DNA from: Dehalococcoidia bacterium
GTDB lineage: Bacteria > Chloroflexota > Dehalococcoidia > Lucifugimonadales > UBA3495
Assembly: GCA_022827095.1 (NCBI GenBank)
Contig: JAJDTP010000001.1
Coordinates: 1-64,000, forward strand
Length of the DNA: 64,000 bases
Reading direction: 5' to 3'
Part shown: in pieces, positions 1-64,000 of the stretch
Layout: each line of letters begins with the position of its first letter
How positions within the stretch are numbered: the stretch's first letter is position 1
The notes under the pieces: generated by a model
Seen by the model: the letters and a program-made list of their open reading frames with translations, nothing else
Databases searched by the model: none
Told to the model about the DNA's origin: nothing
Position numbers and translations under genes: made by a program

Positions 1-1
1 C

Positions 2-139
2 TGCGGCTGCCACCCCGAAAACCTGGACCTGCGCCGCGAACCTTCCGCCATCGAGCTGTCCCCCCTCTGGAAACGCGCCCTGGAACTCACCTTCCGCGTC
101 AAACTCCCCGACACCATCCCCGTCCGGGGCCCGGCCTAG
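2..139 (+). CDS. C-terminal fragment of an unidentified protein
   Basis: The reading frame is open from the window edge to a TAG at 137-139, giving 45 residues that begin CGCHPENLDLRR and end in PVRGPA. Composition and codon use (G/C at third positions) match the real genes nearby, so I take it as the tail of a gene that starts upstream. The Cys-x-Cys-His start could be a metal-binding remnant, but too little is visible to assign a family. Confidence 0.5.
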   Translation, partial: CGCHPENLDLRREPSAIELSPLWKRALELTFRVKLPDTIPVRGPA

Positions 140-146
140 CCCCCTT

Positions 147-250
147 GTCATTGCGAGCGCAGCGTGGCAATCCCGCCGCTGCCATAGCCCTCACGCGCAC
201 CCACTGCGCTCGCAATAACAGGGCGAGCGCAGCGTGGCAATCTCGGCGGG
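147..250. repeat. Family A intergenic repeat, degenerate copy
   Basis: Contains two direct copies of the GCGAGCGCAGCGTGGCAATC core and one inverted copy (TGCGCTCGCAATAACA). This is the core of the family seen near 17.8, 22.0, 31.7 and 56.1 kb. Short ORFs here are products of the repeat and not genes. Confidence 0.7.
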
Positions 251-251
251 T

Positions 252-300
252 AAAAATCCCGTCCATCTTGTCCATCCATGCAACGCGACCGCCTGAAACG
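252..300 (-). repeat. Family C half-element
   Basis: On the minus strand this reads TTGCATGGATGGACAAGATGGACGG, nearly the same as the copy at 61033. It abuts the family A repeat, so the region before the first TRAP gene is a repeat mosaic. No clear promoter was found between here and the gene at 445. Confidence 0.6.
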
Positions 301-444
301 GAACGCTCCTGTGACGCCGTCGCCATCGTTGACACTGCGCCGGCCTGCTGGTAGTTTGTTGCGGCAAACTGTCCGGCGAGGCCGGCGCAGGCCGCATACC
401 GTACTGCCGCCAGTCGCGCAAATCGTAAATACGAGGGAGACCCT

Positions 445-2877
445 ATGCACATTTCACGCAGATTGCGACGGTTTACTGACGCTTCCCTGCCGTGGCGAGC
501 GATCTTTGCCGCGGCGGCCGTAGCCCTGCTGATGACCGTGATTGCCGCGTGCGGAGGCGGCGATACGGCAGCTCCCGCTGCTCCCGCCGCCGCCCCGGCC
601 GGCGGCGAACAGTCCACCACCGCCGCGGCCGCGCCGGCCGCCCCGGCCGCGCCCACCCAGGAAGCGGTCACGCTGCAGGTGGTGTGCATCAACCGCACCC
701 TTCGCCCCTGTGAGTTGATCCGCGATTTCTACGCGCCCAACGTCAGCGAGCGTACCAACGGCGAGGTCACCATCGAAATCTCGTCCTACCCTGAGCTCGG
801 TCTCGCCGGCCCCGACACCATCCGGCTGGTCAACGACCAGACCCTGGAGTTCGCCGAGATCTATTCCGGCTACGTGGGCGGCGACCTGCCCATCATCGAC
901 GTGGGCAACCTCTGGGGCCTCTCCCCCAGCAACGACGCCCACCTGGCCCTCACCGACGCCATCGAGGATGACATGATCCGCATCCTCCGGGATGCAACCG
1001 GCGGCGAGCCGATCTTCCGGGCCTACTATCCCAACCAGTACGTCTTCAGCCGCGAGCTTCTGCCCGACCTGGAGTCCTACAAGGACAAGAACATCCGCCA
1101 GCACAGCACCATCCTGGGTGACCTGCTGGCCGGTCTGGGCGCCGAGGGCCAGTTCGTGGCCTTCGCCGACGTGTACACCGCCCTGGAGCGCGGCGTCCTC
1201 GACGCTGGCATCACCGGCGGCACCCCCGGCTACGGCCAGCGCTGGTACGAGGTCACCGATTACCTCTACGGGCCCATCGTGGGTTCCATCGGCGTGACCT
1301 ACGTCACCGTCAACAGCGAGAAGTGGGGGGCGATCAGCGCTGAGAACCAGGCCATCCTTAAAGAGATAGGCAAGGAGTATGAGGCCGAAAACCTGCGCCT
1401 GCTCAAGGCGGACTGGGACCCGGCCGGCATCAGCCTCAACGTCGAAGAGGGAATGGAATACTTCGACTTCCCGGACGACGTGAAGGCCCGGATGCGCGAG
1501 ACCGCCCTGAACTCGATCATCCCCAACTGGGTGGAGCGCGCCGGCGGCGCCAGCTCCGAGGGCGTGCAGATCTTCAACGACAAGGTCGGCCCCATCGTCG
1601 GCGTGGTCATCAATCCCGATGGCACCGCCAGCGAGACCGAGGCCATGATGATGATGGACAAAATCGATTGCGGCGATGACCGCAGCGTCGGCGAAGTCTG
1701 CATCAGCATCGTCGACTCGCCCACCGGCGAGAAGGAAGCCATGGCCTCCACGCAGTGCGACGGCGAAACCGCCGCCAGCGTTACCGACGCCCACGGCGGC
1801 GGCAGCCCCTCCGGCTGGTCCTGCGGCGTGGAGAGCGGCATCAACTTCAACATGACCCCGCTGACCTCCTCCGGCGAGAGCTTCGAGTTCCAGATGGCGT
1901 GCATCAACCGCACCCTGGTCGACTGCGGCCTGGCCATAGGCAACTACGCCGAGACCGAGGACATCGGCTTCGTGGAGCGGGTCAAGCGCCGGACCAACGG
2001 CCAGGTTGTCTTCGAAATATCGTCCTTCCCCGAACTGGGCATCGCCGGCCCGGACTCGCTGCGCCTGATCGAGGACGGCACGCTGGACTCCGCCCAGATC
2101 TACTCCGGCTATGTCGGCGGCGACTTCCCCATCATGGACATGAGCAACCTCTGGGGCCTCTTCGCCACCCAGCAGGACCAGCTGGACGTCATTGACGCGA
2201 TCCAGCCCAAGATGGCCGAGGTTACCCTGGAGAATGGCGGCGTCCAGATCGCCTACATGATGACGGCCCACAACTACATCTTCGCCAAGCCGGAGGTTGG
2301 CGGCCTTGAAGACCTGCAAGGCCTCAAGGTCCGCAGCCACAGCACGGTGCTCAGCGACCTGCTTTCCGGCATGGGCGCCGACCCGCAGTTCATCGCCTTC
2401 GCCGATGTGTACACCGCCCTGGAGCGCGGCGTCATCGACGGCGCCATCTCCTGCGGCTCCTGCGGACACGGCCTGCGCTGGTATGAGGTGTCCGACTACC
2501 TCGTCGGCCCCATCGTATCGGTGGGTCACAGCTGGTTCGCAGTCAACGCGGATCGCTGGAACCAGATGCCCAAGGACCTGCAGAACATCGTTCTGGAGGA
2601 GGGCGCCCGCCACGCCTACCTGAACCGCCAGCTTCTGTTCGAGCACTTTGCGCCCAACGCCATCGCGCAGAACGTGGAGCAGGGCATGCAGGAAGTGCAG
2701 TTCACGCCGGAGATGAAAACCGCCCAGCGTCAGTCGGCCATCCAGAACGTCGTTCCCGGCTGGGTCGACCGCGTCGGTGGTCCCACCTCCGAAGCGGCCG
2801 TAATCTTCAACGACGTGGTTGCCCCCATCGTCAAGGTGGAGATCAACCCCGACGGCACGGCATCGTCAACCGAATAA
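445..2877 (+). CDS. TRAP-type solute-binding lipoprotein with two fused DctP-like domains
   Basis: This 810-residue lipoprotein would capture a substrate outside the membrane for a TRAP transporter. Residues 1-36 are a signal peptide ending in a lipobox (VIAAC, lipidated Cys36), followed by an Ala/Pro-rich linker. Two homologous halves follow (about 75-400 and 480-805). Each opens with a CINR...C motif (Cys81/Cys89; Cys486 and a second Cys) and carries the TRAP-typical stretches PELGLAGPD, EIYSGYVGGDLP and FADVYTALERGV. Normal DctP proteins are about 330 residues with one domain, so this is a tandem fusion. A good Shine-Dalgarno (GAGGGA) precedes ATG 445. The paralogue at 3124 and the permease genes at 6746 and 7501 share the job. 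The substrate cannot be read from sequence; organic acids are typical of the family. Confidence 0.85.
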   Translation: MHISRRLRRFTDASLPWRAIFAAAAVALLMTVIAACGGGDTAAPAAPAAAPAGGEQSTTAAAAPAAPAAPTQEAVTLQVVCINRTLRPCELIRDFYAPNVSERTNGEVTIEISSYPELGLAGPDTIRLVNDQTLEFAEIYSGYVGGDLPIIDVGNLWGLSPSNDAHLALTDAIEDDMIRILRDATGGEPIFRAYYPNQYVFSRELLPDLESYKDKNIRQHSTILGDLLAGLGAEGQFVAFADVYTALERGVLDAGITGGTPGYGQRWYEVTDYLYGPIVGSIGVTYVTVNSEKWGAISAENQAILKEIGKEYEAENLRLLKADWDPAGISLNVEEGMEYFDFPDDVKARMRETALNSIIPNWVERAGGASSEGVQIFNDKVGPIVGVVINPDGTASETEAMMMMDKIDCGDDRSVGEVCISIVDSPTGEKEAMASTQCDGETAASVTDAHGGGSPSGWSCGVESGINFNMTPLTSSGESFEFQMACINRTLVDCGLAIGNYAETEDIGFVERVKRRTNGQVVFEISSFPELGIAGPDSLRLIEDGTLDSAQIYSGYVGGDFPIMDMSNLWGLFATQQDQLDVIDAIQPKMAEVTLENGGVQIAYMMTAHNYIFAKPEVGGLEDLQGLKVRSHSTVLSDLLSGMGADPQFIAFADVYTALERGVIDGAISCGSCGHGLRWYEVSDYLVGPIVSVGHSWFAVNADRWNQMPKDLQNIVLEEGARHAYLNRQLLFEHFAPNAIAQNVEQGMQEVQFTPEMKTAQRQSAIQNVVPGWVDRVGGPTSEAAVIFNDVVAPIVKVEINPDGTASSTE

Positions 2878-2904
2878 GGCACGGGGCGACATATGTCGTC
2901 AACG

Positions 2905-2940
2905 GCGGAGCGGGTTTCACACTCGCTCCGCTTTTGTTTT
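2905..2940 (+). terminator. Rho-independent terminator after the first TRAP lipoprotein
   Basis: A perfect 8-bp stem, GCGGAGCG (2905-2912) with CGCTCCGC (2924-2931), is followed by TTTTGTTTT. It separates the two lipoprotein genes into different transcripts. Confidence 0.85.
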
Positions 2941-2992
2941 ACGCATTCCACTGTTGTTTGGTCAATGCTGTCGCCATACCGGGAAGCACACC

Positions 2993-3012
2993 AATAATTA
3001 TGGAGAATTATT
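2993..3012. promoter_or_regulatory. AT-rich inverted repeat, probable operator
   Basis: AATAATT (2993-2999) and AATTATT (3006-3012) form a perfect 7-6-7 inverted repeat. It lies 15 bp upstream of the -35 box at 3028 in an otherwise GC-rich genome. The position fits a repressor or activator site for the second lipoprotein gene. The regulator is unknown; the AT-rich dyad is loosely like Fur/PerR-type boxes. Confidence 0.45.
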
Positions 3013-3027
3013 ATCGCAAATTGCACT

Positions 3028-3056
3028 TTGACAGCACTTTTTCGCTGACATACACT
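3028..3056 (+). promoter_or_regulatory. Sigma70-like promoter of the second TRAP lipoprotein
   Basis: Consensus -35 TTGACA (3028-3033) and -10 TACACT (3051-3056) are separated by 17 bp. Transcription would start near 3063, about 60 nt before the ATG at 3124. Confidence 0.75.
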
Positions 3057-3123
3057 GCCGAACGGTCAATATGTTATTGAGTGGTTCGCTGCTTGCAACG
3101 GCAGGACTTGGCAAGGAGGGAAT

Positions 3124-5388
3124 ATGAAGGACACCATCAATTACGGATTCCGAACAGTTGCGCCGAGGTTTCTTTTGCCTCTCGTGCTGTCGGCGGTGGT
3201 AGCTGCCCTATTGGCTTGCGGCGGCGGCGGTGAAGCTCCCGCCGCATCGACCACCGAGACGGGCGGCGGGGCCGCGGCTCCGCAACCCACGGCCATGGCC
3301 GCCGCGCCGGCCGCGACCGGCGGCAGCGGGACGCAGCTCGAAACCCAGGGCCAGAGCTTCGAGTTCCAGCTGGTCTGCATCAACCGCAGCGTGGCGGCGT
3401 GCGAGCTGGTCAACAGTTTCTTCCTTCCAGAGGTAGCCAAGCGCACCGACGGCCAGTTGCAGTTCGTCATCTCCTCCTTCCCCGAGCTGGGCATCGCCGG
3501 CGGCGACACCCTGCGGCTGGTGGCGGACAACACCCTCGAGGTAACCGAGATCTACAGCGGGTACGTGGGCGGCGACCTGCCCCTGTTGGACATCGGAAAC
3601 CTGTGGGGCCTGTCGCCCAGCGAGGAGGCCCACCTGGAGCTGTCCGACGCAATCCACGAGGACCTGGTCCGGGTGCTCAAGGAGACCACCGGCGGGCAGC
3701 CCATCATGCGACAGTACTATCCCAACCAGTTCATCTTCAGCCGGGATGAGCTGGATACGTTGGCGCAGTTCGACGGCAAGCAGATCCGCCAGCACAGCAC
3801 CATCCTGGGCGACCTGTTGGCCGGGCTGGGCGCCGAGGGTCAGTTCGTGGCCTTCGCCGACGTGTACACCGCACTGGAGCGCGGCGTGCTGGACGGCGGC
3901 GTCACCGGCGGCGAGCCGGGGCACAGCCAACGCTGGTACGAGGTGACCGACTACCTGTACGGCCCCATCGTCGGTTCAGTGGCGGTGGCCTACTTCACCA
4001 TGGCCAGCGACTCCTGGAACGAGATTCCCCCGGACATCCAGCAGATAGTCTTGGAGGTGGGCAAGGAATACGAGGAACTGGCGCGCAAGACGCTCATCGA
4101 AGAGTGGAATCCCTACAGCGTGTCGGCCAACGTCGAATCAGGGATGATCCACCGGCCCTTCAACGACGAGGTCCAGGCCAAGATGCGCGAGGTGGCCCTG
4201 GAGGTCATCCTGCCCAACTGGGTGGAGCGCACCGGTGGCCCTAACAGCGACGCCGTTCAGCTGTTCAATGACAAGGTCGCCCCCATCATTGGTGTCGCCG
4301 TCAATCCCGACGGTACGGCCAAGGAACTCGACGGGGCCATGATGGAGAGCAGCCAGGAGCAGGCCCAGCTGGTTTCCCAGGGCGAGAATATTGAAATCCA
4401 GCTGGTCTGCATCAACCGCACCGGCAACCCCTGCACGCTGATCTACTCCACCGAGGAGGAACAGGGCATCGACGGGTTCATTGAGCGCGTCCGTGATCGT
4501 ACCGAAGGCCAGGTGGACTTCCAGATCAGTTCCTTCCCTGAGCTGGGCCTCGCCGGCCCCGACTCGCTGCGTCTCATCGAGGACCGCACCATGGAGCTGG
4601 CGGAGATCTACTCCGGCTACATCGGGGGCGACCTGCCGATCATCGACATGGCCAACCTTTGGGGCCTCTATCCCGATCCGGAAACCAACTTCGCGGTCAT
4701 TGATGCCACCCGCGATGACATCCACGGGATAATCGAAGAGCAGTCCAACGGCATCGTGGTGATGGAAAACTACTACGAAAGCAACTACTACTTCTCGTCG
4801 CGCCCGTTGAACTCCCTGTCCGACTTCGAAGGACTGAAGACCCGCAGCCACAGCACGGTGCTCAGCGACCTGCTGGGCGGCATGGGCGCGGACCCGCAGT
4901 TCATGGCCTTTGCCGACGTGTACACCGCCCTGGAGCGCGGCGTTCTGGACGCCGCCGTGTCCTGCGGCACCTGCGGCTCCGGTGTCCGCTGGTACGAGGT
5001 CACCGACTACCTGGTCGGTCCCATCGTCGCCATCGGGGTGACCTGGATCACTATGAATAAGGACGTGTGGGACGCCATTCCGCCGGACCTCCAGGCCATC
5101 ATCAAGGAGGAAGGCGAACGCCACCAGCGCACCTCCCGCGAGTGGGTTGAAACCGTCTGGACCGATGAGGGCATCAGCGAGAACACTGAGGGCGGCATGG
5201 AGTACATCGAATTCAGCCAGGAAATACGGGACGCTCTGTTCCAGGCCGGCCGCAACAACGTGCTGCCCAAGTGGGTCGAGCGCACCGGCGGCCCCAACAG
5301 CGAGGCGGTTCAGATCTACAACGAGAAGGCCGCGCCCATCATCGGCGTCCGCGTCGGCGCCGACGGTCAGGCGGAGGATATCCAGTAG
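3124..5388 (+). CDS. Second double-domain TRAP solute-binding lipoprotein
   Basis: A 754-residue paralogue of the protein at 445. It has a signal peptide and lipobox (ALLAC, Cys32), a low-complexity linker, then two DctP-like domains, each starting with CINR...C (Cys85 and Cys429). Both keep the PELG(I/L)AG, SGY(V/I)GGDLP and FADVYTALERGV signatures. AAGGAGG at 3113-3119 sets the ATG start. With the first gene it gives four binding domains for one permease. The gene has its own promoter (3028) and a candidate operator (2993), so the two lipoproteins may be expressed under different conditions. The first half of each protein is more like the first half of the other than like its own second half, as judged by eye, which suggests the internal duplication came before the gene duplication. 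Confidence 0.85.
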   Translation: MKDTINYGFRTVAPRFLLPLVLSAVVAALLACGGGGEAPAASTTETGGGAAAPQPTAMAAAPAATGGSGTQLETQGQSFEFQLVCINRSVAACELVNSFFLPEVAKRTDGQLQFVISSFPELGIAGGDTLRLVADNTLEVTEIYSGYVGGDLPLLDIGNLWGLSPSEEAHLELSDAIHEDLVRVLKETTGGQPIMRQYYPNQFIFSRDELDTLAQFDGKQIRQHSTILGDLLAGLGAEGQFVAFADVYTALERGVLDGGVTGGEPGHSQRWYEVTDYLYGPIVGSVAVAYFTMASDSWNEIPPDIQQIVLEVGKEYEELARKTLIEEWNPYSVSANVESGMIHRPFNDEVQAKMREVALEVILPNWVERTGGPNSDAVQLFNDKVAPIIGVAVNPDGTAKELDGAMMESSQEQAQLVSQGENIEIQLVCINRTGNPCTLIYSTEEEQGIDGFIERVRDRTEGQVDFQISSFPELGLAGPDSLRLIEDRTMELAEIYSGYIGGDLPIIDMANLWGLYPDPETNFAVIDATRDDIHGIIEEQSNGIVVMENYYESNYYFSSRPLNSLSDFEGLKTRSHSTVLSDLLGGMGADPQFMAFADVYTALERGVLDAAVSCGTCGSGVRWYEVTDYLVGPIVAIGVTWITMNKDVWDAIPPDLQAIIKEEGERHQRTSREWVETVWTDEGISENTEGGMEYIEFSQEIRDALFQAGRNNVLPKWVERTGGPNSEAVQIYNEKAAPIIGVRVGADGQAEDIQ

Positions 5389-5475
5389 GGCACAGCGCCG
5401 TTTTGGGCCCTCCCGTCCTCAGGCCGGACCGGTGAAAGCCCCGCCGGATCGCGGCGAATACCGCTCCTCGCGTGT

Positions 5476-5592
5476 GTCCAGTTTGCCATCGCGAGGAGTG
5501 CAGCGGCGTGGCGATCTCGTTGCTGAAAGAAACGCTGTTACCCGCACTGGATTCCTGCTTTCGCAGGAATGACGATTGATTGTGCGGGTAAG
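5476..5592. repeat. Family A fragment joined to a nested family B hairpin
   Basis: 5481-5520 matches the left arm of family A (CCATCGCGAGGAGTGCAGCGGCGTGGCGATCTCGTT). It runs into a nested palindrome: TTACCCGCAC / GTGCGGGTAA outside, and GATTCCTGC / GCAGGAAT inside (about 5537-5590). It may also block read-through from the lipoprotein gene. No gene lies in 5389-5683. Confidence 0.65.
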
Positions 5593-5617
5593 GGCAGAAA
5601 GCAGGTTCGGCGCCGGA

Positions 5618-5647
5618 TTGTAATGGCGCGGAAGCGTCGGGTATTCT
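5618..5647 (+). promoter_or_regulatory. Candidate promoter for the Uma2 gene
   Basis: TTGTAA (5618-5623), an 18-bp spacer and TATTCT (5642-5647) lie 36 bp before ATG 5684. The -35 is weak. Confidence 0.35.
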
Positions 5648-5683
5648 TATCTGCGAATACCGGCGACGTTGGAGACGTTTACC

Positions 5684-6466
5684 ATGTCTGCCACCAGGAT
5701 CATCACTAACGCCTGGCAAGTGAGAACCCTGCCTGACATCTTCTATGAGGAGAAGGAACGCGTTGAGGACGGTATGCTCCAGGAACTGCCCATTGAACGC
5801 GTTACCCATCTCCTCCGCCAGCGCTATGAAGATCGGCCCGACGTGTTCATTTCCGGGGAGGTCTTCGTTTCCTACGACATCAACAACGGCAATCGTCGGG
5901 TGGGTCCGGACCTGTTCATCGCCTTTGACGTGAACGTGTCGGGGATCCGCGAGGGTCTGCCGAACTACTGGATATGGGAAGTGGGGAAGGCGCCGGATTT
6001 CGTGATGGAAGTGGCGTCGCCGAGCACCGCCGAGCATGATTTGGGCTGGAAGCGGGAGCTGTACCGGCGTTTGGGAGTGCAGGAGTACTGGCGGCTTGAC
6101 CCCACGGGGGGAGCGCTGTACGGCCGGGCGATAGCCGGGGAGCGGCTGGAGGATGGGGAGTATCAGCCGTGCGCGGCAGAAGTTGGAGCCGGGGGAAAGG
6201 AGCGGGGGCACAGCCGGTTGCTGGGAGTGGTATTTACCTGGGACGGGGCGTCCGCATTTGACGTGTTGGATCCGGCGACAGGGCTGACCATCGACAAGCG
6301 GGCGGCGGCGGAAGCCGGGGCGGTCGCGGCGTCGGCCCGGGCCGACGCCGAGGCGGCGCGGGCTGATGCCGAGGCGGCCGCCCGGGCCGCGGCCGAAGCC
6401 CGTGCCGCTGCCGCGGAAGCCCGCATCCGCCAACTGGAAGAGCAATTGCCTCACCAGGATAGGTAA
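5684..6466 (+). CDS. Uma2-family (DUF820) putative PD-(D/E)XK endonuclease
   Basis: A 260-residue Uma2-family protein. The core holds the family pattern GPDLFIAFD, WEVGKAPDFVMEVASPST, KRELYRRLGVQEYWRLDP. The Asp of GPD, the Glu of VMEVASPST and the following Lys are the probable PD-(D/E)XK metal and catalytic residues. Residues from about 205 to the end are an Ala/Arg/Glu-rich helical tail (repeats of ARADAEAA), likely a coiled coil. ATG 5684 is chosen over the in-frame TTG at 5669 because GGAG sits 9 nt upstream of the ATG. It lies inside the TRAP locus but has a different composition and its own candidate promoter, so it is probably a passenger. The biological role of Uma2 proteins is not settled. 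A second copy is at 39370. Confidence 0.75.
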   Translation: MSATRIITNAWQVRTLPDIFYEEKERVEDGMLQELPIERVTHLLRQRYEDRPDVFISGEVFVSYDINNGNRRVGPDLFIAFDVNVSGIREGLPNYWIWEVGKAPDFVMEVASPSTAEHDLGWKRELYRRLGVQEYWRLDPTGGALYGRAIAGERLEDGEYQPCAAEVGAGGKERGHSRLLGVVFTWDGASAFDVLDPATGLTIDKRAAAEAGAVAASARADAEAARADAEAAARAAAEARAAAAEARIRQLEEQLPHQDR

Positions 6467-6600
6467 TCCCAGCCTGAAACGCGGACCGGCAACCCATGCC
6501 AAAAGCCGATTTCAGCCCTTACATACCCTGGCCAGGCATCAAGTTCGGGGTCGCAATGACGGTTCGAGTGGAAGCGGGTTCGCGGCGAATATCGCACTGG

Positions 6601-6629
6601 TTGACTTTTACCAGACCGGCCAATATAGT
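6601..6629 (+). promoter_or_regulatory. Sigma70-like promoter of the TRAP permease genes
   Basis: TTGACT (6601-6606) and TATAGT (6624-6629) are 17 bp apart. The transcript would have a leader of about 110 nt before the TTG start at 6746. Confidence 0.7.
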
Positions 6630-6745
6630 CCCAACTTGCGTGTCATAGGTGGGCATTTCCGCCCATGTTTCGCCTTGTTTCTACAGCATTCGATGATTTG
6701 CCGGCGCATCTCTGACAGTTTCGCCCGGCTTACCGGAGGCGCCAG

Positions 6746-7417
6746 TTGACTACACCATCTGCGGCAACGCCCACGCCGGTTTTCCTGACCCGATTGATCC
6801 ACAAGATCGACAGCGGCCTGGACTGGGTCTACCGGATCTTCGGGTACGTCTGCGGGTCTCTTTTGCTCATTCTGGGCATCTACATCACCTACCAGGTGAT
6901 AATGCGCAAGCTGGGCGGCCCCATCCTGGGCAACCAGGAGTTGGTGGGTGGCTACATCCTGGCGTTCGCCGGAACCTGGGCGTTTTCCTACTCCCTGCGC
7001 ACCGGATCCCACGTACGCATTGACGTGCTGTTGCCGCTGTTTTCCCGAATCCACCCCTATATGCGTTCGGCGGCCGACTGGATGGCCCTCGGGTCCGTGG
7101 GCTTCTTCGGCCTCATCACCGCAATCAAGAGTTGGGAGGAGGTCGCCGAGTCCAAGTGTATCCGCACTAACGCCGAGGGCATGTGCGAGCCGGCCCTGGC
7201 GAACACCTATCTCATTGGAAACTTCCTGCCCGAACTCTGGATGTTCCAGATGATCGTCGCCGTCGGCTTCACCATGCTCGCTTTCACTTCGTTCCAATGG
7301 ATGCTGAGCATGATCCTGCGGGGCCTTCTGGAGATCTGGCACAAGAACTCCGGTGGCGATGTTGCCGAACTTGCTCCAGATGCCGAGGTTATGCAGGAAG
7401 CCGCCTCCGGCGTGTAG
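6746..7417 (+). CDS. TRAP transporter small membrane subunit (DctQ family)
   Basis: A 223-residue membrane protein with about four hydrophobic segments (around 30-50, 70-90, 120-140 and 175-195). It has the usual DctQ features: an early TM with YQVIMRKLGGP, then QELVGGYILAFAGTWAFSYSLRTGSHVRIDVL. It bridges the binding lipoproteins and the large subunit in Na+-driven uptake. The start is TTG with GGAGG 6 nt upstream (6735-6739). The acidic tail is longer than usual. It is followed after 83 bp by the large subunit; a 9-bp-stem hairpin sits between them (7452-7480). Confidence 0.85.
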   Translation: MTTPSAATPTPVFLTRLIHKIDSGLDWVYRIFGYVCGSLLLILGIYITYQVIMRKLGGPILGNQELVGGYILAFAGTWAFSYSLRTGSHVRIDVLLPLFSRIHPYMRSAADWMALGSVGFFGLITAIKSWEEVAESKCIRTNAEGMCEPALANTYLIGNFLPELWMFQMIVAVGFTMLAFTSFQWMLSMILRGLLEIWHKNSGGDVAELAPDAEVMQEAASGV

Positions 7418-7451
7418 CCGTCCTGGCCATTCCAACCGACTGGTCCGACCC

Positions 7452-7480
7452 ACGGCAGCCACTGGTTCTGCGGCTGCCGT
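7452..7480 (+). promoter_or_regulatory. Intercistronic hairpin between dctQ and dctM
   Basis: ACGGCAGCC (7452-7460) pairs with GGCTGCCGT (7472-7480), with no T-run. It probably sets relative mRNA levels of the two subunits and is not a terminator, because the downstream gene has no clear promoter of its own. Confidence 0.45.
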
Positions 7481-7500
7481 CCCACAGAGGAATCTGAAAT

Positions 7501-9183
7501 ATGGCAATCATCACCGCTTTCAGCATGATGGGAGTTTTCTTCCTGATTGGCCTGTACGTCGCCGGCGCCCTGGGGGTGCTGTCCCTGGTGATGATGCAGG
7601 CGTTTTCGGATGCTCCGCTGTGGAATATCCTGGGCAACAAGGCCTGGGAGAGCAACACCAACTTCATCCTGGTGGCGGTGCCGTTGTTCCTGCTCATGGG
7701 AGAGCTGATGCTCCGCTCCGGCATGGGCGAGCGGATGTACGGCGCACTGTCCCGGTGGCTGGTCTTCCTGCCCGGCGGTCTGCTGCACACCAATATCGCC
7801 TCCTGCGCCGTCTTCGCCGCGTGCTCCGGCTCCAGCGTCGCCACCTCCGCCACCATCAGCCGCGTCTCCCTGCCGTCCTTCCGCCAGCGCGGGTACAGCG
7901 AGCGCCTGGTCATCGGCTCCCTGGCCGCCGGCGGAACTCTCGGCATCCTGATCCCGCCCAGCATCGGACTCATCATCTACGGCGTGCTGGTCGAGGAGTC
8001 CATCGGCCGCCTCTACATGGGCGGATTCCTGCCCGGATTCCTGCTCGCGTTCACCATGATTCTCATGATGATAGTCACTTCGGTGATATTCCCGCGGACG
8101 GCGCCCATGGACGAGGAGGTGCGCCGGCTGTACCGCGCCTGGTTCCACGGCATTTCCGTTCGACGCTACACCGACGAGCAGATGGCCGTCATGCGCCAGG
8201 AGCAGGCCACCGAGGCCGGCCTGACCAACCCTGATGACCGCGCCGCCTACCGCCGCGGCCGCTCCACCCTTTCGTATCCGGAGGCCGTCGCCGAATGGTT
8301 GCGGATGATCAAGGGGGCGACCGTCGGCCTGCTGGCCATCATCCCGGTTCTGATCATCATCTTGGTGGTGCTGGGTTCCATCTACACCGGCTGGGCCACT
8401 CCCACCGAGGCCGCCGCGCTAGGGGTGTTCGGGGCTCTGGTCGTTGCCATCGCCAACGAGCTGTACAAGAGGTCCCAGGGCATCTACGCGGACTGGAGCC
8501 AATCCATGCGCGGCATCAGGATTATGCTCCTGGATGCCATCATTTCCACCGTGCGCACCTCGTCGATGATCATGCTCATCGTCATGGCCGCGTTCACCCT
8601 GAGCTTCGCCTTCGCCCGCCTGGGCATCTCCCAGGACATCTCGGAGTGGATCACCGGCCTGAACCTCAACGCCCTGCAGTTCGTGATCATCCTGGTGTTC
8701 TTCTACCTGCTGCTGGGCACATTCATGGAAAGCTTCGCCATGCTGGTGACCACCATCCCGATTCTCACGCCCTCGCTGGAAGCCGTGGGCGTGGACCTGG
8801 TGTGGTTCGGCATCATCATGGTGATCCTGGTGGAAGCGGCGCTGATCAGCCCGCCCGAGGGCATCAACCTCTACATCCTCCACGGCGTAAGACAGGACGT
8901 CGACCAGCAGATGGCGGAACAAACCGCGGCGGCACAGGAGGCTTTACGAGAAAGCACGATTACCGACGTGTATATCGGAGTCTTACCATTTATGGGCTGC
9001 ATGGCCCTGGTGATAGCACTTTTGTTCGCCTTCCCGGACATTGCCCTGTGGGCGCCGTGCATCATCTACGACGATCCCAGTAGAGACTTCCTGCAATCGG
9101 TCAACGTCGAACGGGATGCCGCCGGCTTCTGGGAGCAGATCCGCTACTGCTCATCGGAGTTCCGCCCCAGAGCTTACGAGTAG
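7501..9183 (+). CDS. TRAP transporter large permease subunit (DctM family)
   Basis: A 560-residue polytopic membrane protein, the transport channel of the TRAP system. Family hallmarks include GSSVATSATISRVSLPSFRQRGY followed by GGTLGILIPPSIGLIIYG, and later GWATPTEAAALGVFGAL. It is over 100 residues longer than a standard DctM (about 430). The extra length is a hydrophilic stretch at about 205-270 (MDEEVRRLYRAWFHG through LRMIKGA) and a C-terminal extension with one more hydrophobic segment. ATG 7501 has AGAGGA upstream. With DctQ and the two lipoproteins it makes a complete system. Confidence 0.88.
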   Translation: MAIITAFSMMGVFFLIGLYVAGALGVLSLVMMQAFSDAPLWNILGNKAWESNTNFILVAVPLFLLMGELMLRSGMGERMYGALSRWLVFLPGGLLHTNIASCAVFAACSGSSVATSATISRVSLPSFRQRGYSERLVIGSLAAGGTLGILIPPSIGLIIYGVLVEESIGRLYMGGFLPGFLLAFTMILMMIVTSVIFPRTAPMDEEVRRLYRAWFHGISVRRYTDEQMAVMRQEQATEAGLTNPDDRAAYRRGRSTLSYPEAVAEWLRMIKGATVGLLAIIPVLIIILVVLGSIYTGWATPTEAAALGVFGALVVAIANELYKRSQGIYADWSQSMRGIRIMLLDAIISTVRTSSMIMLIVMAAFTLSFAFARLGISQDISEWITGLNLNALQFVIILVFFYLLLGTFMESFAMLVTTIPILTPSLEAVGVDLVWFGIIMVILVEAALISPPEGINLYILHGVRQDVDQQMAEQTAAAQEALRESTITDVYIGVLPFMGCMALVIALLFAFPDIALWAPCIIYDDPSRDFLQSVNVERDAAGFWEQIRYCSSEFRPRAYE

Positions 9184-9206
9184 CAAGAGCGCCGGTTCTC
9201 CTGCCG

Positions 9207-9251
9207 TATAATGCAGGAAGCGCCTCTGCCGCCGTTGGGGGCAGAGGCGCT
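9207..9251 (+). promoter_or_regulatory. Consensus -10 box and strong hairpin before hicBA
   Basis: TATAAT occurs at 9207-9212 without a clear -35. It is followed by a perfect 12-bp stem, AGCGCCTCTGCC (9220-9231) with GGCAGAGGCGCT (9240-9251). No T-run follows. The hairpin may end TRAP transcription or lie in the 5' leader of the toxin-antitoxin operon. Confidence 0.45.
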
Positions 9252-9298
9252 GATACATTCCGCGCCCAACTGATTACAGGCCGGGACGAGGTGATGCC

Positions 9299-9772
9299 AT
9301 GAAATACCGGGTTCTGCTTCACAAATCGGAAGAGGGCTACACCGCCATTTGCCCCGGCTTGCCGGACAGCAAGGCGAAGGGCGCCACTGCGGAAGAAGCG
9401 TTGGAAAGCATTCGGTACGAAATCTCTGGATCCATCTCGGAGCGCGAAGGGGCGTTCTGGGAAGAGGTCGTTGGCGACGAGGAACTGCGCGAGGTGGATG
9501 TTGACGTTGCCTGGCAGCTTGACACTGGCCGGAACGGGTCTGCGCGGCGGTATGAGATTGAAATGATTAAGAGCTCCGAGGGGTATTCCGTTTCCTGCCC
9601 GATGCTGCCTGGCTGCCTCTCCGCGGGTTACACAATGGAGGAAGCGATGGAGAATATCCAAATCGCGATCCGCGAGTGGCTGATTTATATGCAGGAAGTA
9701 CTGCTGTTGGGCACGCCGTCCGTCAGGGTCATTGAGGTTGACGATGAGGACGAGGATGAGGCAGTGGGTTAG
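9299..9772 (+). CDS. hicB: HicB-family antitoxin with two tandem HicB domains
   Basis: A 157-residue protein with two copies of the HicB partial RNase H-like fold. The first is about 1-60 (YRVLLHKSEEGYTAICPGLP, GATAEEALESI). The second is about 80-140 (YEIEMIKSSEGYSVSCPMLPGC, GYTMEEAMENI). A very acidic tail follows. Normal HicB has one such domain with or without a DNA-binding tail; no helix-turn-helix is evident here. The gene ends 2 nt before hicA, the usual antitoxin-toxin coupling. GAGGTG precedes ATG 9299. Confidence 0.75.
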   Translation: MKYRVLLHKSEEGYTAICPGLPDSKAKGATAEEALESIRYEISGSISEREGAFWEEVVGDEELREVDVDVAWQLDTGRNGSARRYEIEMIKSSEGYSVSCPMLPGCLSAGYTMEEAMENIQIAIREWLIYMQEVLLLGTPSVRVIEVDDEDEDEAVG

Positions 9773-9774
9773 CC

Positions 9775-9987
9775 ATGCCGCGAGTTCCCGGTGTCAACCA
9801 CCTGGCGGCGATCAAGGCTTTGCAGAAAGTCGGCTTCAGCGTCGACAATCAAGGCAAGCACACTAAGATGCGAAGAGGAAGAGTTACAGTGTCCATTCCA
9901 CGCCATAATCCTATCCCTCCTTTTACAATGGGCAGTATTATTATCCAGGCCGGGCTCACTGTTGAAGAATTCCGCGAACTGCTGTAG
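9775..9987 (+). CDS. hicA: HicA-family mRNA interferase toxin
   Basis: A 70-residue protein with the HicA dsRBD-like pattern: AAIKALQKVGFSVDNQGKHTKM, then VTVSIPRHNPIPPFTMGSIIIQAGLTVEEFRELL. His in GKHTKM aligns with the catalytic His of HicA toxins. It would cleave mRNA when not bound by the HicB partner directly upstream. Full length, no sign of decay. Confidence 0.8.
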   Translation: MPRVPGVNHLAAIKALQKVGFSVDNQGKHTKMRRGRVTVSIPRHNPIPPFTMGSIIIQAGLTVEEFRELL

Positions 9988-10047
9988 TCCGGGCCTGGAC
10001 CCGTCCCATTGACCCCACCGGCCGGCCGCATTAGCATACCGTCTGCC

Positions 10048-10776
10048 ATGTACGCTCTGATTCTGGCCGGCGGTAAAGGCGAAAGGCTGCGCCCTCTCAC
10101 CGACACCGTGCCCAAGCCCATGATAGCCCTGTCCGGCCGCCCCATCCTCTGGCATCAGGTCCGCTGGCTGCGCGAAGCCGGCGTGACCGATGTCGTTTTT
10201 CTGGTGGGGCATCTTGCCGACGCGGTGGGGGACTATTTTGGCGACGGCAGCGATTACGGCATCCGCGCCCATTACATTCGGGAGGATGAGCCCCTGGGAC
10301 GCGGCGGGGCTCTGCGCCAGGGTCTGGCTTCCCTGCCCCGTGACGACCGCCCCGTCATCGCCACCAACGGCGACGTCGTCACCGACGCCTCGTTGGCCGA
10401 GCTTATCGCCGACTACCATTCCCGTCGTGGGTGGAATCCGACCCACTGCGCCACCATACTCACCGTGCCAATGACCAGCCCCTACGGCATCGTGGACACC
10501 GGAGCAAACGGCGTGGTGAAGCAATTCCGCGAGAAGGCGGTGCTCCCCTACGCGATCAACGGAGGCGTCTATGTCCTCCACCCCGACATTCGCGACCTGC
10601 TGCCCGAGATCGGCGACCATGAGACCACGACCTTCCCGGCCCTTGCCGCGGAGGGCCGCATGTCCGCCGTGTCCACCGATGCCTTCTGGCGCAGCGTCGA
10701 CTCCCCCAAGGATCTGCGGGAAGCGGAAGAGCACCTGTCCTCCGCCGTCGCCGGCCCGGTGGAGGCGACGCGTTGA
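10048..10776 (+). CDS. Sugar-phosphate nucleotidyltransferase
   Basis: A 242-residue NTP_transferase-family enzyme that would join a sugar-1-phosphate to an NTP. The N terminus carries the signature LILAGGKGERLRPLTDTVPKPM, with the PKPM lysine contacting substrate. TNGDVVTDASLAEL is the metal-binding region and FREKAVLPYAINGGVYVL follows. It is shorter than two-domain GlmU or GlgC proteins and most like mannose- or glucose-1-phosphate transferases. ATG 10048 is preferred because the upstream in-frame codons are not conserved in type. The stop overlaps the TTG start of the MoxR gene, so the two are probably translated together. Confidence 0.8.
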   Translation: MYALILAGGKGERLRPLTDTVPKPMIALSGRPILWHQVRWLREAGVTDVVFLVGHLADAVGDYFGDGSDYGIRAHYIREDEPLGRGGALRQGLASLPRDDRPVIATNGDVVTDASLAELIADYHSRRGWNPTHCATILTVPMTSPYGIVDTGANGVVKQFREKAVLPYAINGGVYVLHPDIRDLLPEIGDHETTTFPALAAEGRMSAVSTDAFWRSVDSPKDLREAEEHLSSAVAGPVEATR

Positions 10777-11726
10777 TCACCGCGGCCCAGGCGCAGCAGA
10801 TCGCGGACACCGCCGCCCGTATCCGCGACAACATCCAGCTGGCTATCGTCGGCAAGGACGAGGTCATCGAGTACACCCTGGCGGCCCTCTTCAGCGCCGG
10901 GCACATCCTGGTTGAGGACGTCCCCGGGATCGGCAAGACCACCCTCGCCCGTTCCCTGGCCTACTCCCTGGACTGCGAGTTCCGTCGCATCCAGTTCACC
11001 CCCGACCTGATGCCCTCGGACATTACCGGCATCCACTACTACAACCAGCACAACGGCCAGTTCGAGTTTCGCCCCGGCCCGGTCATATCCCAGGTCGTAC
11101 TGGCCGACGAGATCAACCGCGCCACTCCCAGGACCCAGTCCGCGCTGCTGGAGGCCATGGCGGAACGGCAGGTCACCGTCGACCAAGATACCGTACAGTT
11201 GCCCGCCCCGTTCCTGGTCCTGGCGACCCAGAACCCCATCGAGCTGGAGGGCACCTTCCCGCTGCCCGAGGCCCAGATCGACCGCTTTTTGCTCCGCCTC
11301 CGCTTGGGCTATCCGTCTGAAGACGACGAGACCGCCATGCTGGAGCGCTTCGAGGACGCCGACCCCCTGAGTTCCTTGGGGCCAGTGGCCTCCGCTGATG
11401 ATGTCCTCCGCATCCAGGGACTGGTCCGGCAGGTGTACATCGATCCCGTTCTCCGTGCGTACCTTGTCCAGGTGATCCGCTCTACCCGAGAGCATCCCGA
11501 CGTCGAGCTCGGGGCCAGTCCTCGCGCCACCCTCGGCCTCTACCGCTGCGCCCAGGCCCTGGCCGGCATCCGCGGCCAGGAGTACGTCACGCCCGATGAC
11601 ATAAAAACGCTGGCCACCCCGGCGCTGGCACACCGCATCATCCTCAAGAGCATGGCCCGCCTGCGGGAACGCAGCCAGGAATCGGTGGTCAACGAAGTGC
11701 TGGAAGCGCAGACAGTGCCGGTCTGA
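10773..11726 (+). CDS. MoxR-family AAA+ ATPase
   Basis: A 317-residue AAA+ ATPase of the MoxR group, chaperone-like proteins that usually work with VWA-domain partners. Walker A is EDVPGIGKTTLARSL (about residues 45-59), Walker B is VVLADEINRATPRTQSALLEAM, and sensor 1 is FLVLATQNPIELEGTFPLPEAQIDRF. The lid domain is present to the end. TTG 10773 overlaps the upstream TGA by two bases, with GGAGG at 10761-10765. No VWA gene is adjacent; one lies far away at 61800. Confidence 0.88.
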   Translation: MITAAQAQQIADTAARIRDNIQLAIVGKDEVIEYTLAALFSAGHILVEDVPGIGKTTLARSLAYSLDCEFRRIQFTPDLMPSDITGIHYYNQHNGQFEFRPGPVISQVVLADEINRATPRTQSALLEAMAERQVTVDQDTVQLPAPFLVLATQNPIELEGTFPLPEAQIDRFLLRLRLGYPSEDDETAMLERFEDADPLSSLGPVASADDVLRIQGLVRQVYIDPVLRAYLVQVIRSTREHPDVELGASPRATLGLYRCAQALAGIRGQEYVTPDDIKTLATPALAHRIILKSMARLRERSQESVVNEVLEAQTVPV

Positions 11727-11823
11727 TTGGGTCTTGGGTTGGGGGAGTCAGTAGCGGGAGCCACCGGTCCCCGGTCGTTACGCACGTGACGGGGCATGTG
11801 CAAAGTCCACCCCGGCGGTAACT

Positions 11824-11915
11824 GTCAGAAGCAGGATTACCAGGATTAGAGGATTTACGGGATTTATGAACATCCTGAAAATCTCAAAATCCGCTAAATC
11901 CTGATTCTGACAATG
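11824..11915. repeat. Family D palindromic repeat
   Basis: An imperfect inverted repeat: GTCAGAAGCAGGATTACC on the left, AAATCCTGATTCTGAC on the right, with GATT/AATC pieces between. Copies at 40619 and 50628. The rest of 11727-12040 holds only this repeat and the promoter at 11951. Confidence 0.75.
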
Positions 11916-11950
11916 ACTTTGCACAAGCTCTGACGTGCGCGGCGCTCTCG

Positions 11951-11979
11951 TTGCGTTATCCCCGGCCCCTGCGTAGAAT
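11951..11979 (+). promoter_or_regulatory. Promoter of the glutaredoxin-like gene
   Basis: TTGCGT (11951-11956), a 17-bp spacer and TAGAAT (11974-11979). The leader would be about 55 nt to TTG 12041. Confidence 0.65.
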
Positions 11980-12040
11980 TGGGCAGCCTGATATCCCATC
12001 GCGTGTTGTCGACGCCCGGATTGGATCATAGGAGAGCAAA

Positions 12041-12271
12041 TTGACTACCACCAACGACACCGAGATCATTCTGTACACTCACCCCGACTGTCCTTTCTCC
12101 GCGCAGGCCAAGATGCACTACCGGCGCCAGCGCGTGGCCTACACCGAGATTGACGTGTCCAAGCAGCCGGACCAGGTGCCGACGCTCCTCGAGCTCTCCG
12201 GCGGCGAGCGGATCACCCCCATCATCGTCGAGAACGGCGTCGTGACCATCGGTTTTGAAGGCGGGTATTGA
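12041..12271 (+). CDS. Glutaredoxin-like small protein
   Basis: A 76-residue thioredoxin-fold protein: beta strand EIILYTHPDCPFS, helix AQAKMHYRRQ, strand VAYTEIDVSKQP, then the cis-Pro loop region ITPIIVENGVVTIGFEGGY. The active site is CPFS, with one Cys, so a monothiol chemistry is likely. It resembles the short glutaredoxin-like families of anaerobes, some of which use selenocysteine at the first position; here a normal Cys codon is present and the TGA at the end is followed by a stop two codons later. TTG start with AGGAGA at 12030-12035. Confidence 0.75.
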   Translation: MTTTNDTEIILYTHPDCPFSAQAKMHYRRQRVAYTEIDVSKQPDQVPTLLELSGGERITPIIVENGVVTIGFEGGY

Positions 12272-12331
12272 GACTTCTAGCCCCGGGGCCGTGCGCCTCG
12301 TAAATCCCGCAAAAATAACGACATTGCGCCA

Positions 12332-12360
12332 TTGCATGAATGGAACGCGCGTGCTAAACT
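12332..12360 (+). promoter_or_regulatory. recA promoter with a possible LexA-like box
   Basis: TTGCAT (12332-12337), a 17-bp spacer and extended -10 TGCTAAACT (TAAACT at 12355-12360). Inside the spacer is GAACGCGCGTGC (12343-12354), one base from the Gram-positive type LexA site GAAC-N4-GTTC. The overlap with the promoter would suit SOS repression. Confidence 0.55.
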
Positions 12361-12397
12361 TCTCGCAAGTGCAAACCAGCCGTGCGGGAGGCTAACG

Positions 12398-13513
12398 ATG
12401 GCAATCAACCCCGAAACCCTGAACCTCGACAAGAACAAGTTGGCCGCCCTTGAGGTCGCCCTGGGCCGTATCGAAAAAGACCACGGCAAAGGCGCAGTAA
12501 TGCGCGGCGACGAGCAGGTCGCCCATCTGATCACCAACGTGATCCCCACTGGCTCGCTGTCGCTGGACCTGGCACTGGGCGTCGGCGGATTGCCCCGCGG
12601 CCGCGTTACCGAGATCTACGGCGGGGAGTCGGCCGGCAAGTCCACTCTGGCCATCCACATCATGACCGAGACGCAGCGCATGGGCGGCCTGGCTGCCTAC
12701 GTCGACGCTGAGCACGCTCTCGACCCGCACTATGCCACCAACTGTGGTCTCGACCTGAACAACCTGCTCATCTCCCAGCCCGACTCGGCGGAGCAGGCGC
12801 TGGACATCACCGAAAAGCTGGTCAGCAGCGGCGCCGTTGACGCCGTGGTCATCGACAGCGTGGCCGCCCTGGTTCCGCAGGCCGAGATCGAGGGCGACAT
12901 GGGCGACGTCCACGTGGGCATGCAGGCCCGTTTGATGTCCCAGGCGCTGCGCAAGCTCACCGCCACCATCAACCGCTCCCGCACCGCCGTCGTCTTCATC
13001 AACCAGATCCGCGAGAAGATCGGCATCAGCTACGGCAGCCCTGAAGTCACGCCCGGGGGCAGGGCCCTCAAGTTCTACAGTTCCGTGCGTATAGATCTGC
13101 GCCGCAGCGAGTCGCTAAAGCAGGGGTCGGAGATCATCGGCAGTCGGGTCCGGGCTCGCATCGTCAAGAACAAGGTTGCGGCCCCCTTCCGTGTGGCCGA
13201 GTTTGACATCATGTTCAACCAGGGCATCAGCAAGATGGGCGACCTGCTGGACATCGGGGTGAACCAGAACATCATCAAGAAGGCCGGCGCCTTCTACTCC
13301 TATGGCGAGACCCGCCTGGGACAGGGGCGCGAAAACTCCAAGAACTTCCTCCTGGAGCACAGCGAGATCGCCGACGAGATCGAGGCCCTGATACGTGGCG
13401 ATGAGCTGGACGACGAAGAGCCTACAAGCGGCGAGGGCAATGGCCACCTGGACGGTGCGTCATCCGATGTCGCCGCCTACATCGCCAACCCCAACTCCGT
13501 CAGCCTGAACTAG
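12398..13513 (+). CDS. recA: Recombinase RecA
   Basis: A 371-residue RecA, which forms filaments on single-stranded DNA for strand exchange and SOS induction. Walker A is GGESAGKS at residues 75-82, a variant of the usual GPESSGKT. Other RecA hallmarks are [56 protein letters not shown] and [12 protein letters not shown]. The C terminus is acidic as is normal. ATG 12398 is set by GGGAGG at 12386-12391; an in-frame upstream ATG at 12332 overlaps the promoter and is not used. recX follows after 11 bp. Confidence 0.97.
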
Positions 13514-13524
13514 CCGTACCCACT

Positions 13525-14028
13525 ATGGTGGATACCCGGGCTGACAAGTTCACGTCCGACGCCTATCCGGAGGCGCTTCGAGTCGCCCTGCGCTACGTCA
13601 GCTTCAAGCCGAGGACGGTGTCTGAGGTGCGCCGGCGGGTGGGTCGCGATTTCGAGCAGCCGGTGGTTGAGCAGGCCCTGGCGTCCCTCAAACGCTACGG
13701 CTACCTGGACGACGCGGAGTATGCCACTCAGTGGCGCAACAGCCGTGACCGACGCAAGCCGCGTGGGTCCGCGCTCATCCGGCGAGAACTGCGCGCCAAG
13801 GGCGTCGCCGAACCCATCATCGACGATGCTCTGGTTGGCCTGGACGAGGTTGACGCCGCCTATCGCGCCGGGGAACGACGCGCCCGTCGGCTGGTCGCCA
13901 GTGGCTCGATGCCTTACGCGACCTTCCACCGCAAGATGTGGGACTACCTACAGCGCCGCGGATTTCGGTCCGGTGTCACCCGCGATACGGTACGGCGCCT
14001 CTGGGCGGAAAACTCCCACGGAGAATGA
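13525..14028 (+). CDS. recX: RecA regulator RecX
   Basis: A 167-residue RecX, which binds and limits RecA filaments. Three-helix repeats are visible: ALRYVSFKPRTVSEVRRRV, SLKRYGYLDDAEYATQW, RGSALIRRELRAKGV and MWDYLQRRGFRSGVT. Directly downstream of recA, presumably the same transcript. Confidence 0.9.
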   Translation: MVDTRADKFTSDAYPEALRVALRYVSFKPRTVSEVRRRVGRDFEQPVVEQALASLKRYGYLDDAEYATQWRNSRDRRKPRGSALIRRELRAKGVAEPIIDDALVGLDEVDAAYRAGERRARRLVASGSMPYATFHRKMWDYLQRRGFRSGVTRDTVRRLWAENSHGE

Positions 14029-14171
14029 CCGACAAAAGTTTCGTTTGCTAGTGATGGCATGATAGCGTGCCACGCCCCTTAAATAGCGTGGGATTTCACT
14101 ACCGCCCCCGGCTCTCCTTATGGCTGCGTCAGGGGATACTCTTTAAGGCACCGGCAAATGTGGACGAGATC

Positions 14172-14480
14172 ATGATCCATCGTCTCACCCGGTGGTATAT
14201 GTGGCTCATCTATCTGGTGGTCACCGGCTGCCTGATGATTGTGGTCCTCTTCTGGATTGACCGTGCGGTGCAAATCGCCGATTTGAAGGGCCGCTTTACT
14301 GTTAGTTGTTATGCAGGCGGATTTACGACGGGCAACTCGATTATGGTACGACATTGTGAGTGCGTGTGGGACCACCTGCGCCGCCACTATATTGTTGCGG
14401 ACATCCGATATTGGTCGGAAAGCGGCCGGCGCGATCACAGATTTGAGGAACGTATGGACACCGCGTTGCTGAAATGCTGA
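14172..14480 (+). CDS. Small single-pass membrane protein, unknown function
   Basis: A 102-residue protein with one clear membrane segment (about 9-30, MWLIYLVVTGCLMIVVLFWI) and a soluble C-terminal part that holds three cysteines (CYAGG, CECVWD). No family recognised. An in-frame GTG at 14067 would add 35 residues of less convincing composition; ATG 14172 is preferred, though its ribosome site is weak. The 134 bp after it hold nothing I can identify. Confidence 0.45.
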   Translation: MIHRLTRWYMWLIYLVVTGCLMIVVLFWIDRAVQIADLKGRFTVSCYAGGFTTGNSIMVRHCECVWDHLRRHYIVADIRYWSESGRRDHRFEERMDTALLKC

Positions 14481-14614
14481 TAGAATTCCAGTGCCAAAAG
14501 AGGCGTGGTCAAATGCATTCCTGATCACTCGGCGACACGAACATCGGGCCTAGTAGCCACCCTCGAATCTGGATGCCGGCAGAGGCAGTACCAGGGCCAA
14601 GGCACTGGTAATCG

Positions 14615-14932
14615 TCAACCCGGAGCATTCAAACCAGCGCTGTGAAAGTCCATGCGTAACCAACTGCAAACTGCGTGGGCAGTCATGCTTCGTTGGTCCG
14701 TGGGCGGATACTTAGACTCAAAGCGCCTGACCAGATGGAACGCATATCGACCCAACGCGGGCGAGACATCAACCGTGTTGCAGTCGCGCTCGGTGGCAGC
14801 CCATTCTAGTTCTTTGAATGATGTACCATCTTGCAGGTCATCGTGGCGGACATATTGCGATGCGAATAACGCAAAAGCCAAATCGACCACGTGTAGAGAG
14901 ACTTTGGCTAAGTCGCAGTCAGGGAGTGCCAT
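14615..14932 (-). CDS. Hypothetical protein, 105 residues
   Basis: Unknown protein starting MALPDCDLAKVSLHVVDLAF and ending HSAGLNAPG. No transmembrane segment. AGAGGGAG lies 8 nt before the ATG, which favours this strand over the opposite-strand ORF at 14652-14948. It starts 12 bp after a 30-residue membrane peptide gene, so the two may be one unit. Lower GC than its neighbours suggests recent acquisition. Confidence 0.5.
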   Translation of the reverse strand: MALPDCDLAKVSLHVVDLAFALFASQYVRHDDLQDGTSFKELEWAATERDCNTVDVSPALGRYAFHLVRRFESKYPPTDQRSMTAHAVCSWLRMDFHSAGLNAPG

Positions 14933-14944
14933 AGTGATCTCCCT

Positions 14945-15037
14945 CTAAAACGCCGTCGACAACAAAATCTGTACCGTCACTGCCAGAACTAAGATACAGG
15001 CCGTTACGAGAACTGCACCAATCACCATTTGAACCAT
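14945..15037 (-). CDS. Possible 30-residue membrane peptide
   Basis: Reads MVQMVIGAVLVTACILVLAV and on to LLSTAF, an almost wholly hydrophobic peptide that would span the membrane once. It lies 12 bp upstream of the 105-residue gene. The ribosome site is poor. It could be a small hydrophobic peptide or the decayed end of a larger gene. Confidence 0.3.
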   Translation of the reverse strand: MVQMVIGAVLVTACILVLAVTVQILLSTAF

Positions 15038-15116
15038 GAAAAGGCCTCTGGCGCTAAGCCGTCGCCGGAGGGCGGGTGTCGCTCGTGGGTTTGCCGACCT
15101 GCGCTGGGCCGGCCCG

Positions 15117-15626
15117 CTAGAGGCGGACCCGCCCGATGGCAATGACGACCCCCAGGATCAATGCGAGGATGCCCCACAGGGTCAGCACCAGGCCGCCGGT
15201 CAGGATCATGGCCACCAGCGAACTGAGCACTACGGTGCCGCCGGCGATGTACATCAGGCCCTTGCTGCGTTTGAGGTTGACCACCCGGCTGATGAGCTCA
15301 CCCGCCGCGTAACCGACGATCACAGGGGTGACCAGGGATGCGATGAACCGCGTTCCCGTGAAGAAGATCAGTGTGAGCCACAGGATAATCCCGAGCACAC
15401 CGATTACTGCGGCCACAACCGCCGCTTTGGCGTAGTTCGACGGCCGGACGTCGAAGGTCGGCAGCGGCACCGCCTTCCCGCACTCGCGGCAGCGGATCCC
15501 TACGGGAGCCTGCACCAGGCACTGCGTGCAGATCGGCCGCTGGCACTGGCTGCACGACAACCCGGTGGACACCGCCGGGTGCCAGTGACAGGTCATCGTT
15601 TGGGGTTCGGTCTGCTGTTCTGCCAT
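15117..15626 (-). CDS. B-box-type zinc-ribbon membrane protein
   Basis: A 169-residue protein with an N-terminal Cys/His cluster at about residues 13-50 (CHWHP, CSQCQRPICTQCLVQAPVGIRCRECG), spaced like a B-box zinc finger. Three or four membrane helices follow (about 69-90, 95-115, 125-165). Such proteins are common and uncharacterised in Chloroflexota and Actinobacteria. The reading frame stays open far upstream, but that part overlaps plsY on the same strand and is not coding. ATG 15626. Confidence 0.7.
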   Translation of the reverse strand: MAEQQTEPQTMTCHWHPAVSTGLSCSQCQRPICTQCLVQAPVGIRCRECGKAVPLPTFDVRPSNYAKAAVVAAVIGVLGIILWLTLIFFTGTRFIASLVTPVIVGYAAGELISRVVNLKRSKGLMYIAGGTVVLSSLVAMILTGGLVLTLWGILALILGVVIAIGRVRL

Positions 15627-15754
15627 GCCTTGGTTATCCTTGGTCCGGGCCCGTATCGCGGGTGTGTGATCGCAAGCCGGGTAGCGCCAATTGTACGCTG
15701 CATTGTCCGTTGGCGGCGCTCTGCTCGGTGACGAATCGAATGACGTATGCGTTT

Positions 15755-16471
15755 TTATCCGACGTCGTTGCGCTGTGCGGACGTGCGCGCCAGCCATTCG
15801 TCGCGGTCCGCGATATCCCGGTCCCGCAGCAGCCGGTTGAATATCACCATGCTCCGGGGCACGTCCGCGGGAGGCGGCTGTCCATTGGACGCCAGCCGTT
15901 TCGCCAGGATCAGGACCGTTCCGGCCGCTGCGAACACTGTCAGCTGCTCGCTTCCGCCGACGAGGAGCCACCGTTCCGGCCAAGCAATCGCCATGACCGG
16001 CAGCGCGATCATCACTGCCAACAGCCACTCCGCGGAGCGCCGCGTTACGCGCCAGCCCAGAACATAAAGGGCCAAACCCAACGCAAAAAACGGCGGCGAT
16101 ATCCCCAGGATCCCCCCGGCCCAGGCGCCCACGCTGCGGCCTCCGGTGAAGCGCAGGAACGGCGACCAGTTGTTGCCCAGGATCGTGAACAGCGGCGTCA
16201 GCATCAGCCACCACCCCGTGTGTGACAATCCCAGCGCGTATTGCCCAACCAGGATTGGCCCAGCGCCCCGGGCCATGTCGATGAGGGCGATGGGCAGCCA
16301 CCACTTTCTTCCCATCTGGCTGGCGAAATTGCTGGCTCCTACGTTGCCGCTGCCGTGTTGCCTGAGGTCGATGCCGCCGAGGACCCGACCCATCACATAC
16401 GAAACCGGGACCGCTCCGATGAGGTAGGCAACCACCCACAGGCCAATCAGCGTTGCAGCTTCCCCCGACAT
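15755..16471 (-). CDS. plsY: Acyl-phosphate:glycerol-3-phosphate acyltransferase PlsY
   Basis: A 238-residue integral membrane enzyme that makes lysophosphatidic acid, the first step of phospholipid synthesis. The PlsY signatures are present: YLIGAVPVSYVMGR, then DLRQHGSGNVGASN (the GSGN motif), then GRSVGAWAGG, corresponding to the conserved GGKGVAT region but degenerate. The C-terminal extension after the last helix is longer than usual. An in-frame GTG at 16489 lies inside the end of a mobile repeat (16485-16799), so ATG 16471 is the better start. Confidence 0.85.
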   Translation of the reverse strand: MSGEAATLIGLWVVAYLIGAVPVSYVMGRVLGGIDLRQHGSGNVGASNFASQMGRKWWLPIALIDMARGAGPILVGQYALGLSHTGWWLMLTPLFTILGNNWSPFLRFTGGRSVGAWAGGILGISPPFFALGLALYVLGWRVTRRSAEWLLAVMIALPVMAIAWPERWLLVGGSEQLTVFAAAGTVLILAKRLASNGQPPPADVPRSMVIFNRLLRDRDIADRDEWLARTSAQRNDVG

Positions 16472-16484
16472 ATCGGCAACCTTG

Positions 16485-16799
16485 CTCACGCCTGCCCAGT
16501 TTTGGCAAACCTGTCATTGCGAAGAGCGAAGCGACGCGGCAATCCCGTTGGCGTAGCGACGGTCCTGGCCGCAACGAGATTGCCACCCCCGCATCAAGTG
16601 CGGGGTCGCAATGACATAGGAGTTACGCACTTGAAACCACACGTCCGTCACTCCTGCGAAAGCAGGAGTCCAGTGTCCGAAATCGTTAACGGTATTCCAG
16701 ATTCGTTCACTATAAAGTCAATGGATTCCTGCTTGCGCAGGAATGACGGGTTTGTAATTTCGAGTGTGTGACTCCTATGACAAACCGGGTACTCGTGAG
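16485..16799. repeat. Composite repeat: family A element with nested family B element
   Basis: The outer part starts CTCACGCCTGCCCAGTTT and ends AAACCGGGTACTCGTGAG, the family A terminal repeats. Its core (16512-16616) is the CATTGCGAAGAGCGAAGCGACGCGGCAATC type. Inside sits element B (16617-16777), whose ends TAGGAGTTACGCACTT and GAGTGTGTGACTCCTA are inverted repeats. ATGACA is found on both sides of B. The same composite recurs at 26187-26463. It fills the gap between plsY and the PHP gene. Confidence 0.8.
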
Positions 16800-16838
16800 G
16801 GGAACCGCGCAGTTGCCCGGTGCGGAGACGGCGGTACG

Positions 16839-17711
16839 CTACCGGCGAGACGCCAGTCGGCGGGCGGCTTCCTCCAGTCGCTCTACCGTTTCCATGGGCG
16901 GCCCGTTGACGCCGGGTAGCGGCTCCCGCGAGTTCCCGCTGTGGTGATAGTCGCTGCCGCCGCAGGGGATCAGGTCGTAAGCCCGCGCCACGTCGGCCAG
17001 CCAGTCCACCGTGGCCTCGTCGTACATGGCGTAGTGGACTTCCATGCCGTGGAGGCCGGCCGCCTTGAGCTCCTCCACAGTCTCGATCAGTGACTGTTCC
17101 GGCTCCGGCTCGTTGCCGCGCCGCTCGAACCACGGGTGGGCGAACACGGCCACGCCGCCCACGTCGTTCAGCAATTTCACCGCGTCCGGCGGCGTCAATT
17201 TCGACCGCTCCACGTAGGCCTTGCCGTTGCGCCCCAGGTATTCCCGGAACGCGTCCGACGGCTCGGCGAAGTAACCCTTTTCTACCAGCGCCTGGGCGAT
17301 GTGCGGTCGTCCCACCGAGGCGTCCCCTGCGATCTCCAGCACCCGCTCCCACTCGATGTGCATGCCGAACTCAGCAAGTTTCGCCACCATCCCCTCGCCG
17401 CGGGCCAGTCGGCCCTCGCGGAACTCAGCCAGCATCCCCTGGAACCCGGCATCCTCAATGTCCATGAAGTAGCCGAGCATGTGCACTTCGCCGCCCGGCA
17501 CGTCGCAACTGAGCTCGATGCCGGGGATAAGGCGCATACCGGGGATACGGTTCACCGTTCGCTGGGCTTCTTCCAACCCGGCCGTGGTGTCGTGGTCGCT
17601 GACCGAGATGGTTCGCAGTCCCTTGGATGCGGTCAGTTCCACCAGCTCGGTTGGCGTCAGCCGCCCGTCCGACGCGGTGGTGTGCAGGTGCAGGTCAACA
17701 GAAATCGTCAT
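16839..17711 (-). CDS. PHP-domain phosphoesterase (YciV/RNase AM-like)
   Basis: A 290-residue PHP protein. Metal-binding motifs occur in order: DLHLHTTASDG, SDHDTTAG, IPGIELSC, HMLGYF, VFAHPW and CGGSDYHH. Family members remove phosphates from 3',5'-nucleoside bisphosphates or trim RNA 5' ends, which fits its position next to ymdB and rny. ATG 17711, with GGGGTGA upstream, is preferred over the in-frame upstream codon at 17738. Confidence 0.85.
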   Translation of the reverse strand: MTISVDLHLHTTASDGRLTPTELVELTASKGLRTISVSDHDTTAGLEEAQRTVNRIPGMRLIPGIELSCDVPGGEVHMLGYFMDIEDAGFQGMLAEFREGRLARGEGMVAKLAEFGMHIEWERVLEIAGDASVGRPHIAQALVEKGYFAEPSDAFREYLGRNGKAYVERSKLTPPDAVKLLNDVGGVAVFAHPWFERRGNEPEPEQSLIETVEELKAAGLHGMEVHYAMYDEATVDWLADVARAYDLIPCGGSDYHHSGNSREPLPGVNGPPMETVERLEEAARRLASRR

Positions 17712-17757
17712 CAGGTCACCCCGTATCCGTGGTATCAAGTGTCAATGGATGTTTTGT

Positions 17758-17893
17758 CTCACACGTACCCGGTTTGTCATGGTGAGGAACGCAGCGACGT
17801 GGCGATCTCGTTCCTGGGGCGGTGTCTGTGCCCTGACGAGATTGCCACGCTGCGCTCGCAATGACAGTTCCAGCGAAACTGGGTACGCGCGGG
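17758..17893. mobile_element. MITE-like family A element with 9-bp target duplication
   Basis: A 136-bp element with family A core, starting CTCACACGTACCCGG and ending GGGTACGCGCGGG. The 9-bp sequence ATGTTTTGT is found exactly on both sides (17749-17757 and 17894-17902), the mark of an insertion. It has no coding capacity. Confidence 0.85.
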
Positions 17894-17905
17894 ATGTTTT
17901 GTTCG

Positions 17906-18682
17906 TTATACGTCGATGCGGCGGTCGATCCGCACGATGTCAGTGGCGTGGCCGGTGTCGTCGTCGATGTCGATGAGCACGGAGTTCAGGATGCACGGGC
18001 CCTTGGCCGGCTCGAATCGCTGGGGCAGACCCGTCCGGAACCGCTCGAGCACGGGCGCGACCTCCGTGCCGATGACCGAGTCCTGAGGGCCCGTCATTCC
18101 GAGGTCGCTGACGTAGGCGGTGCCTTCCGGCATGATGCGCGCGTCGGCCGTGGCAACGTGCGTGTGGGTCCCGACGACCGCGCTGACCCTGCCGTCCAGA
18201 TACCAGGCCAACCCTTGCTTTTCCGAGGTTGCCTCGGCGTGGAAGTCCACCACCACCGTTTTGGGGGCGAAACCCAGTTCGCTTGCCGCCTCGGCCAGCC
18301 GCTTGTCGGCTTCGCGAAACGGGCAGTCGATTGGCGGCATGAAGACCCGACCCTGCAGGTTCATCACCATGACGTCGCCGAACATCATCCAGCCCCGCCC
18401 CGGCGCGCCGTAGTAGTTGGCCGGCCGCAACAGCGGCAGTTCCTCCATGTGGGGCAGGATTTCCTTCTTGTCCCAGATGTGGTTGCCCGAGGTCATCACG
18501 TCGACGCCAGCCTGCAGCAACGCGTTGGCCGTTTTGGGAGTGAGCCCGAACCCGCCGGCGGTGTTCTCCGCATTGGCCGTGACCAGATCGATGTCCAGTT
18601 CGCGGCGCAAATCGGGCAACAATCCGGACAGGGCGCTGCGTCCCGGCTTACCGATTATGTCCCCAATCATCAACACTCGCAT
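17906..18682 (-). CDS. ymdB: YmdB-family metallophosphoesterase (TIGR00282 type)
   Basis: A 258-residue calcineurin-like phosphoesterase of the YmdB group, which hydrolyses 2',3'-cyclic nucleotides in Bacillus. Motifs: [43 protein letters not shown] and [14 protein letters not shown], all intact. The gene is 82 bp downstream of rny, the same pairing seen in Firmicutes. The mobile element at 17758-17893 stops 3 bp before its stop codon's neighbour region, so the gene is not damaged. Confidence 0.92.
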
Positions 18683-18764
18683 GGCATTATCCGTAAAGGG
18701 CTACGCTGTAAGGGGCGACGCACGGTCGCCCCTTGTGGTCCCGTCGTTACTTCCAACCGGGCGG

Positions 18765-20297
18765 CTACCTGGCGATGCTTTCCTCGCGGGTTTCGCGGAT
18801 CACCGTCACCTTGATCTGGCCGGGGAACTGCAGGTCCTTGGACACCTTGCCGGCGATGTCCCGCGCCAGGCTGGCGCAGGCCACGTCGTCGACGTCGTGG
18901 GGACTGACCATCACCCGAACCTCGCGTCCGGCCTGGATGGCGAACGCGCGATGCACGCCGTCGAAGCTGTAGGCGGTGTCCTCCAGCTCCCGCAGCCGCC
19001 GGGTGTACTGCTCGATGGATTCCTTACGCGCGCCAGGGCGAGCGGCGCTGATTCCGTCGGCGGCAGCCACCAGGAACGACTCGATGCTGGAATGGTCGTC
19101 GTCGTGGTGCTCACGCACGCAGTTGCAAACCAACGACCCAACGCCGTTACGGGTAGTCAGGTCGTAGCCGATCTCTGCGTGCGGTCCGGGTATTTCATGG
19201 GTCAGAGCTTTGCCGATGTCGTGGAGCAGGCCGCCCGCCCGCGCCATCTGCACGTTGGCGCCGACCTCGGAAGCCAGCATTCCGGCGAGCAAGCCCACCT
19301 CGATGGAGTGAGTGAGCACGTTTTCGCCGTAGCTGTAGCGGTACTTGAGCCGCCCCAGGAGCTTGATGAGCTCGGGGTCGAGGCCGCTTACTCCGACTTC
19401 GAACGTGGCCTCCTCGCCGGCCCGCCACATCGTCTCTTCGATGTCGCGTTCGGCGCGGTTGACCGCTTCCTCGATGCGGGCGGGCTGGATGCGCCCGTCC
19501 TTGACCAGTTGGGTCATTGCCAGCCTGGCGATTTCCCGGCGGACCGGGTCAAAGCAGGATAGCGTTACTATGCCGGGCGTGTCGTCAACGATGATGTCCA
19601 CGCCGGTGTGGGCCTCCAGGGCCCGTATGTTACGTCCTTCACGGCCGATGAGACGACCCTTCATCTCATCGTTGGGCAGGGAAACAACAGTTGTCGTGCT
19701 CTCAGACACCACGTCCGTAGCAAGACGGTTTATGGCGAGGGTGAGGATGCGTCGGGCGTTGTCGTCCGCCCGGGTTTGGTGTTCCTTCTCCAACTCATAG
19801 TAGCGGCGAGCCAGTTCGTGGGATGCTTCCTCTTCGCCACGCTTCAGCACGATACCTCGCGCTTCGTCGATGGACAACGATGCGATCCGTTCCAGCTCCC
19901 GATTGTGCTGGTGTTTCAGGTCCTCGGCTTTTTGCAGCTCGGACTTGGCGTAGGTTTCCCGTTCTTCCAGTTCCGTCTCTTGCTGCTCCAAAGACTCCAG
20001 TTTGCGGTCAAGCTGTTCTTCTCGCTGGATGTAACGGCGCTCCACGCGGTTGAGTTCGCGCCGTTGCTCCGTAATTTCCTTGTCACCGGCCTCGCGGATC
20101 TTCAACGCTTCTTCCTGCGCCTGCAGGAGGATGGTCCGCTTCTCCTCTTCGGCCTGGGTGATGGTGTTCGCAGCCTCCTCTCGGCTGCGTTCCAGTTGAT
20201 TTCCGCCTTTCTTGGTTGACAGCAGCAACCAAACCACTGCTGCCATCCCTGTTGCTAGCCCTGCTGCCGCCAGGACGGCAAGGACGATTTCTAGCAT
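18765..20297 (-). CDS. rny: Ribonuclease Y
   Basis: A 510-residue membrane-anchored endoribonuclease that starts mRNA decay. Order of parts: N-terminal membrane helix (1-27), long charged coiled coil (30-190), KH domain (about 200-270, with GRLIGREGRNIRALE) and HD domain (about 320-420, with AGGLLHDIGKALTHE as the metal-binding HD pair). The C-terminal part ends PGQIKVTVIRE as in other RNase Y. GAGGAT precedes ATG 20297, and a clear promoter lies at 20352-20380. Confidence 0.96.
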   Translation of the reverse strand: MLEIVLAVLAAAGLATGMAAVVWLLLSTKKGGNQLERSREEAANTITQAEEEKRTILLQAQEEALKIREAGDKEITEQRRELNRVERRYIQREEQLDRKLESLEQQETELEERETYAKSELQKAEDLKHQHNRELERIASLSIDEARGIVLKRGEEEASHELARRYYELEKEHQTRADDNARRILTLAINRLATDVVSESTTTVVSLPNDEMKGRLIGREGRNIRALEAHTGVDIIVDDTPGIVTLSCFDPVRREIARLAMTQLVKDGRIQPARIEEAVNRAERDIEETMWRAGEEATFEVGVSGLDPELIKLLGRLKYRYSYGENVLTHSIEVGLLAGMLASEVGANVQMARAGGLLHDIGKALTHEIPGPHAEIGYDLTTRNGVGSLVCNCVREHHDDDHSSIESFLVAAADGISAARPGARKESIEQYTRRLRELEDTAYSFDGVHRAFAIQAGREVRVMVSPHDVDDVACASLARDIAGKVSKDLQFPGQIKVTVIRETREESIAR

Positions 20298-20351
20298 CAG
20301 ATCCTCCTCAATCCGTCCGAGCGCAAGCTCGGGATATTTTGCCCTAAACCT

Positions 20352-20380
20352 ATCGTAGTGTTGGCACTAGTCAAAGTCAA
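20352..20380 (-). promoter_or_regulatory. Sigma70-like promoter of rny
   Basis: On the minus strand: TTGACT (20375-20380), 17-bp spacer, TACGAT (20352-20357). The leader is about 48 nt. Confidence 0.65.
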
Positions 20381-20538
20381 GAAACGCCGCACGTTCGCAA
20401 GAGTCTCAATATTGGCCGGTCTTGATTGGCGACCGAACATTTCAGGCTTGTCGCGATGCAAATGATGGCGACACTACGGCAGTATCCCGGCTCATGCAGG
20501 GCCATGCAAACGCCATCCATTTCGCGTCCGCCGTTGGT

Positions 20539-20547
20539 TGTTATACT
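20539..20547 (+). promoter_or_regulatory. Extended -10 promoter for the MFS gene
   Basis: TGTTATACT (TATACT at 20542-20547), no good -35, about 107 nt leader to ATG 20661. The rest of 20298-20660 shows nothing else. Confidence 0.45.
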
Positions 20548-20660
20548 GCATCCCACAGAAACCCCTTCCGCAAACCGGCGAGGGACCATGGTCGGACAAC
20601 CTTGCGGCCCGACTGACCTTTCATGGCAGCCCGGCTCGATCAGCGGGAGCTTACTGAACC

Positions 20661-21899
20661 ATGCAGAACCCTGAAACAGCCCAACAACCGGCGGGACCCG
20701 CTCCCGCCTTCGGTGGCCGGATCATCGTTCCCGGATTGGCCACCGGGCATGTTGTGTTCCACTGGATAGTGCAGAGCTTTGTGGTGGTCCTGCCTGAGAT
20801 CCAGCAGGCATTCATGCTGAACACGGTGGGGGTCGGTGGCATCCTGTCCGCCCGCGAGCTGGCCTCGGGCCTGGTGGCCCTGCCCGGCGGCGTGGTGGTC
20901 GATATCCTCCGTCGATACTGGGGGCAACTGCTGGCAGGTTGCTTGGCGGTGTCCGGCCTGGGCTGCCTGGCCATGGGCGTCTCGCCCGTTTATCCGCTGC
21001 TGCTGATCGGCATGGCGGTGGTGGCGATCTCGCACTCCATCTGGCACCTGCCCGCCTCGGCGTCCCTTTCCCACCACTTCCCCGAGCGCCGCGGGATCGT
21101 GCTGGCGGCCCACGGCGTCGGCGGGAGCGTGGGCGACGTGGTTGGCCCGGTGGCCACGGGCGCGCTGCTGGCGTTCCTCACCTGGCGCGAGCTGCTCAGC
21201 GTGTACGCGGTGGTGCCTTTTTTCCTGGCAGCGTGCGCCATCTGGTCGCTGCGCAACATCGGACGAGGCAGAGAGGAGCCGAACGTCGAGCTCTCGGAAC
21301 GGGTCGAGGCCACCGGCCATCTGCTGCGAAACCCCGTCCTGTGGGGCCTGACCGTGGTACGCGGTTTCCGGGGCATGGCCCTGGTGGCCCTGGTTACGAT
21401 ACTGCCGCTGTATCTCCACAACGAGCTGGACATGGGTCCGGCCAACCGGGGGTTCCACATCGGGCTGCTGATCGCGGTGGGTTTGGTGGCAAAGCCGGCC
21501 GCCGGCTTCCTGTCGGACCGGTTTGGCCGCAAGCAGGTGCTGGTACCCGGACTGGCCTGGTCATGCCTGGCGGCGCTGGCGTTGACGGTGTTTGATACGG
21601 GCATCCCCCTCACCATCACCATCGCGCTGCTGGGGTTGTTCCTTTACCCTGACCAACCGATTCTGGTTGCCACGGTCTTCGACGTGGTGGGACGCGACGT
21701 GGCGACCACGGGGCTGGGGATAGTGGCATCCATCGCCTTCCTGATGTCGGTGTTCTCGCCGCTCATAGCCGGGGCGCTGTATGAGACCCTGGGCTTCGAG
21801 GCGGCGGTGTACTACATCGGGGCCCTGTTCGTGGCGGCCGGGTTGCTGTTCGTCTCGCTCCCGTTGTCGCGGAACCGGGTGGAACCGAGCGTCGAGTGA
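20661..21899 (+). CDS. Major facilitator superfamily transporter
   Basis: A 412-residue protein with about 12 hydrophobic segments. The intracellular loop 2-3 motif is ARELASGLVALPGGVVVDILRR, and the matching loop in the second half is KPAAGFLSDRFGRKQV. The charged central loop (about residues 185-215) is typical. Substrate unknown; nothing next to it gives a clue. Confidence 0.8.
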   Translation: MQNPETAQQPAGPAPAFGGRIIVPGLATGHVVFHWIVQSFVVVLPEIQQAFMLNTVGVGGILSARELASGLVALPGGVVVDILRRYWGQLLAGCLAVSGLGCLAMGVSPVYPLLLIGMAVVAISHSIWHLPASASLSHHFPERRGIVLAAHGVGGSVGDVVGPVATGALLAFLTWRELLSVYAVVPFFLAACAIWSLRNIGRGREEPNVELSERVEATGHLLRNPVLWGLTVVRGFRGMALVALVTILPLYLHNELDMGPANRGFHIGLLIAVGLVAKPAAGFLSDRFGRKQVLVPGLAWSCLAALALTVFDTGIPLTITIALLGLFLYPDQPILVATVFDVVGRDVATTGLGIVASIAFLMSVFSPLIAGALYETLGFEAAVYYIGALFVAAGLLFVSLPLSRNRVEPSVE

Positions 21900-21928
21900 C
21901 CTTCGCCGGGGCCGGGCGCGCCTGCCGT

Positions 21929-22061
21929 CTCACGCGTACCCAGTTTGTCATCGCGTGGAGCGCAGCGACGCGGCGATCTCGTTCCTGCGGCGTCCGCTGC
22001 CCTAACGGGATTGCCACGCTTCGCTCGCAATGACAGGTTCCAGAAAGCGGGTACGCGTGAG
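21929..22061. repeat. Family A element with near-perfect terminal inverted repeats
   Basis: Left end CTCACGCGTACCCAGTTT and right end AGCGGGTACGCGTGAG match over 13 terminal bases. The core is family A. Flanking 9-mers (GCCTGCCGT and CCCTGTCGC) agree at 6 of 9 positions, perhaps a decayed target duplication. Confidence 0.75.
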
Positions 22062-22153
22062 CCCTGTCGCCGGTTGACCGGTTCCGGCCGTTGCCAGTAC
22101 CATTAGGGAGCGGACGGGGTTCAATCCCCGTCTTATCACACTGGGGGGTTGAA

Positions 22154-22408
22154 ATGAGTTCGAGTTATATCGGCAAGGTTGACAAGGCACGCAGGTACGC
22201 CGAGGAGCCGGAGCGGGTGAACATCCACACCTTCGAGGCGTCCTTCATCGGCAACCACAATACCTACCGGGTCTCCTACCGAGACGGTGATTGGCGCTGC
22301 GAGTGCGCCTTCTTCGCGACCCGACGGGTGTGCAGCCACATTATGGCCTTGCAGCGTATGCTCGACGAGATGCTCGCCGGACAAACCGCCGCGGCCGTCG
22401 CCGACTAG
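22154..22408 (+). CDS. Small SWIM-type zinc-finger protein
   Basis: An 84-residue protein whose centre reads YRVSYRDGDWRCECAFFATRRVCSHIMAL, the SWIM pattern CxC-x(n)-CxH. SWIM motifs bind DNA or proteins; a free-standing one has no fixed role. GGGGGG and ATG 22154 set the start. A strong terminator follows at 22442. Confidence 0.7.
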   Translation: MSSSYIGKVDKARRYAEEPERVNIHTFEASFIGNHNTYRVSYRDGDWRCECAFFATRRVCSHIMALQRMLDEMLAGQTAAAVAD

Positions 22409-22441
22409 CCGGTCGTCTTCGCAAAAACCAGATTGTTATTG

Positions 22442-22476
22442 CCGCCGGCGTCACGCAAATGCGCCGGCGGTTTTTT
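22442..22476 (+). terminator. Rho-independent terminator after the SWIM gene
   Basis: CCGCCGGCG (22442-22450) pairs with CGCCGGCGG (22462-22470), followed by six T. Confidence 0.92.
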
Positions 22477-22490
22477 GCTCAGGCGCGAGG

Positions 22491-23750
22491 TCACTCCGCC
22501 CAGCGCCGGAACACCAGGCACGCGTTCTGCCCGCCGAATCCGAAGGCGTTGGACAGCACCACGCCAACGTCGGCCGCTCGCGATTCGTTGGGCACGTAGT
22601 CCAGGTCGCAGTCGGGGTCCGGCGACTCCTGGTTCACCGTGGGGTGAATTCGCTGGTCGGTGATGGTCTTGACGCAGGCTACCGCTTCCAGCGCGCCGGA
22701 AGCGCCGAGGGCGTGGCCGATCATCCCCTTCGTGCTGCTGATCGGAACCCGGTAAGCCTTCTCGCCGAACAGCCGCTTGATGGCGATGGTCTCCACCGCG
22801 TCGTTAAGCGGCGTGGATGTCCCATGGGCGTTGATGTAGTGAACGTCACCGGGGTCTAGGCCCGCGTCGGCCAGTGCGCCCGCCATGGCCCGGGCGGCAC
22901 TTTCCCCGTTCTCCTGCGGCTGGACCAAGTGTCCGGCGTCCGAGGTTGCCCCGAATCCTGAAACCTCGCACAGGATGTTGGCTCCCCGGGCTCGTGCGCG
23001 TTCCAACTCCTCCAGGACCAGGATGCCGGCTCCCTCGGCGGGGACGAACCCGTCCCGTTCGGCGTCGAAAGGCCGGCTGGCCCGTTGCGGATCATCGTTT
23101 CGAGTGCTGAGCGCCCGCATCACCGCGAATCCCGCCAATCCCAGCTGGCTGATACCGGCCTCGGCGCCGCCGGTGACCATGGCGTCGGCCACGCCGTGGC
23201 GAATAGCCTGTAGCGCCTCGCCGATGGCGTTGTTGGACGCGGCGCAGGCCGTAGTCGCCGTGGAGTTGTACCCGCGCGCGCCCACGTACTGGCTCACGTT
23301 GGCGGCCGCCATGTTGGGCAGCACCATAGGGAAAAAGAACGGCGACATCCGCATTCCGCCCCGTTCGGCCAGTATCCGGCAGTTTTCCTCCAGGGTGGGG
23401 AAGCCTCCGTTGCCGTTGCCCAGCAGAACGCCCACGCGATACGGATCTTCCTGCTCCATGTCCAGGCGGGCGTCCGTTACGGCCTGCAACGCGGCCGCCA
23501 CTGCCATCTGAGAGAAGCGGGCCATGCGGCGGGCCTCCCGCCGGTCGATGTAGTCGGTGGCGTCAAAATCGTCGGCCTGGCCTGCGATCTGGCAGGGGTA
23601 GTCGGTGGGGTCGCACAGGGTCATGGGACCGATGCCCGACACGCCGGCCACCAGGTTGTCCCAGAACTTGTCGGCGCTCAGGCCCAGCGGCGTAATCGCT
23701 CCCAGGCCGGTCACCACCACGCGCCGCCGCCCGTTTTCGGTGTGCATCAT
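22491..23750 (-). CDS. fabF: Beta-ketoacyl-ACP synthase II
   Basis: A 419-residue condensing enzyme of fatty acid synthesis. Catalytic Cys169 lies in TACAASNNAIGEAL; the two active-site histidines are in NAHGTSTPLND and KGMIGHALGASGALEAV; the C-terminal FGFGGQNACLVF is the usual glycine-rich signature. The start has no Shine-Dalgarno. TACAAT ends 7 nt before ATG 23750, which points to a leaderless message. Next to folC, but no other fab genes are near. Confidence 0.95.
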   Translation of the reverse strand: MMHTENGRRRVVVTGLGAITPLGLSADKFWDNLVAGVSGIGPMTLCDPTDYPCQIAGQADDFDATDYIDRREARRMARFSQMAVAAALQAVTDARLDMEQEDPYRVGVLLGNGNGGFPTLEENCRILAERGGMRMSPFFFPMVLPNMAAANVSQYVGARGYNSTATTACAASNNAIGEALQAIRHGVADAMVTGGAEAGISQLGLAGFAVMRALSTRNDDPQRASRPFDAERDGFVPAEGAGILVLEELERARARGANILCEVSGFGATSDAGHLVQPQENGESAARAMAGALADAGLDPGDVHYINAHGTSTPLNDAVETIAIKRLFGEKAYRVPISSTKGMIGHALGASGALEAVACVKTITDQRIHPTVNQESPDPDCDLDYVPNESRAADVGVVLSNAFGFGGQNACLVFRRWAE

Positions 23751-23757
23751 GGCGACA

Positions 23758-23766
23758 ATTGTAGCA
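23758..23766 (-). promoter_or_regulatory. Extended -10 promoter giving a leaderless fabF mRNA
   Basis: TGCTACAAT on the minus strand (TACAAT at 23758-23763), then 7 nt, then ATG 23750. No ribosome site fits. Same layout as mutS2 at 32723. Confidence 0.55.
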
Positions 23767-23778
23767 GTCGCGTTCCGA

Positions 23779-25158
23779 TCAGCGTAAATCGGGCGGGAGC
23801 AGGTCGGGATATGTCTCCGGCTCGATGCCCAGGACGGCCTCGCGCGCCTCGGCGACCACGAACAGCGAACCGGTGACCAGGATCAGGTCATCAACATCCG
23901 CGGTTGCCACGGCTTCCGCCACCGCATCAGCCGTGTACGCGGTGATACCGATACGGTCCGCGGGCATCCTTTGGCTTGCGAACTGTTCCGCGATCTCTGC
24001 GGGACGCATGGAGCGTGGGTGCCGGGACCGCGTGGCGATGACCCGGTCCGCCCGCTGAGCCAGGAGTTCTACCATCGCGTCGACGCGCTTGTCCCGCGAG
24101 AATCCCGCCACCACCGTCAGCGTCCGGTGCGGCACGTAGGTTTCCAGGGTCGCCAGGAGCGTCGCCACGGAGTGGTCGTTGTGCGCGCCGTCGACCACGA
24201 GCGTCGGTTCTCGGCTCAGGATCTCCATGCGTCCGGGCCACTGGACAGTCTCCAGCCCGCCGATGATGGCGGGGTGGTCTATGACGTATCCGGCGTCTGC
24301 CAGGGCCTCGGCGGCACCGACGGCAGTAGCCGCGTTGGCTCCCTGGAAATCGCCCAGCAGGGGCAGCCGCAATCGGTAGGTGTCGCGGCGGCCGCGAATT
24401 TCCAGGCGCTGACCCTCCGCAGACGCCTGTTGGACCTCCCAGGTGATGGCGTCGCCCACTGATATCACTGTCGCCGATTGTTCCGCGGCGGCCCGGTCGA
24501 TTGCTGCCACGGCCTCGGGAAACTGCGGACCAACCACGACGGGTACGCCCGGCTTAATGATGCCGGCCTTGTCGGCGGCGATCTCTCCGATGGTGTCGCC
24601 CAGGATCGCCATGTGGTCCAGGCTCACCGGGGTGATCACGCTAACCTCGGGAGTCACCACGTTGGTAGCGTCCAGCCGCCCGCCCAGTCCGACCTCGATC
24701 ACGCTGACGTCGACGGCGTCCTCCGCGAAGCACTGGAAACCCATGGCCGTGAGGTACTCGAACAGCGTCGCCGGGCCGGCGTCGGGATCGGCGGCGTTGG
24801 CCCGGTGGTGCGGCCAGACGGCGTCGGTAAGCTGGGTAAACCGTTCCCGGGAGACGGGTGTCCCGTCGCGCCGGATGCGCTCGCAGAAGGAGTGCAGGTG
24901 TGGCGACGAATAGAAGCCCGTGGAATATCCGGCGGCCCGGGCGATGGACTCCACCATGGCCGCCGTGCTGCCCTTGCCCTTGGTGCCCGCCACGTGCACG
25001 GTTCCCCGCCGCCGGTGCGGGTCGCCCATTCGCGCCAGCAGCCGTTCCACGTTCCGCAGGTCGTAGATCCGCTTCTGTCGCGGCTGGGCCGGGACAGTGC
25101 GCTCGTGGTCGACCAGGCTCAGCAGCCGGGCGACCGCATCGTCGTAGGTCGCCGCCAC
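23779..25158 (-). CDS. folC: Folylpolyglutamate synthase / dihydrofolate synthase
   Basis: A 459-residue Mur-ligase-like enzyme that adds glutamate to folates. P-loop HVAGTKGKGSTAAM (residues 56-69), the FolC signatures GFYSSPHLHSFCERIR and VSVIEVGLGGRLDATNVV, and C-terminal VDGAHNDHS. GTG start at 25158 with AAGGA just upstream. The start is 8 bp after the SDR gene stop on the same strand, so they are probably co-transcribed. Confidence 0.92.
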   Translation of the reverse strand: MAATYDDAVARLLSLVDHERTVPAQPRQKRIYDLRNVERLLARMGDPHRRRGTVHVAGTKGKGSTAAMVESIARAAGYSTGFYSSPHLHSFCERIRRDGTPVSRERFTQLTDAVWPHHRANAADPDAGPATLFEYLTAMGFQCFAEDAVDVSVIEVGLGGRLDATNVVTPEVSVITPVSLDHMAILGDTIGEIAADKAGIIKPGVPVVVGPQFPEAVAAIDRAAAEQSATVISVGDAITWEVQQASAEGQRLEIRGRRDTYRLRLPLLGDFQGANAATAVGAAEALADAGYVIDHPAIIGGLETVQWPGRMEILSREPTLVVDGAHNDHSVATLLATLETYVPHRTLTVVAGFSRDKRVDAMVELLAQRADRVIATRSRHPRSMRPAEIAEQFASQRMPADRIGITAYTADAVAEAVATADVDDLILVTGSLFVVAEAREAVLGIEPETYPDLLPPDLR

Positions 25159-25166
25159 GATCCTTG

Positions 25167-26105
25167 CTAGCCGCCTGCGGACAGGCCGAGGTTGATGCGG
25201 ACGGCCTGGCCGGCCGTGATGCTGCGCACGTGGTCGATATTCCCGTAGAGCGGTCGGGGTCGGAACCCGAAAGCGCGCTCCACCGAGCCCGGCTCGGCGA
25301 CATTCCGCAGCGTCACGAGCTGGAGCATCGCCCTATTGATGGGCGCCCGCGGGGTTATCTTCTCCATTAGGGTTACCGGCAGCTGCATCTTCCACACGGG
25401 CACGTTGATCCGGCGAGCCTTTCGACCCAGGGTGCGTGCCACGACTCCCACGATTTCGTTATAGGACAGCTGCTCCGGGCCGCCGATCTCGATGGTATGG
25501 TTGCCCCGTATGTTGCCGCTGACGGAGAGGGTGATGCATCGCGCGACGTCGTCAACGTGGATGGGCTGCAGGCGGTTGTTGCCGGAACCGATCACGGGCA
25601 CTATGGGCATGGTTCGCACCAGCGCCGCCACCGCGGTGGTGAACTCGTCGCCCGGCCCGAAGATCAGCGAGGGGCGCAGGATCACGTAGGGCAGCCCGCT
25701 GCTCACCACCGCCTGTTCCCCCTGCCATTTGGAGTGCAGGTACTGGAGGCGCGGCGTGTCGGAGGCTCCCAGCGCGCTCACGTGGATGAACCGTTTGACC
25801 GAGCCGGCTGCTTTGGCGGCCTCCACCACGTTGGCCGTGCCCTGCCGGTTGATGGCGTCGAACTGCCGGGGACCGCCGCGTATGACCGCCACCAAGTGGA
25901 TCACCGCAGTTGCGTCTCGGCAGGCCTCGGCCAGGGCGTCGGGATCGCCCACGTCCCCGTAGCATAGGTCCGTCGGCGGAGTAGCGAGCACGCTCTCGCT
26001 GCCCGGACGGCGCACCATGACGCGCACTTCGTGGTTGGTCTCCAGCAACTGCTGGACCACTCGTCGTCCCAACAGCCCAGTGGCCCCGGTTACCAGAACG
26101 GCCAT
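25167..26105 (-). CDS. NAD(P)-binding atypical SDR (NDUFA9-like)
   Basis: A 312-residue Rossmann protein. VLVTGATGLLGRRVVQQL is the nucleotide loop. AVIHLVAVIRG and HVSALGA follow, then LRPSLIFGPGDEFTT. The catalytic YxxxK of classical SDRs is replaced by a SKWQGE context, as in the complex I NDUFA9-like and NmrA-like groups that act in NAD sensing or sugar/quinone chemistry. The C-terminal half binds the substrate and is not assignable. ATG 26105, promoter at 26154. Confidence 0.8.
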   Translation of the reverse strand: MAVLVTGATGLLGRRVVQQLLETNHEVRVMVRRPGSESVLATPPTDLCYGDVGDPDALAEACRDATAVIHLVAVIRGGPRQFDAINRQGTANVVEAAKAAGSVKRFIHVSALGASDTPRLQYLHSKWQGEQAVVSSGLPYVILRPSLIFGPGDEFTTAVAALVRTMPIVPVIGSGNNRLQPIHVDDVARCITLSVSGNIRGNHTIEIGGPEQLSYNEIVGVVARTLGRKARRINVPVWKMQLPVTLMEKITPRAPINRAMLQLVTLRNVAEPGSVERAFGFRPRPLYGNIDHVRSITAGQAVRINLGLSAGG

Positions 26106-26153
26106 AAGCTTCCCCCGGCCAAGCCGTTATACCCAATCCCTTTTTATGCTCCC

Positions 26154-26162
26154 AGTATAACA
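26154..26162 (-). promoter_or_regulatory. Extended -10 promoter of the SDR-folC unit
   Basis: TGTTATACT on the minus strand, about 40 nt leader to ATG 26105. Confidence 0.45.
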
Positions 26163-26186
26163 CTGGCCTTGGCGTGCTCTGACCTG

Positions 26187-26463
26187 TTATTGCGAGGGGC
26201 AGAGCGACGTGGCAATCCCGTTCCCGTGGCGGCGTTCCTTGCCCCGACGAGATTGCCACGCTGCGCTCGCAATTACATAGTAGTTACGCAGTTGGGAGCC
26301 TTTACACTTGTCATTCCCGCTTTCGCGAGAATCCAGTGGCCGAAATCGTTAACGGTGTTCCAGATTCCTTCACTATAAAGTCAATGGATTACTGCGAAAG
26401 CAGGAATGACGGGTTTGTAATTTCATGTGCGTAACTCCAATGACAAACCGGGTTTCACGTGAG
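26187..26463. repeat. Second copy of the composite A+B repeat
   Basis: Family A core at 26187-26277; element B at about 26278-26438, with ends TAGTTACGCA and TGCGTAACTCC; then the outer end AATGACAAACCGGG...CACGTGAG. The internal piece CCGAAATCGTTAACGG and CACTATAAAGTCAATGGATT is shared almost exactly with 16680-16730. The gap 26106-26563 otherwise has only the two promoters/ribosome site of the flanking genes. Confidence 0.8.
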
Positions 26464-26563
26464 ATGTCGGGCGTCGTCGTGAGGACAGGCATTTGTGGTA
26501 TCCTGTGGCCGCGCCGGCGGAGGGCCGGCGCGTATAGTGTCAGTCATCACCGGAGGTTCCGCT

Positions 26564-27250
26564 TTGTATCAAACCGTAAGCGATGCCACCCTGCGGGCTC
26601 TGTCCAAAATCGACTCTCCCAGCATCTGCAACGCCATCGAGGGCTTCAATTTCCGGCCCAAGAACGCCGGATTCATGATGCCGGAGATCAAGACCGTATT
26701 CCAGGAGTTTCCGCCTTTGGTGGGCTACGCGGTCACCGGCGTCATCTCCGCCAACCGGCCGGAGGGTCGCAGCGTTGCCCGTGAGGACTGGTGGGACCTG
26801 ATCGTCTCGGTGCCCGAGCCCAGGTTCATTGTGCTGCACGACATAGATAATCCGCCCATCGGCGCCTACTGGGGAGAGGTGCAGTCCAACATCCACAAGG
26901 CCCTGGGCGCCGTCGCCGTGGCGACCGACGGCACGGTCCGCGATCTGGACGAAGTCCGCGCCCTGGGGTTCCAGTTCTTCGCGAAGGAAGTTTCCGTGTC
27001 CCACGCGTACGTCCACATGGTGGACATGGGCATTCCCATAGAAGTGGGAGGCCTGACGGTGCAAACCGGTGATCTGCTCCACGGCGACAAGCACGGCGTC
27101 ACCAACATACCCTTTGAACTCGCCGACCGCATCCCCGATATGGTGAGCACCATCGCCGACTACGAGCAGAAGACCATCGGTCTCTGCCAGTCGCCAGATT
27201 TCTCGCTGGACGCCCTGAAAGAGGTGGCCAAGATCACACGACCCTACTGA
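26564..27250 (+). CDS. RraA/HMG-aldolase family protein
   Basis: A 228-residue member of the RraA fold, which includes 4-hydroxy-4-methyl-2-oxoglutarate aldolases. It has SPSICNAIEG at the N terminus, then GEVQSNIHKALGAVAVATDGTVRDLDEVRALGFQFFAK (the DGxxRD active-site loop), then GGLTVQTGDLLHGDKHGV (metal/pyruvate region). Likely an aldolase or oxaloacetate decarboxylase. TTG 26564 is chosen because CGGAGG lies 7 nt upstream; an earlier in-frame GTG is out of reach of any ribosome site. Confidence 0.8.
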   Translation: MYQTVSDATLRALSKIDSPSICNAIEGFNFRPKNAGFMMPEIKTVFQEFPPLVGYAVTGVISANRPEGRSVAREDWWDLIVSVPEPRFIVLHDIDNPPIGAYWGEVQSNIHKALGAVAVATDGTVRDLDEVRALGFQFFAKEVSVSHAYVHMVDMGIPIEVGGLTVQTGDLLHGDKHGVTNIPFELADRIPDMVSTIADYEQKTIGLCQSPDFSLDALKEVAKITRPY

Positions 27251-27259
27251 CCTGGTGCC

Positions 27260-28030
27260 ATGATAACTCCAAGCAAAATCCTTTCGGCAATTCTGCTCGG
27301 CGGCGTCGCGACCTTGGCTTTCGCCGCCTGCAACCTGATTACCCCGCCTCCCCTGGGCCAGCCTGAAGCGGCGCCGTCACCCACGGCTGCCCAGGGTGGC
27401 TCCGGATCCGCCCCGGCAACCGAGATCCCGCCGGCAACAGCCATCGTGAGTTCCAGTTCCGGCGCATCGGCCGCCCCCACTCCGGCGGTGGTGGTTTCCG
27501 GCGGGCGGTCCATCAAGCAATGGGCCTCTCCGCCAGCCATGTCCATTGACCCGGGAGCCTCCTACACCGCGGTTCTGGAAACCACGGCCGGGACGATCAC
27601 CATCGAGCTGTTGACCTCCGACGCGCCGAACACAGTCAACAATTTCGTGTTCCTGGCGCGCGAGGGTTTCTACGACAATGTCATCTTCCACCGCACCATA
27701 CCCGGGTTCATGATCCAGGGCGGCGACCCCACCGGCACCGGCGCCGGCGGCCCTGGTTATCGCTTTGCCGACGAGACGGTCAATCGTCCCTATTCACGGG
27801 GCGTCATGGCGATGGCCAATGCGGGCGCGAACACCAACGGCAGCCAGTTTTTCCTGATGCACGCCGATTATCCGCTGCAGCCCAACTACACCATATTCGG
27901 GCAGGCGGTGGCCGGACTGGAGACCATCGACGCGATAGCTACGGCCCCAGCCACCGCGACGCCCCAGGGCGAGGTTTCGATCCCGGTGAACCCGGTGACC
28001 ATACAGTCGGTTGAGATTGTCGGCCCGTAG
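27260..28030 (+). CDS. Cyclophilin-type peptidyl-prolyl isomerase lipoprotein
   Basis: A 256-residue exported lipoprotein. Signal peptide and lipobox LAFAAC (Cys24), Pro/Ala/Ser linker to about residue 88, then a complete cyclophilin domain: ITIELLTSDAPNTVNNFVFLA, FHRTIPGFMIQGGDPTGTGAGGPGY, GVMAMANAGANTNGSQFFLMHADY and YTIFGQAVAG. The Arg, Phe and Gln of the active site (FHRT, GFMIQGGD) are intact. It would help proteins fold outside the membrane. Starts 9 bp after the RraA gene, without its own ribosome site. Confidence 0.9.
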   Translation: MITPSKILSAILLGGVATLAFAACNLITPPPLGQPEAAPSPTAAQGGSGSAPATEIPPATAIVSSSSGASAAPTPAVVVSGGRSIKQWASPPAMSIDPGASYTAVLETTAGTITIELLTSDAPNTVNNFVFLAREGFYDNVIFHRTIPGFMIQGGDPTGTGAGGPGYRFADETVNRPYSRGVMAMANAGANTNGSQFFLMHADYPLQPNYTIFGQAVAGLETIDAIATAPATATPQGEVSIPVNPVTIQSVEIVGP

Positions 28031-28104
28031 CCTGCCGTTGGTGATTGCGCCAAAAATGATCAGTCAGCGCGGGCCCAGGATTGAGCGCCAGCGAGGAGCA
28101 CGTT

Positions 28105-28923
28105 ATGGCTTTTGAAACCCTGCTTTATGACGAGCAGGACGGGATCGGCTACCTGACCCTCAACCGCCCGGACAAGCTCAACGCCCTGAGCCAGACCCTA
28201 ATGGCCGAGTTACGGGAGGCGCTGGAGGGCATCGAGGCCAACCCTGACGTTCGCGTGGTCATTCTGACCGGAGCGGGGCGGGCTTTCTCTGCTGGTTTTG
28301 ACATCGAATCGGAGGCTGGCGGGCCAGATGGTGAGCCGCTTTCGGTGGACGGCAGGCGCTCCCGCCTCAAGTACAACATCGAGACCTTTCTGATGGTGTG
28401 GAACCTGAGCAAACCCGTCATCGCCGCCGTCAATGGCTACGCTCTGGGCGGCGCCTGCGAACTGGTGCAGGTGTGCGATGTCAAGATCGCGTCGGATCAG
28501 GCCATGCTGGGTGAGCCCGAGATCCGGCTGGGCTACGGCGCGCCCTTCCTGATCACGCCGTATTCGGTGAACCTGGCGATGGCCAAGGAGATGATGCTCA
28601 CCGGTGACATCGTGGACGCCCATGAGGCGGCCCGGCTGGGCATGGTCAACCGCGTCGTGCCCCACGACGACCTGATCGGCGAGTGCGAGAGGGTCGCCCG
28701 CAAGATGCGGAACATCTCGGCCATCGGCATCAAGACCACCAAACTCTCCGTCAACCGCGCCCTGGAGTCTGCCGGGTTCCTGTCGGCCCTCAACCACAAC
28801 CTGGAGCTGATGACCCAGTTCGATACGGCGGACACGCCGGAGCACGCCGAGTTCTCGCGCATCCGCGCTGAGCAGGGCTTGCGGGCTGCATTGGCCTGGA
28901 GCCGGGCCCGGTTCGAGGACTAG
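28105..28923 (+). CDS. Enoyl-CoA hydratase/isomerase family protein
   Basis: A 272-residue crotonase-fold enzyme. Oxyanion-hole segments are TGAGRAFSAGFDIES and VNGYALGGACELVQVCDVKIAS; GEPEIRLGYG holds the second catalytic Glu position. Probable role in fatty or aromatic acid breakdown; the exact substrate is unclear. GAGGAG precedes ATG 28105. The end overlaps the convergent gene at 28920 by four bases (CTAG gives both stop codons). Confidence 0.85.
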   Translation: MAFETLLYDEQDGIGYLTLNRPDKLNALSQTLMAELREALEGIEANPDVRVVILTGAGRAFSAGFDIESEAGGPDGEPLSVDGRRSRLKYNIETFLMVWNLSKPVIAAVNGYALGGACELVQVCDVKIASDQAMLGEPEIRLGYGAPFLITPYSVNLAMAKEMMLTGDIVDAHEAARLGMVNRVVPHDDLIGECERVARKMRNISAIGIKTTKLSVNRALESAGFLSALNHNLELMTQFDTADTPEHAEFSRIRAEQGLRAALAWSRARFED

Positions 28924-29495
28924 CCGCCGTTGTCGGAGCGTCCGTTGCCCCGCTCATTCAGCCGGGCGATGGCTTCAAGCAGGGCCTGCTGGGTTGCGAT
29001 GAATATGCGCCGTTCTTCCCGGCGTTCGTCTTCTTCCTGTTGCCGGTGTTCCGCTTGCTGACGGATTTCTTCACGGAACTCGTTGAACATTTCGGTGACT
29101 GCGGCCTGTGCTTCATCGGCCCGCTTGCGCTGTTCGGCGAGTTGCTGTTCGGCTAACTGCCGCGCCTCGCGTTCCTGGTTCAGGGCTTCGCGCTCTCGGT
29201 CCAAGGCTTCGCGCTCTCGGTTCAGCATATTGCGCATGATATACCGGTCATACCCTCCTTTGAGTGCGCCCACGGCCAGCGCGGCGCCCCCGGATTTCAG
29301 CAGGATTTCAACGTTGATGAAGTGAGCGATGACGGCGAGATTGCACACGGCGTCGGCGGCGGCTGTGACTGTACACTGCGGCTTGGTGAAATACCAAACC
29401 AACCATACGGCGATCCCAGTGGCCAGACCCATGCAGATGGGGACGGCCCAATCAGACGCGAAATCCCTGCCGCGCTGCCGGATTCTTTCGAGCAT
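28920..29495 (-). CDS. Membrane-anchored coiled-coil protein, unknown function
   Basis: A 191-residue protein with two N-terminal membrane segments (about 16-35 and 45-75) and a charged helical tail that repeats REREALDREREALNQERE. A similar plan is seen in the proteins at 57893 and 43455. It starts 3 bp after the dehydrogenase gene and is translated from the same message. Function unknown. Confidence 0.6.
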   Translation of the reverse strand: MLERIRQRGRDFASDWAVPICMGLATGIAVWLVWYFTKPQCTVTAAADAVCNLAVIAHFINVEILLKSGGAALAVGALKGGYDRYIMRNMLNREREALDREREALNQEREARQLAEQQLAEQRKRADEAQAAVTEMFNEFREEIRQQAEHRQQEEDERREERRIFIATQQALLEAIARLNERGNGRSDNGG

Positions 29496-29498
29496 ACG

Positions 29499-30395
29499 TT
29501 AGCCGCCGCGCTTCACCTCCACGTCAGCCATCTTCTCGATGAAGTGCAGGATGGCCGAATGATCGGCGTCCTGTTCGCCGTTGTTGACCAGCGAACCGAG
29601 CATCTGCTGGACCAGGGCGGTCACCGGCAGGGGCACATTGAGTTCAGTGGCCGTTTGGAGCACGTTGCGCAGGTCCTTCTGGTGCAGGCGGATGCGGAAG
29701 CCGGCGCGGAAGTTCCGGTCCAGCATCATCGGGCCCTTGGCCTCCATGACCGCGCTGCCGGCGAGGCCGCCCCGGATGGCGTTGAACACCCGCTCGGGGT
29801 TGACGCCGGCCTTCTGGGACAGCACCATGGCCTCGCTGAGGGCTTCGATGTTGGCGGCCACTATGATCTGGTTAGCCAGTTTGGTGATGTTGCCGGCGCC
29901 AACCTCGCCGGTGAGCACCACGTTGCCGCCCATGACCTGCAACAGCGGCTCGCAGGCGTTGAACACCCCCTCATCGCCGCCGACCATGATGGCCAGCGTC
30001 CCCGCGATGGCGCCGGGTTCGCCGCCGCTCACGGGAGCATCCAGGAACTCCACGCCCTTATCAGCGCAGGCGGCGCCGATCTTCTGGGACATGGACGGGG
30101 CGATGCTGCTCATGTCGATGATTACCGATCCAGGCTCCGCGCCTTCCAGCACTCCTTCGGGTCCCAGGATCGCCCGCTCGGAATCGGCGGAGTCCGGCAG
30201 CATGGTGATGGTTCGAGCGCTGCCCTTGGCCGCCCCTGCCGGCGACGATGCCGCGGTGGCTCCCTCCGTGGCCAGCTCTTCGACCGGCTCGCCAACGATG
30301 TCGTACACGGTCAACTCATAGCCGGCCGCCATCAGGTTCCGCGCCATTGGCTTTCCCATGATCCCCAACCCAACGAATCCAATCCGCTCTGCCAT
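29499..30395 (-). CDS. Beta-hydroxyacid dehydrogenase (tartronate semialdehyde reductase/HIBADH family)
   Basis: A 298-residue NAD(P)-dependent enzyme. IGFVGLGIMGKPMARNL binds the cofactor; DAPVSGGEPGAIAGTLAIMVGG is the substrate motif; GNITKLANQIIVAANIEALSEAM holds the catalytic Lys. Best guesses are 2-hydroxy-3-oxopropionate reductase or 3-hydroxyisobutyrate dehydrogenase. GGAGGA precedes ATG 30395. Confidence 0.88.
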   Translation of the reverse strand: MAERIGFVGLGIMGKPMARNLMAAGYELTVYDIVGEPVEELATEGATAASSPAGAAKGSARTITMLPDSADSERAILGPEGVLEGAEPGSVIIDMSSIAPSMSQKIGAACADKGVEFLDAPVSGGEPGAIAGTLAIMVGGDEGVFNACEPLLQVMGGNVVLTGEVGAGNITKLANQIIVAANIEALSEAMVLSQKAGVNPERVFNAIRGGLAGSAVMEAKGPMMLDRNFRAGFRIRLHQKDLRNVLQTATELNVPLPVTALVQQMLGSLVNNGEQDADHSAILHFIEKMADVEVKRGG

Positions 30396-30492
30396 TGCTC
30401 TTCCTCCGTCCTGGGTTCGCCGTGCGGCGGACCCGGTTGATATTCGGTTCTGCCCGGGTATTATACCTGCCGCATCCTGACTGCCGGGGCGG

Positions 30493-31641
30493 TCACGCGC
30501 GGTCCAGCACCAGCGCCGAGTCGACCGCGGCGGCCGCATCGCCGATGTCGCTTTGCATCATGTCCCAAAGCGTCGTGGCGGTGACCGAAGGCTGTGCCGA
30601 CAGATTTGCGACGTACCGTACCGGCGACGATGCATCGATGCCGGAGGTGGCCAGCGCGGCGGCAGCGTACCGCCACGATCCGGCGTGCTCCGACCCCAGG
30701 ACCACCGTTGCCCTGCCGTCGGCATGGGGCACCCCGGCGGCCTCGCCGGTCCGTTCTATGGACGTGCACACGGCGTCCAGAGGCGAGATGCCGACGACTT
30801 CCAGAACGAGCCGATAAAAGCCGGCTGCAGCAACCGTGGAAACTGCCCCCACCGCTTCCTCCAATTGGCGGATCAGGCCGGATGCGGATTCTCCCGGGTC
30901 TCCCAGCGTCACCACCATGGACCACAGGCCGGCCCGAATGTCGCGAACCAGCCGGTTGACCAGTTCTTCGAGGTTGTCCGGGCGCAGTTCCAGTTCCACC
31001 GAGCGTATCCATGGGCGCGCCGCGGCCAGCGCTGCTTGGGATCCGATAACATAGTCGGCGTTGGACAGCAGCTCGCGTGTCGCCGTCGGTACGCTGGCAC
31101 GGTCGCCCGTTCCCAATCCGGCGACGGTCACGGCCCGCTCCGCCGACCGGAACGCGGTTACGTACTTGCGGGTCTCCACCACCTGACGGGCGTGATTGCC
31201 CTCGTGCCCCGACACCCGTTCGATCAGGTCGAGCAGGGATAGGGCGGGATAGTTGTTTTCGGGGTTGTACGGTGTGGCCGGCAGGTCGAGTTGCTCTTCG
31301 CCCAGTCCCGATATCAACCTGCGGAACCGTTGGTAGTTGGCCTCCAGCTTGGCCACATCGGCGGCGATGCGATCGGTGCGGGCGTCGAAGGCGGGCAGCA
31401 TCTCCCGCTCGCCCGACGCGATCTGTTCCAACGCCTCTACGAAGTTCTCGGTGAGCAGGTGCTGCATCACCTCCCAGACCGACCAGCGTGAACCGAGGAA
31501 CGCCTCAGTTTCGCTGAGGCCTTCCAGGGCGTCCAGCAGCGCGGCGTGACCATCGTCCAGCCGTTGTAACGCCCGCTGTTGGCGCTCGTGCGCGGACAGG
31601 GTCTCCGAACCGGAATCGGCGGGCGCGTCGTGGGAAACCAT
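30493..31641 (-). CDS. DinB-like domain fused to a CbiE-like tetrapyrrole methylase domain
   Basis: A 382-residue two-domain protein. Residues 1-165 look like a DinB four-helix metal-binding bundle (RWSVWEVMQHLLTE, SLLDLIERVSGHEGNHARQV, with His in conserved places). From about 170 the sequence follows the tetrapyrrole methylase fold of precorrin-6Y methylases: VTVAGLGTGDRASVPTATRELLSNADYVIG, VVTLGDPGESASGLI in place of SGDPGFYS, then SPLDAVCTSIE and VLGSEHAGSWRYAAAAL. No cobalamin genes are in the window. The methylase half may have a new substrate or be only a SAM-binding sensor. I know of no described protein with this pairing. Confidence 0.65.
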   Translation of the reverse strand: MVSHDAPADSGSETLSAHERQQRALQRLDDGHAALLDALEGLSETEAFLGSRWSVWEVMQHLLTENFVEALEQIASGEREMLPAFDARTDRIAADVAKLEANYQRFRRLISGLGEEQLDLPATPYNPENNYPALSLLDLIERVSGHEGNHARQVVETRKYVTAFRSAERAVTVAGLGTGDRASVPTATRELLSNADYVIGSQAALAAARPWIRSVELELRPDNLEELVNRLVRDIRAGLWSMVVTLGDPGESASGLIRQLEEAVGAVSTVAAAGFYRLVLEVVGISPLDAVCTSIERTGEAAGVPHADGRATVVLGSEHAGSWRYAAAALATSGIDASSPVRYVANLSAQPSVTATTLWDMMQSDIGDAAAAVDSALVLDRA

Positions 31642-31694
31642 TGCAAATCACCTTCGAGTTTCTGCGCGTTTTCGGCGGGGTAGCATTATTGCAC

Positions 31695-31853
31695 GTAACT
31701 GTTCAGAATTCAGGAGGTTGCCATTGCGAGGCGCTTGCGCCGTGGCAATCTCGACGCCGTAGCAGCAACGTCTGCCCCAAAGGACTGCCCTGCGCCAACG
31801 GGATTGCCGCGCTGCGCTCGCAATGACACTTCCCGGCAACTCTGAACAGTTGC
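31695..31853. mobile_element. MITE-like family A element with different terminal repeats
   Basis: A 159-bp element. Left end GTAACTGTTCAGAATT and right end AACTCTGAACAGTTGC are inverted repeats (14 of 16). TATTGCAC is repeated exactly at 31687-31694 and 31854-31861. The core is family A. It lies between the divergent DinB-fusion and VLRF1 genes. Confidence 0.85.
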
Positions 31854-31922
31854 TATTGCACATACCCTGGGAAGTTTCGGTTACGGAATCGGTTATCATT
31901 AATCATGGGCGGAGAGAGTGTG

Positions 31923-32702
31923 TTGACCGACCTGAACATCCGCGCCGGGCAGACGGTGTCGGTGCAGCGCATGGATGCGTTGCTGACCGAACTCCGAACG
32001 CGTTCGGAGACCGCCGCCCGGGCGGCGACGCTCTATTTTCCCGGCGAGGCGGCGAGGGACGACTCCGCCATCTTCGCCCTGTCGCAGGATAGGAACCCCG
32101 ACTCCTGGATCACAACCCTGGAGCGGGCCGGCAGTCGGGTGTTGCGCTCACCCACCGGCGTCGTCGCTTTTCGGGTTGGCAACGCGGGGCTGGCCGTGCT
32201 GCCCCCGTTTCCCCTGAATGACATGTGGTCGGGGGACATCATTTACGACTGGCCCCTGCGGATGATGCTGTCTGCGGAGTTGACCATCGGCGTCGCCCTG
32301 GTGCGTCTGGGCCGCTACGCCGTCGCGGTGTACGAGGGTCAACGTCTGGCGGTATCCAAGACGGACACCCGCTACGTGAAGGGCAAACATCACGCCGGGG
32401 GAACCTCGCAGCGCCGGTTCCAACGGGTCCGGGAGAACCAGATCCACCGGCTGTACGCGGAGGCGTCCGGCGTGCTGGACGCGCAATGGCGGCCCTGGAT
32501 GCACAAGTTGGACTACGTCGTGCTGGGCGGTGAAGCCGCGACGGTCAACGGTTTTCTCAAGGAATCCCAGACCTTGTCCCGCCTTTCTCCGATAATCCTG
32601 GAGCGCCGCCTGGACGTGCGCGAGCCCAATCGGGCTTCTCTGGACGAGGTCGTGGCCATGCTGTACCAGTGCCGCCTGTATCCGCTGAGCTGGGATGGAT
32701 AA
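31923..32702 (+). CDS. VLRF1-like peptidyl-tRNA release factor (eRF1/Vms1 fold)
   Basis: A 259-residue protein. The centre carries KGKHHAGGTSQRRFQRV, with G159-G160-T-S-Q163 as the GxxQ-type catalytic loop of VLRF1 (Vms1-like release factor 1) domains, which cut nascent chains from tRNA on stalled 50S subunits. The following VRENQIHRLYAEASGVL and LGGEAATVNGFLKES also fit. TTG 31923 (or GTG 31920) is favoured because GGAGAG lies a few bases upstream; ATG 31905 has no ribosome site. mutS2 begins 36 bp later. See findings for the ribosome-rescue reading. Confidence 0.7.
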   Translation: MTDLNIRAGQTVSVQRMDALLTELRTRSETAARAATLYFPGEAARDDSAIFALSQDRNPDSWITTLERAGSRVLRSPTGVVAFRVGNAGLAVLPPFPLNDMWSGDIIYDWPLRMMLSAELTIGVALVRLGRYAVAVYEGQRLAVSKTDTRYVKGKHHAGGTSQRRFQRVRENQIHRLYAEASGVLDAQWRPWMHKLDYVVLGGEAATVNGFLKESQTLSRLSPIILERRLDVREPNRASLDEVVAMLYQCRLYPLSWDG

Positions 32703-32722
32703 AGAGAGGATCGCCTCGCCGG

Positions 32723-32731
32723 TGCTATAAT
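32723..32731 (+). promoter_or_regulatory. Extended -10 promoter giving a leaderless mutS2 mRNA
   Basis: TGCTATAAT (TATAAT at 32726-32731), then 7 nt, then ATG 32739. No Shine-Dalgarno. Transcription would begin at or next to the A of ATG. Confidence 0.65.
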
Positions 32732-32738
32732 TCCAGCC

Positions 32739-35144
32739 ATGACATCGGCGGAGGACCAATCCATTCCACCCGAAGCGGGGTTCCAGCGCGCCATCGGCCT
32801 GCTGGAATTCGATCAGATCCGGCTCCGTCTGGCTGAGACGACCCGCACCACCCTGGGCGGTGAGTTGGCCGCCGAACTGATCCCCTCGTCTGATCCGCGC
32901 GACATCGCCGTGCGGCAGCAGGAAACGGCCGAGGCCCGCCGCCTGCTGGATACGACCGGCGCCCTGGAACTTGGTCCTGAGGAAGACCTGCGTCCGGCGG
33001 TTCAGCGAGCGCTGCTGGGCGGCGTGCTGCGCGGCGAGGAACTGCGCCACATGGGTGCGCTGGCGGCGGCCGCCCGCTGGAACCGAGGTTCCCTGGCGCG
33101 ACGCGACGACCTGCCCGTCCTGGCGGCCATCGCCCAGAACCTGCCCGAACTGCCCGATTTGGAGAGCGCCGTCAATCGCGCGATTGGCCCATCCGGCGAG
33201 GTGCTCGATGACGCATCACCGGAGCTGGGGCGCTTGCGCCGCGAATCGCGCTCCGCCTGGTCATCGCTGAACGACGTGATGCAGCGGTCGTTGCGGCGTT
33301 ACCAGCGGTCGGACGTAATCCAGGAAGATATCATCACCGAGCGCAACGGACGGATGGTCCTGCTCATCAAGACCGAGTTCAAGGGGCAGGCTCCCGGGAT
33401 CATTCACGACGTGTCCGACAGCGGGGCCACCGTGTTCATCGAGCCCATGCCGGCCATCGACCTGGGCAACCGCTGGCGCGAGACCCGCCTGGCGGAGCAA
33501 CGCGAGGAAGAGCGGGTGCTGCGGCAGTTGTCGGAAATGGTGGGCCGGTACTCGGACGACATAACGTTGATGCTGAGCCTGCTGGCCCGACTGGATCTGG
33601 CCGCGGCCAAGGGACGCTATGGGGCGTCGCTGCGGGCCGTGCCGCCCACGCTGCTGGACGTCGATGAGCCGCGCCGCCTGGAGATCACCGGAGGGCGTCA
33701 CCCGCTGCTGACCGGTGACGTGGTGCCCACCACGATCAGCATAAGCGCGAGCCAGCCGGTGCTGGTGGTAACCGGCCCCAACGCCGGGGGGAAGACCGTC
33801 GCGCTCAAGACTGCGGGGCTCCTGTCGATGATGGCGCACGCCGGCCTGCAGGTGCCGGCGGACGACGCCGTGCTGCCCCTGCTGGACGGCGTTTACGCCG
33901 ACATCGGCGACCAGCAGAGCATCTTCGAGTCGCTGTCCACCTTCAGCAGCCACATCCGCAACCTGCAGCGGATCATGGACGTTGCCACCGCCAACTCGCT
34001 GATCCTGATCGACGAGTTGGGATCGGCGACGGACCCCGAGGAAGGGTCGGCGCTGGCGATCGCGCTGCTATCGCACCTGCGCGACCTGGGGGCGATGGTG
34101 GTGGCGACGACGCACCATCGGAACGTGGCGCGGTTGGCCCAGGAGGAACCGGGCATGGTCAACGCCAGCGTGGACCTGAACCCACGCACGCTGGAGCCGA
34201 CCTATCGCCTGACCCATGGGGTCCCGGGGCGCAGCTATGCGCTGACCATCGCCGCACGGTTGGGGTTGCCGGAAACTGTCATCTCCGGCGCCCAGTCGCA
34301 CCTGGAACCGACCCACGTGCGCACGGACCAACTGCTGCAAGAGCTGCAGGAAGAACGGCTGACGGTCTCCGAATTGCGCCTGGAGGCCGAGCGGGCGTTG
34401 ACCGCGGCGCGGGCTCGCGAGCAGGAGATCGCGCAGGAACTGGATGCGGTTGAGGATACCAAGGCCCAGCTGGTGGAGGACGCCCGTCGCGAACTTGCCG
34501 AGCAGATCGTCGACCTGACGGGCCGGATCCGGCGGGCGGAGAGGTCGCTGGAAAGGTCTTCGGTGGTGGCGGACGGTCAAGCCCGTGACGTCGACCTGCG
34601 CGCGGAACGGGAGAGCCTGGTGGAGGCGCAACGTGAGGTAGTATCGCCCGACTGGGCACCGATACCGGTGGAGCGGCCGCCCTGGTACCACGACCTGCGG
34701 CCCGGCGACCGGGTCTACATCCGTGGGGTGTCGCGGCCGGTCGAGGTGGTGACGGCGCCCGACCAGCAGCAGGAGATCGAGGTTTTGATCGGCAGTATGA
34801 AGGCCCGGCTGCCGGTGTACCAGTTGGACCGGCCGGCCGACCGGCTCCATCCGGTGGCGGAGCAAGCCGGCGTGGTGTACCGTAGGCCGGAGAGCAAGCG
34901 AACGATGAGCCCCGAGGTTAACCTGCACGGCTACCGGGTCGATGAGGCGCTGAACGTCATCGACTCGCTGCTGGACGACGCGGCGCTGGAAGGCATGTCG
35001 TCGCTGAAGATCGTGCATGGAAAGGGCACGGGCGCGCTGCGGCGGGCGATACGAGAATACCTGGCCGGTCATCCCCTGGTGGCGGCGACGGAGCCGGGCG
35101 AGGGCGGCAATGCTGCGGGCGTCACGGTGGTGCAGCTGCGGTAG
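32739..35144 (+). CDS. mutS2: MutS2 ATPase/endonuclease (ribosome-collision factor)
   Basis: An 801-residue MutS2. Core and clamp regions span 1-300. The MutS-type ATPase has Walker A GPNAGGKT (346-353), then LIDELGSATDPEEGSALA (Walker B) and ATTHHRNVA. A long coiled coil follows (about 525-630), then KOW-like and, from 727 to the end, a Smr domain (VNLHGYRVDEAL, KIVHGKGTGALR). MutS2 in Bacillus splits collided ribosomes; older work links it to recombination. The upstream neighbour is VLRF1-like. Confidence 0.95.
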   Translation: MTSAEDQSIPPEAGFQRAIGLLEFDQIRLRLAETTRTTLGGELAAELIPSSDPRDIAVRQQETAEARRLLDTTGALELGPEEDLRPAVQRALLGGVLRGEELRHMGALAAAARWNRGSLARRDDLPVLAAIAQNLPELPDLESAVNRAIGPSGEVLDDASPELGRLRRESRSAWSSLNDVMQRSLRRYQRSDVIQEDIITERNGRMVLLIKTEFKGQAPGIIHDVSDSGATVFIEPMPAIDLGNRWRETRLAEQREEERVLRQLSEMVGRYSDDITLMLSLLARLDLAAAKGRYGASLRAVPPTLLDVDEPRRLEITGGRHPLLTGDVVPTTISISASQPVLVVTGPNAGGKTVALKTAGLLSMMAHAGLQVPADDAVLPLLDGVYADIGDQQSIFESLSTFSSHIRNLQRIMDVATANSLILIDELGSATDPEEGSALAIALLSHLRDLGAMVVATTHHRNVARLAQEEPGMVNASVDLNPRTLEPTYRLTHGVPGRSYALTIAARLGLPETVISGAQSHLEPTHVRTDQLLQELQEERLTVSELRLEAERALTAARAREQEIAQELDAVEDTKAQLVEDARRELAEQIVDLTGRIRRAERSLERSSVVADGQARDVDLRAERESLVEAQREVVSPDWAPIPVERPPWYHDLRPGDRVYIRGVSRPVEVVTAPDQQQEIEVLIGSMKARLPVYQLDRPADRLHPVAEQAGVVYRRPESKRTMSPEVNLHGYRVDEALNVIDSLLDDAALEGMSSLKIVHGKGTGALRRAIREYLAGHPLVAATEPGEGGNAAGVTVVQLR

Positions 35145-35151
35145 GGCCCAG

Positions 35152-35284
35152 GCAACTGTTCAGAATTCAGGGCTTGTCATTGCGAGGCGCTCGCGCCGTG
35201 GCAATCTCGACGCCTTAGCAGCAACGTCTGCCTCAACGTTCTCCCCCACGGCAACGGGATTGCCGCGCTGCGCTCGCAATGACA
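35152..35284. repeat. Family A element, left end intact
   Basis: Begins GCAACTGTTCAGAATTCAGG like the element at 31695 and keeps the full core, but the right terminal repeat is missing. It lies just behind mutS2. Confidence 0.7.
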
Positions 35285-35304
35285 AGTGCGAGACAGTGGT
35301 TTGC

Positions 35305-35333
35305 TTGACATCCCCGATGGGCTGGAATAACGT
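35305..35333 (+). promoter_or_regulatory. Promoter of the VOC gene
   Basis: TTGACA (35305-35310), 17-bp spacer, TAACGT (35328-35333). The -10 is a weak match. Confidence 0.45.
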
Positions 35334-35369
35334 TGCGCCACAACACGAGACCCTCGAGGAGGTAAGGTT

Positions 35370-35849
35370 ATGGCCCAGATTGGCGGACTCGGACACGTAG
35401 GTATCTACGCGACCGATTTGATGAAGATGCGCGATTTTTACAGCCGGGTGCTGGGACTGAAAATCGCTGACGAGGACCTGGAACAGCGGCGAATGGTCTT
35501 CATGAGTTCCGACCCCGTGGCCGAGCACCACGAGTTTGTGCTGATGGAAGGCCGTGTCACGTCTGACGACGCCAAGGTGATCCAGCAGATTTCATTCGCC
35601 GTGCCGTCGATCCAGGATATGCGCGAGTTCAAGGAGCGTATCGACGCCGAGAACTGCACCATCGACCGGATCGTCAGCCACGGCAACGCCTTTGGCATGT
35701 ACTTCTTCGATCCGGAAGGGAACCGCATCGAGCTGTACTACAAGACCGGCTTCCCGGTTCCGCAGCCCCACGGGGATCCGCTGGACCTCAGCCGCAGCGA
35801 TGAAGAGTTGCTGGACGAGGCCAAGGAACTGCTGCACACCAAGCGCTAA
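35370..35849 (+). CDS. VOC-family (glyoxalase/extradiol dioxygenase-like) protein
   Basis: A 159-residue paired beta-alpha-beta-beta-beta protein. Metal ligands fit the VOC pattern: His in GGLGHVGIYATD, His in EHHEFVLM, and Glu in GNRIELYY. Related to ring-cleaving dioxygenases and glyoxalases; the substrate is open. GAGGAGG precedes ATG 35370. Confidence 0.8.
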   Translation: MAQIGGLGHVGIYATDLMKMRDFYSRVLGLKIADEDLEQRRMVFMSSDPVAEHHEFVLMEGRVTSDDAKVIQQISFAVPSIQDMREFKERIDAENCTIDRIVSHGNAFGMYFFDPEGNRIELYYKTGFPVPQPHGDPLDLSRSDEELLDEAKELLHTKR

Positions 35850-35870
35850 GCGGCTTACCCTCAGGCATTG

Positions 35871-35905
35871 CCGCCGCTGCTGGACCATCGGCAGCGGCGG
35901 TCTTG
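35871..35905 (+). terminator. Hairpin terminator after the VOC gene
   Basis: CCGCCGCTGC (35871-35880) pairs with GCAGCGGCGG (35891-35900), followed by TCTTGCT, a weak U-tract. Confidence 0.6.
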
Positions 35906-35920
35906 CTATTAAACCTACCG

Positions 35921-36298
35921 ATGACTTTCCGCGAACCCTTGCCGGAGGGTTGCCCACCGGCTGAAGCGGTGGAAATAACGGAGCCTCTCGTTGTATATCG
36001 CATTGTACGGCATGACCCACCCCAGGATGCCGACTTCAGGTCGCAACGCGCGATGTTTCCCGACCGCCACTTTCCCAGCGTTTCCGAGTGTCAAGCACGC
36101 GGTCTTTCGGTCCATGGCGATATCAGAGAGGCGCAGTTGCTACTGAATTTGAGAAGCTTTCGCGGTTGTACAATTTGTCAGGTGAGTTTGGGACGTGATG
36201 CCGGGTACATTCAACGCACGGGCCGACGTTCCCATTTCACCTGGTGGCCGCTGGCTGACTACGACATTATGGATAACTGCTCGATGGTGGCGGCATGA
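35921..36298 (+). CDS. Hypothetical protein, first of an overlapping pair
   Basis: A 125-residue soluble protein starting MTFREPLPEGCPPAEAV. No family recognised. Its TGA overlaps the ATG of the next gene (ATGA at 36295-36298), so the two products are made together. Codon use is less GC-biased than in neighbours. Confidence 0.6.
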   Translation: MTFREPLPEGCPPAEAVEITEPLVVYRIVRHDPPQDADFRSQRAMFPDRHFPSVSECQARGLSVHGDIREAQLLLNLRSFRGCTICQVSLGRDAGYIQRTGRRSHFTWWPLADYDIMDNCSMVAA

Positions 36299-36681
36299 AA
36301 ACAGCACAACTTACGGCAACCCTTTTGTACTACGACGGCGTCCAGGTGTTTGAGGGCCGGGATGACAGCGGAAGCTGCTATCTGGGGGCGCTGGTTGACT
36401 CGGAACCGGATGCTGACCGCTACCTGATAACGGGCGTGTCGCCGGAACAGTTATGCGAGTTGAGGGCGGGCAGGTGCGATTTACGCGCCGTGCTGCTGAA
36501 ATGCTCATACGGCGGCTGGTATCTGGCTCGCGTGGGCGATGGCTTTGCGTCTCCTTTTGCGCTGGAGCGTCAGCAGGGCGCGTTGCTTGACCATGATTAT
36601 CTCCCGGAAGATGGAGTTCTGTTGGCTGATGACGGAAGCGACAGTGCAGCGATGAAACCGTCCGTCAATGAGGCCGTTTGA
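36295..36681 (+). CDS. Hypothetical protein, second of an overlapping pair
   Basis: A 128-residue protein that begins TATLLYYDGVQVFEGRDDSG and has RYLITGVSPEQLCELRAG. It resembles small conserved proteins of unknown function seen in other bacteria next to a similar upstream partner; I cannot name the family with confidence. Overlap by ATGA with the gene at 35921 suggests a two-protein complex. The layout is like a toxin-antitoxin pair but no toxin fold is visible. Confidence 0.6.
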   Translation: MKTAQLTATLLYYDGVQVFEGRDDSGSCYLGALVDSEPDADRYLITGVSPEQLCELRAGRCDLRAVLLKCSYGGWYLARVGDGFASPFALERQQGALLDHDYLPEDGVLLADDGSDSAAMKPSVNEAV

Positions 36682-36731
36682 GAGAATCCGGCCGGTAGCA
36701 GAACGCGAATACCTCGACTATTCCAGCCACA

Positions 36732-38003
36732 ATGAGCGCATTATCCGGCCCGGTTGCGTATGCCGATCTGCCGCGCCGTTATCACCGGTGGAAGTGGCAG
36801 GTGCTGGTGTCCTTCTGCACCTTCTACCTGTTTGTCTACACGGGGAGGTTTAATTTCTGGCCAACGACGCCCTGGATCAAGGACGACCTGCAGCTGACCA
36901 ACATCGAGATCGGGATCATCAACGCCATGCTGCTGTGGGGGTTCATGCTGGGGGACCTGGTGCACGGGCGGATGTCGGAGGCCTACGGGCTGCGGCTGTG
37001 GGTGACGCTGGGAGCCGTGTTTACCACGGTGTTCAACTGGGCCACGTCCTTCGGCACGTCGGCGGTGACCATGGCCATCCCGTGGGCGCTGGCCGGGTTC
37101 GTGAACGCGGCCTGCTGGTCGCCGGCCATCAGCATGATCAGCCAGTGGTGGCCTCGCCGGGAGCGCGGCATCGCCATGGGCTTCGTGGGGACCGTGAGCG
37201 GCGGGGCAATGCTGCTGATGTGGTGGCTGAGCAGCTGGGTTGCGGCAAAGTGGGGCTGGCAGGCCGCCTTCCGCTATCCGCCGCTGATCATCATGGCGCT
37301 GGGGGTGGCCTTCTACTTCCTGACCCGGGACCGACCCCGCGATGTGGGACTGCCCGAGTACATAGAGGAGGACGAGATTTCGGCGGCGCCGGAGGCGGTG
37401 GACGACGCGAGGCTCAGAGGGTTTGGGCCCTACAAGGTACTGCTGACGAACTCGCGCTTCCAGTTGGCCTGTCACGTCAAGGGCCTGGAGAACGTGGCGC
37501 GCTACGGCCTGACCACCTGGGTGCCGCTGTACTACTTCGAGGCCGGGGGGCTGGACATCACGCAGACGGTGCTGATCACCTTCCTGCTGCCGCTGGGATA
37601 CCTGATCGCGCCGCCGCTATCCGGGTTCATATCGGACCGGCTGCTGGGGAGCCGGCGAAGGCCGCTGGTCATCGCTTCCTGCTTCCTGTCGGCGGCGGCC
37701 CTGGTGGTGATCGCCATCGCGCCGCCCTCCAACCCCTGGCTTGGGGCGGCGCTGATGCTGTGGGGCGGCATCAGCATGGGAGTGTCGCTGATCTCCACGA
37801 TTTCCGTTGACCTGTCGGGCCGCAAGATGGCAGCCACCGGCGCCGGCGTGCTGGACGCCCACGGCTACCTGTATGCCGGCGCCCAGGCCCTGATCTTCAG
37901 CGTGCTGCTGGACATGACGGGCAGCCCGTGGCCGATCGTGTTCCTGGCCATGGCGGCGACGCGGCTGATCTCGGCGGCGATGATCAGCCGCGTGCGGGTG
38001 TAG
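36732..38003 (+). CDS. MFS transporter of the organophosphate:phosphate antiporter type
   Basis: A 423-residue 12-helix carrier. The N terminus, YLFVYTGRFNFWPTTPWIKDDL, and GFMLGDLVHGRMSEAYG are like the GlpT/UhpT group, as is the long first helix region. The second half has GFISDRLLGSRRRPL. Substrate unclear, perhaps a phosphorylated or carboxylated compound. Confidence 0.8.
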   Translation: MSALSGPVAYADLPRRYHRWKWQVLVSFCTFYLFVYTGRFNFWPTTPWIKDDLQLTNIEIGIINAMLLWGFMLGDLVHGRMSEAYGLRLWVTLGAVFTTVFNWATSFGTSAVTMAIPWALAGFVNAACWSPAISMISQWWPRRERGIAMGFVGTVSGGAMLLMWWLSSWVAAKWGWQAAFRYPPLIIMALGVAFYFLTRDRPRDVGLPEYIEEDEISAAPEAVDDARLRGFGPYKVLLTNSRFQLACHVKGLENVARYGLTTWVPLYYFEAGGLDITQTVLITFLLPLGYLIAPPLSGFISDRLLGSRRRPLVIASCFLSAAALVVIAIAPPSNPWLGAALMLWGGISMGVSLISTISVDLSGRKMAATGAGVLDAHGYLYAGAQALIFSVLLDMTGSPWPIVFLAMAATRLISAAMISRVRV

Positions 38004-38033
38004 AACTCGGGCACAGACGTCCTCATCTTTTCT

Positions 38034-38186
38034 TTTACATCGATGGACAGGATGAACAGGATGCCGGCGATACCGTCGCGGCGTTCAGATCACAGCAGCG
38101 TCCCGGACGCCGGAACGCTGACAATAATCAATCAAATCCTGTCCATCCTGTGCATCCATGTAAAAGACAAAATGGGTAGGCGTGAG
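38034..38186. repeat. Family C element
   Basis: Arms CATCGATGGACAGGAT and ATCCTGTCCATCCTG form an inverted repeat around a GC-rich core (38066-38120), ending GGGTAGGCGTGAG. It is the opposite-strand copy of the element at 44927-45116. The end lies right before the ribosome site of the hydrolase gene. Confidence 0.75.
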
Positions 38187-38194
38187 GCGGGAGC

Positions 38195-39373
38195 ATGTTG
38201 CGGACCCTGGGACGAATTGCATACCGCTGGTACCTGATCTCCATCGTGGCCGGCGTCGCGATTGTCGCCGTGTTGACGCTGTTCAGGCCGGCAGGCACGG
38301 CCATCCACACGGCCGCGTTCGCCGCCCAGGTGTTGCCGTCGCCGGTGAAGATTCAACCGTGGATTACGGTGGAACCGGAGCGACGAAAAATATCGTTCCA
38401 GCGGGACGACGGCACGGAGGGCCAGGCCGACGTGTACGTGATTCCCGACGGGAAGCGACGGGCCGGCGTCCTGATTTTCCTAGGGGCCAACGCGGCCGGG
38501 GCGGACGATCCGGACGTGATCAACCTGGGGCAGGCGCTGGCCCGGACTGGTTTTGCGGCGATGTTCTACTGGTCGCCGACCATGGGGGAACGGGCGCAGA
38601 TCGACGCCGGGGAGATCGGCAACCTGGTGGCGGCGCTGGAGCACCTGCGAGAGGAGGAATACGTTGATCCGGCGCGGATTGGGATCGCCGGATTCTCCGT
38701 GGGGGCGTCCTTTGCGCTGGTGGCAGCGGCCGACCCGCGCATCGCTCAGGACATCGCGTTCGTGAACGCTTTTGGCGGGTACTACGACACTGCCGACCTG
38801 GTGGTACAGATCGCGGCCGGGCGCGCTATGGAGGATCGGGGCGACAAGGCCTGGGAGGTGGACCGGCTGACCCGCCGGGTCTACAACAACATGCTCATCG
38901 ATTCCATCGACGACCCGGCGCACCAGGAGACGGCTCGGGCTATCGCCGGGGGCGGCGAATACGATGCCAATGAGCGGATTCCCCTGTCCACGGAGGCGGC
39001 GTTCGCCCTGCTGGCGGGAGTCGGCTACATCGGGGAGGCGAGATGGCGGCACGGGCAACTGACCGAGAGGTTCAGGGCGGAGGTTGATTCCATAGCGCCG
39101 TCGCACCACGTGGGGCAGTGGAGCGCGAACACGGCGATGCGGGTGATGCACGACGTGGGTGACCCGCTGATACCGGTGGGAGAGTCGCGGCGGCTGGTGG
39201 ATGCCCTGCGGGAGCAGAGGCCGGACGTGGAGGTTTATTACACCGAAACCGACATCTTCCGGCACGTGCGGCCGGACGCGGACCGGGACCTCAAGTCGCT
39301 GCTGCGGGGAGCGTGGCAACTGTTCCGCCACATGTACCACATCGTGGCGGTGGCGCGGCAGCCGGCGGTCTAA
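38195..39373 (+). CDS. Membrane-anchored alpha/beta hydrolase (dienelactone hydrolase-like)
   Basis: A 392-residue protein with an N-terminal membrane segment (about 13-32) and an alpha/beta hydrolase domain. The nucleophile elbow is GIAGFSVGASFALV with Ser in GFSVG; GVLIFLGANAAGADD is the oxyanion loop; a C-terminal VMHDVGDPLIPVGESRR carries the Asp and HVRPD the candidate His. Its ribosome site (GGCGGGAG) sits at the edge of the family C repeat. The TAA stop overlaps the convergent Uma2 stop. Confidence 0.7.
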   Translation: MLRTLGRIAYRWYLISIVAGVAIVAVLTLFRPAGTAIHTAAFAAQVLPSPVKIQPWITVEPERRKISFQRDDGTEGQADVYVIPDGKRRAGVLIFLGANAAGADDPDVINLGQALARTGFAAMFYWSPTMGERAQIDAGEIGNLVAALEHLREEEYVDPARIGIAGFSVGASFALVAAADPRIAQDIAFVNAFGGYYDTADLVVQIAAGRAMEDRGDKAWEVDRLTRRVYNNMLIDSIDDPAHQETARAIAGGGEYDANERIPLSTEAAFALLAGVGYIGEARWRHGQLTERFRAEVDSIAPSHHVGQWSANTAMRVMHDVGDPLIPVGESRRLVDALREQRPDVEVYYTETDIFRHVRPDADRDLKSLLRGAWQLFRHMYHIVAVARQPAV

Positions 39374-40128
39374 TCGCCGTTGGGCGGCGTGATGCCGTGT
39401 TCGCGGAGCATTCGCTCCAGCATGGCTGCGCGGTCCTCGGCGGTGTGCGCCCGTTCCTCGGCGAACTGGGCGCGGTCCTCGGCGATCTGTCTCGCGGCTA
39501 TTTCCTCCCGGAAGTTCCTCAGCCAGGTTTGGCTGACGGGATCGTGCATCCTCAAAACGCCGTCTTGCGCAAACAAGTCCAGCCCAAGGACGGAGCTGTA
39601 TCCTCGCAACGTTCCGTCGTCTTGCGAGATGATGATGGGCTCGTACTCGCCGGCTGCGTTCAGCCGCTCTCCGATCAGCACCCGCCGGGCGACCTGGCCG
39701 CGGTTGTTGTCGAAACGCCAGTACTCGGTGACGCCCATGGCGGCGTAGATGTCCCGCTTTTCGGTGGCGTCCCGGCGCCAGGTGTTAGGAGAGGCGATTT
39801 CAAGCACGAAATCGGGGGATTTGCCTTCGCGCCAGGTGAAGTAAGAAAGGCGCTCACGATTTTTAACGCCGAAAGACACCAGTACATCCGGCGCCACCTT
39901 GCGGTTGGGGTTGTTCATCTCGTAATAGACGAATATATCCGCCGACACGTACACGTCCGGGCGGTCGGCGTAGTGTTGGATCAGGGACTCGCTGACGTCG
40001 ATCATGACGCGGCGTTGGCGGTCGTCTTCGGCCATGGGTTCGTCATCCGAGTCGGGGTAGAAGATGTTGGGATCTTCTTCCGGGACGCGGGGAGTGTCGT
40101 AGTCCAATCCAAAGGGCTGAGTAACCAT
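39370..40128 (-). CDS. Uma2-family (DUF820) putative endonuclease
   Basis: A 252-residue protein like that at 5684: VAPDVLVSFGV, WREGKSPDFVLEIASPNT, RDIYAAMGVTEYWRFD. The PD, E-x-A and following acidic/basic residues are intact. The C terminus (QIAEDRAQFAEERAHTAEDRAAMLERML) is a predicted coiled coil. ATG 40128 is used. The in-frame upstream extension is Arg/Pro-rich and not coding. Confidence 0.75.
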   Translation of the reverse strand: MVTQPFGLDYDTPRVPEEDPNIFYPDSDDEPMAEDDRQRRVMIDVSESLIQHYADRPDVYVSADIFVYYEMNNPNRKVAPDVLVSFGVKNRERLSYFTWREGKSPDFVLEIASPNTWRRDATEKRDIYAAMGVTEYWRFDNNRGQVARRVLIGERLNAAGEYEPIIISQDDGTLRGYSSVLGLDLFAQDGVLRMHDPVSQTWLRNFREEIAARQIAEDRAQFAEERAHTAEDRAAMLERMLREHGITPPNGD

Positions 40129-40157
40129 GAGCGTTACGCTCCCAGAGGGTAGTCGCG

Positions 40158-40508
40158 TCAGTTGCGGTTTTTCAGGCGCTCCAGTTTCTGGACGGTGCCG
40201 GGGAGTTTCCAATCGACGTAGAGCAGGACGTGTTCCTTGATGGCCTCTTCGTGGACGCGGCAGGAGAAGCAGGCGCGGTCGATGCACAGGCCGTGACGGG
40301 GCCGGAGAGCCTCGCGGAGGGAGGTCAGTTGCTCAGCCAGGTCGGTGTCGATGGGTTGACCCTGCTGAGCGCGCAGCAGCAGGACGTCCATCTGCTCGGC
40401 CAGTCGCTCCAGCAGTTCGTTGTAGCGCTGGAGGCCCTGCTCCACGAAGTTGCGCGGTTCCGTGGCCGTGAAGTAGGGGATCATCTGCATGTCGGGGACG
40501 TCAGCCAT
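40158..40508 (-). CDS. Hypothetical protein with a Cys/His motif
   Basis: A 116-residue, mostly helical protein. The centre has YNELLERLAEQMDVLL, and the second half CIDRACFSCRVHEEAIKEH, with three Cys and a His that could hold a metal. No family recognised. It ends 30 bp before the Uma2 start and may share its transcript. Confidence 0.55.
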   Translation of the reverse strand: MADVPDMQMIPYFTATEPRNFVEQGLQRYNELLERLAEQMDVLLLRAQQGQPIDTDLAEQLTSLREALRPRHGLCIDRACFSCRVHEEAIKEHVLLYVDWKLPGTVQKLERLKNRN

Positions 40509-40618
40509 GGTGCACCTGCATGTACGGGCCGGGTGGTCCGGTATCGGCGGCGCCAATGTACCACACTGCTGGGCCGGGGCGGGTTGGCGGCGCCGGCGTG
40601 ACGCAGTTTGTGGAGGAG

Positions 40619-40757
40619 AAACGTCAGAAGCAGGATTTTCAAGATTAGAGGATTATCAGGATTGGAATCGTTCCATGACTGAGCACCCTCAAGTCTGCCA
40701 AATCATGCAATCCTGTAAATCCTGCTGCTGACGATTTACGAAACTGGGTAGGCTGAG
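40619..40757. repeat. Family D palindromic repeat
   Basis: CGTCAGAAGCAGGATTTTCAAGATT on the left and AAATCCTGCTGCTGACG on the right form an inverted repeat; the right side ends GAAACTGGGTAGGCTGAG, the shared end motif. A small family B hairpin (GATTCCTGCTCGCGCAGGAAT) follows at 40761-40782. The gap 40509-40843 has nothing else. Confidence 0.75.
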
Positions 40758-40843
40758 TCTGGATTCCTGCTCGCGCAGGAATGACGGAGTGTGGGAGTGG
40801 GAATGACGAAGTGATGGCTAGACGGTACGGGATGGGAGCAAAT

Positions 40844-41806
40844 TTACGCGGCAGTTTCGCGCTGGTCGGGCACGGCTGAGGGTTGGGCGTCTGCGGCGAG
40901 GGCGGCTTCCATGGCGGTGATGGCGACCTGGATCTGGTCCTCGTCGGGCTGGCGGGTGGTGATCAGCTGGAGGGCGAGTCCGGGCGCGGCGAGGGCCTTG
41001 CCGAACCAGGCCTGGCGGTGGGCGCCGGCGAACCGGATGATCTCGTAGCTGACGGCGGCGACCACGGGGATGAGAGCGATGCGCGAGAGGATGCGCCATT
41101 CCAGATCTGGGCGGCCCAGGAGGGCGAAAACCAGCACGGAGACCACGGCTACGGTGAGCAGGAAGGCGGTCCCGCAGCGAGGGTGGGGCGTGGGATGCCG
41201 GCGGACATTGTCCACGGTGAGGTCCTGGCCGGCCTCGTAGGTATGGACGGCCATGTGCTCGGCGCCATGATAGGCGTAGACGCGGCGTATGTCCTTCATG
41301 GCGGAGATGCCGGCCACGTATGCCACCAGGATTATCAGCCGGATGACGCCCTCGATGAGATTGCTGACCACCGAGGATTCGAGGAAGGGGTCGATGAGGC
41401 GGACGGCCAGCAGGGGAAGGACGAGAAAGATACCGATGCCCAGGGCCAGTGCAATGGCCATGGTCACTCCCATGGTCCATTTAGTGGCGGCGGAGTCGGC
41501 GCTCTCGGTGTTGTCGGCCTCGCCGGCGGCGATGATGGCGGAACGCTGGAGGGACTTCATGCCGTACCACAGGGTCTCGGCGAGGATGAGGACGCCGCGA
41601 ACGCCGGGGACACGGCGGATGCGTCCGGAGAAGCGGGAGCTGACGGGCTCGGTGTCGCAGAAGATGTCGCCGTCGGGCCGGCGGACGGCGAGGCTGTAGT
41701 GGCGCACGCCGCGGATCATGACGCCTTCGATCACCGCCTGGCCGCCGTAGAGCGGTCGGGCTGGCTGGACGCCGGCGGGAGGGGAGTTTGTTGCGGAGCT
41801 AGCCAT
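40844..41806 (-). CDS. DUF1385 (YqhQ-family) membrane protein
   Basis: A 320-residue DUF1385 protein. Signature LYGGQAVIEGVMIRG, then RVPGVRGVLILAETLWYGMKSL, YHGAEHMAVHTYEAG and HPRCGTAFLLTV. Several membrane helices. Function unknown although the family is widely conserved and often sits beside rpmE and prfA, as here near rpmE. The start, ATG 41806, overlaps the stop of the upstream gene by 8 bp. Confidence 0.88.
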   Translation of the reverse strand: MASSATNSPPAGVQPARPLYGGQAVIEGVMIRGVRHYSLAVRRPDGDIFCDTEPVSSRFSGRIRRVPGVRGVLILAETLWYGMKSLQRSAIIAAGEADNTESADSAATKWTMGVTMAIALALGIGIFLVLPLLAVRLIDPFLESSVVSNLIEGVIRLIILVAYVAGISAMKDIRRVYAYHGAEHMAVHTYEAGQDLTVDNVRRHPTPHPRCGTAFLLTVAVVSVLVFALLGRPDLEWRILSRIALIPVVAAVSYEIIRFAGAHRQAWFGKALAAPGLALQLITTRQPDEDQIQVAITAMEAALAADAQPSAVPDQRETAA

Positions 41807-42206
41807 CCAGCTTGTGCCACGCTTCGCGGAAGGCGGTCTCGGCGAAGGCTTCGGGCTGGAGCCACAGGGCTCCGCCGAACTCCTCGTCCAGCCGGCCGTC
41901 TTCACGCACGTCGTTGCGGGAGAGGAGGTAGGTTACGGGGAGGTCAGCAAGGATTTCGGTGCTGATGACCAGGTACTCCCAGTCCCAATCGAGGCCGTCG
42001 GCGTCGTAGAAACGGACGGCCTGGCTGTGTTCCTGGGAATGGAACTTGAGGCGTACCTCGCGGGATAGCTCGGGGATGCCGGCGATGACCTCGTCCTCGT
42101 TGGGGCTGCGGCGAGCGATGAAGCACTGCCAGCCGAGCTCGGCCAGGCGTTCCGCCAGGTAGATGCGTCCGTACTCGCGGACGGTTTTGGGCACGTAGCG
42201 CGGCAT
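41799..42206 (-). CDS. Hypothetical protein, 135 residues
   Basis: Soluble protein with many aromatic and acidic residues (REYGRIYLAERLAELGW, DADGLDWDWEYLVIS). No family recognised. GGAGG lies 9 nt before ATG 42206. Its end overlaps the start of the DUF1385 gene, so they are probably one operon. Confidence 0.6.
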   Translation of the reverse strand: MPRYVPKTVREYGRIYLAERLAELGWQCFIARRSPNEDEVIAGIPELSREVRLKFHSQEHSQAVRFYDADGLDWDWEYLVISTEILADLPVTYLLSRNDVREDGRLDEEFGGALWLQPEAFAETAFREAWHKLDG

Positions 42207-42234
42207 GGGGGCTGCCTCCACGGGTGCTTGGGTT

Positions 42235-42340
42235 GGTGATTACGAGCGTGACGCGGCGGTTGGTTTCGCGGTCACGACGGTGATTGGGATCGGCCGTTGA
42301 CGGCCTAACGAGATTGCCGCGCTGCGCTCGCAATGACATT
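42235..42340. repeat. Family A element, degenerate
   Basis: Right half AACGAGATTGCCGCGCTGCGCTCGCAATGACA is clear; the left half is eroded. Followed by the partial end GAACCGGGTAGAGG. Confidence 0.6.
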
Positions 42341-42381
42341 TATTGAACCGGGTAGAGGTCAGTTTGGTGTCCGTTGATAGC

Positions 42382-42406
42382 AAAACGGGAGCCGATACCG
42401 GCTCCC
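42382..42406 (-). terminator. Rho-independent terminator of the rplU-rpmA-rpmE operon
   Basis: GGGAGCCG (42387-42394) pairs with CGGCTCCC (42399-42406); on the minus strand it is followed by TTTT (42382-42385). Confidence 0.85.
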
Positions 42407-42434
42407 GCCAAAGGGTTCGTTTTGGGGTCGAGGG

Positions 42435-42638
42435 CTAGCCGTCGAGATTGAAGCGGCGGCTAAAACGCTCGATGCGGCCCTGGGTATCGACGATGCGCTG
42501 CTCGCCGGTGTAGAAGGGGTGGCACTTGCCGCAGATCTCGACGCGCATGGCGGGCCTGGTGGCTCCGGTCACGAAGACATTCCCGCAGGAGCAGGTGACT
42601 ACGGCCCTGTAGTACTGGGGATGGATATCAGTTTTCAT
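42435..42638 (-). CDS. rpmE: 50S ribosomal protein bL31, zinc-binding type
   Basis: A 67-residue bL31. Starts [20 protein letters not shown]; the four Cys (CSC, CGKC) form the zinc site of the C+ type. [20 protein letters not shown] is the conserved C-terminal part. Last gene of the operon, 10 bp after rpmA. Confidence 0.96.
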
Positions 42639-42648
42639 AGTGTTGCCT

Positions 42649-42927
42649 TTATGCCGCTGCGGCTACGGCGTCGGCGACCGGGTAGACGCTCACGCGGCGC
42701 TTGCCACGGGCCTTCCACTCGTAGGTCACCTGGCCGTCGATCTTGGCGAAGAGGGTGTGGTCCTTGCCCACCCCGACGTTGGTGCCGGGATGAATGCGGG
42801 TTCCGCGCTGGCGGACGATGATGGAGCCGCCGGTGACCCGTTCGCCGCCGTATTTCTTGACGCCGAGGCGCTTTGCGTTGCTATCGCGGCCGTTGTTGGT
42901 GCTGCCGCCGGCCTTCTTGTGGGCCAT
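42649..42927 (-). CDS. rpmA: 50S ribosomal protein bL27
   Basis: A 92-residue bL27, starting [20 protein letters not shown] with no extra N-terminal leader, so no protease cleavage is expected, unlike Firmicutes. [20 protein letters not shown] is conserved. Starts 4 bp after rplU. Confidence 0.96.
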
Positions 42928-42931
42928 CTCG

Positions 42932-43303
42932 CTATTCTCCTGTCTCGGGCTCGGTCGCGGCCTGGGGTTCGTCTGCTTGGGGCTGGTGTCCAGTGTCGAT
43001 ATCCTGAATGCGGATACGGGTGTAGTTCTGCCGATGCCCCTTCTTGCGGCGGTACCGGGTCTTGGCTTTGTACTTGTAGACGATGATCTTGCGATCTTTG
43101 TAGTGGGACTGGACCTCGGCGATGACGCGGGCGCCTTCCACGGTGGGGGCGCCGAAGCGCATCTGGCCGTCAAGCGACACCGCGAGAACCTCATCGAGGG
43201 CGGTGGTGCTGCCCTCCTCGGCTTCCAGCAGTTCGACGTCGAGCACGTCGCCGGGCGAGACGCGGTACTGCTTGCCGCCGGTTTTAACGATTGCGTAATC
43301 CAT
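42932..43303 (-). CDS. rplU: 50S ribosomal protein bL21
   Basis: A 123-residue bL21: [19 protein letters not shown], then [30 protein letters not shown], with a C-terminal acidic tail ([15 protein letters not shown]) not found in most bL21. First gene of the operon. Confidence 0.95.
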
Positions 43304-43329
43304 TTCGGTAATCTCCCAAACGGCCTACT

Positions 43330-43359
43330 ATTGTAGGTTTGGGGATTTGGCGGTGTCAA
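43330..43359 (-). promoter_or_regulatory. Sigma70 promoter of the ribosomal protein operon
   Basis: On the minus strand: TTGACA (43354-43359), 18-bp spacer, TACAAT (43330-43335). The leader is only about 20 nt. Confidence 0.8.
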
Positions 43360-43399
43360 GGATGGGTGAGTCGCGCGTGAAGCTACTTTGGCGGACCGG

Positions 43400-43445
43400 G
43401 GAAATTTGCATGGATGCACAGGATGCACAGGATAATTTCGTAATT
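43400..43445. repeat. Family C half-element
   Basis: Contains GCATGGATGCACAGGATGCACAGGAT, one arm of family C, with no matching second arm. Confidence 0.55.
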
Positions 43446-43454
43446 GATCGGCGG

Positions 43455-44345
43455 TCAGTCAGCCTCCAGGTCTCGCGCAGGGATCGTGTAGCAATGGACA
43501 CCAGCAGCGTTGGCGTTGCGGCGCTGTCCGCCGGTGATTTCGACACCGGCAACGGCGGCCATAGACTTCAGGCCCGTGAATTCATGAAGATACTCAGCGT
43601 TTCGCCTGGCGCGTTCGATATCTCTCGCCGCGACGGTGAACGATGCTTCCACAGCGACGTAGGCCGGCTGTCCATCGGCATCGCGGACCAGCATAATCAG
43701 GTCGGCTTCGCGAAAGCTGCGCACGTCGTTTTCGTGCTTGCCGGAAGCGCGCGCCATGTTGGCGAAGCTGATGAGCATTCCCCTTGATAGTTGGTCGATG
43801 AGCTGATAGCCCATATCATCCGCGATCAGGTCGGCATCGCGTCGTGCCGTGTTGGAAGCATGGGCTCCGCGGAGATAGCCCAGATGCAGTTCCGATTTGG
43901 CGAGGCGTTCTGCGCCTTCTTGTAAGTGGGCGCGTGACTCTGCGATGAGTTCGTCGTGATTGGCGAGACGTTCTTCGTTCTGTTGCAGGCGGGCGCGTGA
44001 CTCTGCGTTGAGCTGCTTCAGCTCAGCGAGCATAACCTCCTGGTTGGCGAGACGTTCCTCGCCCTGTTGCAGGCGGGCGCGCGACTCTGCGATGAGCTCG
44101 TCGTGGTTGGCGAGACGTTCCTCGCCCTGTTGGAGGCGGACGCGGGACTCTGCGATGAGTTCGTCGTGGTTGGCAAGACGTTCCTCACCTTGTTGGAGAC
44201 GGGCGGAAACCGCATCGTTAACTTCGGTTTGTTTGAAGCCGAACTCCCTCAGTGTCTCGACAACCTCGTCCAGCCGTCGGACTATGGCCCGCCCCTCGGG
44301 TGTCAGGTTTTCGGGAACCTGATCCCGTCCTTCCGGCGTGCTCAT
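43455..44345 (-). CDS. Coiled-coil repeat protein with a nuclease-like C-terminal domain
   Basis: A 296-residue protein. Residues 45-150 contain five copies of a 21-residue unit, [21 protein letters not shown] (one copy has a 7-residue insert), which corresponds to 63-bp DNA repeats near 43930-44215. The unit predicts a long coiled coil. The C-terminal 140 residues ([52 protein letters not shown]) look like a PD-(D/E)XK-type fold with Asp and Glu in VEAS, as in DUF3782-like proteins. GGGAGG precedes ATG 44345. Copy number may vary between strains. Confidence 0.6.
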
Positions 44346-44523
44346 GTATACCCTCCCGTAGATGTGTTGCCTACCCGGAAAGCATAGCAGATGCGAGCTT
44401 TGTCCCGGAAATGCTGATGGTGCTTGGAGGCGACCGCAGCACAGGCGATGGGCTGCGGTCGCCGGAAATGATGATCAGGGTGTTGTGGCGGTTGGCCTCC
44501 TGAGGTTTGAGGGTGTGCAGGCG

Positions 44524-44670
44524 ATGTTTTCCAGAGTGTTGACCAGGTTCCGAGCGGTTATCAGCCCTACGGCCGGAGGATTTGCGCTTTGGTTTTTTGC
44601 TCTCATTGTCCATGCCTGGAGCATGGCGGGCTGTGGCGGGCCCGGTGGCCGAGGAGACTACACCGGTTAG
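44524..44670 (+). pseudogene. Possible lipoprotein gene remnant
   Basis: Encodes MFSRVLTRFRAVIS, then a hydrophobic stretch and a lipobox-like WSMAGCGGPGG, and stops at TAG 44668-44670. The frame then stays open for 46 more codons, to a TAA just past 44808. This looks like the start of a lipoprotein cut by a stop codon, but it is too short to be sure. The region 44346-44926 holds nothing else except a small palindrome. Confidence 0.25.
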
Positions 44671-44886
44671 AGTGGCCGGCGGCAGTCCACTGCGAAGGCC
44701 GTTAGCGACTTGGATGCTGATGGGCTGGCCGTGAACGCTGGGAACCTGGTCGAAGGGTACGGATTTTTCGCCTGCGGATTCATGATAGCACGGGCGTTCT
44801 GCCGGGTGTAAGGGTGGGGGTGTCAGGGATTTCGGGGCCGACCTGGGGAAGCAAACAAGGAGGGACCGACGTCCGTGAGAGCGCGT

Positions 44887-44904
44887 GGCGAATAATTATT
44901 CGCC
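44887..44904. repeat. Perfect 18-bp palindrome
   Basis: GGCGAATAATTATTCGCC, a perfect dyad, in the gap downstream of the first NCS2 gene. A related GGGGGCGAA/TTCGCCCCC hairpin lies at 59776. It may act as a bidirectional transcription stop or be a REP-like element. Confidence 0.55.
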
Positions 44905-44926
44905 CCACAATCAGGGGATCCACTTC

Positions 44927-45116
44927 CTCACGCGTACCCGCTTTAAACGGCGACCGGGGTAATTTTACATCGATACACAGGATGGACAGGATTTGATTGA
45001 TTATTGTCAGCCCCCCGGATGCCGGGACGCTGCTGTGAGCAGAACGCCGCGACGGTATCGCCAGCATCCTATTCATCCTGTCCATCGATGCAAAAGACAA
45101 AATCGGTACGCGTGAG
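44927..45116. mobile_element. MITE-like family C element with perfect ends and 9-bp target duplication
   Basis: A 190-bp element. It starts CTCACGCGTACC and ends GGTACGCGTGAG, a perfect 12-bp terminal inverted repeat. ATCCACTTC is repeated at 44918-44926 and 45117-45125. The right duplication overlaps the last codons of the NCS2 gene. The core is the family C type, with family C arms at 44960 and 45068. No coding capacity. Confidence 0.9.
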
Positions 45117-45123
45117 ATCCACT

Positions 45124-46857
45124 TCAGGCGGCCGAGACGCTGACGGTTACGACGTCCAGGCCGTGGTACTTCTGGTGGCGGACTGACGAGGCGTAGTGGT
45201 GGAGGAGGCGGAAGGAGACCTCGCCGTCGTCGGGAACCGGAGGAAGGGCGCTGAGGTAGGTGAGGCGATCCTCGACGTTTTCGCCGTCCAGGGTTGATGC
45301 GAATTCCAGCTCGATACCGTCGGACTCCTGGCGCGCTCGGACGGTGAGGTACCTGGGGGTTTCGGGATCGCCGGGATCCGCGCGGGACACGATGGCGAGG
45401 GTTTCCTCCGCCGCTGCGGTCACACGGTTGGTGTCCGCGGCGTTCCAGCCGAGACTTTCCGCAAAGCCACGCAGGACGTTGTCGACCTGCTGCGGGGCTT
45501 GTTCGTCCAGCTTCAGCCGGATGCGCCGCCGGTGCCCGCCAGTCAGCTCCATGGCCGCCGCGAGGAGCATCGCCACCAGGCCGCCGGCGGTCATGCCGTT
45601 GCCCAGCAGGACACTCCAGAAGCCGTCGCCCAGGAGATCGGGAAAGATCACTCCGTTTTGGAAGCCCACACCGACCCAGAAGGATAATCCGACGATCGCG
45701 GCCTTGCGGTGGTCGAGGCCGTCGCGCACGACGATGCGCATGCCCTGGACAAAGAGCAGGGCGATAAGGATGCCCACGTAAGCGGCAGCCACAGGCGAAG
45801 GGATGGCGATGAGGAGGGCCGTCGCCTTGGGGAAGAAAGCCAGGACGATGAAGATCACGCCAACCACGATGCCGACGCGGCGCGCGGCCATGCCGGTGAT
45901 TTCGACCAGGGGAATGGTGCCGGAGTAGGTGGTGTTGGGCAGGGTGCCGGCGATACCCGAGAGGAGATTGCCCAAGCCATCGGCGTTGAGTGCGCCCTGC
46001 ACCACTCGATAGTCGGTGGCGGTGGGACGGCGGCGGGAAACGCGCTGGATGGCCACGCCGTCGCCGATGGTCTCGATTGCGCCGACGATGGTCACGATGA
46101 TGAAGGCTGGCAGCAGTGCCCAGAATTGGTGGCCGGGAGTAAAGTCCAGGCCGGGCCAGGACCCGAGCTGAACACCGAACCAGGGGGCGTCGAGCACGAT
46201 TTGCGGGTCGTACAGGCCGAGAGGCGCGGCGACCGCGCAACCGACGACAATGCCGATGAGAGGGGCCCAGAGGCGCAGGGATTTCGGACCGCGGAGCACC
46301 AGCGCAAGGACGGCAACCAGAGTGATCGCGGCCACCACGGGACCGGCGAGATCCGACGTTGCTTCGGGCGCGTCGGTCAGCATGTCAAAGACGATGGGCA
46401 TGACGGTGGCGGCGATGAGCATGATCACCGTGCCGGTAACCACCGGGGTGAAGATGCGTCGCAGCGTGGGCAGGCCGGCGGCCAGCGCGAACTGGACCAG
46501 CGAGGAAACGACGATGAGGCTCGCCATGACCGCGGGTCCGGCCTGCAGCAAGGCCGCGGCGCAGATCGCGATGAATGTGCCCGAGGTGCCCATCACCAGG
46601 ACGTGGCCCGCGCCGAACCGCCAGAACCGCACGGCCTGCAGGATGGTGTTGGCGCCGCTGATCAGAAGCGCGGCGAAGACGCCCCAGGAGATGTAGTCGT
46701 CAGGCTGTCCCGCGATGCGGAACACGATGACGACAGTCAGGACGATACTGCCGATCATGACGAGTGCGCCCTGGAATCCGGCGCCGATCAGAAGGGACCG
46801 GGGTGGCTTTTCGTTGGGTTCGAAGCGAACGCTGTCGTTTATCGGTGATATATCCAT
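45124..46857 (-). CDS. NCS2-family permease fused to an RsbW-like ATPase-fold domain
   Basis: A 577-residue protein. Residues 1-450 are an NCS2 (xanthine/uracil-type) permease with 12-14 helices: FGAGHVLVMGTSGTFIA, GAIETIGDGVAIQRVSRR, and PNTTYSGTIPLVEITGMAARRVG. The remaining 125 residues (LDEQAPQQVDNVLRGFAESLGWNAADTNRVTAAAEETLAIV, ending SVRHQKYHGLDVVTVSV) have the helix-AAEETL-strand plan of anti-sigma-factor kinases (HATPase_c_2), with the E of AAEE where these proteins coordinate Mg-ATP. The glycine-rich lid is weak. A paralogue is at 47369. GAGG precedes ATG 46857. Substrate inferred as a purine or pyrimidine base. Confidence 0.8.
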   Translation of the reverse strand: MDISPINDSVRFEPNEKPPRSLLIGAGFQGALVMIGSIVLTVVIVFRIAGQPDDYISWGVFAALLISGANTILQAVRFWRFGAGHVLVMGTSGTFIAICAAALLQAGPAVMASLIVVSSLVQFALAAGLPTLRRIFTPVVTGTVIMLIAATVMPIVFDMLTDAPEATSDLAGPVVAAITLVAVLALVLRGPKSLRLWAPLIGIVVGCAVAAPLGLYDPQIVLDAPWFGVQLGSWPGLDFTPGHQFWALLPAFIIVTIVGAIETIGDGVAIQRVSRRRPTATDYRVVQGALNADGLGNLLSGIAGTLPNTTYSGTIPLVEITGMAARRVGIVVGVIFIVLAFFPKATALLIAIPSPVAAAYVGILIALLFVQGMRIVVRDGLDHRKAAIVGLSFWVGVGFQNGVIFPDLLGDGFWSVLLGNGMTAGGLVAMLLAAAMELTGGHRRRIRLKLDEQAPQQVDNVLRGFAESLGWNAADTNRVTAAAEETLAIVSRADPGDPETPRYLTVRARQESDGIELEFASTLDGENVEDRLTYLSALPPVPDDGEVSFRLLHHYASSVRHQKYHGLDVVTVSVSAA

Positions 46858-47059
46858 GAGTTATGCCTCGTTTGTGCCTGTTATGGGCCGCTCGTTCGAT
46901 TTTTATTGCTGTTCTGATGGTCAACTTACTTTGAGGACATATACGGCTCCTGATGATGACGGTTCCAACACTTTATGGATTTCATTATGGCAACGAGTTG
47001 CCTGATTGGGCAAGTTGCCGGCCTCAGTAGGTAGCGTTCCGTTTCAGGTGGTTTGTTGG

Positions 47060-47150
47060 CATGGATGAACAGGATGGGCAAGGATTTTCAGATGCGAGGG
47101 ATTCCTGGATTCCGGCGAAAGCCGGAATGACGGTTCCAACTGAGGAAGGC
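47060..47150. repeat. Family C arm joined to a family B hairpin
   Basis: GCATGGATGAACAGGATGGGC followed by GGATTCCGGCGAAAGCCGGAATGACGGTTCCAACT. The same join occurs at 61033-61115, so the pair is moved or copied as a unit. Confidence 0.65.
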
Positions 47151-47152
47151 CT

Positions 47153-47288
47153 ATGTCATTACGAGCGCAGCGCGGCAATCTCGTTGGCGTAGGGGAGTCC
47201 TCTGGGGGCAGACGTTGCTGCTGCGGCATCGAGATTGCCACGGCGCAAGCGCCTCGCAATGACAACCTCCTGAATTCTGAACAACTAC
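47153..47288. repeat. Family A element, reverse orientation
   Basis: Right side CAACCTCCTGAATTCTGAAC is the exact reverse complement of the left side of the element at 31695. The left end is lost, replaced by the C/B repeat. The gap 46858-47368 is filled by these repeats. Confidence 0.7.
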
Positions 47289-47306
47289 GCCTCAGTGGCG
47301 GTGATC

Positions 47307-47345
47307 AAAAGAAATGCCCGGCCGCCGAGGAATTGCGACCGGGCA
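47307..47345 (-). terminator. Rho-independent terminator of the second NCS2 gene
   Basis: TGCCCGG (47315-47321) pairs with CCGGGCA (47339-47345); on the minus strand TTTCTTTT follows. Confidence 0.75.
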
Positions 47346-47368
47346 CATGAAGGCGGCGTGCATTCGCG

Positions 47369-49108
47369 TCACGCGGCGCTGGCGACGCTGACGGTTACGA
47401 CGTCGAGGCCGTGGTATTTCTGGTGGCGGACGGAGGAGGCGTAGTGGCGCAGGAGGCGGAAGGAGACCTCGCCGTCGTCGGGGACCGGGGGCAGGGCGCT
47501 GAGGTAGGTGAGGTGGTCCTCGACGTTCGCGCCGTCCAGGGCGGAGATGAACTCCAGCTCCACGTTTCGGCCCTCGCGACGGGCGTTGATGGTGAGGCGC
47601 TTGGGCGCGTCTGACGTCTCCGGATCGTCGTCCTGGGCGAGGATGGTGAGGGTCTCCTCGCCGGCGGCGGCCAGACGGTCGGAGGCTTCCGAGTTCCACT
47701 GGATGCGCGAGGCGAAGGCGCGGAGGAAGTCGTCCACCTGCTGGGGGGCGTCGTCGTTCATGGGGACGCGGAGGCGGCGGCGACGGGGCTTGCTGAGCTC
47801 GACGAAGGCCATGAGCCCCACGGCGACGATGGCGCCGGAGGTCATGCCGTTGCCGAGCAGGACGCCGAGGAAGCCTTCGCCCAGGAGTTCGGGGAAAATG
47901 ACGCCGTTCTGGAACCCGACGCCGACCCAGAAGGCGATGCCGGCCACGGTGGCCTTGCGGTGGTCGAGTCCGTCCTGGACGATGATCCGCAAACCCTGGA
48001 CAAAGAGCAGGGCGATGAGGATGCCCACGTAGGCGGCAGCCACGGGCGATGGGATGGCGATGAGGAGAGCCGTCGCCTTGGGGAAGAAGGCCAGGATGAT
48101 GAAGATGACGCCGACCACGATGCCGACGCGACGGGCGGCGATGCCCGTAACCTCGGCCAGGGAAATGCTGGTGGAGTAAGTGGTGTTGGGCAGGGTGCCG
48201 GCGAGGCCGGACAGGAGGTTGCCCACGCCGTCGGTGTTGAGGGCGCCCTGAACGACCCGATAGTCGGTAGCCTGGGGCCGGCGTCGGGAAACGCGCTGGA
48301 TGGCGACGCCGTCGCCGATGGTCTCGATGGCGCCGACGAAGGTGACGACGATGAAGGCGGGCAGGAGGGCCCAGAACTCCACGCCGGGGGTGAAGTCGAA
48401 GCCGGGCCAGGCGCCGAAGGGCACGCCGAACCAGGGGGCGTCCTTGATGTACTGGACGTCGTACATGCCGAAGAAGGCGGAAACCGCGCAGCCGACGATG
48501 ATGCCAAAGACCGGGGACCAGAGCCGCAACGACGCCGGGGCGCGGAGGACGAGGAGGACGACAACCAGGATGGTGACTATCGCCACCAGCGGAGGAGCAA
48601 AGGTAGCGGTGCCCTCGGGGGCGTCGCTGAGCATGTCGAACACAATGGGCATGATGGTGGCGGCGATAAGCATGATCACGGTGCCGGAGACCACCGGGGT
48701 GAATATGCTGCGCAGCACGGAGAGTCGGGCGGCCAGGGCGAACTGGAACAGGGCCGATACGACGACGAGGCTGGCCATCAGGGCCGGGCCGCCCTGGATC
48801 AGCGCGGCGACACACACGGCGAAGAAGGCGCCTGAGGTGCCCATCATCAGGATATGTCCGGCGCCGATGCGCCAGAGGCGGGCGGACTGGAGGATGGTGG
48901 TGATGCCGCTGATGAGCAGGGCGGCGAAGACGCCCCAGGCGATGTAGTTCGCGGGCTGTTCCGCGATGCGGAAGACGATGACGACGCCCAGAACTATCCC
49001 GCCGATGATCAGCAGGGCGGCCTGGAAGCCGGCGCCGATGGTCAACAGGGCGGGAGGATGTTCGTCAGGTTCGTAACGAATGTGTTCATTCACTGGTGTT
49101 GCAGCCAA
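47369..49108 (-). CDS. Second NCS2 permease-ATPase-fold fusion
   Basis: A 579-residue tandem paralogue of the gene at 45124, similar along the whole length, including the C-terminal domain (NDDAPQQVDDFLRAFASRIQWN, AAGEETLTIL and YHGLDVVTVSV). Start is TTG 49108 with GGAG 8 nt upstream; the codons for VNEH contain a GTG but lack a ribosome site. The most conserved part is YLSALPPVPDDGEVSFRLL. Conservation of the tail in both copies argues for function. The two genes are separated by 511 bp of repeats, and each has its own end. Confidence 0.8.
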   Translation of the reverse strand: MAATPVNEHIRYEPDEHPPALLTIGAGFQAALLIIGGIVLGVVIVFRIAEQPANYIAWGVFAALLISGITTILQSARLWRIGAGHILMMGTSGAFFAVCVAALIQGGPALMASLVVVSALFQFALAARLSVLRSIFTPVVSGTVIMLIAATIMPIVFDMLSDAPEGTATFAPPLVAIVTILVVVLLVLRAPASLRLWSPVFGIIVGCAVSAFFGMYDVQYIKDAPWFGVPFGAWPGFDFTPGVEFWALLPAFIVVTFVGAIETIGDGVAIQRVSRRRPQATDYRVVQGALNTDGVGNLLSGLAGTLPNTTYSTSISLAEVTGIAARRVGIVVGVIFIILAFFPKATALLIAIPSPVAAAYVGILIALLFVQGLRIIVQDGLDHRKATVAGIAFWVGVGFQNGVIFPELLGEGFLGVLLGNGMTSGAIVAVGLMAFVELSKPRRRRLRVPMNDDAPQQVDDFLRAFASRIQWNSEASDRLAAAGEETLTILAQDDDPETSDAPKRLTINARREGRNVELEFISALDGANVEDHLTYLSALPPVPDDGEVSFRLLRHYASSVRHQKYHGLDVVTVSVASAA

Positions 49109-49271
49109 GAGTCACGCTCCAAATACATGCGTCGGGTTATGGTCGTCCCGATTTGGGCAAGTGTTTAAGTACGTGGTTATCCGATCTTATGCGAACGCAA
49201 GTATCTTATCCCGACTGTCAATGGCGCAACACCATTGGGAGACAGGGTAGCGTTCGGTTTCGGGTGGTTTC

Positions 49272-49515
49272 TTGGCATGGATGGACAGGATAGACGGGAT
49301 GGTATGAGTTGGATGATGGCAACCGGTCCGTCTTCGAAAACCATTCCATAGCCGTAAGCTGCATGTCCCTTTTCCGTCGCCTTGCCGCCATTGGAGTGCC
49401 GCTGCTGCCCGCCTCGACCCGGAACCACGATAGCAGCGCAGGGCATCAATTGAATCTTGTTCATCCCGTGCATCCATGCAAGTTGTTCCTCCGCTGTAAA
49501 GCGGGTACGCGTGAG
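49272..49515. repeat. Family C long element
   Basis: Arms at 49275 (GCATGGATGGACAGGATAGACGGGAT) and 49455 (CTTGTTCATCCCGTGCATCCATGC) bracket about 150 bp, ending GCGGGTACGCGTGAG at 49501-49515. The 49109-49560 gap has no gene. Confidence 0.7.
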
Positions 49516-49560
49516 TCTGGGTTCAGGTCGTCAGGTATCTCAACAGGGTTGGTTCTCGGT

Positions 49561-49589
49561 TTGCGCGGCCCGGTTGGCGGGCATACAAT
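49561..49589 (+). promoter_or_regulatory. Promoter of the SMP-30 gene
   Basis: TTGCGC (49561-49566), 17-bp spacer, TACAAT (49584-49589); leader of about 64 nt. Confidence 0.65.
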
Positions 49590-49659
49590 GGCGGGGCGAG
49601 CTACGCAAGTATCCCGGGCGTTGCGGGGAGCGACGCCTGAAGCAACAGGAGGCCCAACC

Positions 49660-50562
49660 ATGCCAATCGAAAAGTTGTCTTCTGCCCTGGACGCCATCAT
49701 CGACACCGACGCACCCATTGAGGAGCATGGGTCGGGGTTCGGCGGCGCCGAAGGACCGGCCGAGGGGCCGCTATGGTGGAGCGACGGCGGATACCTGCTG
49801 TTCAGCGACATCCACAACAACCGACGCATGCGGTACACGCCCGGCTCGGGCGTCACGGTGGAAGCCGAACCGGTGAACCGGCACAACGGCTTGACCCGCG
49901 ACCTGCAGGGTCGATTGATCGCAGCCGAACACGACGGCCGGCGGGTGAGCCGGCTGGAACACGACGGTTCGACCACGGTGCTGGCCAACCAGTTCCAAGG
50001 TCGGCAGTTGAACCGGCCCAACGACGTGGTGGTGAAGTCGGACGGGAGCATCTACTTCACCGATCCGTGGACGTTCCGACGGCCTCGGGAGCAGTGGGAG
50101 CAGACCATCTCGGGCGTGTACCGCATTTCGCCCGACCTGGGTACGCTGACGCTGCTGGTGAGCGACTTCGTTGTTCCCAACGGCCTGGCGTTCAATCCCG
50201 ACGAGACCGTGCTGTACATCAACGACTCGCGCCGGGGGATCATCCGCGCCTTCGACGTGCAGGACGACGGGTCGATATCGCTGGCATCGGACCGGCTGTT
50301 CAAGGACCTGCGTGGCGAGCGCGAGGGCGTGCCGGACGGGATGAAGGTGGACGTTGAGGGCAACGTGTACTGCGGCGGCAGCGGCGGCCTGCACATCATG
50401 AACGCGGGCGGCGAGACCCTGGGCATCGTGGTGCACGGGCAGCCGGCGACGACGAATCTGTGCTTCGGCGGCGACGACTGGAAGACGCTGTACTTCACCA
50501 GCCGGAACACCGTGGGCAGCGTGCCGGTGAAGATTGCCGGCGTGCCCGTGCCGGCGAAATAG
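49660..50562 (+). CDS. SMP-30/gluconolactonase family protein
   Basis: A 300-residue six-bladed beta-propeller lactonase. Metal ligands: Glu in GAEGPAEGPLWW, Asn in RPNDVVVKSDGSIYFTDP, Asn in VPNGLAFNPDETVLYINDS and Asp in EGVPDGMKVD, all present. It would open a sugar or other lactone. CAGGAGG precedes ATG 49660. No obvious partner next to it. Confidence 0.88.
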   Translation: MPIEKLSSALDAIIDTDAPIEEHGSGFGGAEGPAEGPLWWSDGGYLLFSDIHNNRRMRYTPGSGVTVEAEPVNRHNGLTRDLQGRLIAAEHDGRRVSRLEHDGSTTVLANQFQGRQLNRPNDVVVKSDGSIYFTDPWTFRRPREQWEQTISGVYRISPDLGTLTLLVSDFVVPNGLAFNPDETVLYINDSRRGIIRAFDVQDDGSISLASDRLFKDLRGEREGVPDGMKVDVEGNVYCGGSGGLHIMNAGGETLGIVVHGQPATTNLCFGGDDWKTLYFTSRNTVGSVPVKIAGVPVPAK

Positions 50563-50627
50563 GGAGGGAAGGGAACACGGCGGGGTGGACGATGTTCACC
50601 CCGCATACTAGGCTTGTGGCGGGGGAA

Positions 50628-50766
50628 CGTCAGAAGCAGGATTTTCAAGATTTGGGGATTATCAGGATTCGAACCGTTTTGTGATGGAGAACTCCCAATC
50701 CTGTCAAATCATGAAATCACGTCAATCCTGCTGCTGACGATTTTACGAAGGCGGGTACGCATGAGA
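50628..50766. repeat. Family D palindromic repeat
   Basis: CGTCAGAAGCAGGATTTTCAAGATT and CGTCAATCCTGCTGCTGACG arms, then the end motif GGCGGGTACGCATGAG at 50752-50766. It stands exactly where a toxin gene would be expected before the orphan antitoxin at 50772. Confidence 0.75.
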
Positions 50767-50771
50767 GGACT

Positions 50772-50993
50772 ATGATGCCGCGCTCGGAAGACTGGAAGGT
50801 AGGGGCACGAGAACGGATCAGACGTGACCCTGAGTTGCGTACGCTGACCATGCAGGACGTTCAGGAATTGCTGTCCACGGGCGATGAGGAAGACCGGAGA
50901 GTGGCACACACCCTGGCTCGGGGGCTGCTGGAGTTGGAGTTTGAGACCGACGCGGAGTTGCTGGAGCAGTTGCGGCAGCCCATTTCCGCCTGA
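50772..50993 (+). CDS. Orphan copy of the antitoxin-like protein
   Basis: 73 residues, nearly identical to the products at 52075 and 51425 (SEDWKVGARERIRRDPEL, EEDRRVAHTLARGLLELEFETDAELLEQLRQPISA). It lacks an upstream toxin; a family D repeat is there. AGAGGA precedes the start; ATG 50775 is also possible. No HTH or ribbon-helix-helix recognised. Confidence 0.65.
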   Translation: MMPRSEDWKVGARERIRRDPELRTLTMQDVQELLSTGDEEDRRVAHTLARGLLELEFETDAELLEQLRQPISA

Positions 50994-51115
50994 ACCGACA
51001 CAAGGGAGAAGAGTCAGCCCGGCCAAGCCTCCGCCGTGGATCAATGACAGCAACGCGTCCGTAGTTGTGAAAGGCCAGTGCTAGAATGGCGGTATGCCGG
51101 AAGTTCGCGCATATT
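50992..51115 (+). repeat. Conserved spacer between toxin-antitoxin cassettes, copy 1
   Basis: This segment and 51642-51765 differ at only about nine positions, though the toxin genes they flank differ much more. It holds the toxin promoter (51079). Confidence 0.75.
51079..51087 (+). promoter_or_regulatory. Extended -10 promoter, leaderless toxin mRNA, copy 1
   Basis: TGCTAGAAT, then six bases, then ATG 51094. No ribosome site. Confidence 0.55.
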
Positions 51116-51438
51116 TGGACCACCGGGGGCGCAACTTGTTCAGCCTCTGGATGGACGGCCTGTCTCCAACGGTGCGCCGCCGCATTCAACAAATCCTGGG
51201 AAGAATGGCCGAGGGAAATCTTGGCGACGTTCGCGCCGTTGGCGAGGGAGTGGTCGAACGCCGCGCCGACTTTGGGCCAGGCTACCGGATTTACTTTGCT
51301 TGGGATGGTCCAGACCTCATAATTCTGCTTGCCGGAGGCGACAAGAGCGCTCAACGCGATGACATCCCCAGAGCCAGGGAGCGATGGAGAGACTACAGAA
51401 CGCGGAAAGCGCGAGGAGGCGACGATGCCGTTGTCTGA
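51094..51438 (+). CDS. RelE/ParE-superfamily toxin (HigB-like, TIGR02683 type), copy 1
   Basis: 114 residues: VRAYLDHRGRNLFSLWMDGL, GNLGDVRAVGEGVVERRADFGPGYRIYFAWDG, and LLAGGDKSAQRDDIPRA. The pattern GYRIYF followed by LLxGGDKSxQ marks the TIGR02683 addiction-module killer group, likely an mRNA interferase acting at the ribosome. It comes first and the antitoxin second, overlapping by 14 bp. Confidence 0.8.
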   Translation: MPEVRAYLDHRGRNLFSLWMDGLSPTVRRRIQQILGRMAEGNLGDVRAVGEGVVERRADFGPGYRIYFAWDGPDLIILLAGGDKSAQRDDIPRARERWRDYRTRKARGGDDAVV

Positions 51439-51643
51439 AGATTGGAAAATCGCAGAACGTCGCGCGATCAAACGCGACCCGGAGTATTTCGCCCTCACTG
51501 TAGAAGGCGTAAAAGAACTCCTGGCCACTGGCGTCGATGAAGATCGGCGGGTCGCGCACAACATCGCCCGGGGACTGCTGGAGCTGGAGTTTGAAACGGA
51601 TGCAGAGTTGCTGGAACAGTTGCGGCAGCCCATTTCCGCCTGA
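51425..51643 (+). CDS. Antitoxin-like protein, copy 2
   Basis: 72 residues, MPLSEDWKIAERRAIKRDPEYF..., with an acidic C-terminal half (LLELEFETDAELLEQLRQPISA). It overlaps the end of the toxin gene. The usual antitoxin of this toxin group has an HTH; this protein does not look like it, so the antitoxin family may be new. Confidence 0.7.
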   Translation: MPLSEDWKIAERRAIKRDPEYFALTVEGVKELLATGVDEDRRVAHNIARGLLELEFETDAELLEQLRQPISA

Positions 51644-51765
51644 ACCGACACAAGGGAGAACAGCCAGCCCGGCCAAGCCTCTGCCGCGGATCAATGACAG
51701 CAACGCGTCCGTAGCTGTGAAAGGCCGGTGCTAGAATGGCGGCATGCCGGAAGTTCGCGCATATC
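51642..51765 (+). repeat. Conserved spacer between toxin-antitoxin cassettes, copy 2
   Basis: See the copy at 50992. Both have exactly 100 bp between antitoxin stop and toxin ATG. Confidence 0.75.
51729..51737 (+). promoter_or_regulatory. Extended -10 promoter, leaderless toxin mRNA, copy 2
   Basis: TGCTAGAAT, six bases, ATG 51744. Confidence 0.55.
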
Positions 51766-52073
51766 TGGACCGACGAGGGCGGAGCCCGTTTGACCATTGG
51801 TTGGACAATTTGCCGTTACACGTTCAGAACCGCATTCACCAAGTGTTGGCCCGCATGTCAGAAGGCAATTTTGGCGACACCCGAAGGGTTGGCGATGGGG
51901 TCATAGAGCGACGTGTTCACTTCGGCCCAGGTTATCGGATCTACTTCGCCTGGGACGGGCCGACGCTGGTTATCCTGTTGGGTGGTGGGGACAAGAGCGA
52001 CCAACGCAGCGATATCGCCGCATCGAAAGTGCGGTGGAGGGATCACAAAATCCGGACCGACCAAGGAGACTGA
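51744..52073 (+). CDS. RelE/ParE-superfamily toxin, copy 2
   Basis: 109 residues, the same family as 51094 and clearly related (VRAYLDRRGRSPFDHWLDNL, FGPGYRIYFAWDGPTLVILLGGGDKSDQRSDI). Divergence is spread over the whole protein, unlike the conserved spacer. The antitoxin starts 1 nt after its stop. Confidence 0.8.
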   Translation: MPEVRAYLDRRGRSPFDHWLDNLPLHVQNRIHQVLARMSEGNFGDTRRVGDGVIERRVHFGPGYRIYFAWDGPTLVILLGGGDKSDQRSDIAASKVRWRDHKIRTDQGD

Positions 52074-52074
52074 A

Positions 52075-52296
52075 ATGGGCCGAGCATCCGTTGACTGGAA
52101 GGTGGGGGCACGAGAACGGGTCAGACGCGACCCTGAGTTGCGTGCGCTGACCATACAGGACGTTCAGGAATTGCTGTCCACCGGCGATGAGGAAGACCGG
52201 AGAGTGGCACACACCCTGGCTCGGGGGCTGCTGGAATTTGATTTCGAGACGGACGATGAGTTGCTGGAGCTTTTGAAGCAACCGATTTCCGCCTGA
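52075..52296 (+). CDS. Antitoxin-like protein, copy 3
   Basis: 73 residues. Closer to the orphan copy at 50772 than to copy 2. AAGGAGA precedes ATG 52075. The downstream sequence lacks the 100-bp spacer, so the array ends here. Confidence 0.7.
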   Translation: MGRASVDWKVGARERVRRDPELRALTIQDVQELLSTGDEEDRRVAHTLARGLLEFDFETDDELLELLKQPISA

Positions 52297-52332
52297 CGTT
52301 ACAGTCACACAAACACAACAGGAGGCAAAATC

Positions 52333-52707
52333 ATGCGAGTAGTACGGATTGCGAACGTGGAACACGTGCCATTGGGAACGGCGGAGGCGGTACCGGGATG
52401 GACCGGCGGCGATGTGCATCGCACCCGCCAACCCATCATTCCCGAAGGGGAGAGCGACTTTTTCAACGCCAGCGTGGTGAACTTTGAGAAGGGCGCCCAG
52501 ACGGGCTGGCACGTGCACAGCAGCGACCAGATCCTGGTGATCACCGTGGGCAACGGCATCGTGGCGAACGAGACCGAGGAGCACCACGTGGGCGTGGGCG
52601 ACGTGGTCCAGATCAAGGCCGGGGAGAACCACTGGCACGGGGCCACGGCCAACGGCTACATGGGCCACATCACCATCACCACCAACGACAGCACGGCCAG
52701 CCGGTAG
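52333..52707 (+). CDS. Small cupin-domain protein
   Basis: 124 residues, single cupin barrel. Motif 1 is GWHVHSSDQILVITVGNG, with two His and an Gln in place of the third; motif 2 is VQIKAGENHWHGATANGY with His. Binds a metal, possibly as an enzyme of small-molecule breakdown. CAGGAGG precedes the start. Confidence 0.8.
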   Translation: MRVVRIANVEHVPLGTAEAVPGWTGGDVHRTRQPIIPEGESDFFNASVVNFEKGAQTGWHVHSSDQILVITVGNGIVANETEEHHVGVGDVVQIKAGENHWHGATANGYMGHITITTNDSTASR

Positions 52708-52715
52708 GCTGCTAT

Positions 52716-52797
52716 TGGCATGGATGCACAGGATAAACGGGATAAGGGTTTCAGCATAGCGAGCTAAATCTTGTTTATCCTGTTTATCCATGCGAGG
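52716..52797. repeat. Family C short element
   Basis: GGCATGGATGCACAGGATAAACGGGAT and CTTGTTTATCCTGTTTATCCATGC form a hairpin of two arms 30 bp apart. The right edge supplies the GAGGA ribosome site of the next gene. Confidence 0.7.
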
Positions 52798-52805
52798 AAG
52801 TGTTT

Positions 52806-53231
52806 ATGGATCTTATTGATGAAATTCTGGACAACGTGAAGACGATTGCCGTGGTGGGTCTGTCGGACAATCCGGCGCGGGACAGCCACGGGGTATCCCG
52901 GTACATGCAGTCGCAGGGGTATCGGATCATACCGGTGAACCCGGCGCTGAAGGGCGCGACGGTGCTGGGCGAACAGTCCTACGACGACCTGGACGCAGCG
53001 CTGGCAGCGGCGCAGACGGAGGGAGCGGCGATCGATCTGGTGGACGTGTTCCGGCGCAGCGAGTTCGCCGGCGCGGTCACGGACGACGCGGTCAGCATCG
53101 GGGCGCGGTACGTGTGGATGCAGGACGGGGTAGTGGACCAGGCGGCGGCGGAACGGGCGCGGGAAGCCGGGCTGGGCGTCATCATGGACGACTGCATCCT
53201 GCGGCAGCACAAGCGGCGACGGGGCGGGTAG
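52806..53231 (+). CDS. CoA-binding domain protein (YccU-like)
   Basis: 141 residues, Rossmann-like CoA-binding fold: KTIAVVGLSDNPARDSHGVSRYMQSQGYRIIPVNP, IDLVDVFRRSEF, VWMQDGV and VIMDDCI. Conserved but of uncertain role, perhaps CoA or thiol related. ATG 52806 has GAGGA upstream; an earlier GTG at 52800 is less suitable. Confidence 0.85.
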   Translation: MDLIDEILDNVKTIAVVGLSDNPARDSHGVSRYMQSQGYRIIPVNPALKGATVLGEQSYDDLDAALAAAQTEGAAIDLVDVFRRSEFAGAVTDDAVSIGARYVWMQDGVVDQAAAERAREAGLGVIMDDCILRQHKRRRGG

Positions 53232-53277
53232 GCACGCGGTGGTCCGGCTGGCAGCGGTCTGGAGAGGATAGACCGGC

Positions 53278-54024
53278 ATGAAGTACGACAACCCGTTTCC
53301 GGGGATGAATCCGTACTTGGAAAGGCCGCATTTATGGTGGGATTTTCACAATGCGTTAATTTCCGCCTTGGCCAATGACATAGGGCCGCGGCTGCCTCAC
53401 AAATACCGCGCTGACCTAAAACAGCGCACAGAGGTTGAGTACCTGTGTGACCCGGCCGAGAGCATGACGCGCAGGGCCCCTACTCCCTCGTTGGAAGACA
53501 CCAACGCGGTGCGGGTTCTGATGCCCCGGGAAGTCAAGGTTACCTGGTTGCAGGTTGAGGCTGCGCCTGACCGGGAAGTTGTCACCGTTATCGAAGTTCT
53601 GTCGCCTACAAACAAAGCGCCGGGGACAGGACGTTACCGCTACCTCCGCAAGAGGGAAGTAATTGCCGCCAGATACGTCAACCTGGTGGAGATCGACCTG
53701 CTGCGTCGTGGGCCACCGATGCCTCTGGAAACATCGCTGCCGGCCAGCGACTACCGTATTCTGGTATGCCGTGGCTTTGAGCATCCCAGCGCGCTGCTGT
53801 ATCCGTTCACCGTACAGCAGGCTATCCCCAAGTTCACGCTACCCCTGCTACTTCGTGACGAAGAGCTGGAGGTTGACCTGGGCGCGATCGTTAACCGTAT
53901 GCACCACACTGCCCGCTACGGCAAGGTCGCGCGGTATCACGAGCCACCGCCGGAGCCGGCGTTTGAGGGCGAAGTGGGGGCGTGGGTGAAGGAACGGGTG
54001 GCGGGGTTTGTGGCGGCGGGCTAG
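53278..54024 (+). CDS. DUF4058-family protein
   Basis: 248 residues. The DUF4058 hallmarks are NPFPGMNPYLERPHLWWDFHN at the N terminus and VTVIEVLSPTNKAPGTGRYRYLRKREVI, then NLVEIDLLRRG. These occur in a PD-(D/E)XK-like arrangement; function unknown. Codon use is less GC-rich than in neighbours. The family is common in cyanobacteria and Chloroflexota, usually in many copies. Confidence 0.85.
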   Translation: MKYDNPFPGMNPYLERPHLWWDFHNALISALANDIGPRLPHKYRADLKQRTEVEYLCDPAESMTRRAPTPSLEDTNAVRVLMPREVKVTWLQVEAAPDREVVTVIEVLSPTNKAPGTGRYRYLRKREVIAARYVNLVEIDLLRRGPPMPLETSLPASDYRILVCRGFEHPSALLYPFTVQQAIPKFTLPLLLRDEELEVDLGAIVNRMHHTARYGKVARYHEPPPEPAFEGEVGAWVKERVAGFVAAG

Positions 54025-54070
54025 CCGGCTATATGCCGCGATGATGCGTCAAGTGAAATAGCCGGCGCTT

Positions 54071-55927
54071 TCAGGCCGGGCTGCCCGCCGGCTGGGGCAG
54101 ATCCGTTTGCAACCCGTGCCTCGCCGTGTGTATCGCTATCTGCTCGGCCGCGAATTGGGTAGCTTCGTACAGGTCAACCAGATCACTGATCTTTTCGACG
54201 TAGAGCAGGCCGTTCATGGCGTTGTGATTGCGCAGTTCTTCCAGCGTCATCCGGTTGCGCTTGATGCCGTTGCAAGTGCGGTGGAGCAGGGCCAGGTTGT
54301 AGAGTTCATCGTTGCCCTGGGTTCCTTGGGCCGCCCGGCGCGCGCGGATATGGTCGACTTCCAACAGGGTTTCGTCGAGGCTGCCGTTGGGCCGGCGGGG
54401 TTCGTAGCCGCAGCCCCAGCAGACCGGCCCGAATTGGTCCATCAGCAGCCGCTTGGCATCGTCCTTCGGGATGCGCCCCGACCAGCTCGATGACTGCGTA
54501 CTCTGACTGGCCCCGCGCCTGGGTTGCCGCAGGTTGTGATGCGGCGCCGGGTCAACGTCGTCCCGCTCCGGCAATTCGCCCGGGCCGATGGTGCGGCTGG
54601 TGGTCCATTGTTGGGGTTCCTGAAATCCCCGGTCTTTTCTCACTGACGCCAGGGCGTCTTTGGTGGCGTCGGTGGTTCCTGCCAGCGCAATGCCGTTCAG
54701 ATAAAATCGGCGCTTGAGCATGGTCCAAGCCCGATATGCCATGTCGCAGGCAATCCACTGGCGGTCCAGATTTTCCGCGGCGATCGCCGTCGTTGCACAG
54801 CCGGCGAATATGTCCAGCACCGAGTCGCCGGGGTTGCTGCTGGCCTTGATGATGCGCTCGTAGAGTTCCAGCGGCTTTTGAGTGGAATAGCCGGAGTATT
54901 CCCCGCCACCGGTGCTGTAGTTTGTGAATCCGATGGGATCTAGGACTAAGTTTTGTGGAGGGTTGCCGGTGTCAGCCTCAGCGTACCTTTTCAGGCCGGG
55001 CCATACGCCCCTGCTGGGGTGGTGAATCAGTCCGTGCGCGTCGAGAGAATCAAGTCGATCATGGACACCTTCAATACGTAGGTATCCGGGTATGATGTTT
55101 GTATCAATCCACCGCGCATAACTGCTATCTCTCGGCAGTGCCCAGTGTCTGCCTCTGGAGTCCACATCGTAACCTCGCCACGCTTGACCAGACTCCCCTT
55201 CCCTCGTGCCGGCGCCGGTCAAGTCCGCAGTCCGGTACGCTCCGCGTCCATCGCGAGATGGGTACGCCGTGGCTAACTGTTCCGACGTTTTAGGCTCGGA
55301 TATGGAAACACCATTCCATGTGAATCTTGAGCCATTGACGTAGTAAAGCAATGTGTCGGTGATATTCCCATAGCGACGCGCATCATTGTGAGCTATGGCC
55401 CGTCGCCAGGTAATTTGGCTTCTGAAATTGCCGGCCTCAAACACCGCGTCCATCAACATCCGAAGGTAACTATTGGCATGGCTGTCGCAGTGCAGGTAGA
55501 TGCTGCCCGTCGGCTTCAGCACGCGGCGGCATTCCAGCAGCCTTGCGGCCATGAACGCGATGTAGGCCGCTTCGTTTTCCGAGGCGCAGGCTTCCACCGC
55601 CTGGATTACGGCGAACACCTCAGGGTAGTCGTCCTCGATGCTCATTTTCCAGGCCGGATGCACGTCCTCATCCCAGCTCCAGATGTCGTCCACACGGGTC
55701 AGGCCCCGACCCTCGTTGTGCTCGACACCATGGGCCTGGGCCAGGGCGATTTCCTCGGCGTACTCAGCGTCGCTAATGGGTGGGCGGGGGTTGCCGGTGA
55801 AGGTTTCGTTGGCGGCAAAGGGCGGGTCAATGGCGATGAGGTCAATGCACTCGTTGTTCAACCGGCGCAGGAACGCCAGGTTGTCCATAATCGCCAGCGT
55901 GCGGTTGGCTACGTTCAGATCGCCCAT
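54071..55927 (-). CDS. DNA methyltransferase fused to a C-terminal HNH domain
   Basis: A 618-residue protein. Motif IV, IAIDPPFAA (DPPF at 34-37), comes first, then the target region, then motif X/I: STQKPLELYERII and DSVLDIFAGCATTAIAAENL at about 345-385. This order is that of beta-class amino-methyltransferases (N6-adenine or N4-cytosine). Residues about 495-575 are an HNH module: CWGCGYEPRRPNG, EVDHIRARR, NLALLHRTCNGIKR, with all metal ligands visible. The fused form may be a self-contained restriction-modification enzyme or have the HNH for another purpose. ATG 55927 has GGGAG upstream. Alone among neighbours; no specificity subunit is near. Confidence 0.8.
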   Translation of the reverse strand: MGDLNVANRTLAIMDNLAFLRRLNNECIDLIAIDPPFAANETFTGNPRPPISDAEYAEEIALAQAHGVEHNEGRGLTRVDDIWSWDEDVHPAWKMSIEDDYPEVFAVIQAVEACASENEAAYIAFMAARLLECRRVLKPTGSIYLHCDSHANSYLRMLMDAVFEAGNFRSQITWRRAIAHNDARRYGNITDTLLYYVNGSRFTWNGVSISEPKTSEQLATAYPSRDGRGAYRTADLTGAGTREGESGQAWRGYDVDSRGRHWALPRDSSYARWIDTNIIPGYLRIEGVHDRLDSLDAHGLIHHPSRGVWPGLKRYAEADTGNPPQNLVLDPIGFTNYSTGGGEYSGYSTQKPLELYERIIKASSNPGDSVLDIFAGCATTAIAAENLDRQWIACDMAYRAWTMLKRRFYLNGIALAGTTDATKDALASVRKDRGFQEPQQWTTSRTIGPGELPERDDVDPAPHHNLRQPRRGASQSTQSSSWSGRIPKDDAKRLLMDQFGPVCWGCGYEPRRPNGSLDETLLEVDHIRARRAAQGTQGNDELYNLALLHRTCNGIKRNRMTLEELRNHNAMNGLLYVEKISDLVDLYEATQFAAEQIAIHTARHGLQTDLPQPAGSPA

Positions 55928-56014
55928 AGGTTCTGCTCCCGGATTTACCCTTGCGGTTAGGCGGGGTGATTCTATCACTGCGTGCCGGCATTCTGAGATT
56001 GCTTGCTGTCAGCA

Positions 56015-56174
56015 GTAAGAGCTCAGAATCCAGAAGGCTGTCATTGCGAGGCGCTTGCGCCGTGGCAATCTCGACGCCACCGTAGCAGTGCCGGTCCTGG
56101 AAGACTCCCCTGCGCTGACGAGATTGCCGCGCTTCGCTCGCAATGACATCTGCCCTGCAACTCTGAATAGTTAC
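56015..56174. mobile_element. MITE-like family A element with 9-bp target duplication
   Basis: A 160-bp element with ends GTAAGAGCTCAG and CTGAATAGTTAC. CTGTCAGCA is repeated exactly at 56006-56014 and 56175-56183. The core is family A. It is followed by a family B hairpin (GATTCCGGCTTGCGCCGGAATGA, 56190-56212). The gap 55928-56425 holds these and the promoter at 56276. Confidence 0.9.
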
Positions 56175-56275
56175 CTGTCAGCAGTGTCGGATTCCGGCTT
56201 GCGCCGGAATGACGGTTCACGGTGACGGGCTGTGAGCCGGGACTTTGGGAGACCCGGGGCCGCGACGCGGTTTTC

Positions 56276-56305
56276 TTGACACTCAAACGGGCCGGCGAGT
56301 AGTAT
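56276..56305 (+). promoter_or_regulatory. Promoter of the DUF1800-DUF1501 cluster
   Basis: TTGACA (56276-56281), 18-bp spacer, TAGTAT (56300-56305); leader of about 114 nt to ATG 56426. Confidence 0.7.
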
Positions 56306-56425
56306 GCGGCCATCTCCAGATGGTTGTCGCGCGCGTTTTTGGCCGTGGTCATCGCGTGCGGAATCCGTCGTTAAACGCCGCGGTTGCGGACGCAACCGCC
56401 ACAGCACCCCCAGGAGGTAACGGTT

Positions 56426-57823
56426 ATGCCCACCAACCAGGAAATTGCCCAGATGGCGCACCTGATGCGTCGGGCCGGTTTCGGCGCCACCTACGCCGAG
56501 CTGGAACAGCGCGCCGCCGCCGGCTACGAAGCCACCGTCGAAGAACTGCTCAATCCCGTCGCCCAGCCTGACCTGGAAATGGACATCCTGGAGCGACACT
56601 TCGTCGACTGGAAGGAGATGAACGCGCTGGAAGTCAACCAGGCGTATCTCACCTACCGGATGATCAACACCAAGCGCCCCCTACAGGAGAAGATGGCCCT
56701 GTTCTGGCATGGGATCCTGTGCACGGGCAACTCCAAGTGCGAGCACGGGCGGCAGATCCAGCTGCAGCTGGACATGTTCCGCGACCTGGGCATGGGCAGC
56801 TTCGACGTCCTGCTCAAGGGCCTGGCCCGGGACCCGGCCATGGTGTTCTACCTGGACAACTGCATGAGCCACAAAGGCGCCATCAACGAGAACTGGGGCC
56901 GGGAGCTCCTGGAACTGTTCTCCATGGGCGTCGGCATGGACGGCCAGGCCAACTACTCCGAGGACGACGTGAAGGAAGCGGCCCGGGCGTTCACCGGCTG
57001 GACCATCACCAACGCCGTGCCGCGCTACCCCTACGGGCGGTACGAGTCGAACTTCATCTACAACCCGTACGACCACGACAACGAGGACAAGACGTTCCTG
57101 GGCGAGACGGGCAACTTCAACGGCGACGACATCGTTGACATCATCGCCCGGCAGCAGTCGGCGGCCCGCTTCGTGTCGCGCCACCTGTACAACTTCTTCG
57201 TGGCCGACGAGGTGCAGGTGCCGGCGTGGCAGAACACGGCGCCGCGGGACCCCGAAGCCATCGCGCTGCTGGAGCAGACGTACTTCGACTCCGGCTACAA
57301 CCTGACCGCCATGCTGCGGGTCATGTTCAACTCCGACTTCTTCAAGAACGCCCGGTTCGAGAAGGTGAAGAGTCCGACCGAGGTGGTCATCGGCACGATG
57401 CGCCTGGTGCAGGACTTCACGTCGCCGAAGCTGGGCCTGCAGCCGCTGGCCAACACCATCCGGTACATGGGGCAGGACCTGATGAACCCGCCCACGGTGG
57501 AGGGCTGGCACACCGGCGCCGAGTGGATCGACTCGGGCACGCTGGTGGAGCGGATCAACTTCGCCGCGGACCAGGTGGGCAACACGAGCCTGCCGGGCGT
57601 CCGGGAGATCGTGGCGCGGCTGGACAGCGAGCAGGTGAATACCGCCGAGGGCATCGTTGATCGCTGTCTGGAGATGGTGGGAGCCTACGAGCTGGCGACC
57701 GAGACGCGAGACCAGTTGGTTGCCTTCGTCGGCAGCGCGGCTCCGGGCACGCCGGAGTACTCGGACACCATCGCCCAGACGTTGCAGTTGATCGTGAGCA
57801 CGCAGGAGTACCAGTTCGCCTAG
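56426..57823 (+). CDS. DUF1800-family protein
   Basis: 465 residues. DUF1800 features: AHLMRRAGFGATYAEL, MALFWHGILCTGNSK, NWGRELLELFSMGVG, and ARAFTGWTI. The family is almost always next to a DUF1501 gene, as here (58632). Function unknown; in other bacteria the pair is expressed together and probably handles a secreted or surface product. No signal peptide is visible in this copy. AGGAGG precedes ATG 56426. Confidence 0.9.
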   Translation: MPTNQEIAQMAHLMRRAGFGATYAELEQRAAAGYEATVEELLNPVAQPDLEMDILERHFVDWKEMNALEVNQAYLTYRMINTKRPLQEKMALFWHGILCTGNSKCEHGRQIQLQLDMFRDLGMGSFDVLLKGLARDPAMVFYLDNCMSHKGAINENWGRELLELFSMGVGMDGQANYSEDDVKEAARAFTGWTITNAVPRYPYGRYESNFIYNPYDHDNEDKTFLGETGNFNGDDIVDIIARQQSAARFVSRHLYNFFVADEVQVPAWQNTAPRDPEAIALLEQTYFDSGYNLTAMLRVMFNSDFFKNARFEKVKSPTEVVIGTMRLVQDFTSPKLGLQPLANTIRYMGQDLMNPPTVEGWHTGAEWIDSGTLVERINFAADQVGNTSLPGVREIVARLDSEQVNTAEGIVDRCLEMVGAYELATETRDQLVAFVGSAAPGTPEYSDTIAQTLQLIVSTQEYQFA

Positions 57824-57892
57824 CCATTGTTCGGTTAAGGTTGCCCCGGATCGCCGAGCGGCGGCCGGGGCAGCCCACGACCGGGGCGACGA

Positions 57893-58363
57893 ATGCGCAA
57901 CCAAGAGGAGCGGCGGAACGGACGCATTGGGATACCCAGCATCAGCGCGGAGGCGTTGCCGTGGTACCTCGCCGTCTATACCATCATCACCGTATATCTG
58001 TCCGTTACCGACACGCTTTTCGCACTGGTGACACAACAGATAACCGGATGGCAGGAGATTCAATACGTTGTCGTTGGTGAAGTGTTGAAGGCCGGCGGAG
58101 TGGCCCTGATAGCATCGCCCGTCATCACGGAGGTAAGCAGAGTGGTTATCGGTGCAATGTGGACCAAACGCAAAGTCGAGGAAGCCCGTGTGGAGGCCCG
58201 TGCGGAAGGCCGAGAGGAAGGTAGAGAGGAAGGCCGGGCAGAGGGACGGCGGGAAAATCATGATCAGTGGGAAACATGGTTCCGGCGCCTTAAGGAGGCT
58301 GAAGCCAAAGGTATGCCCTTCGACGAACCTCCGCCTCCTCCGCCTGAACCGGAAAGCCCATAG
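57893..58363 (+). CDS. Small membrane protein with charged C-terminal helix
   Basis: 156 residues; two membrane segments (about 24-45, 60-85), then a repetitive charged helix (EARVEARAEGREEGREEGRAEG) and a Trp/Pro-rich end (WETWFRRLKEAEAKGMPFDEPPPPPP). Not recognised. Related in layout to the protein at 28920. The end is similar to that of the next small gene. Confidence 0.6.
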   Translation: MRNQEERRNGRIGIPSISAEALPWYLAVYTIITVYLSVTDTLFALVTQQITGWQEIQYVVVGEVLKAGGVALIASPVITEVSRVVIGAMWTKRKVEEARVEARAEGREEGREEGRAEGRRENHDQWETWFRRLKEAEAKGMPFDEPPPPPPEPESP

Positions 58364-58389
58364 GGAATGACCTGCTGGGGAAGTGGGAA

Positions 58390-58557
58390 ATGGTTCTAGC
58401 CGAGATTTGGACACAATATCGGGTACGGCGTGCGGTAGAACGCCACCAACGCCGCTGGGAATCCTGGTTACAGCGACTCGAAGAGGCTAAAACGAGAGGC
58501 GAACCTTTCACCGAATCTCCGCCCAAATTGAAAAGTAAGCGCCGGCGCTGGTTCTAA
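58390..58557 (+). CDS. 55-residue protein related to the preceding C terminus
   Basis: Encodes MVLAEIWTQYRVRRAVERHQ, then RRWESWLQRLEEAKTRGEPFTESPP and a basic tail. The W-E-S-W-L-x-R-L-E-E-A-K-x-x-G-x-P-F pattern matches the end of the protein at 57893 (WETWFRRLKEAEAKGMPF). GGGGAAG lies before ATG 58390. The match to a neighbour supports real translation; it may be a partial duplication. Confidence 0.55.
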   Translation: MVLAEIWTQYRVRRAVERHQRRWESWLQRLEEAKTRGEPFTESPPKLKSKRRRWF

Positions 58558-58631
58558 GTTGCCGCCGCGAATTGCATGCAAGCGACGATGTACACGCCAT
58601 GCCAATCCACTCCATCGAAAGGAGAAACAAC

Positions 58632-59765
58632 ATGACCGCAACGAAGAAAGATCCGGTGCTGGTGGTGCTCCAGCTCTCCGGCGGCAACGATGCGCTGAAC
58701 ACGGTGGTGCCCCACGGGGACCCGCTGTACTACGACAATCGCCCTTCCGTGCGGGTCCCGGAAGGCCAGGCGCTGGACCTGGACGGGTACGTTGGCCTGA
58801 ACCCCAACATGGGCCCGCTGAAGAGGCTGTTCGACGAGGGCAAGGTCGCCGTCATCCAGGGAGTGGGCTACGCCAACCCCAACCGCAGCCACTTCCGCAG
58901 CATGGACATCTGGCACACCTGCGAGCCGGACAAGCAGGGTACCGAGGGCTGGCTGGGCCGCGCCATCCGCGAGATTGACCCCCACAAGGAAAACGTGCTG
59001 ACCGGCGTGAACTTCGGCCGCGGCCTGCCGCGGGCGCTGGCCGCCCCGGGCGTGCCGGTAGCCTCGGTGGGCAACCTGGCGACCTACGGCGTGCTGACCG
59101 GCATCGATGCCGAGGAGCAGCGCATGGAGGCTCTGGACATCTTCTCGAAGATGTACTCGCCGACCATCGGCCGCAGCGCGGTGGTGGAATACCTGTCTCA
59201 GACGGGAACGGACGCGCTGAAAGGCGCTGACATCCTGAGCACGGCGCCGGAGATGTACAGCTCCAGCGTGGAGTATGGGCAGGACGTGGTCGCCCAGTAC
59301 ATGAAGAACATCGCCCAGGTGCACCTGGCCGGGTTCGGCACGCGGATCCTGTACACGACGGCTCCGTACAACAGCTTTGACACCCACGCCGGCGAGCTGG
59401 CGGCCCACGCGAGCCTGTGGGGGAACACCTCCAACGCCATTGCCGACTTCATGGACGACCTGCGCGAGCACGAGGCCAGCGACAACGTGACCCTGCTGGT
59501 GTTTACCGAGTTCGGGCGACGGGTGCACGACAACGGCTCCGGCACCGACCACGGCAGCGGCGGGGTCGCGTTCGTGGTGGGCGACAACGTGAAGGGCGGG
59601 ATGTACGGCGAGTATCCCTCGCTGGAAGAGGACAAGCTCCTGGAAGGCGACCTGCATTTCAACAACGACTTCCGCAGCATCTACACCGACCTGCTGGAAA
59701 ACTGGATGGGTCTGGATGCTCAGCCGCTGGTGAACGGGACGTTCGAGAAGTTCAACCTCATCTAG
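58632..59765 (+). CDS. DUF1501-family protein
   Basis: 377 residues, alkaline phosphatase/sulfatase-like superfamily. VVLQLSGGNDALNTVVP is the N-terminal metal motif, FRSMDIWHTCEP follows, then SFDTHAGELAAHA, FTEFGRRVHDNGSGTDHGSGGVAFVVG and GDLHFNNDFRSIYTDLLENW. Partner of DUF1800. No signal peptide or twin-arginine motif is seen at ATG 58632, although many relatives have one. AAGGAGA precedes the start. Confidence 0.9.
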   Translation: MTATKKDPVLVVLQLSGGNDALNTVVPHGDPLYYDNRPSVRVPEGQALDLDGYVGLNPNMGPLKRLFDEGKVAVIQGVGYANPNRSHFRSMDIWHTCEPDKQGTEGWLGRAIREIDPHKENVLTGVNFGRGLPRALAAPGVPVASVGNLATYGVLTGIDAEEQRMEALDIFSKMYSPTIGRSAVVEYLSQTGTDALKGADILSTAPEMYSSSVEYGQDVVAQYMKNIAQVHLAGFGTRILYTTAPYNSFDTHAGELAAHASLWGNTSNAIADFMDDLREHEASDNVTLLVFTEFGRRVHDNGSGTDHGSGGVAFVVGDNVKGGMYGEYPSLEEDKLLEGDLHFNNDFRSIYTDLLENWMGLDAQPLVNGTFEKFNLI

Positions 59766-59807
59766 CCGGTATTCAGGGGGCGAACCAACATTCGCCCCCA
59801 CCGGCTA
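59763..59807 (+). terminator. Long hairpin between DUF1501 and NHL genes
   Basis: TAGCCGGT / ACCGGCTA outside and GGGGGCGAA / TTCGCCCCC inside (59776-59784, 59791-59799). No T-run, so it may only partly stop transcription. Confidence 0.5.
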
Positions 59808-59843
59808 CGAAACCCGTCATCCGTTCCAACGGAGGAATATCTT

Positions 59844-60917
59844 ATGACCACAACCATTGATCCCACGGCGCTGCCCGCCGTAGGCATCGACTTGCAGTAC
59901 AGCCACACCATCGGCCGGGCGGAATTCTCCGGCCCGGGGTTCCGCAACCCCACGGCGATGGCCCGGGGCGAAGAGGACGTGATGTACGTCGCCAACCGCT
60001 CCTACGACTACCGGCCCGACGGCAAGCGCATCACGATGTGCACCGTGGGTGAGGAGTTCATCGGCGAGTTTGCCAAGGGCGTATTCGAGCAGGGCGACGG
60101 CGAGGCCGTGTCCACCGACGGCGCCATCATCTGGCCGACGGCGATAACCGTTGGGCCCAACGGCAACGTCTACCTGGCGGACGAGTACCTGGATCGCATC
60201 AGCATCTACTCACCGGACGGCGAGTACATCACGAAGTGGGAGCGGCCGGGCGACGGCGACGGCCAGTGGGACAAGCCCACGGGCATGGTGTTCGCGCCCA
60301 ATGGCACCCTGTACCTGGTGGACTGCAACAACCACCGCGTGCAGATGCTCACCGCCGACGGGGAGTACATCGGCCAGTGGGGCGAGTTTGGCGACGGCCC
60401 CGGCCAGTTCAACATGCCCTTCGGCATCGAGGTGGACAGCGACGGGAACGTATACGTTGCCGACTGGCGCAACGACCGGATCCAGAAGTTCACCGCCGAC
60501 GGGAAGTTCCTGATGCAGTTCGGCGAGACGGGGGACGGCCCGGCCCAGTTCAACCGCCCGACCGACGTGGCGGTGGACAAGGAAGGCGCGATCTACGTGG
60601 CCGACTGGAACAACGACCGGATGCAGATCTTCCACCCGGACGGTTCCTACGCCGGCATGACCTACGGCGAGGGGACGATTTCCACCTGGGGCATGGGCAA
60701 GTTGGACGCGAATCCCGAAATGTGGGAGGAGCGCAAGATTTCCCAGGGCCTGGACCGCGAGAAGCTGTTCTGGGGTCCCATTGCCGTGGAATGCGACGAC
60801 GAGGGTCGGGTCTTCGTCGTGGAGACGGCGCGCTCGCGCATCCAGGTGTTCCATAAGCTGGACTCGCTCTTCTACGGGGTCAACGAGCGGGTGGCTGGCG
60901 GCGGCGGACGCCTGTAA
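59844..60917 (+). CDS. NHL-repeat beta-propeller protein
   Basis: 357 residues with five or six NHL repeats: PTGMVFAPNGTLYLVDCNNHRVQ, PFGIEVDSDGNVYVADWRNDRIQ, PTDVAVDKEGAIYVADWNNDRMQ, IAVECDDEGRVFVVETARSRIQ. No signal peptide. NHL propellers bind proteins or act as lyases; the role here is unknown, but the position next to DUF1800/DUF1501 suggests the same pathway. ATG 59844 with GGAGG upstream. Confidence 0.88.
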   Translation: MTTTIDPTALPAVGIDLQYSHTIGRAEFSGPGFRNPTAMARGEEDVMYVANRSYDYRPDGKRITMCTVGEEFIGEFAKGVFEQGDGEAVSTDGAIIWPTAITVGPNGNVYLADEYLDRISIYSPDGEYITKWERPGDGDGQWDKPTGMVFAPNGTLYLVDCNNHRVQMLTADGEYIGQWGEFGDGPGQFNMPFGIEVDSDGNVYVADWRNDRIQKFTADGKFLMQFGETGDGPAQFNRPTDVAVDKEGAIYVADWNNDRMQIFHPDGSYAGMTYGEGTISTWGMGKLDANPEMWEERKISQGLDREKLFWGPIAVECDDEGRVFVVETARSRIQVFHKLDSLFYGVNERVAGGGGRL

Positions 60918-60938
60918 ATCGAACCACCGCAGCGCTAC

Positions 60939-60970
60939 GTGTGGGGGAGGTTGCATGGCCTCCCCCACAC
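60939..60970 (+). terminator. Hairpin after the NHL gene
   Basis: GTGTGGGGGAGG (60939-60950) pairs perfectly with CCTCCCCCACAC (60959-60970); no T-run. Confidence 0.55.
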
Positions 60971-61032
60971 GCATGTTTGAACGGACGTATTTCGCGCGAC
61001 GCGGCGCAAACGAGGCCAGCAAATGGTTGCAT

Positions 61033-61115
61033 TGCATGGATGGACAAGATAGACGGGATTTTTGGATGCAGAGAGTTTCTGGATTCCGGTTTTCGCCGGA
61101 ATGAGGGTCCCAACT
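61033..61115. repeat. Family C arm joined to a family B hairpin
   Basis: TGCATGGATGGACAAGATAGACGGG, then GGATTCCGGTTTTCGCCGGAATGAGGGTCCCAACTGCG. Same join as 47060-47150. Confidence 0.65.
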
Positions 61116-61126
61116 GCGTAAGTCAT

Positions 61127-61263
61127 ATGTCATTGCGAGCGTGGGCGGGGCAATCTCGTCAGCGTAGGGGAGTCTTTGTGGGCAGAGGTTGCTCCTACGG
61201 CGTCGAGATTGCCACGGCGCAAGCGCCTCGCAATGACATTTTCCCGCAACTCTGAACAGTTGC
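61127..61263. repeat. Family A element, reverse orientation
   Basis: Right end GCAACTCTGAACAGTTGC matches the right end at 31853. The left end is lost at the junction with the C/B repeat, as at 47153. Confidence 0.7.
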
Positions 61264-61298
61264 CTGTTGGCTGAAGGCGGGCTTGGGTGCCCGTCCAG

Positions 61299-61307
61299 TG
61301 TTATACT
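61299..61307 (+). promoter_or_regulatory. Extended -10 promoter of the Fur-family gene
   Basis: TGTTATACT (TATACT at 61302-61307); leader about 26 nt. Confidence 0.5.
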
Positions 61308-61339
61308 GGGAAATCCATACGATTCATGGGCTCGATATT

Positions 61340-61768
61340 GTGACTACGCAAGAACATCTCGTCGCGCGTTTGAAGCCGCTGGGGATCAGGCTGACGCCCC
61401 AGCGCCTGGCCATTGCCGAAGTGGTGGTCAACTCAGCGGACCATCCCACGGTACGCGACATATTCGAGAGGGTACGGGACTTCTTTCCGTATGTGACGCT
61501 GGCGACGGTGTATTCCACGCTGGCGATGCTGGAGCGGGCGGGCATCGTGCGGGAGTTGCCCTTCCAGAAGCAGTCCCGTTACGACGCGAACCTGTCGCCC
61601 CACGCCAACCTGGTGTGCCTGGGCTGTGGCGCGGTAGTGGATGCAGACGTGGGCCAGGACGGCGTGGCCGACCTGCAACGGGCGATAGGCGAGAATACGG
61701 ACTTCCAGATATCCTCGCAGCGGGTCGACTTCTACGGCTACTGTGAAGGGTGCGCCCGGGACAACTGA
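61340..61768 (+). CDS. Fur-family metal-dependent regulator
   Basis: 142 residues. Winged-helix domain: GIRLTPQRLAIAEVVVNSADHPTVRDIFERV and TLATVYSTLAMLERAGIVREL. Regulatory part: RYDANLSPHANLVCLGCGAVVD (His and CxxC) and FYGYCEGC (second CxxC). Both structural zinc CxxC pairs are present, as in PerR and Fur. Could sense iron, peroxide, zinc or manganese. GTG 61340 is the chosen start; the ribosome site is weak, and ORF extension to 61283 lacks support. Confidence 0.88.
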   Translation: MTTQEHLVARLKPLGIRLTPQRLAIAEVVVNSADHPTVRDIFERVRDFFPYVTLATVYSTLAMLERAGIVRELPFQKQSRYDANLSPHANLVCLGCGAVVDADVGQDGVADLQRAIGENTDFQISSQRVDFYGYCEGCARDN

Positions 61769-61799
61769 CCGCTTGGTCCCCGGCCGGGGAGGGCACGAC

Positions 61800-62915
61800 G
61801 TGGTAACCTATCACATCAGCTACGGTCCGCCGGAACGAGGGTTCTCTTGGCGGCCCCTGCTGCTCATTCTGCTTATCCTGCTGGCGCTGGCCATCCTTGC
61901 CGGCATTGCCTACGCCATTTACACGCTGGTGAGCAACGACGACGGCGTCAGCACAGCCACCGCGGCAACAGACTCCGAGACCGTCCCCCTTGGCGAAGCC
62001 ATCATTTCCCTTTACGACGACGACACCAACACGGTCTTTCTGGTCGATACCAGCAATACCATCAACCGCAGTCTGCCGATAGTCAAGCGAGCGTTGTTGG
62101 ACGTGGCGCTGCCTTACGCCGATCCCGACGCTGGCCGGCCGGCAAAGAACAGTCTGGTATCCCTGGCCCTGTTCACCGATGTTCCAGATCCGTTCCCGGA
62201 ACTGGAATCACTGGAGTCGCTGGAGGCCTCCACCAAATGGCTGCACACGGTGGATACTCTGACGACGGCGGACCGCCCGGCCTATATCCACGACGCGATT
62301 GACGCGGCCCACAGCGCGCTTCTGGCCCACGGCGACCGGACGCGCGACAACGTGATAGTGGTGCTGACGGACGGAAGCGATGGCGGGTTCATTGTTGTTG
62401 ACCCGGCCAAAGCCGAAATCTGCGGAGCGGGCATCGACAGCGCCCCCGGTGAGGTGTGCAGTCCGGTGTTCGATACGATTACGATAGACCCAACCGGGTT
62501 GGTGCCTTGTCCCCCGGATATGGCGGTACGCCCCGGTGAAGTGTGCGACCCGGTGAAAGTGGCCACCGTTGGCGAGACCGTCACGGCTTACCATCCGGTT
62601 AATCCCAATGAGGTGAAGCCGTGTCCCGCCAATCTGGGCGGCGCAAGCAATGCCTGCGTTGACATCATCTCCGGCTACCAGCCCTTCGACCCCGAAGCGG
62701 TGCAGCCCTGCCCGGAGGGGCTGAATGAACCGGGCAAGGCGTGCGTAGATTCCAGGAGCGATCGTACCCAGGAGGAGCTGTTGGCAGTACTGGTCCACAG
62801 CGACGTGCATAACCTGCGGGTACACGCCATCGGGCTGGGCAATCAAGTCGACCACGACGTTCTGAAGCTGCTGTCCGGAGCGACCGAGGGCGAATACATC
62901 TACGCCGGCCAATAG
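61800..62915 (+). CDS. Membrane-anchored VWA-domain protein with Cys repeats
   Basis: 371 residues. One N-terminal membrane helix (about 19-42) and a VWA domain that starts near 75. The MIDAS site is VDTSNT (Asp83, a DxSxT variant) and VLTDGSDGG near 189. Within the VWA, at about 205-320, there are four pairs of Cys in the pattern ICGAGIDSAPGEVCSPV, PCPPDMAVRPGEVCDPV, PCPANLGGASNACVDI and PCPEGLNEPGKACVDS. They probably form disulfides outside the cell. GTG 61800 has GGGGAGGG 6 nt upstream. recF follows after 44 bp. Confidence 0.75.
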   Translation: MVTYHISYGPPERGFSWRPLLLILLILLALAILAGIAYAIYTLVSNDDGVSTATAATDSETVPLGEAIISLYDDDTNTVFLVDTSNTINRSLPIVKRALLDVALPYADPDAGRPAKNSLVSLALFTDVPDPFPELESLESLEASTKWLHTVDTLTTADRPAYIHDAIDAAHSALLAHGDRTRDNVIVVLTDGSDGGFIVVDPAKAEICGAGIDSAPGEVCSPVFDTITIDPTGLVPCPPDMAVRPGEVCDPVKVATVGETVTAYHPVNPNEVKPCPANLGGASNACVDIISGYQPFDPEAVQPCPEGLNEPGKACVDSRSDRTQEELLAVLVHSDVHNLRVHAIGLGNQVDHDVLKLLSGATEGEYIYAGQ

Positions 62916-62959
62916 AGCCGTCACACCATCGCCGGCCGCCAGCCGGCGGAGGGCGCCCA

Positions 62960-64000
62960 TTGGCCCGTCTATCCCGGCTCAGCCTCGTCAACTACCGCAA
63001 TTTCCGCGAGGTCGACATCGCGCCACCGGAGGGGGTGTCGGTTTTCCACGGCGGCAACGCCCAGGGGAAAACGTCCCTGCTGGAGGCGGCGTACACGCTG
63101 GCCGTGGGCCGGTCATTCCGAACGGAGCGCGAGCGGCAGGTACTCAACTTAGACGCGGCGCGGGATGGCGCGGCGGCCTATATCACAGGGATCGCTTGTG
63201 TCGATGGGCAGTCGCTCATGGTGGTGGTCGGCTACCAGCCGACGGCGCGAGAGGCCGGGGCAGACAGTGTCGGTGACACCCGCAGACCCGAACCGACGAC
63301 ATTGCCGCCGGTCACCAAGCAGATCAGGGTAAACCGCCAAGCGGCCACCGCGTCCGGCCTGGTTGGGCGGATTGCCGCGTCTCTGTTTTCCGTGGACGAT
63401 CTGGACCTGGTGCTGGGGTCGCCGTCGCACCGGCGGCGCTATCTTGACGTGCTGATCAGCCAGGCGGACCGGTCGTATCTGCAGGCGCTGCAACGGTTCC
63501 AGGCGGCCCTGCGCAACCGGAACGGGTTGTTGCGCCGGAGGAGGGACGGCCACGTCGATCCTGAAGAGATGGAATATTGGGACGAGCAACTGGTGCAGTC
63601 GGGGGCGGCGGTGACCTTCGGGCGGTCCCAGGCGCTGGCAGGGCTGTCGGATTTTGCGCGCTTGCAGCACGATGAGCTGGGCGAACCGGGACAGGAGCTT
63701 GTTCTGGAGTACGTGCCCAGCGTGCCGCCAGGCGTGGGCTTTGACGAAACCGCTGCGGCGTTTCGGCAAGAGTTGGAGCGAGGAGCGGCGCGCGAGCAGG
63801 CCACCGCGATCACGGCGGCGGGGCCGCACCGGGACAACTTTGCAACCTACCTGAACGGCATGGACGCTGCGTCCTTCGCGTCGCGGGGCGAGGCTCGAAC
63901 CATCGCGCTGGCGCTACGGCTGGCGGAGGCGGAATACCTGGCGGAAGCGCGGGGCGATGACCCCGTCATCCTGCTGGACGACGTGTTTTCGGAAATGGAC
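62960..64000 (+). CDS. recF: DNA repair/recombination protein RecF, 3' end outside window
   Basis: 347 codons are visible and the frame runs off the end. SLVNYRNFREVDIAPPEG is the RecF N terminus, Walker A is GGNAQGKTSLLEA (canonical GxNGxGKTN is altered to NAQGKTS), RYLDVLISQADRSYLQALQRFQ follows. SRGEARTIALALRLAEAEYL is the ABC signature and VILLDDVFSEMD is Walker B. Inserted low-complexity piece at about 95-120 (TAREAGADSVGDTRRPEPTT) is unusual. TTG 62960 has GGAGG upstream. RecF loads RecA on gapped DNA. dnaN or gyrB could lie beyond the window. Confidence 0.93.
   Translation, partial: MARLSRLSLVNYRNFREVDIAPPEGVSVFHGGNAQGKTSLLEAAYTLAVGRSFRTERERQVLNLDAARDGAAAYITGIACVDGQSLMVVVGYQPTAREAGADSVGDTRRPEPTTLPPVTKQIRVNRQAATASGLVGRIAASLFSVDDLDLVLGSPSHRRRYLDVLISQADRSYLQALQRFQAALRNRNGLLRRRRDGHVDPEEMEYWDEQLVQSGAAVTFGRSQALAGLSDFARLQHDELGEPGQELVLEYVPSVPPGVGFDETAAAFRQELERGAAREQATAITAAGPHRDNFATYLNGMDAASFASRGEARTIALALRLAEAEYLAEARGDDPVILLDDVFSEMD

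Follow-up and report, generated by a model that had tools for sequence, protein, structure and literature searches.

A probable miniature transposon with IS4-family ends and varied palindromic cores in a sponge-associated SAR202 genus

The element behind the permease gene

The window, i.e., the whole stretch of 64,000 nucleotides that was analyzed, contains a short element directly behind a gene for an NCS2-family nucleobase permease. The features of this locus are:

44918-44926: left copy of the target duplication ATCCACTTC, 9 bp
44927-45116: the element, 190 bp; its 12-bp ends are perfect, as is the flanking 9-bp duplication ATCCACTTC
44927-44944, plus strand: left end CTCACGCGTACCCGCTTT, its first 13 bp identical to the insertion sequence (IS) end described below
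44945-45098: core C1, a hairpin-forming dispersed repeat with arms at 44963-44992 and 45066-45095
45099-45116, minus strand: right end AAAATCGGTACGCGTGAG
45117-45125: right copy of the target duplication ATCCACTTC, 9 bp, its final 2 nt within the permease stop codon
45124-46857, minus strand: NCS2-family nucleobase permease gene, 577 aa, its stop codon abutting the insertion

In agreement with the original prediction, the element is bounded by a perfect 12-bp terminal repeat, CTCACGCGTACC (44927-44938) being the exact reverse complement of GGTACGCGTGAG (45105-45116), and the duplicate is present on both sides. The right duplicate was also thought to cover the last codons of the permease gene, which has to be corrected. 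Because the permease reading frame spans 45124-46857 on the minus strand, the duplicate reaches just 2 nt into its TGA stop codon, and the gene remained intact upon insertion. The element itself contains neither a gene nor a transposase, and the window gave no match to Rfam.

Given that its strand folds much better than shuffled sequence (z = -6.8) and that a stop codon immediately precedes it, the element might be a hairpin that is kept there as a transcription terminator or mRNA stabilizer, with mobility being incidental. We consider this very improbable, since such a function is at odds with the target duplication and the high copy number reported below, no terminator-like site was found within the element, and the element is absent from this place in all 11 homologous NCS2 loci of relatives. 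Weighing these 11 loci, the terminator search, and the folding result, we rejected a fixed terminator at the permease. In two of the 11 genomes a family member does occur elsewhere downstream of the NCS2 homolog. The findings fit a lineage-specific insertion behind the permease, the noncoding flank being too diverged to show an exact empty site.

The permease gene is one of two NCS2 permease genes in tandem (45124-46857 and 47369-49108), each with an extra C-terminal part of ~140 aa beyond the permease match. Directly beside the element, at 44530-44820, lies a separate dispersed repeat, repeat E, of ~200-290 bp with the inverted repeat GACCAGGTTCCG and no Rfam match.

The element at 21929-22061 was rightly predicted to carry the same exact 12-bp ends around an unrelated core. 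This and the further family members in the window are:

16485-16799: probable member, 315 bp, with diverged ends and no clear duplication
17758-17893: core A member, 136 bp, each end with 2 mismatches over 18 bp, perfect 9-bp duplication ATGTTTTGT
21929-22061: core A member, 133 bp, with the same ends; duplication decayed, GCCTGCCGT / CCCTGTCGC, 6 of 9 positions matching
38025-38186: core C1 relic, right end with 1 mismatch, left end unrecognizable
40594-40757 (approximate limits): core F relic, ends decayed
49275-49515 (left limit approximate): relic with a C2-like core, right end exact, left end unrecognizable
50600-50765 (left limit approximate): core F relic, right end with 1 mismatch

A genus-wide family and an insertion sequence with the same ends

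The 12-mer end is present in 60 exact copies in the 3.79-Mb genome from which the window derives (G000). With up to one mismatch the whole genome contains 162 ends, compared to 26 matches of a reversed control pattern. Among 40 genomes, G000 and relatives, high copy numbers were found in one sponge-associated SAR202 (Dehalococcoidia) genus only: exact ends number 0 to 109 per genome within the genus and 0 or 1 in other genera. A scan of the named species collection for the pattern of both ends hit exclusively Chloroflexota MAGs, including several Dehalococcoidia and SAR202 cluster bacterium bin87, the latter being named in a sponge metagenome paper (PMC5649159). Core A elements with CTCACGCG ends were also found in a genome assigned to a different family within the phylum (L335, G116:C4) and on a 3.4-kb contig (L238, Plut_88905); they reflect either horizontal spread or a binning error.

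In total, 147 elements were collected, four of which are full-length IS copies, while the remaining 143 are short, most of them 130-300 bp. Duplications were analyzed in 128 short elements that had been picked without regard to this feature. Allowing one mismatch at most, 57 of them are flanked by a duplication of 9 bp (22 elements) or 10 bp (35 elements), compared to a rate of ~0.0002 if flanks of different elements were paired at random. About half of the elements lack a clear duplication, which we take as a sign of age.

The full-length insertion sequence with these ends and a transposase gene that had been looked for was found in the sister genome G011. There, three pairs of exact ends, each 1181 bp apart, enclose three identical copies, flanked by perfect duplications of 9, 9, and 10 bp (CATATTGACG, ATCCTCACG, and CCCGCAACC). 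A single uninterrupted reading frame encodes a transposase of 360 aa, which scores above the cut-offs of NCBIfam NF033591 (157.2 bits, cut-off 152) and PF01609 (46.7 bits, cut-off 23) and displays the YREK signature Y-(2)-R-(3)-E-(6)-K (YRKRMQPEQYFRDGK at residue 264). The signature and duplications of ~10 bp are hallmarks of the IS4 family, and duplication length and CT ends are as in IS4 subgroups (PMC2266710). Judged by its sequence, the IS belongs to the IS4 family. With YREK, CT ends, duplications of ~9 bp, and a size near 1200 bp it resembles the IS10-like IS4 elements (Table 1 in PMC2266710). However, it is slightly shorter (1181 bp), its duplications measure 9 or 10 bp, and its best plasmid relatives, annotated as IS4-like ISTth2, show 35% identity. 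A phmmer comparison against solved structures revealed no significant relative. In one locus of G011 (L270, 3251-3281) the IS4-family transposase gene terminates inside the right end of the IS, with GGTACGCG-TGA-G containing its stop codon.

The IS and the short elements have the end consensus CTCACGCGTACCC[AG][GC]TTT in common, and over both ends conservation drops after position 18-19. The ends might have been merely part of a longer common repeat, but the shared sequence stops at ~18 bp. The short elements combine traits of a MITE: they lack a transposase, share terminal inverted repeats with an IS, have target duplications, and occur in multiple copies. MITEs classically, though not necessarily, arise when the interior of an IS is partly deleted. 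Among the short elements, only L159 and L275 are such true internal-deletion derivatives of the IS. From this evidence we conclude that the element behind the permease is very probably a non-autonomous miniature transposon whose ~18-bp ends are those of the 1181-bp IS4-family IS of the same genus.

Palindromic and dispersed cores also call to mind REP/REPIN-type sequences moved by a RAYT (Y1) transposase, with the CTCACGCG ends as their outer part. Such an origin of the ends is hardly credible, as it is contradicted by the lack of any Y1_Tnp (PF01797) match in G000, by the 9-10-bp duplications, and by the identical ends of an IS4-family IS.

Full-length transposases, 90% identical, are encoded in G005 and G013, whereas none was detectable in G000, G004, G006, and others. 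Because no transposase gene was found in the genome of the window, the donor IS is seen only in sister species, and present mobility in G000 is consequently doubtful. The enzyme would have been lost there or missed in the assembly, so its copies are now probably stranded. The IS apparently persists for less time than the short copies, although one has to bear in mind that repeats tend to drop out of metagenome assemblies. As to the DDE_Tnp_1 genes of G000, the sole one between CTCACGCG ends is an IS1182-family gene, which we did not take as the mover because it has its own inverted repeats and is nested in a 2588-bp element.

Cores and ends in changing combinations

The original prediction proposed that the same ends enclose different cores. 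Indeed, at least five unrelated kinds were found between the IS4 ends, most of them palindromic dispersed repeats. Core A makes up about 100 of the 143 short elements, mostly 133-138 bp long, while cores C1 and C2 occur in elements of 136-256 bp and core F in elements of ~167 bp. G009 holds a further core with TTTAACGCAAAGACGC-type repeats, and composites with D and E exist as well. A search with the A element and one with the C element cross-match at the ends only. Together with the IS that has the same ends, the five or more kinds of core support the idea that one enzyme moves several of them, presumably acting in trans.

The cores also lead a life outside these ends. Core A was found without IS4 ends at 33 places among the loci examined, some with other end types, and a sample of 150 further genomes from the whole phylum contains it in 15 cases. 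Repeat E has >20 copies in G007, a genome with no exact CTCACGCG end. The ends CAGGGCCTTTTCAAAGT enclose core A, core D, and a further repeat, and in most of these elements the 9-bp duplication is perfect. These ends point to a second IS family: G000 contains a 1197-bp IS with CAGGGCCTTTTCAAAGT ends and a frameshifted transposase, both parts of which exceed the NCBIfam ISAs1 cut-off, and core A and core D are thus found between ends of the ISAs1 family, the 9-bp duplications being perfect. A third end type, AACTGTTCAGA...TCTGAACAGTT, encloses core A at 31697-31851 of the window and also in L217, L258, and L079. Because of the ISAs1-type and third-type ends, one core goes with several end pairs, just as one end pair goes with many cores.

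Among the CTCACGCG copies one core A layout dominates, a core of ~91 bp with linkers of 5 bp and 14-15 bp, which suggests that independent captures were few. A core A tree compared with end type was poorly resolved (91 columns, one starred branch).

Such a pattern would arise if the IS4 transposase recognized the ends only and cut and pasted the element in trans. The interior would then be free to vary. Each combination of ends and core could have come about when a palindromic repeat that was already dispersed ended up between IS ends, followed by amplification. Two routes can be envisioned: abortive repair after IS excision might copy a repeat as filler, or a repeat might insert into a short end pair.

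Alternatively, the cores might be mobile themselves and have been inserted into pre-existing short IS4-end elements, which were amplified afterwards. This would leave the classification as IS4-driven unchanged and alter only the origin of the cores. Nesting is indeed common: in L213 an ISAs1-ended core A element lies within a CTCACGCG right end, with the duplication ACTGGGTAC, and an IS1182-family IS and a VapBC-like gene pair lie within the 2588-bp element. However, the borders of free core A, inspected by eye, lack a consistent duplication, and none of the 147 elements is a core-free end pair, the shortest one (77 bp) comprising a shortened core A. Thus, nested insertion appears as a possible yet rather doubtful source of the cores.

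Target choice, chains, and known systems

Pooled insertion sites revealed a symmetric preference, CAANNN-[9-10 bp]-NNNTTG. Where neighboring ends are <60 bp apart, 7 of 11 pairs are separated by exactly 9 or 10 bp. In L064, L224, L241, L288, L292, L252, and L217 neighbors are spaced by exactly 9 or 10 bp, i.e., by one target duplication, and in L064 and L224 this duplication is present three times. The element end (CGTGAG or CTCACG) supplies a C or G whose spacing from the duplication suits the motif. Although this pattern was recognized only post hoc, we infer from it that every insertion restores a site suitable for the next one, and the chains could be accounted for in this way.

On a broader scale, one might speculate that widespread palindromic repeats of bacteria owe part of their dispersal to successive capture by the ends of whichever IS is active in the host. 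One repeat would ride several transposase families, here IS4 and ISAs1, and an end pair would act as a vehicle with changing cargo. Insertions would partly regenerate CAANNN-N9/10-NNNTTG, so that new elements land 9-10 bp from old ones and form chains. We put this forward tentatively, as a possibility that falls somewhat short of even chances. To our knowledge, the dispersed palindromic repeats like core A that occur in many bacteria have no identified mover. Since two IS families here have the same repeats between their ends and intact IS copies occur alongside, it can be tested directly whether IS transposases spread them, and with transposase, end sequence, and target motif now in hand, the system is ready for assays. 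Moreover, the genus offers a view of how new non-autonomous elements arise.

Our search for SAR202 mobile elements, chimeric MITEs, and the core A sequence, in a literature sample that covered few subscription journals, returned no description of this system, nor of gene-less palindromic cores common to different IS families. Prokaryotic MITEs are short, lack a transposase, and have terminal inverted repeats, target duplications, many copies, and strong secondary structure (PMC10969869), all of which applies here. However, the usual explanation for MITEs is the decay of copies of a single IS (PMC10969869), whereas the interiors described here, save those of L159 and L275, are not IS-derived, and the same end pair is found with several unrelated interiors. 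The Tn3-derived TIMEs likewise show conserved ends, variable cores, and larger composites, but their ends are the 38-bp ends of the Tn3 family, they are mostly single copy, and their composites consist of two whole elements around genes (PMC4133298).

By analogy, the nearest precedent for modular IS4-ended elements would be the IS231-MIC231 cassettes. These cassettes of Bacillus cereus, reportedly described in Mol Microbiol in 1999 and 2004, are said to be modular, with IS4-family ends around different interiors, and to be moved in trans by the IS transposase; genes are reportedly their cargo, and they are assigned to the IS231 subgroup. The likeness lies in IS4-family ends around differing interiors, and as in a MIC, a passenger unrelated to the IS lies between IS ends. 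Unlike MIC231, the elements here mostly have gene-less palindromic repeats as cores and reach >100 copies per genome, some cores being common to another IS family; the gene that a MIC has as its passenger is missing from the element in the window.

One member does enclose genes. The 2588-bp element of L133 (2170-4757; G000:C21:109169-111756), with the perfect duplication AATGCATCG, contains core C1 in addition to the IS1182-family IS and the VapBC-like pair. An 18-bp inverted repeat of its own surrounds the latter, which possibly came to lie inside through later nesting.
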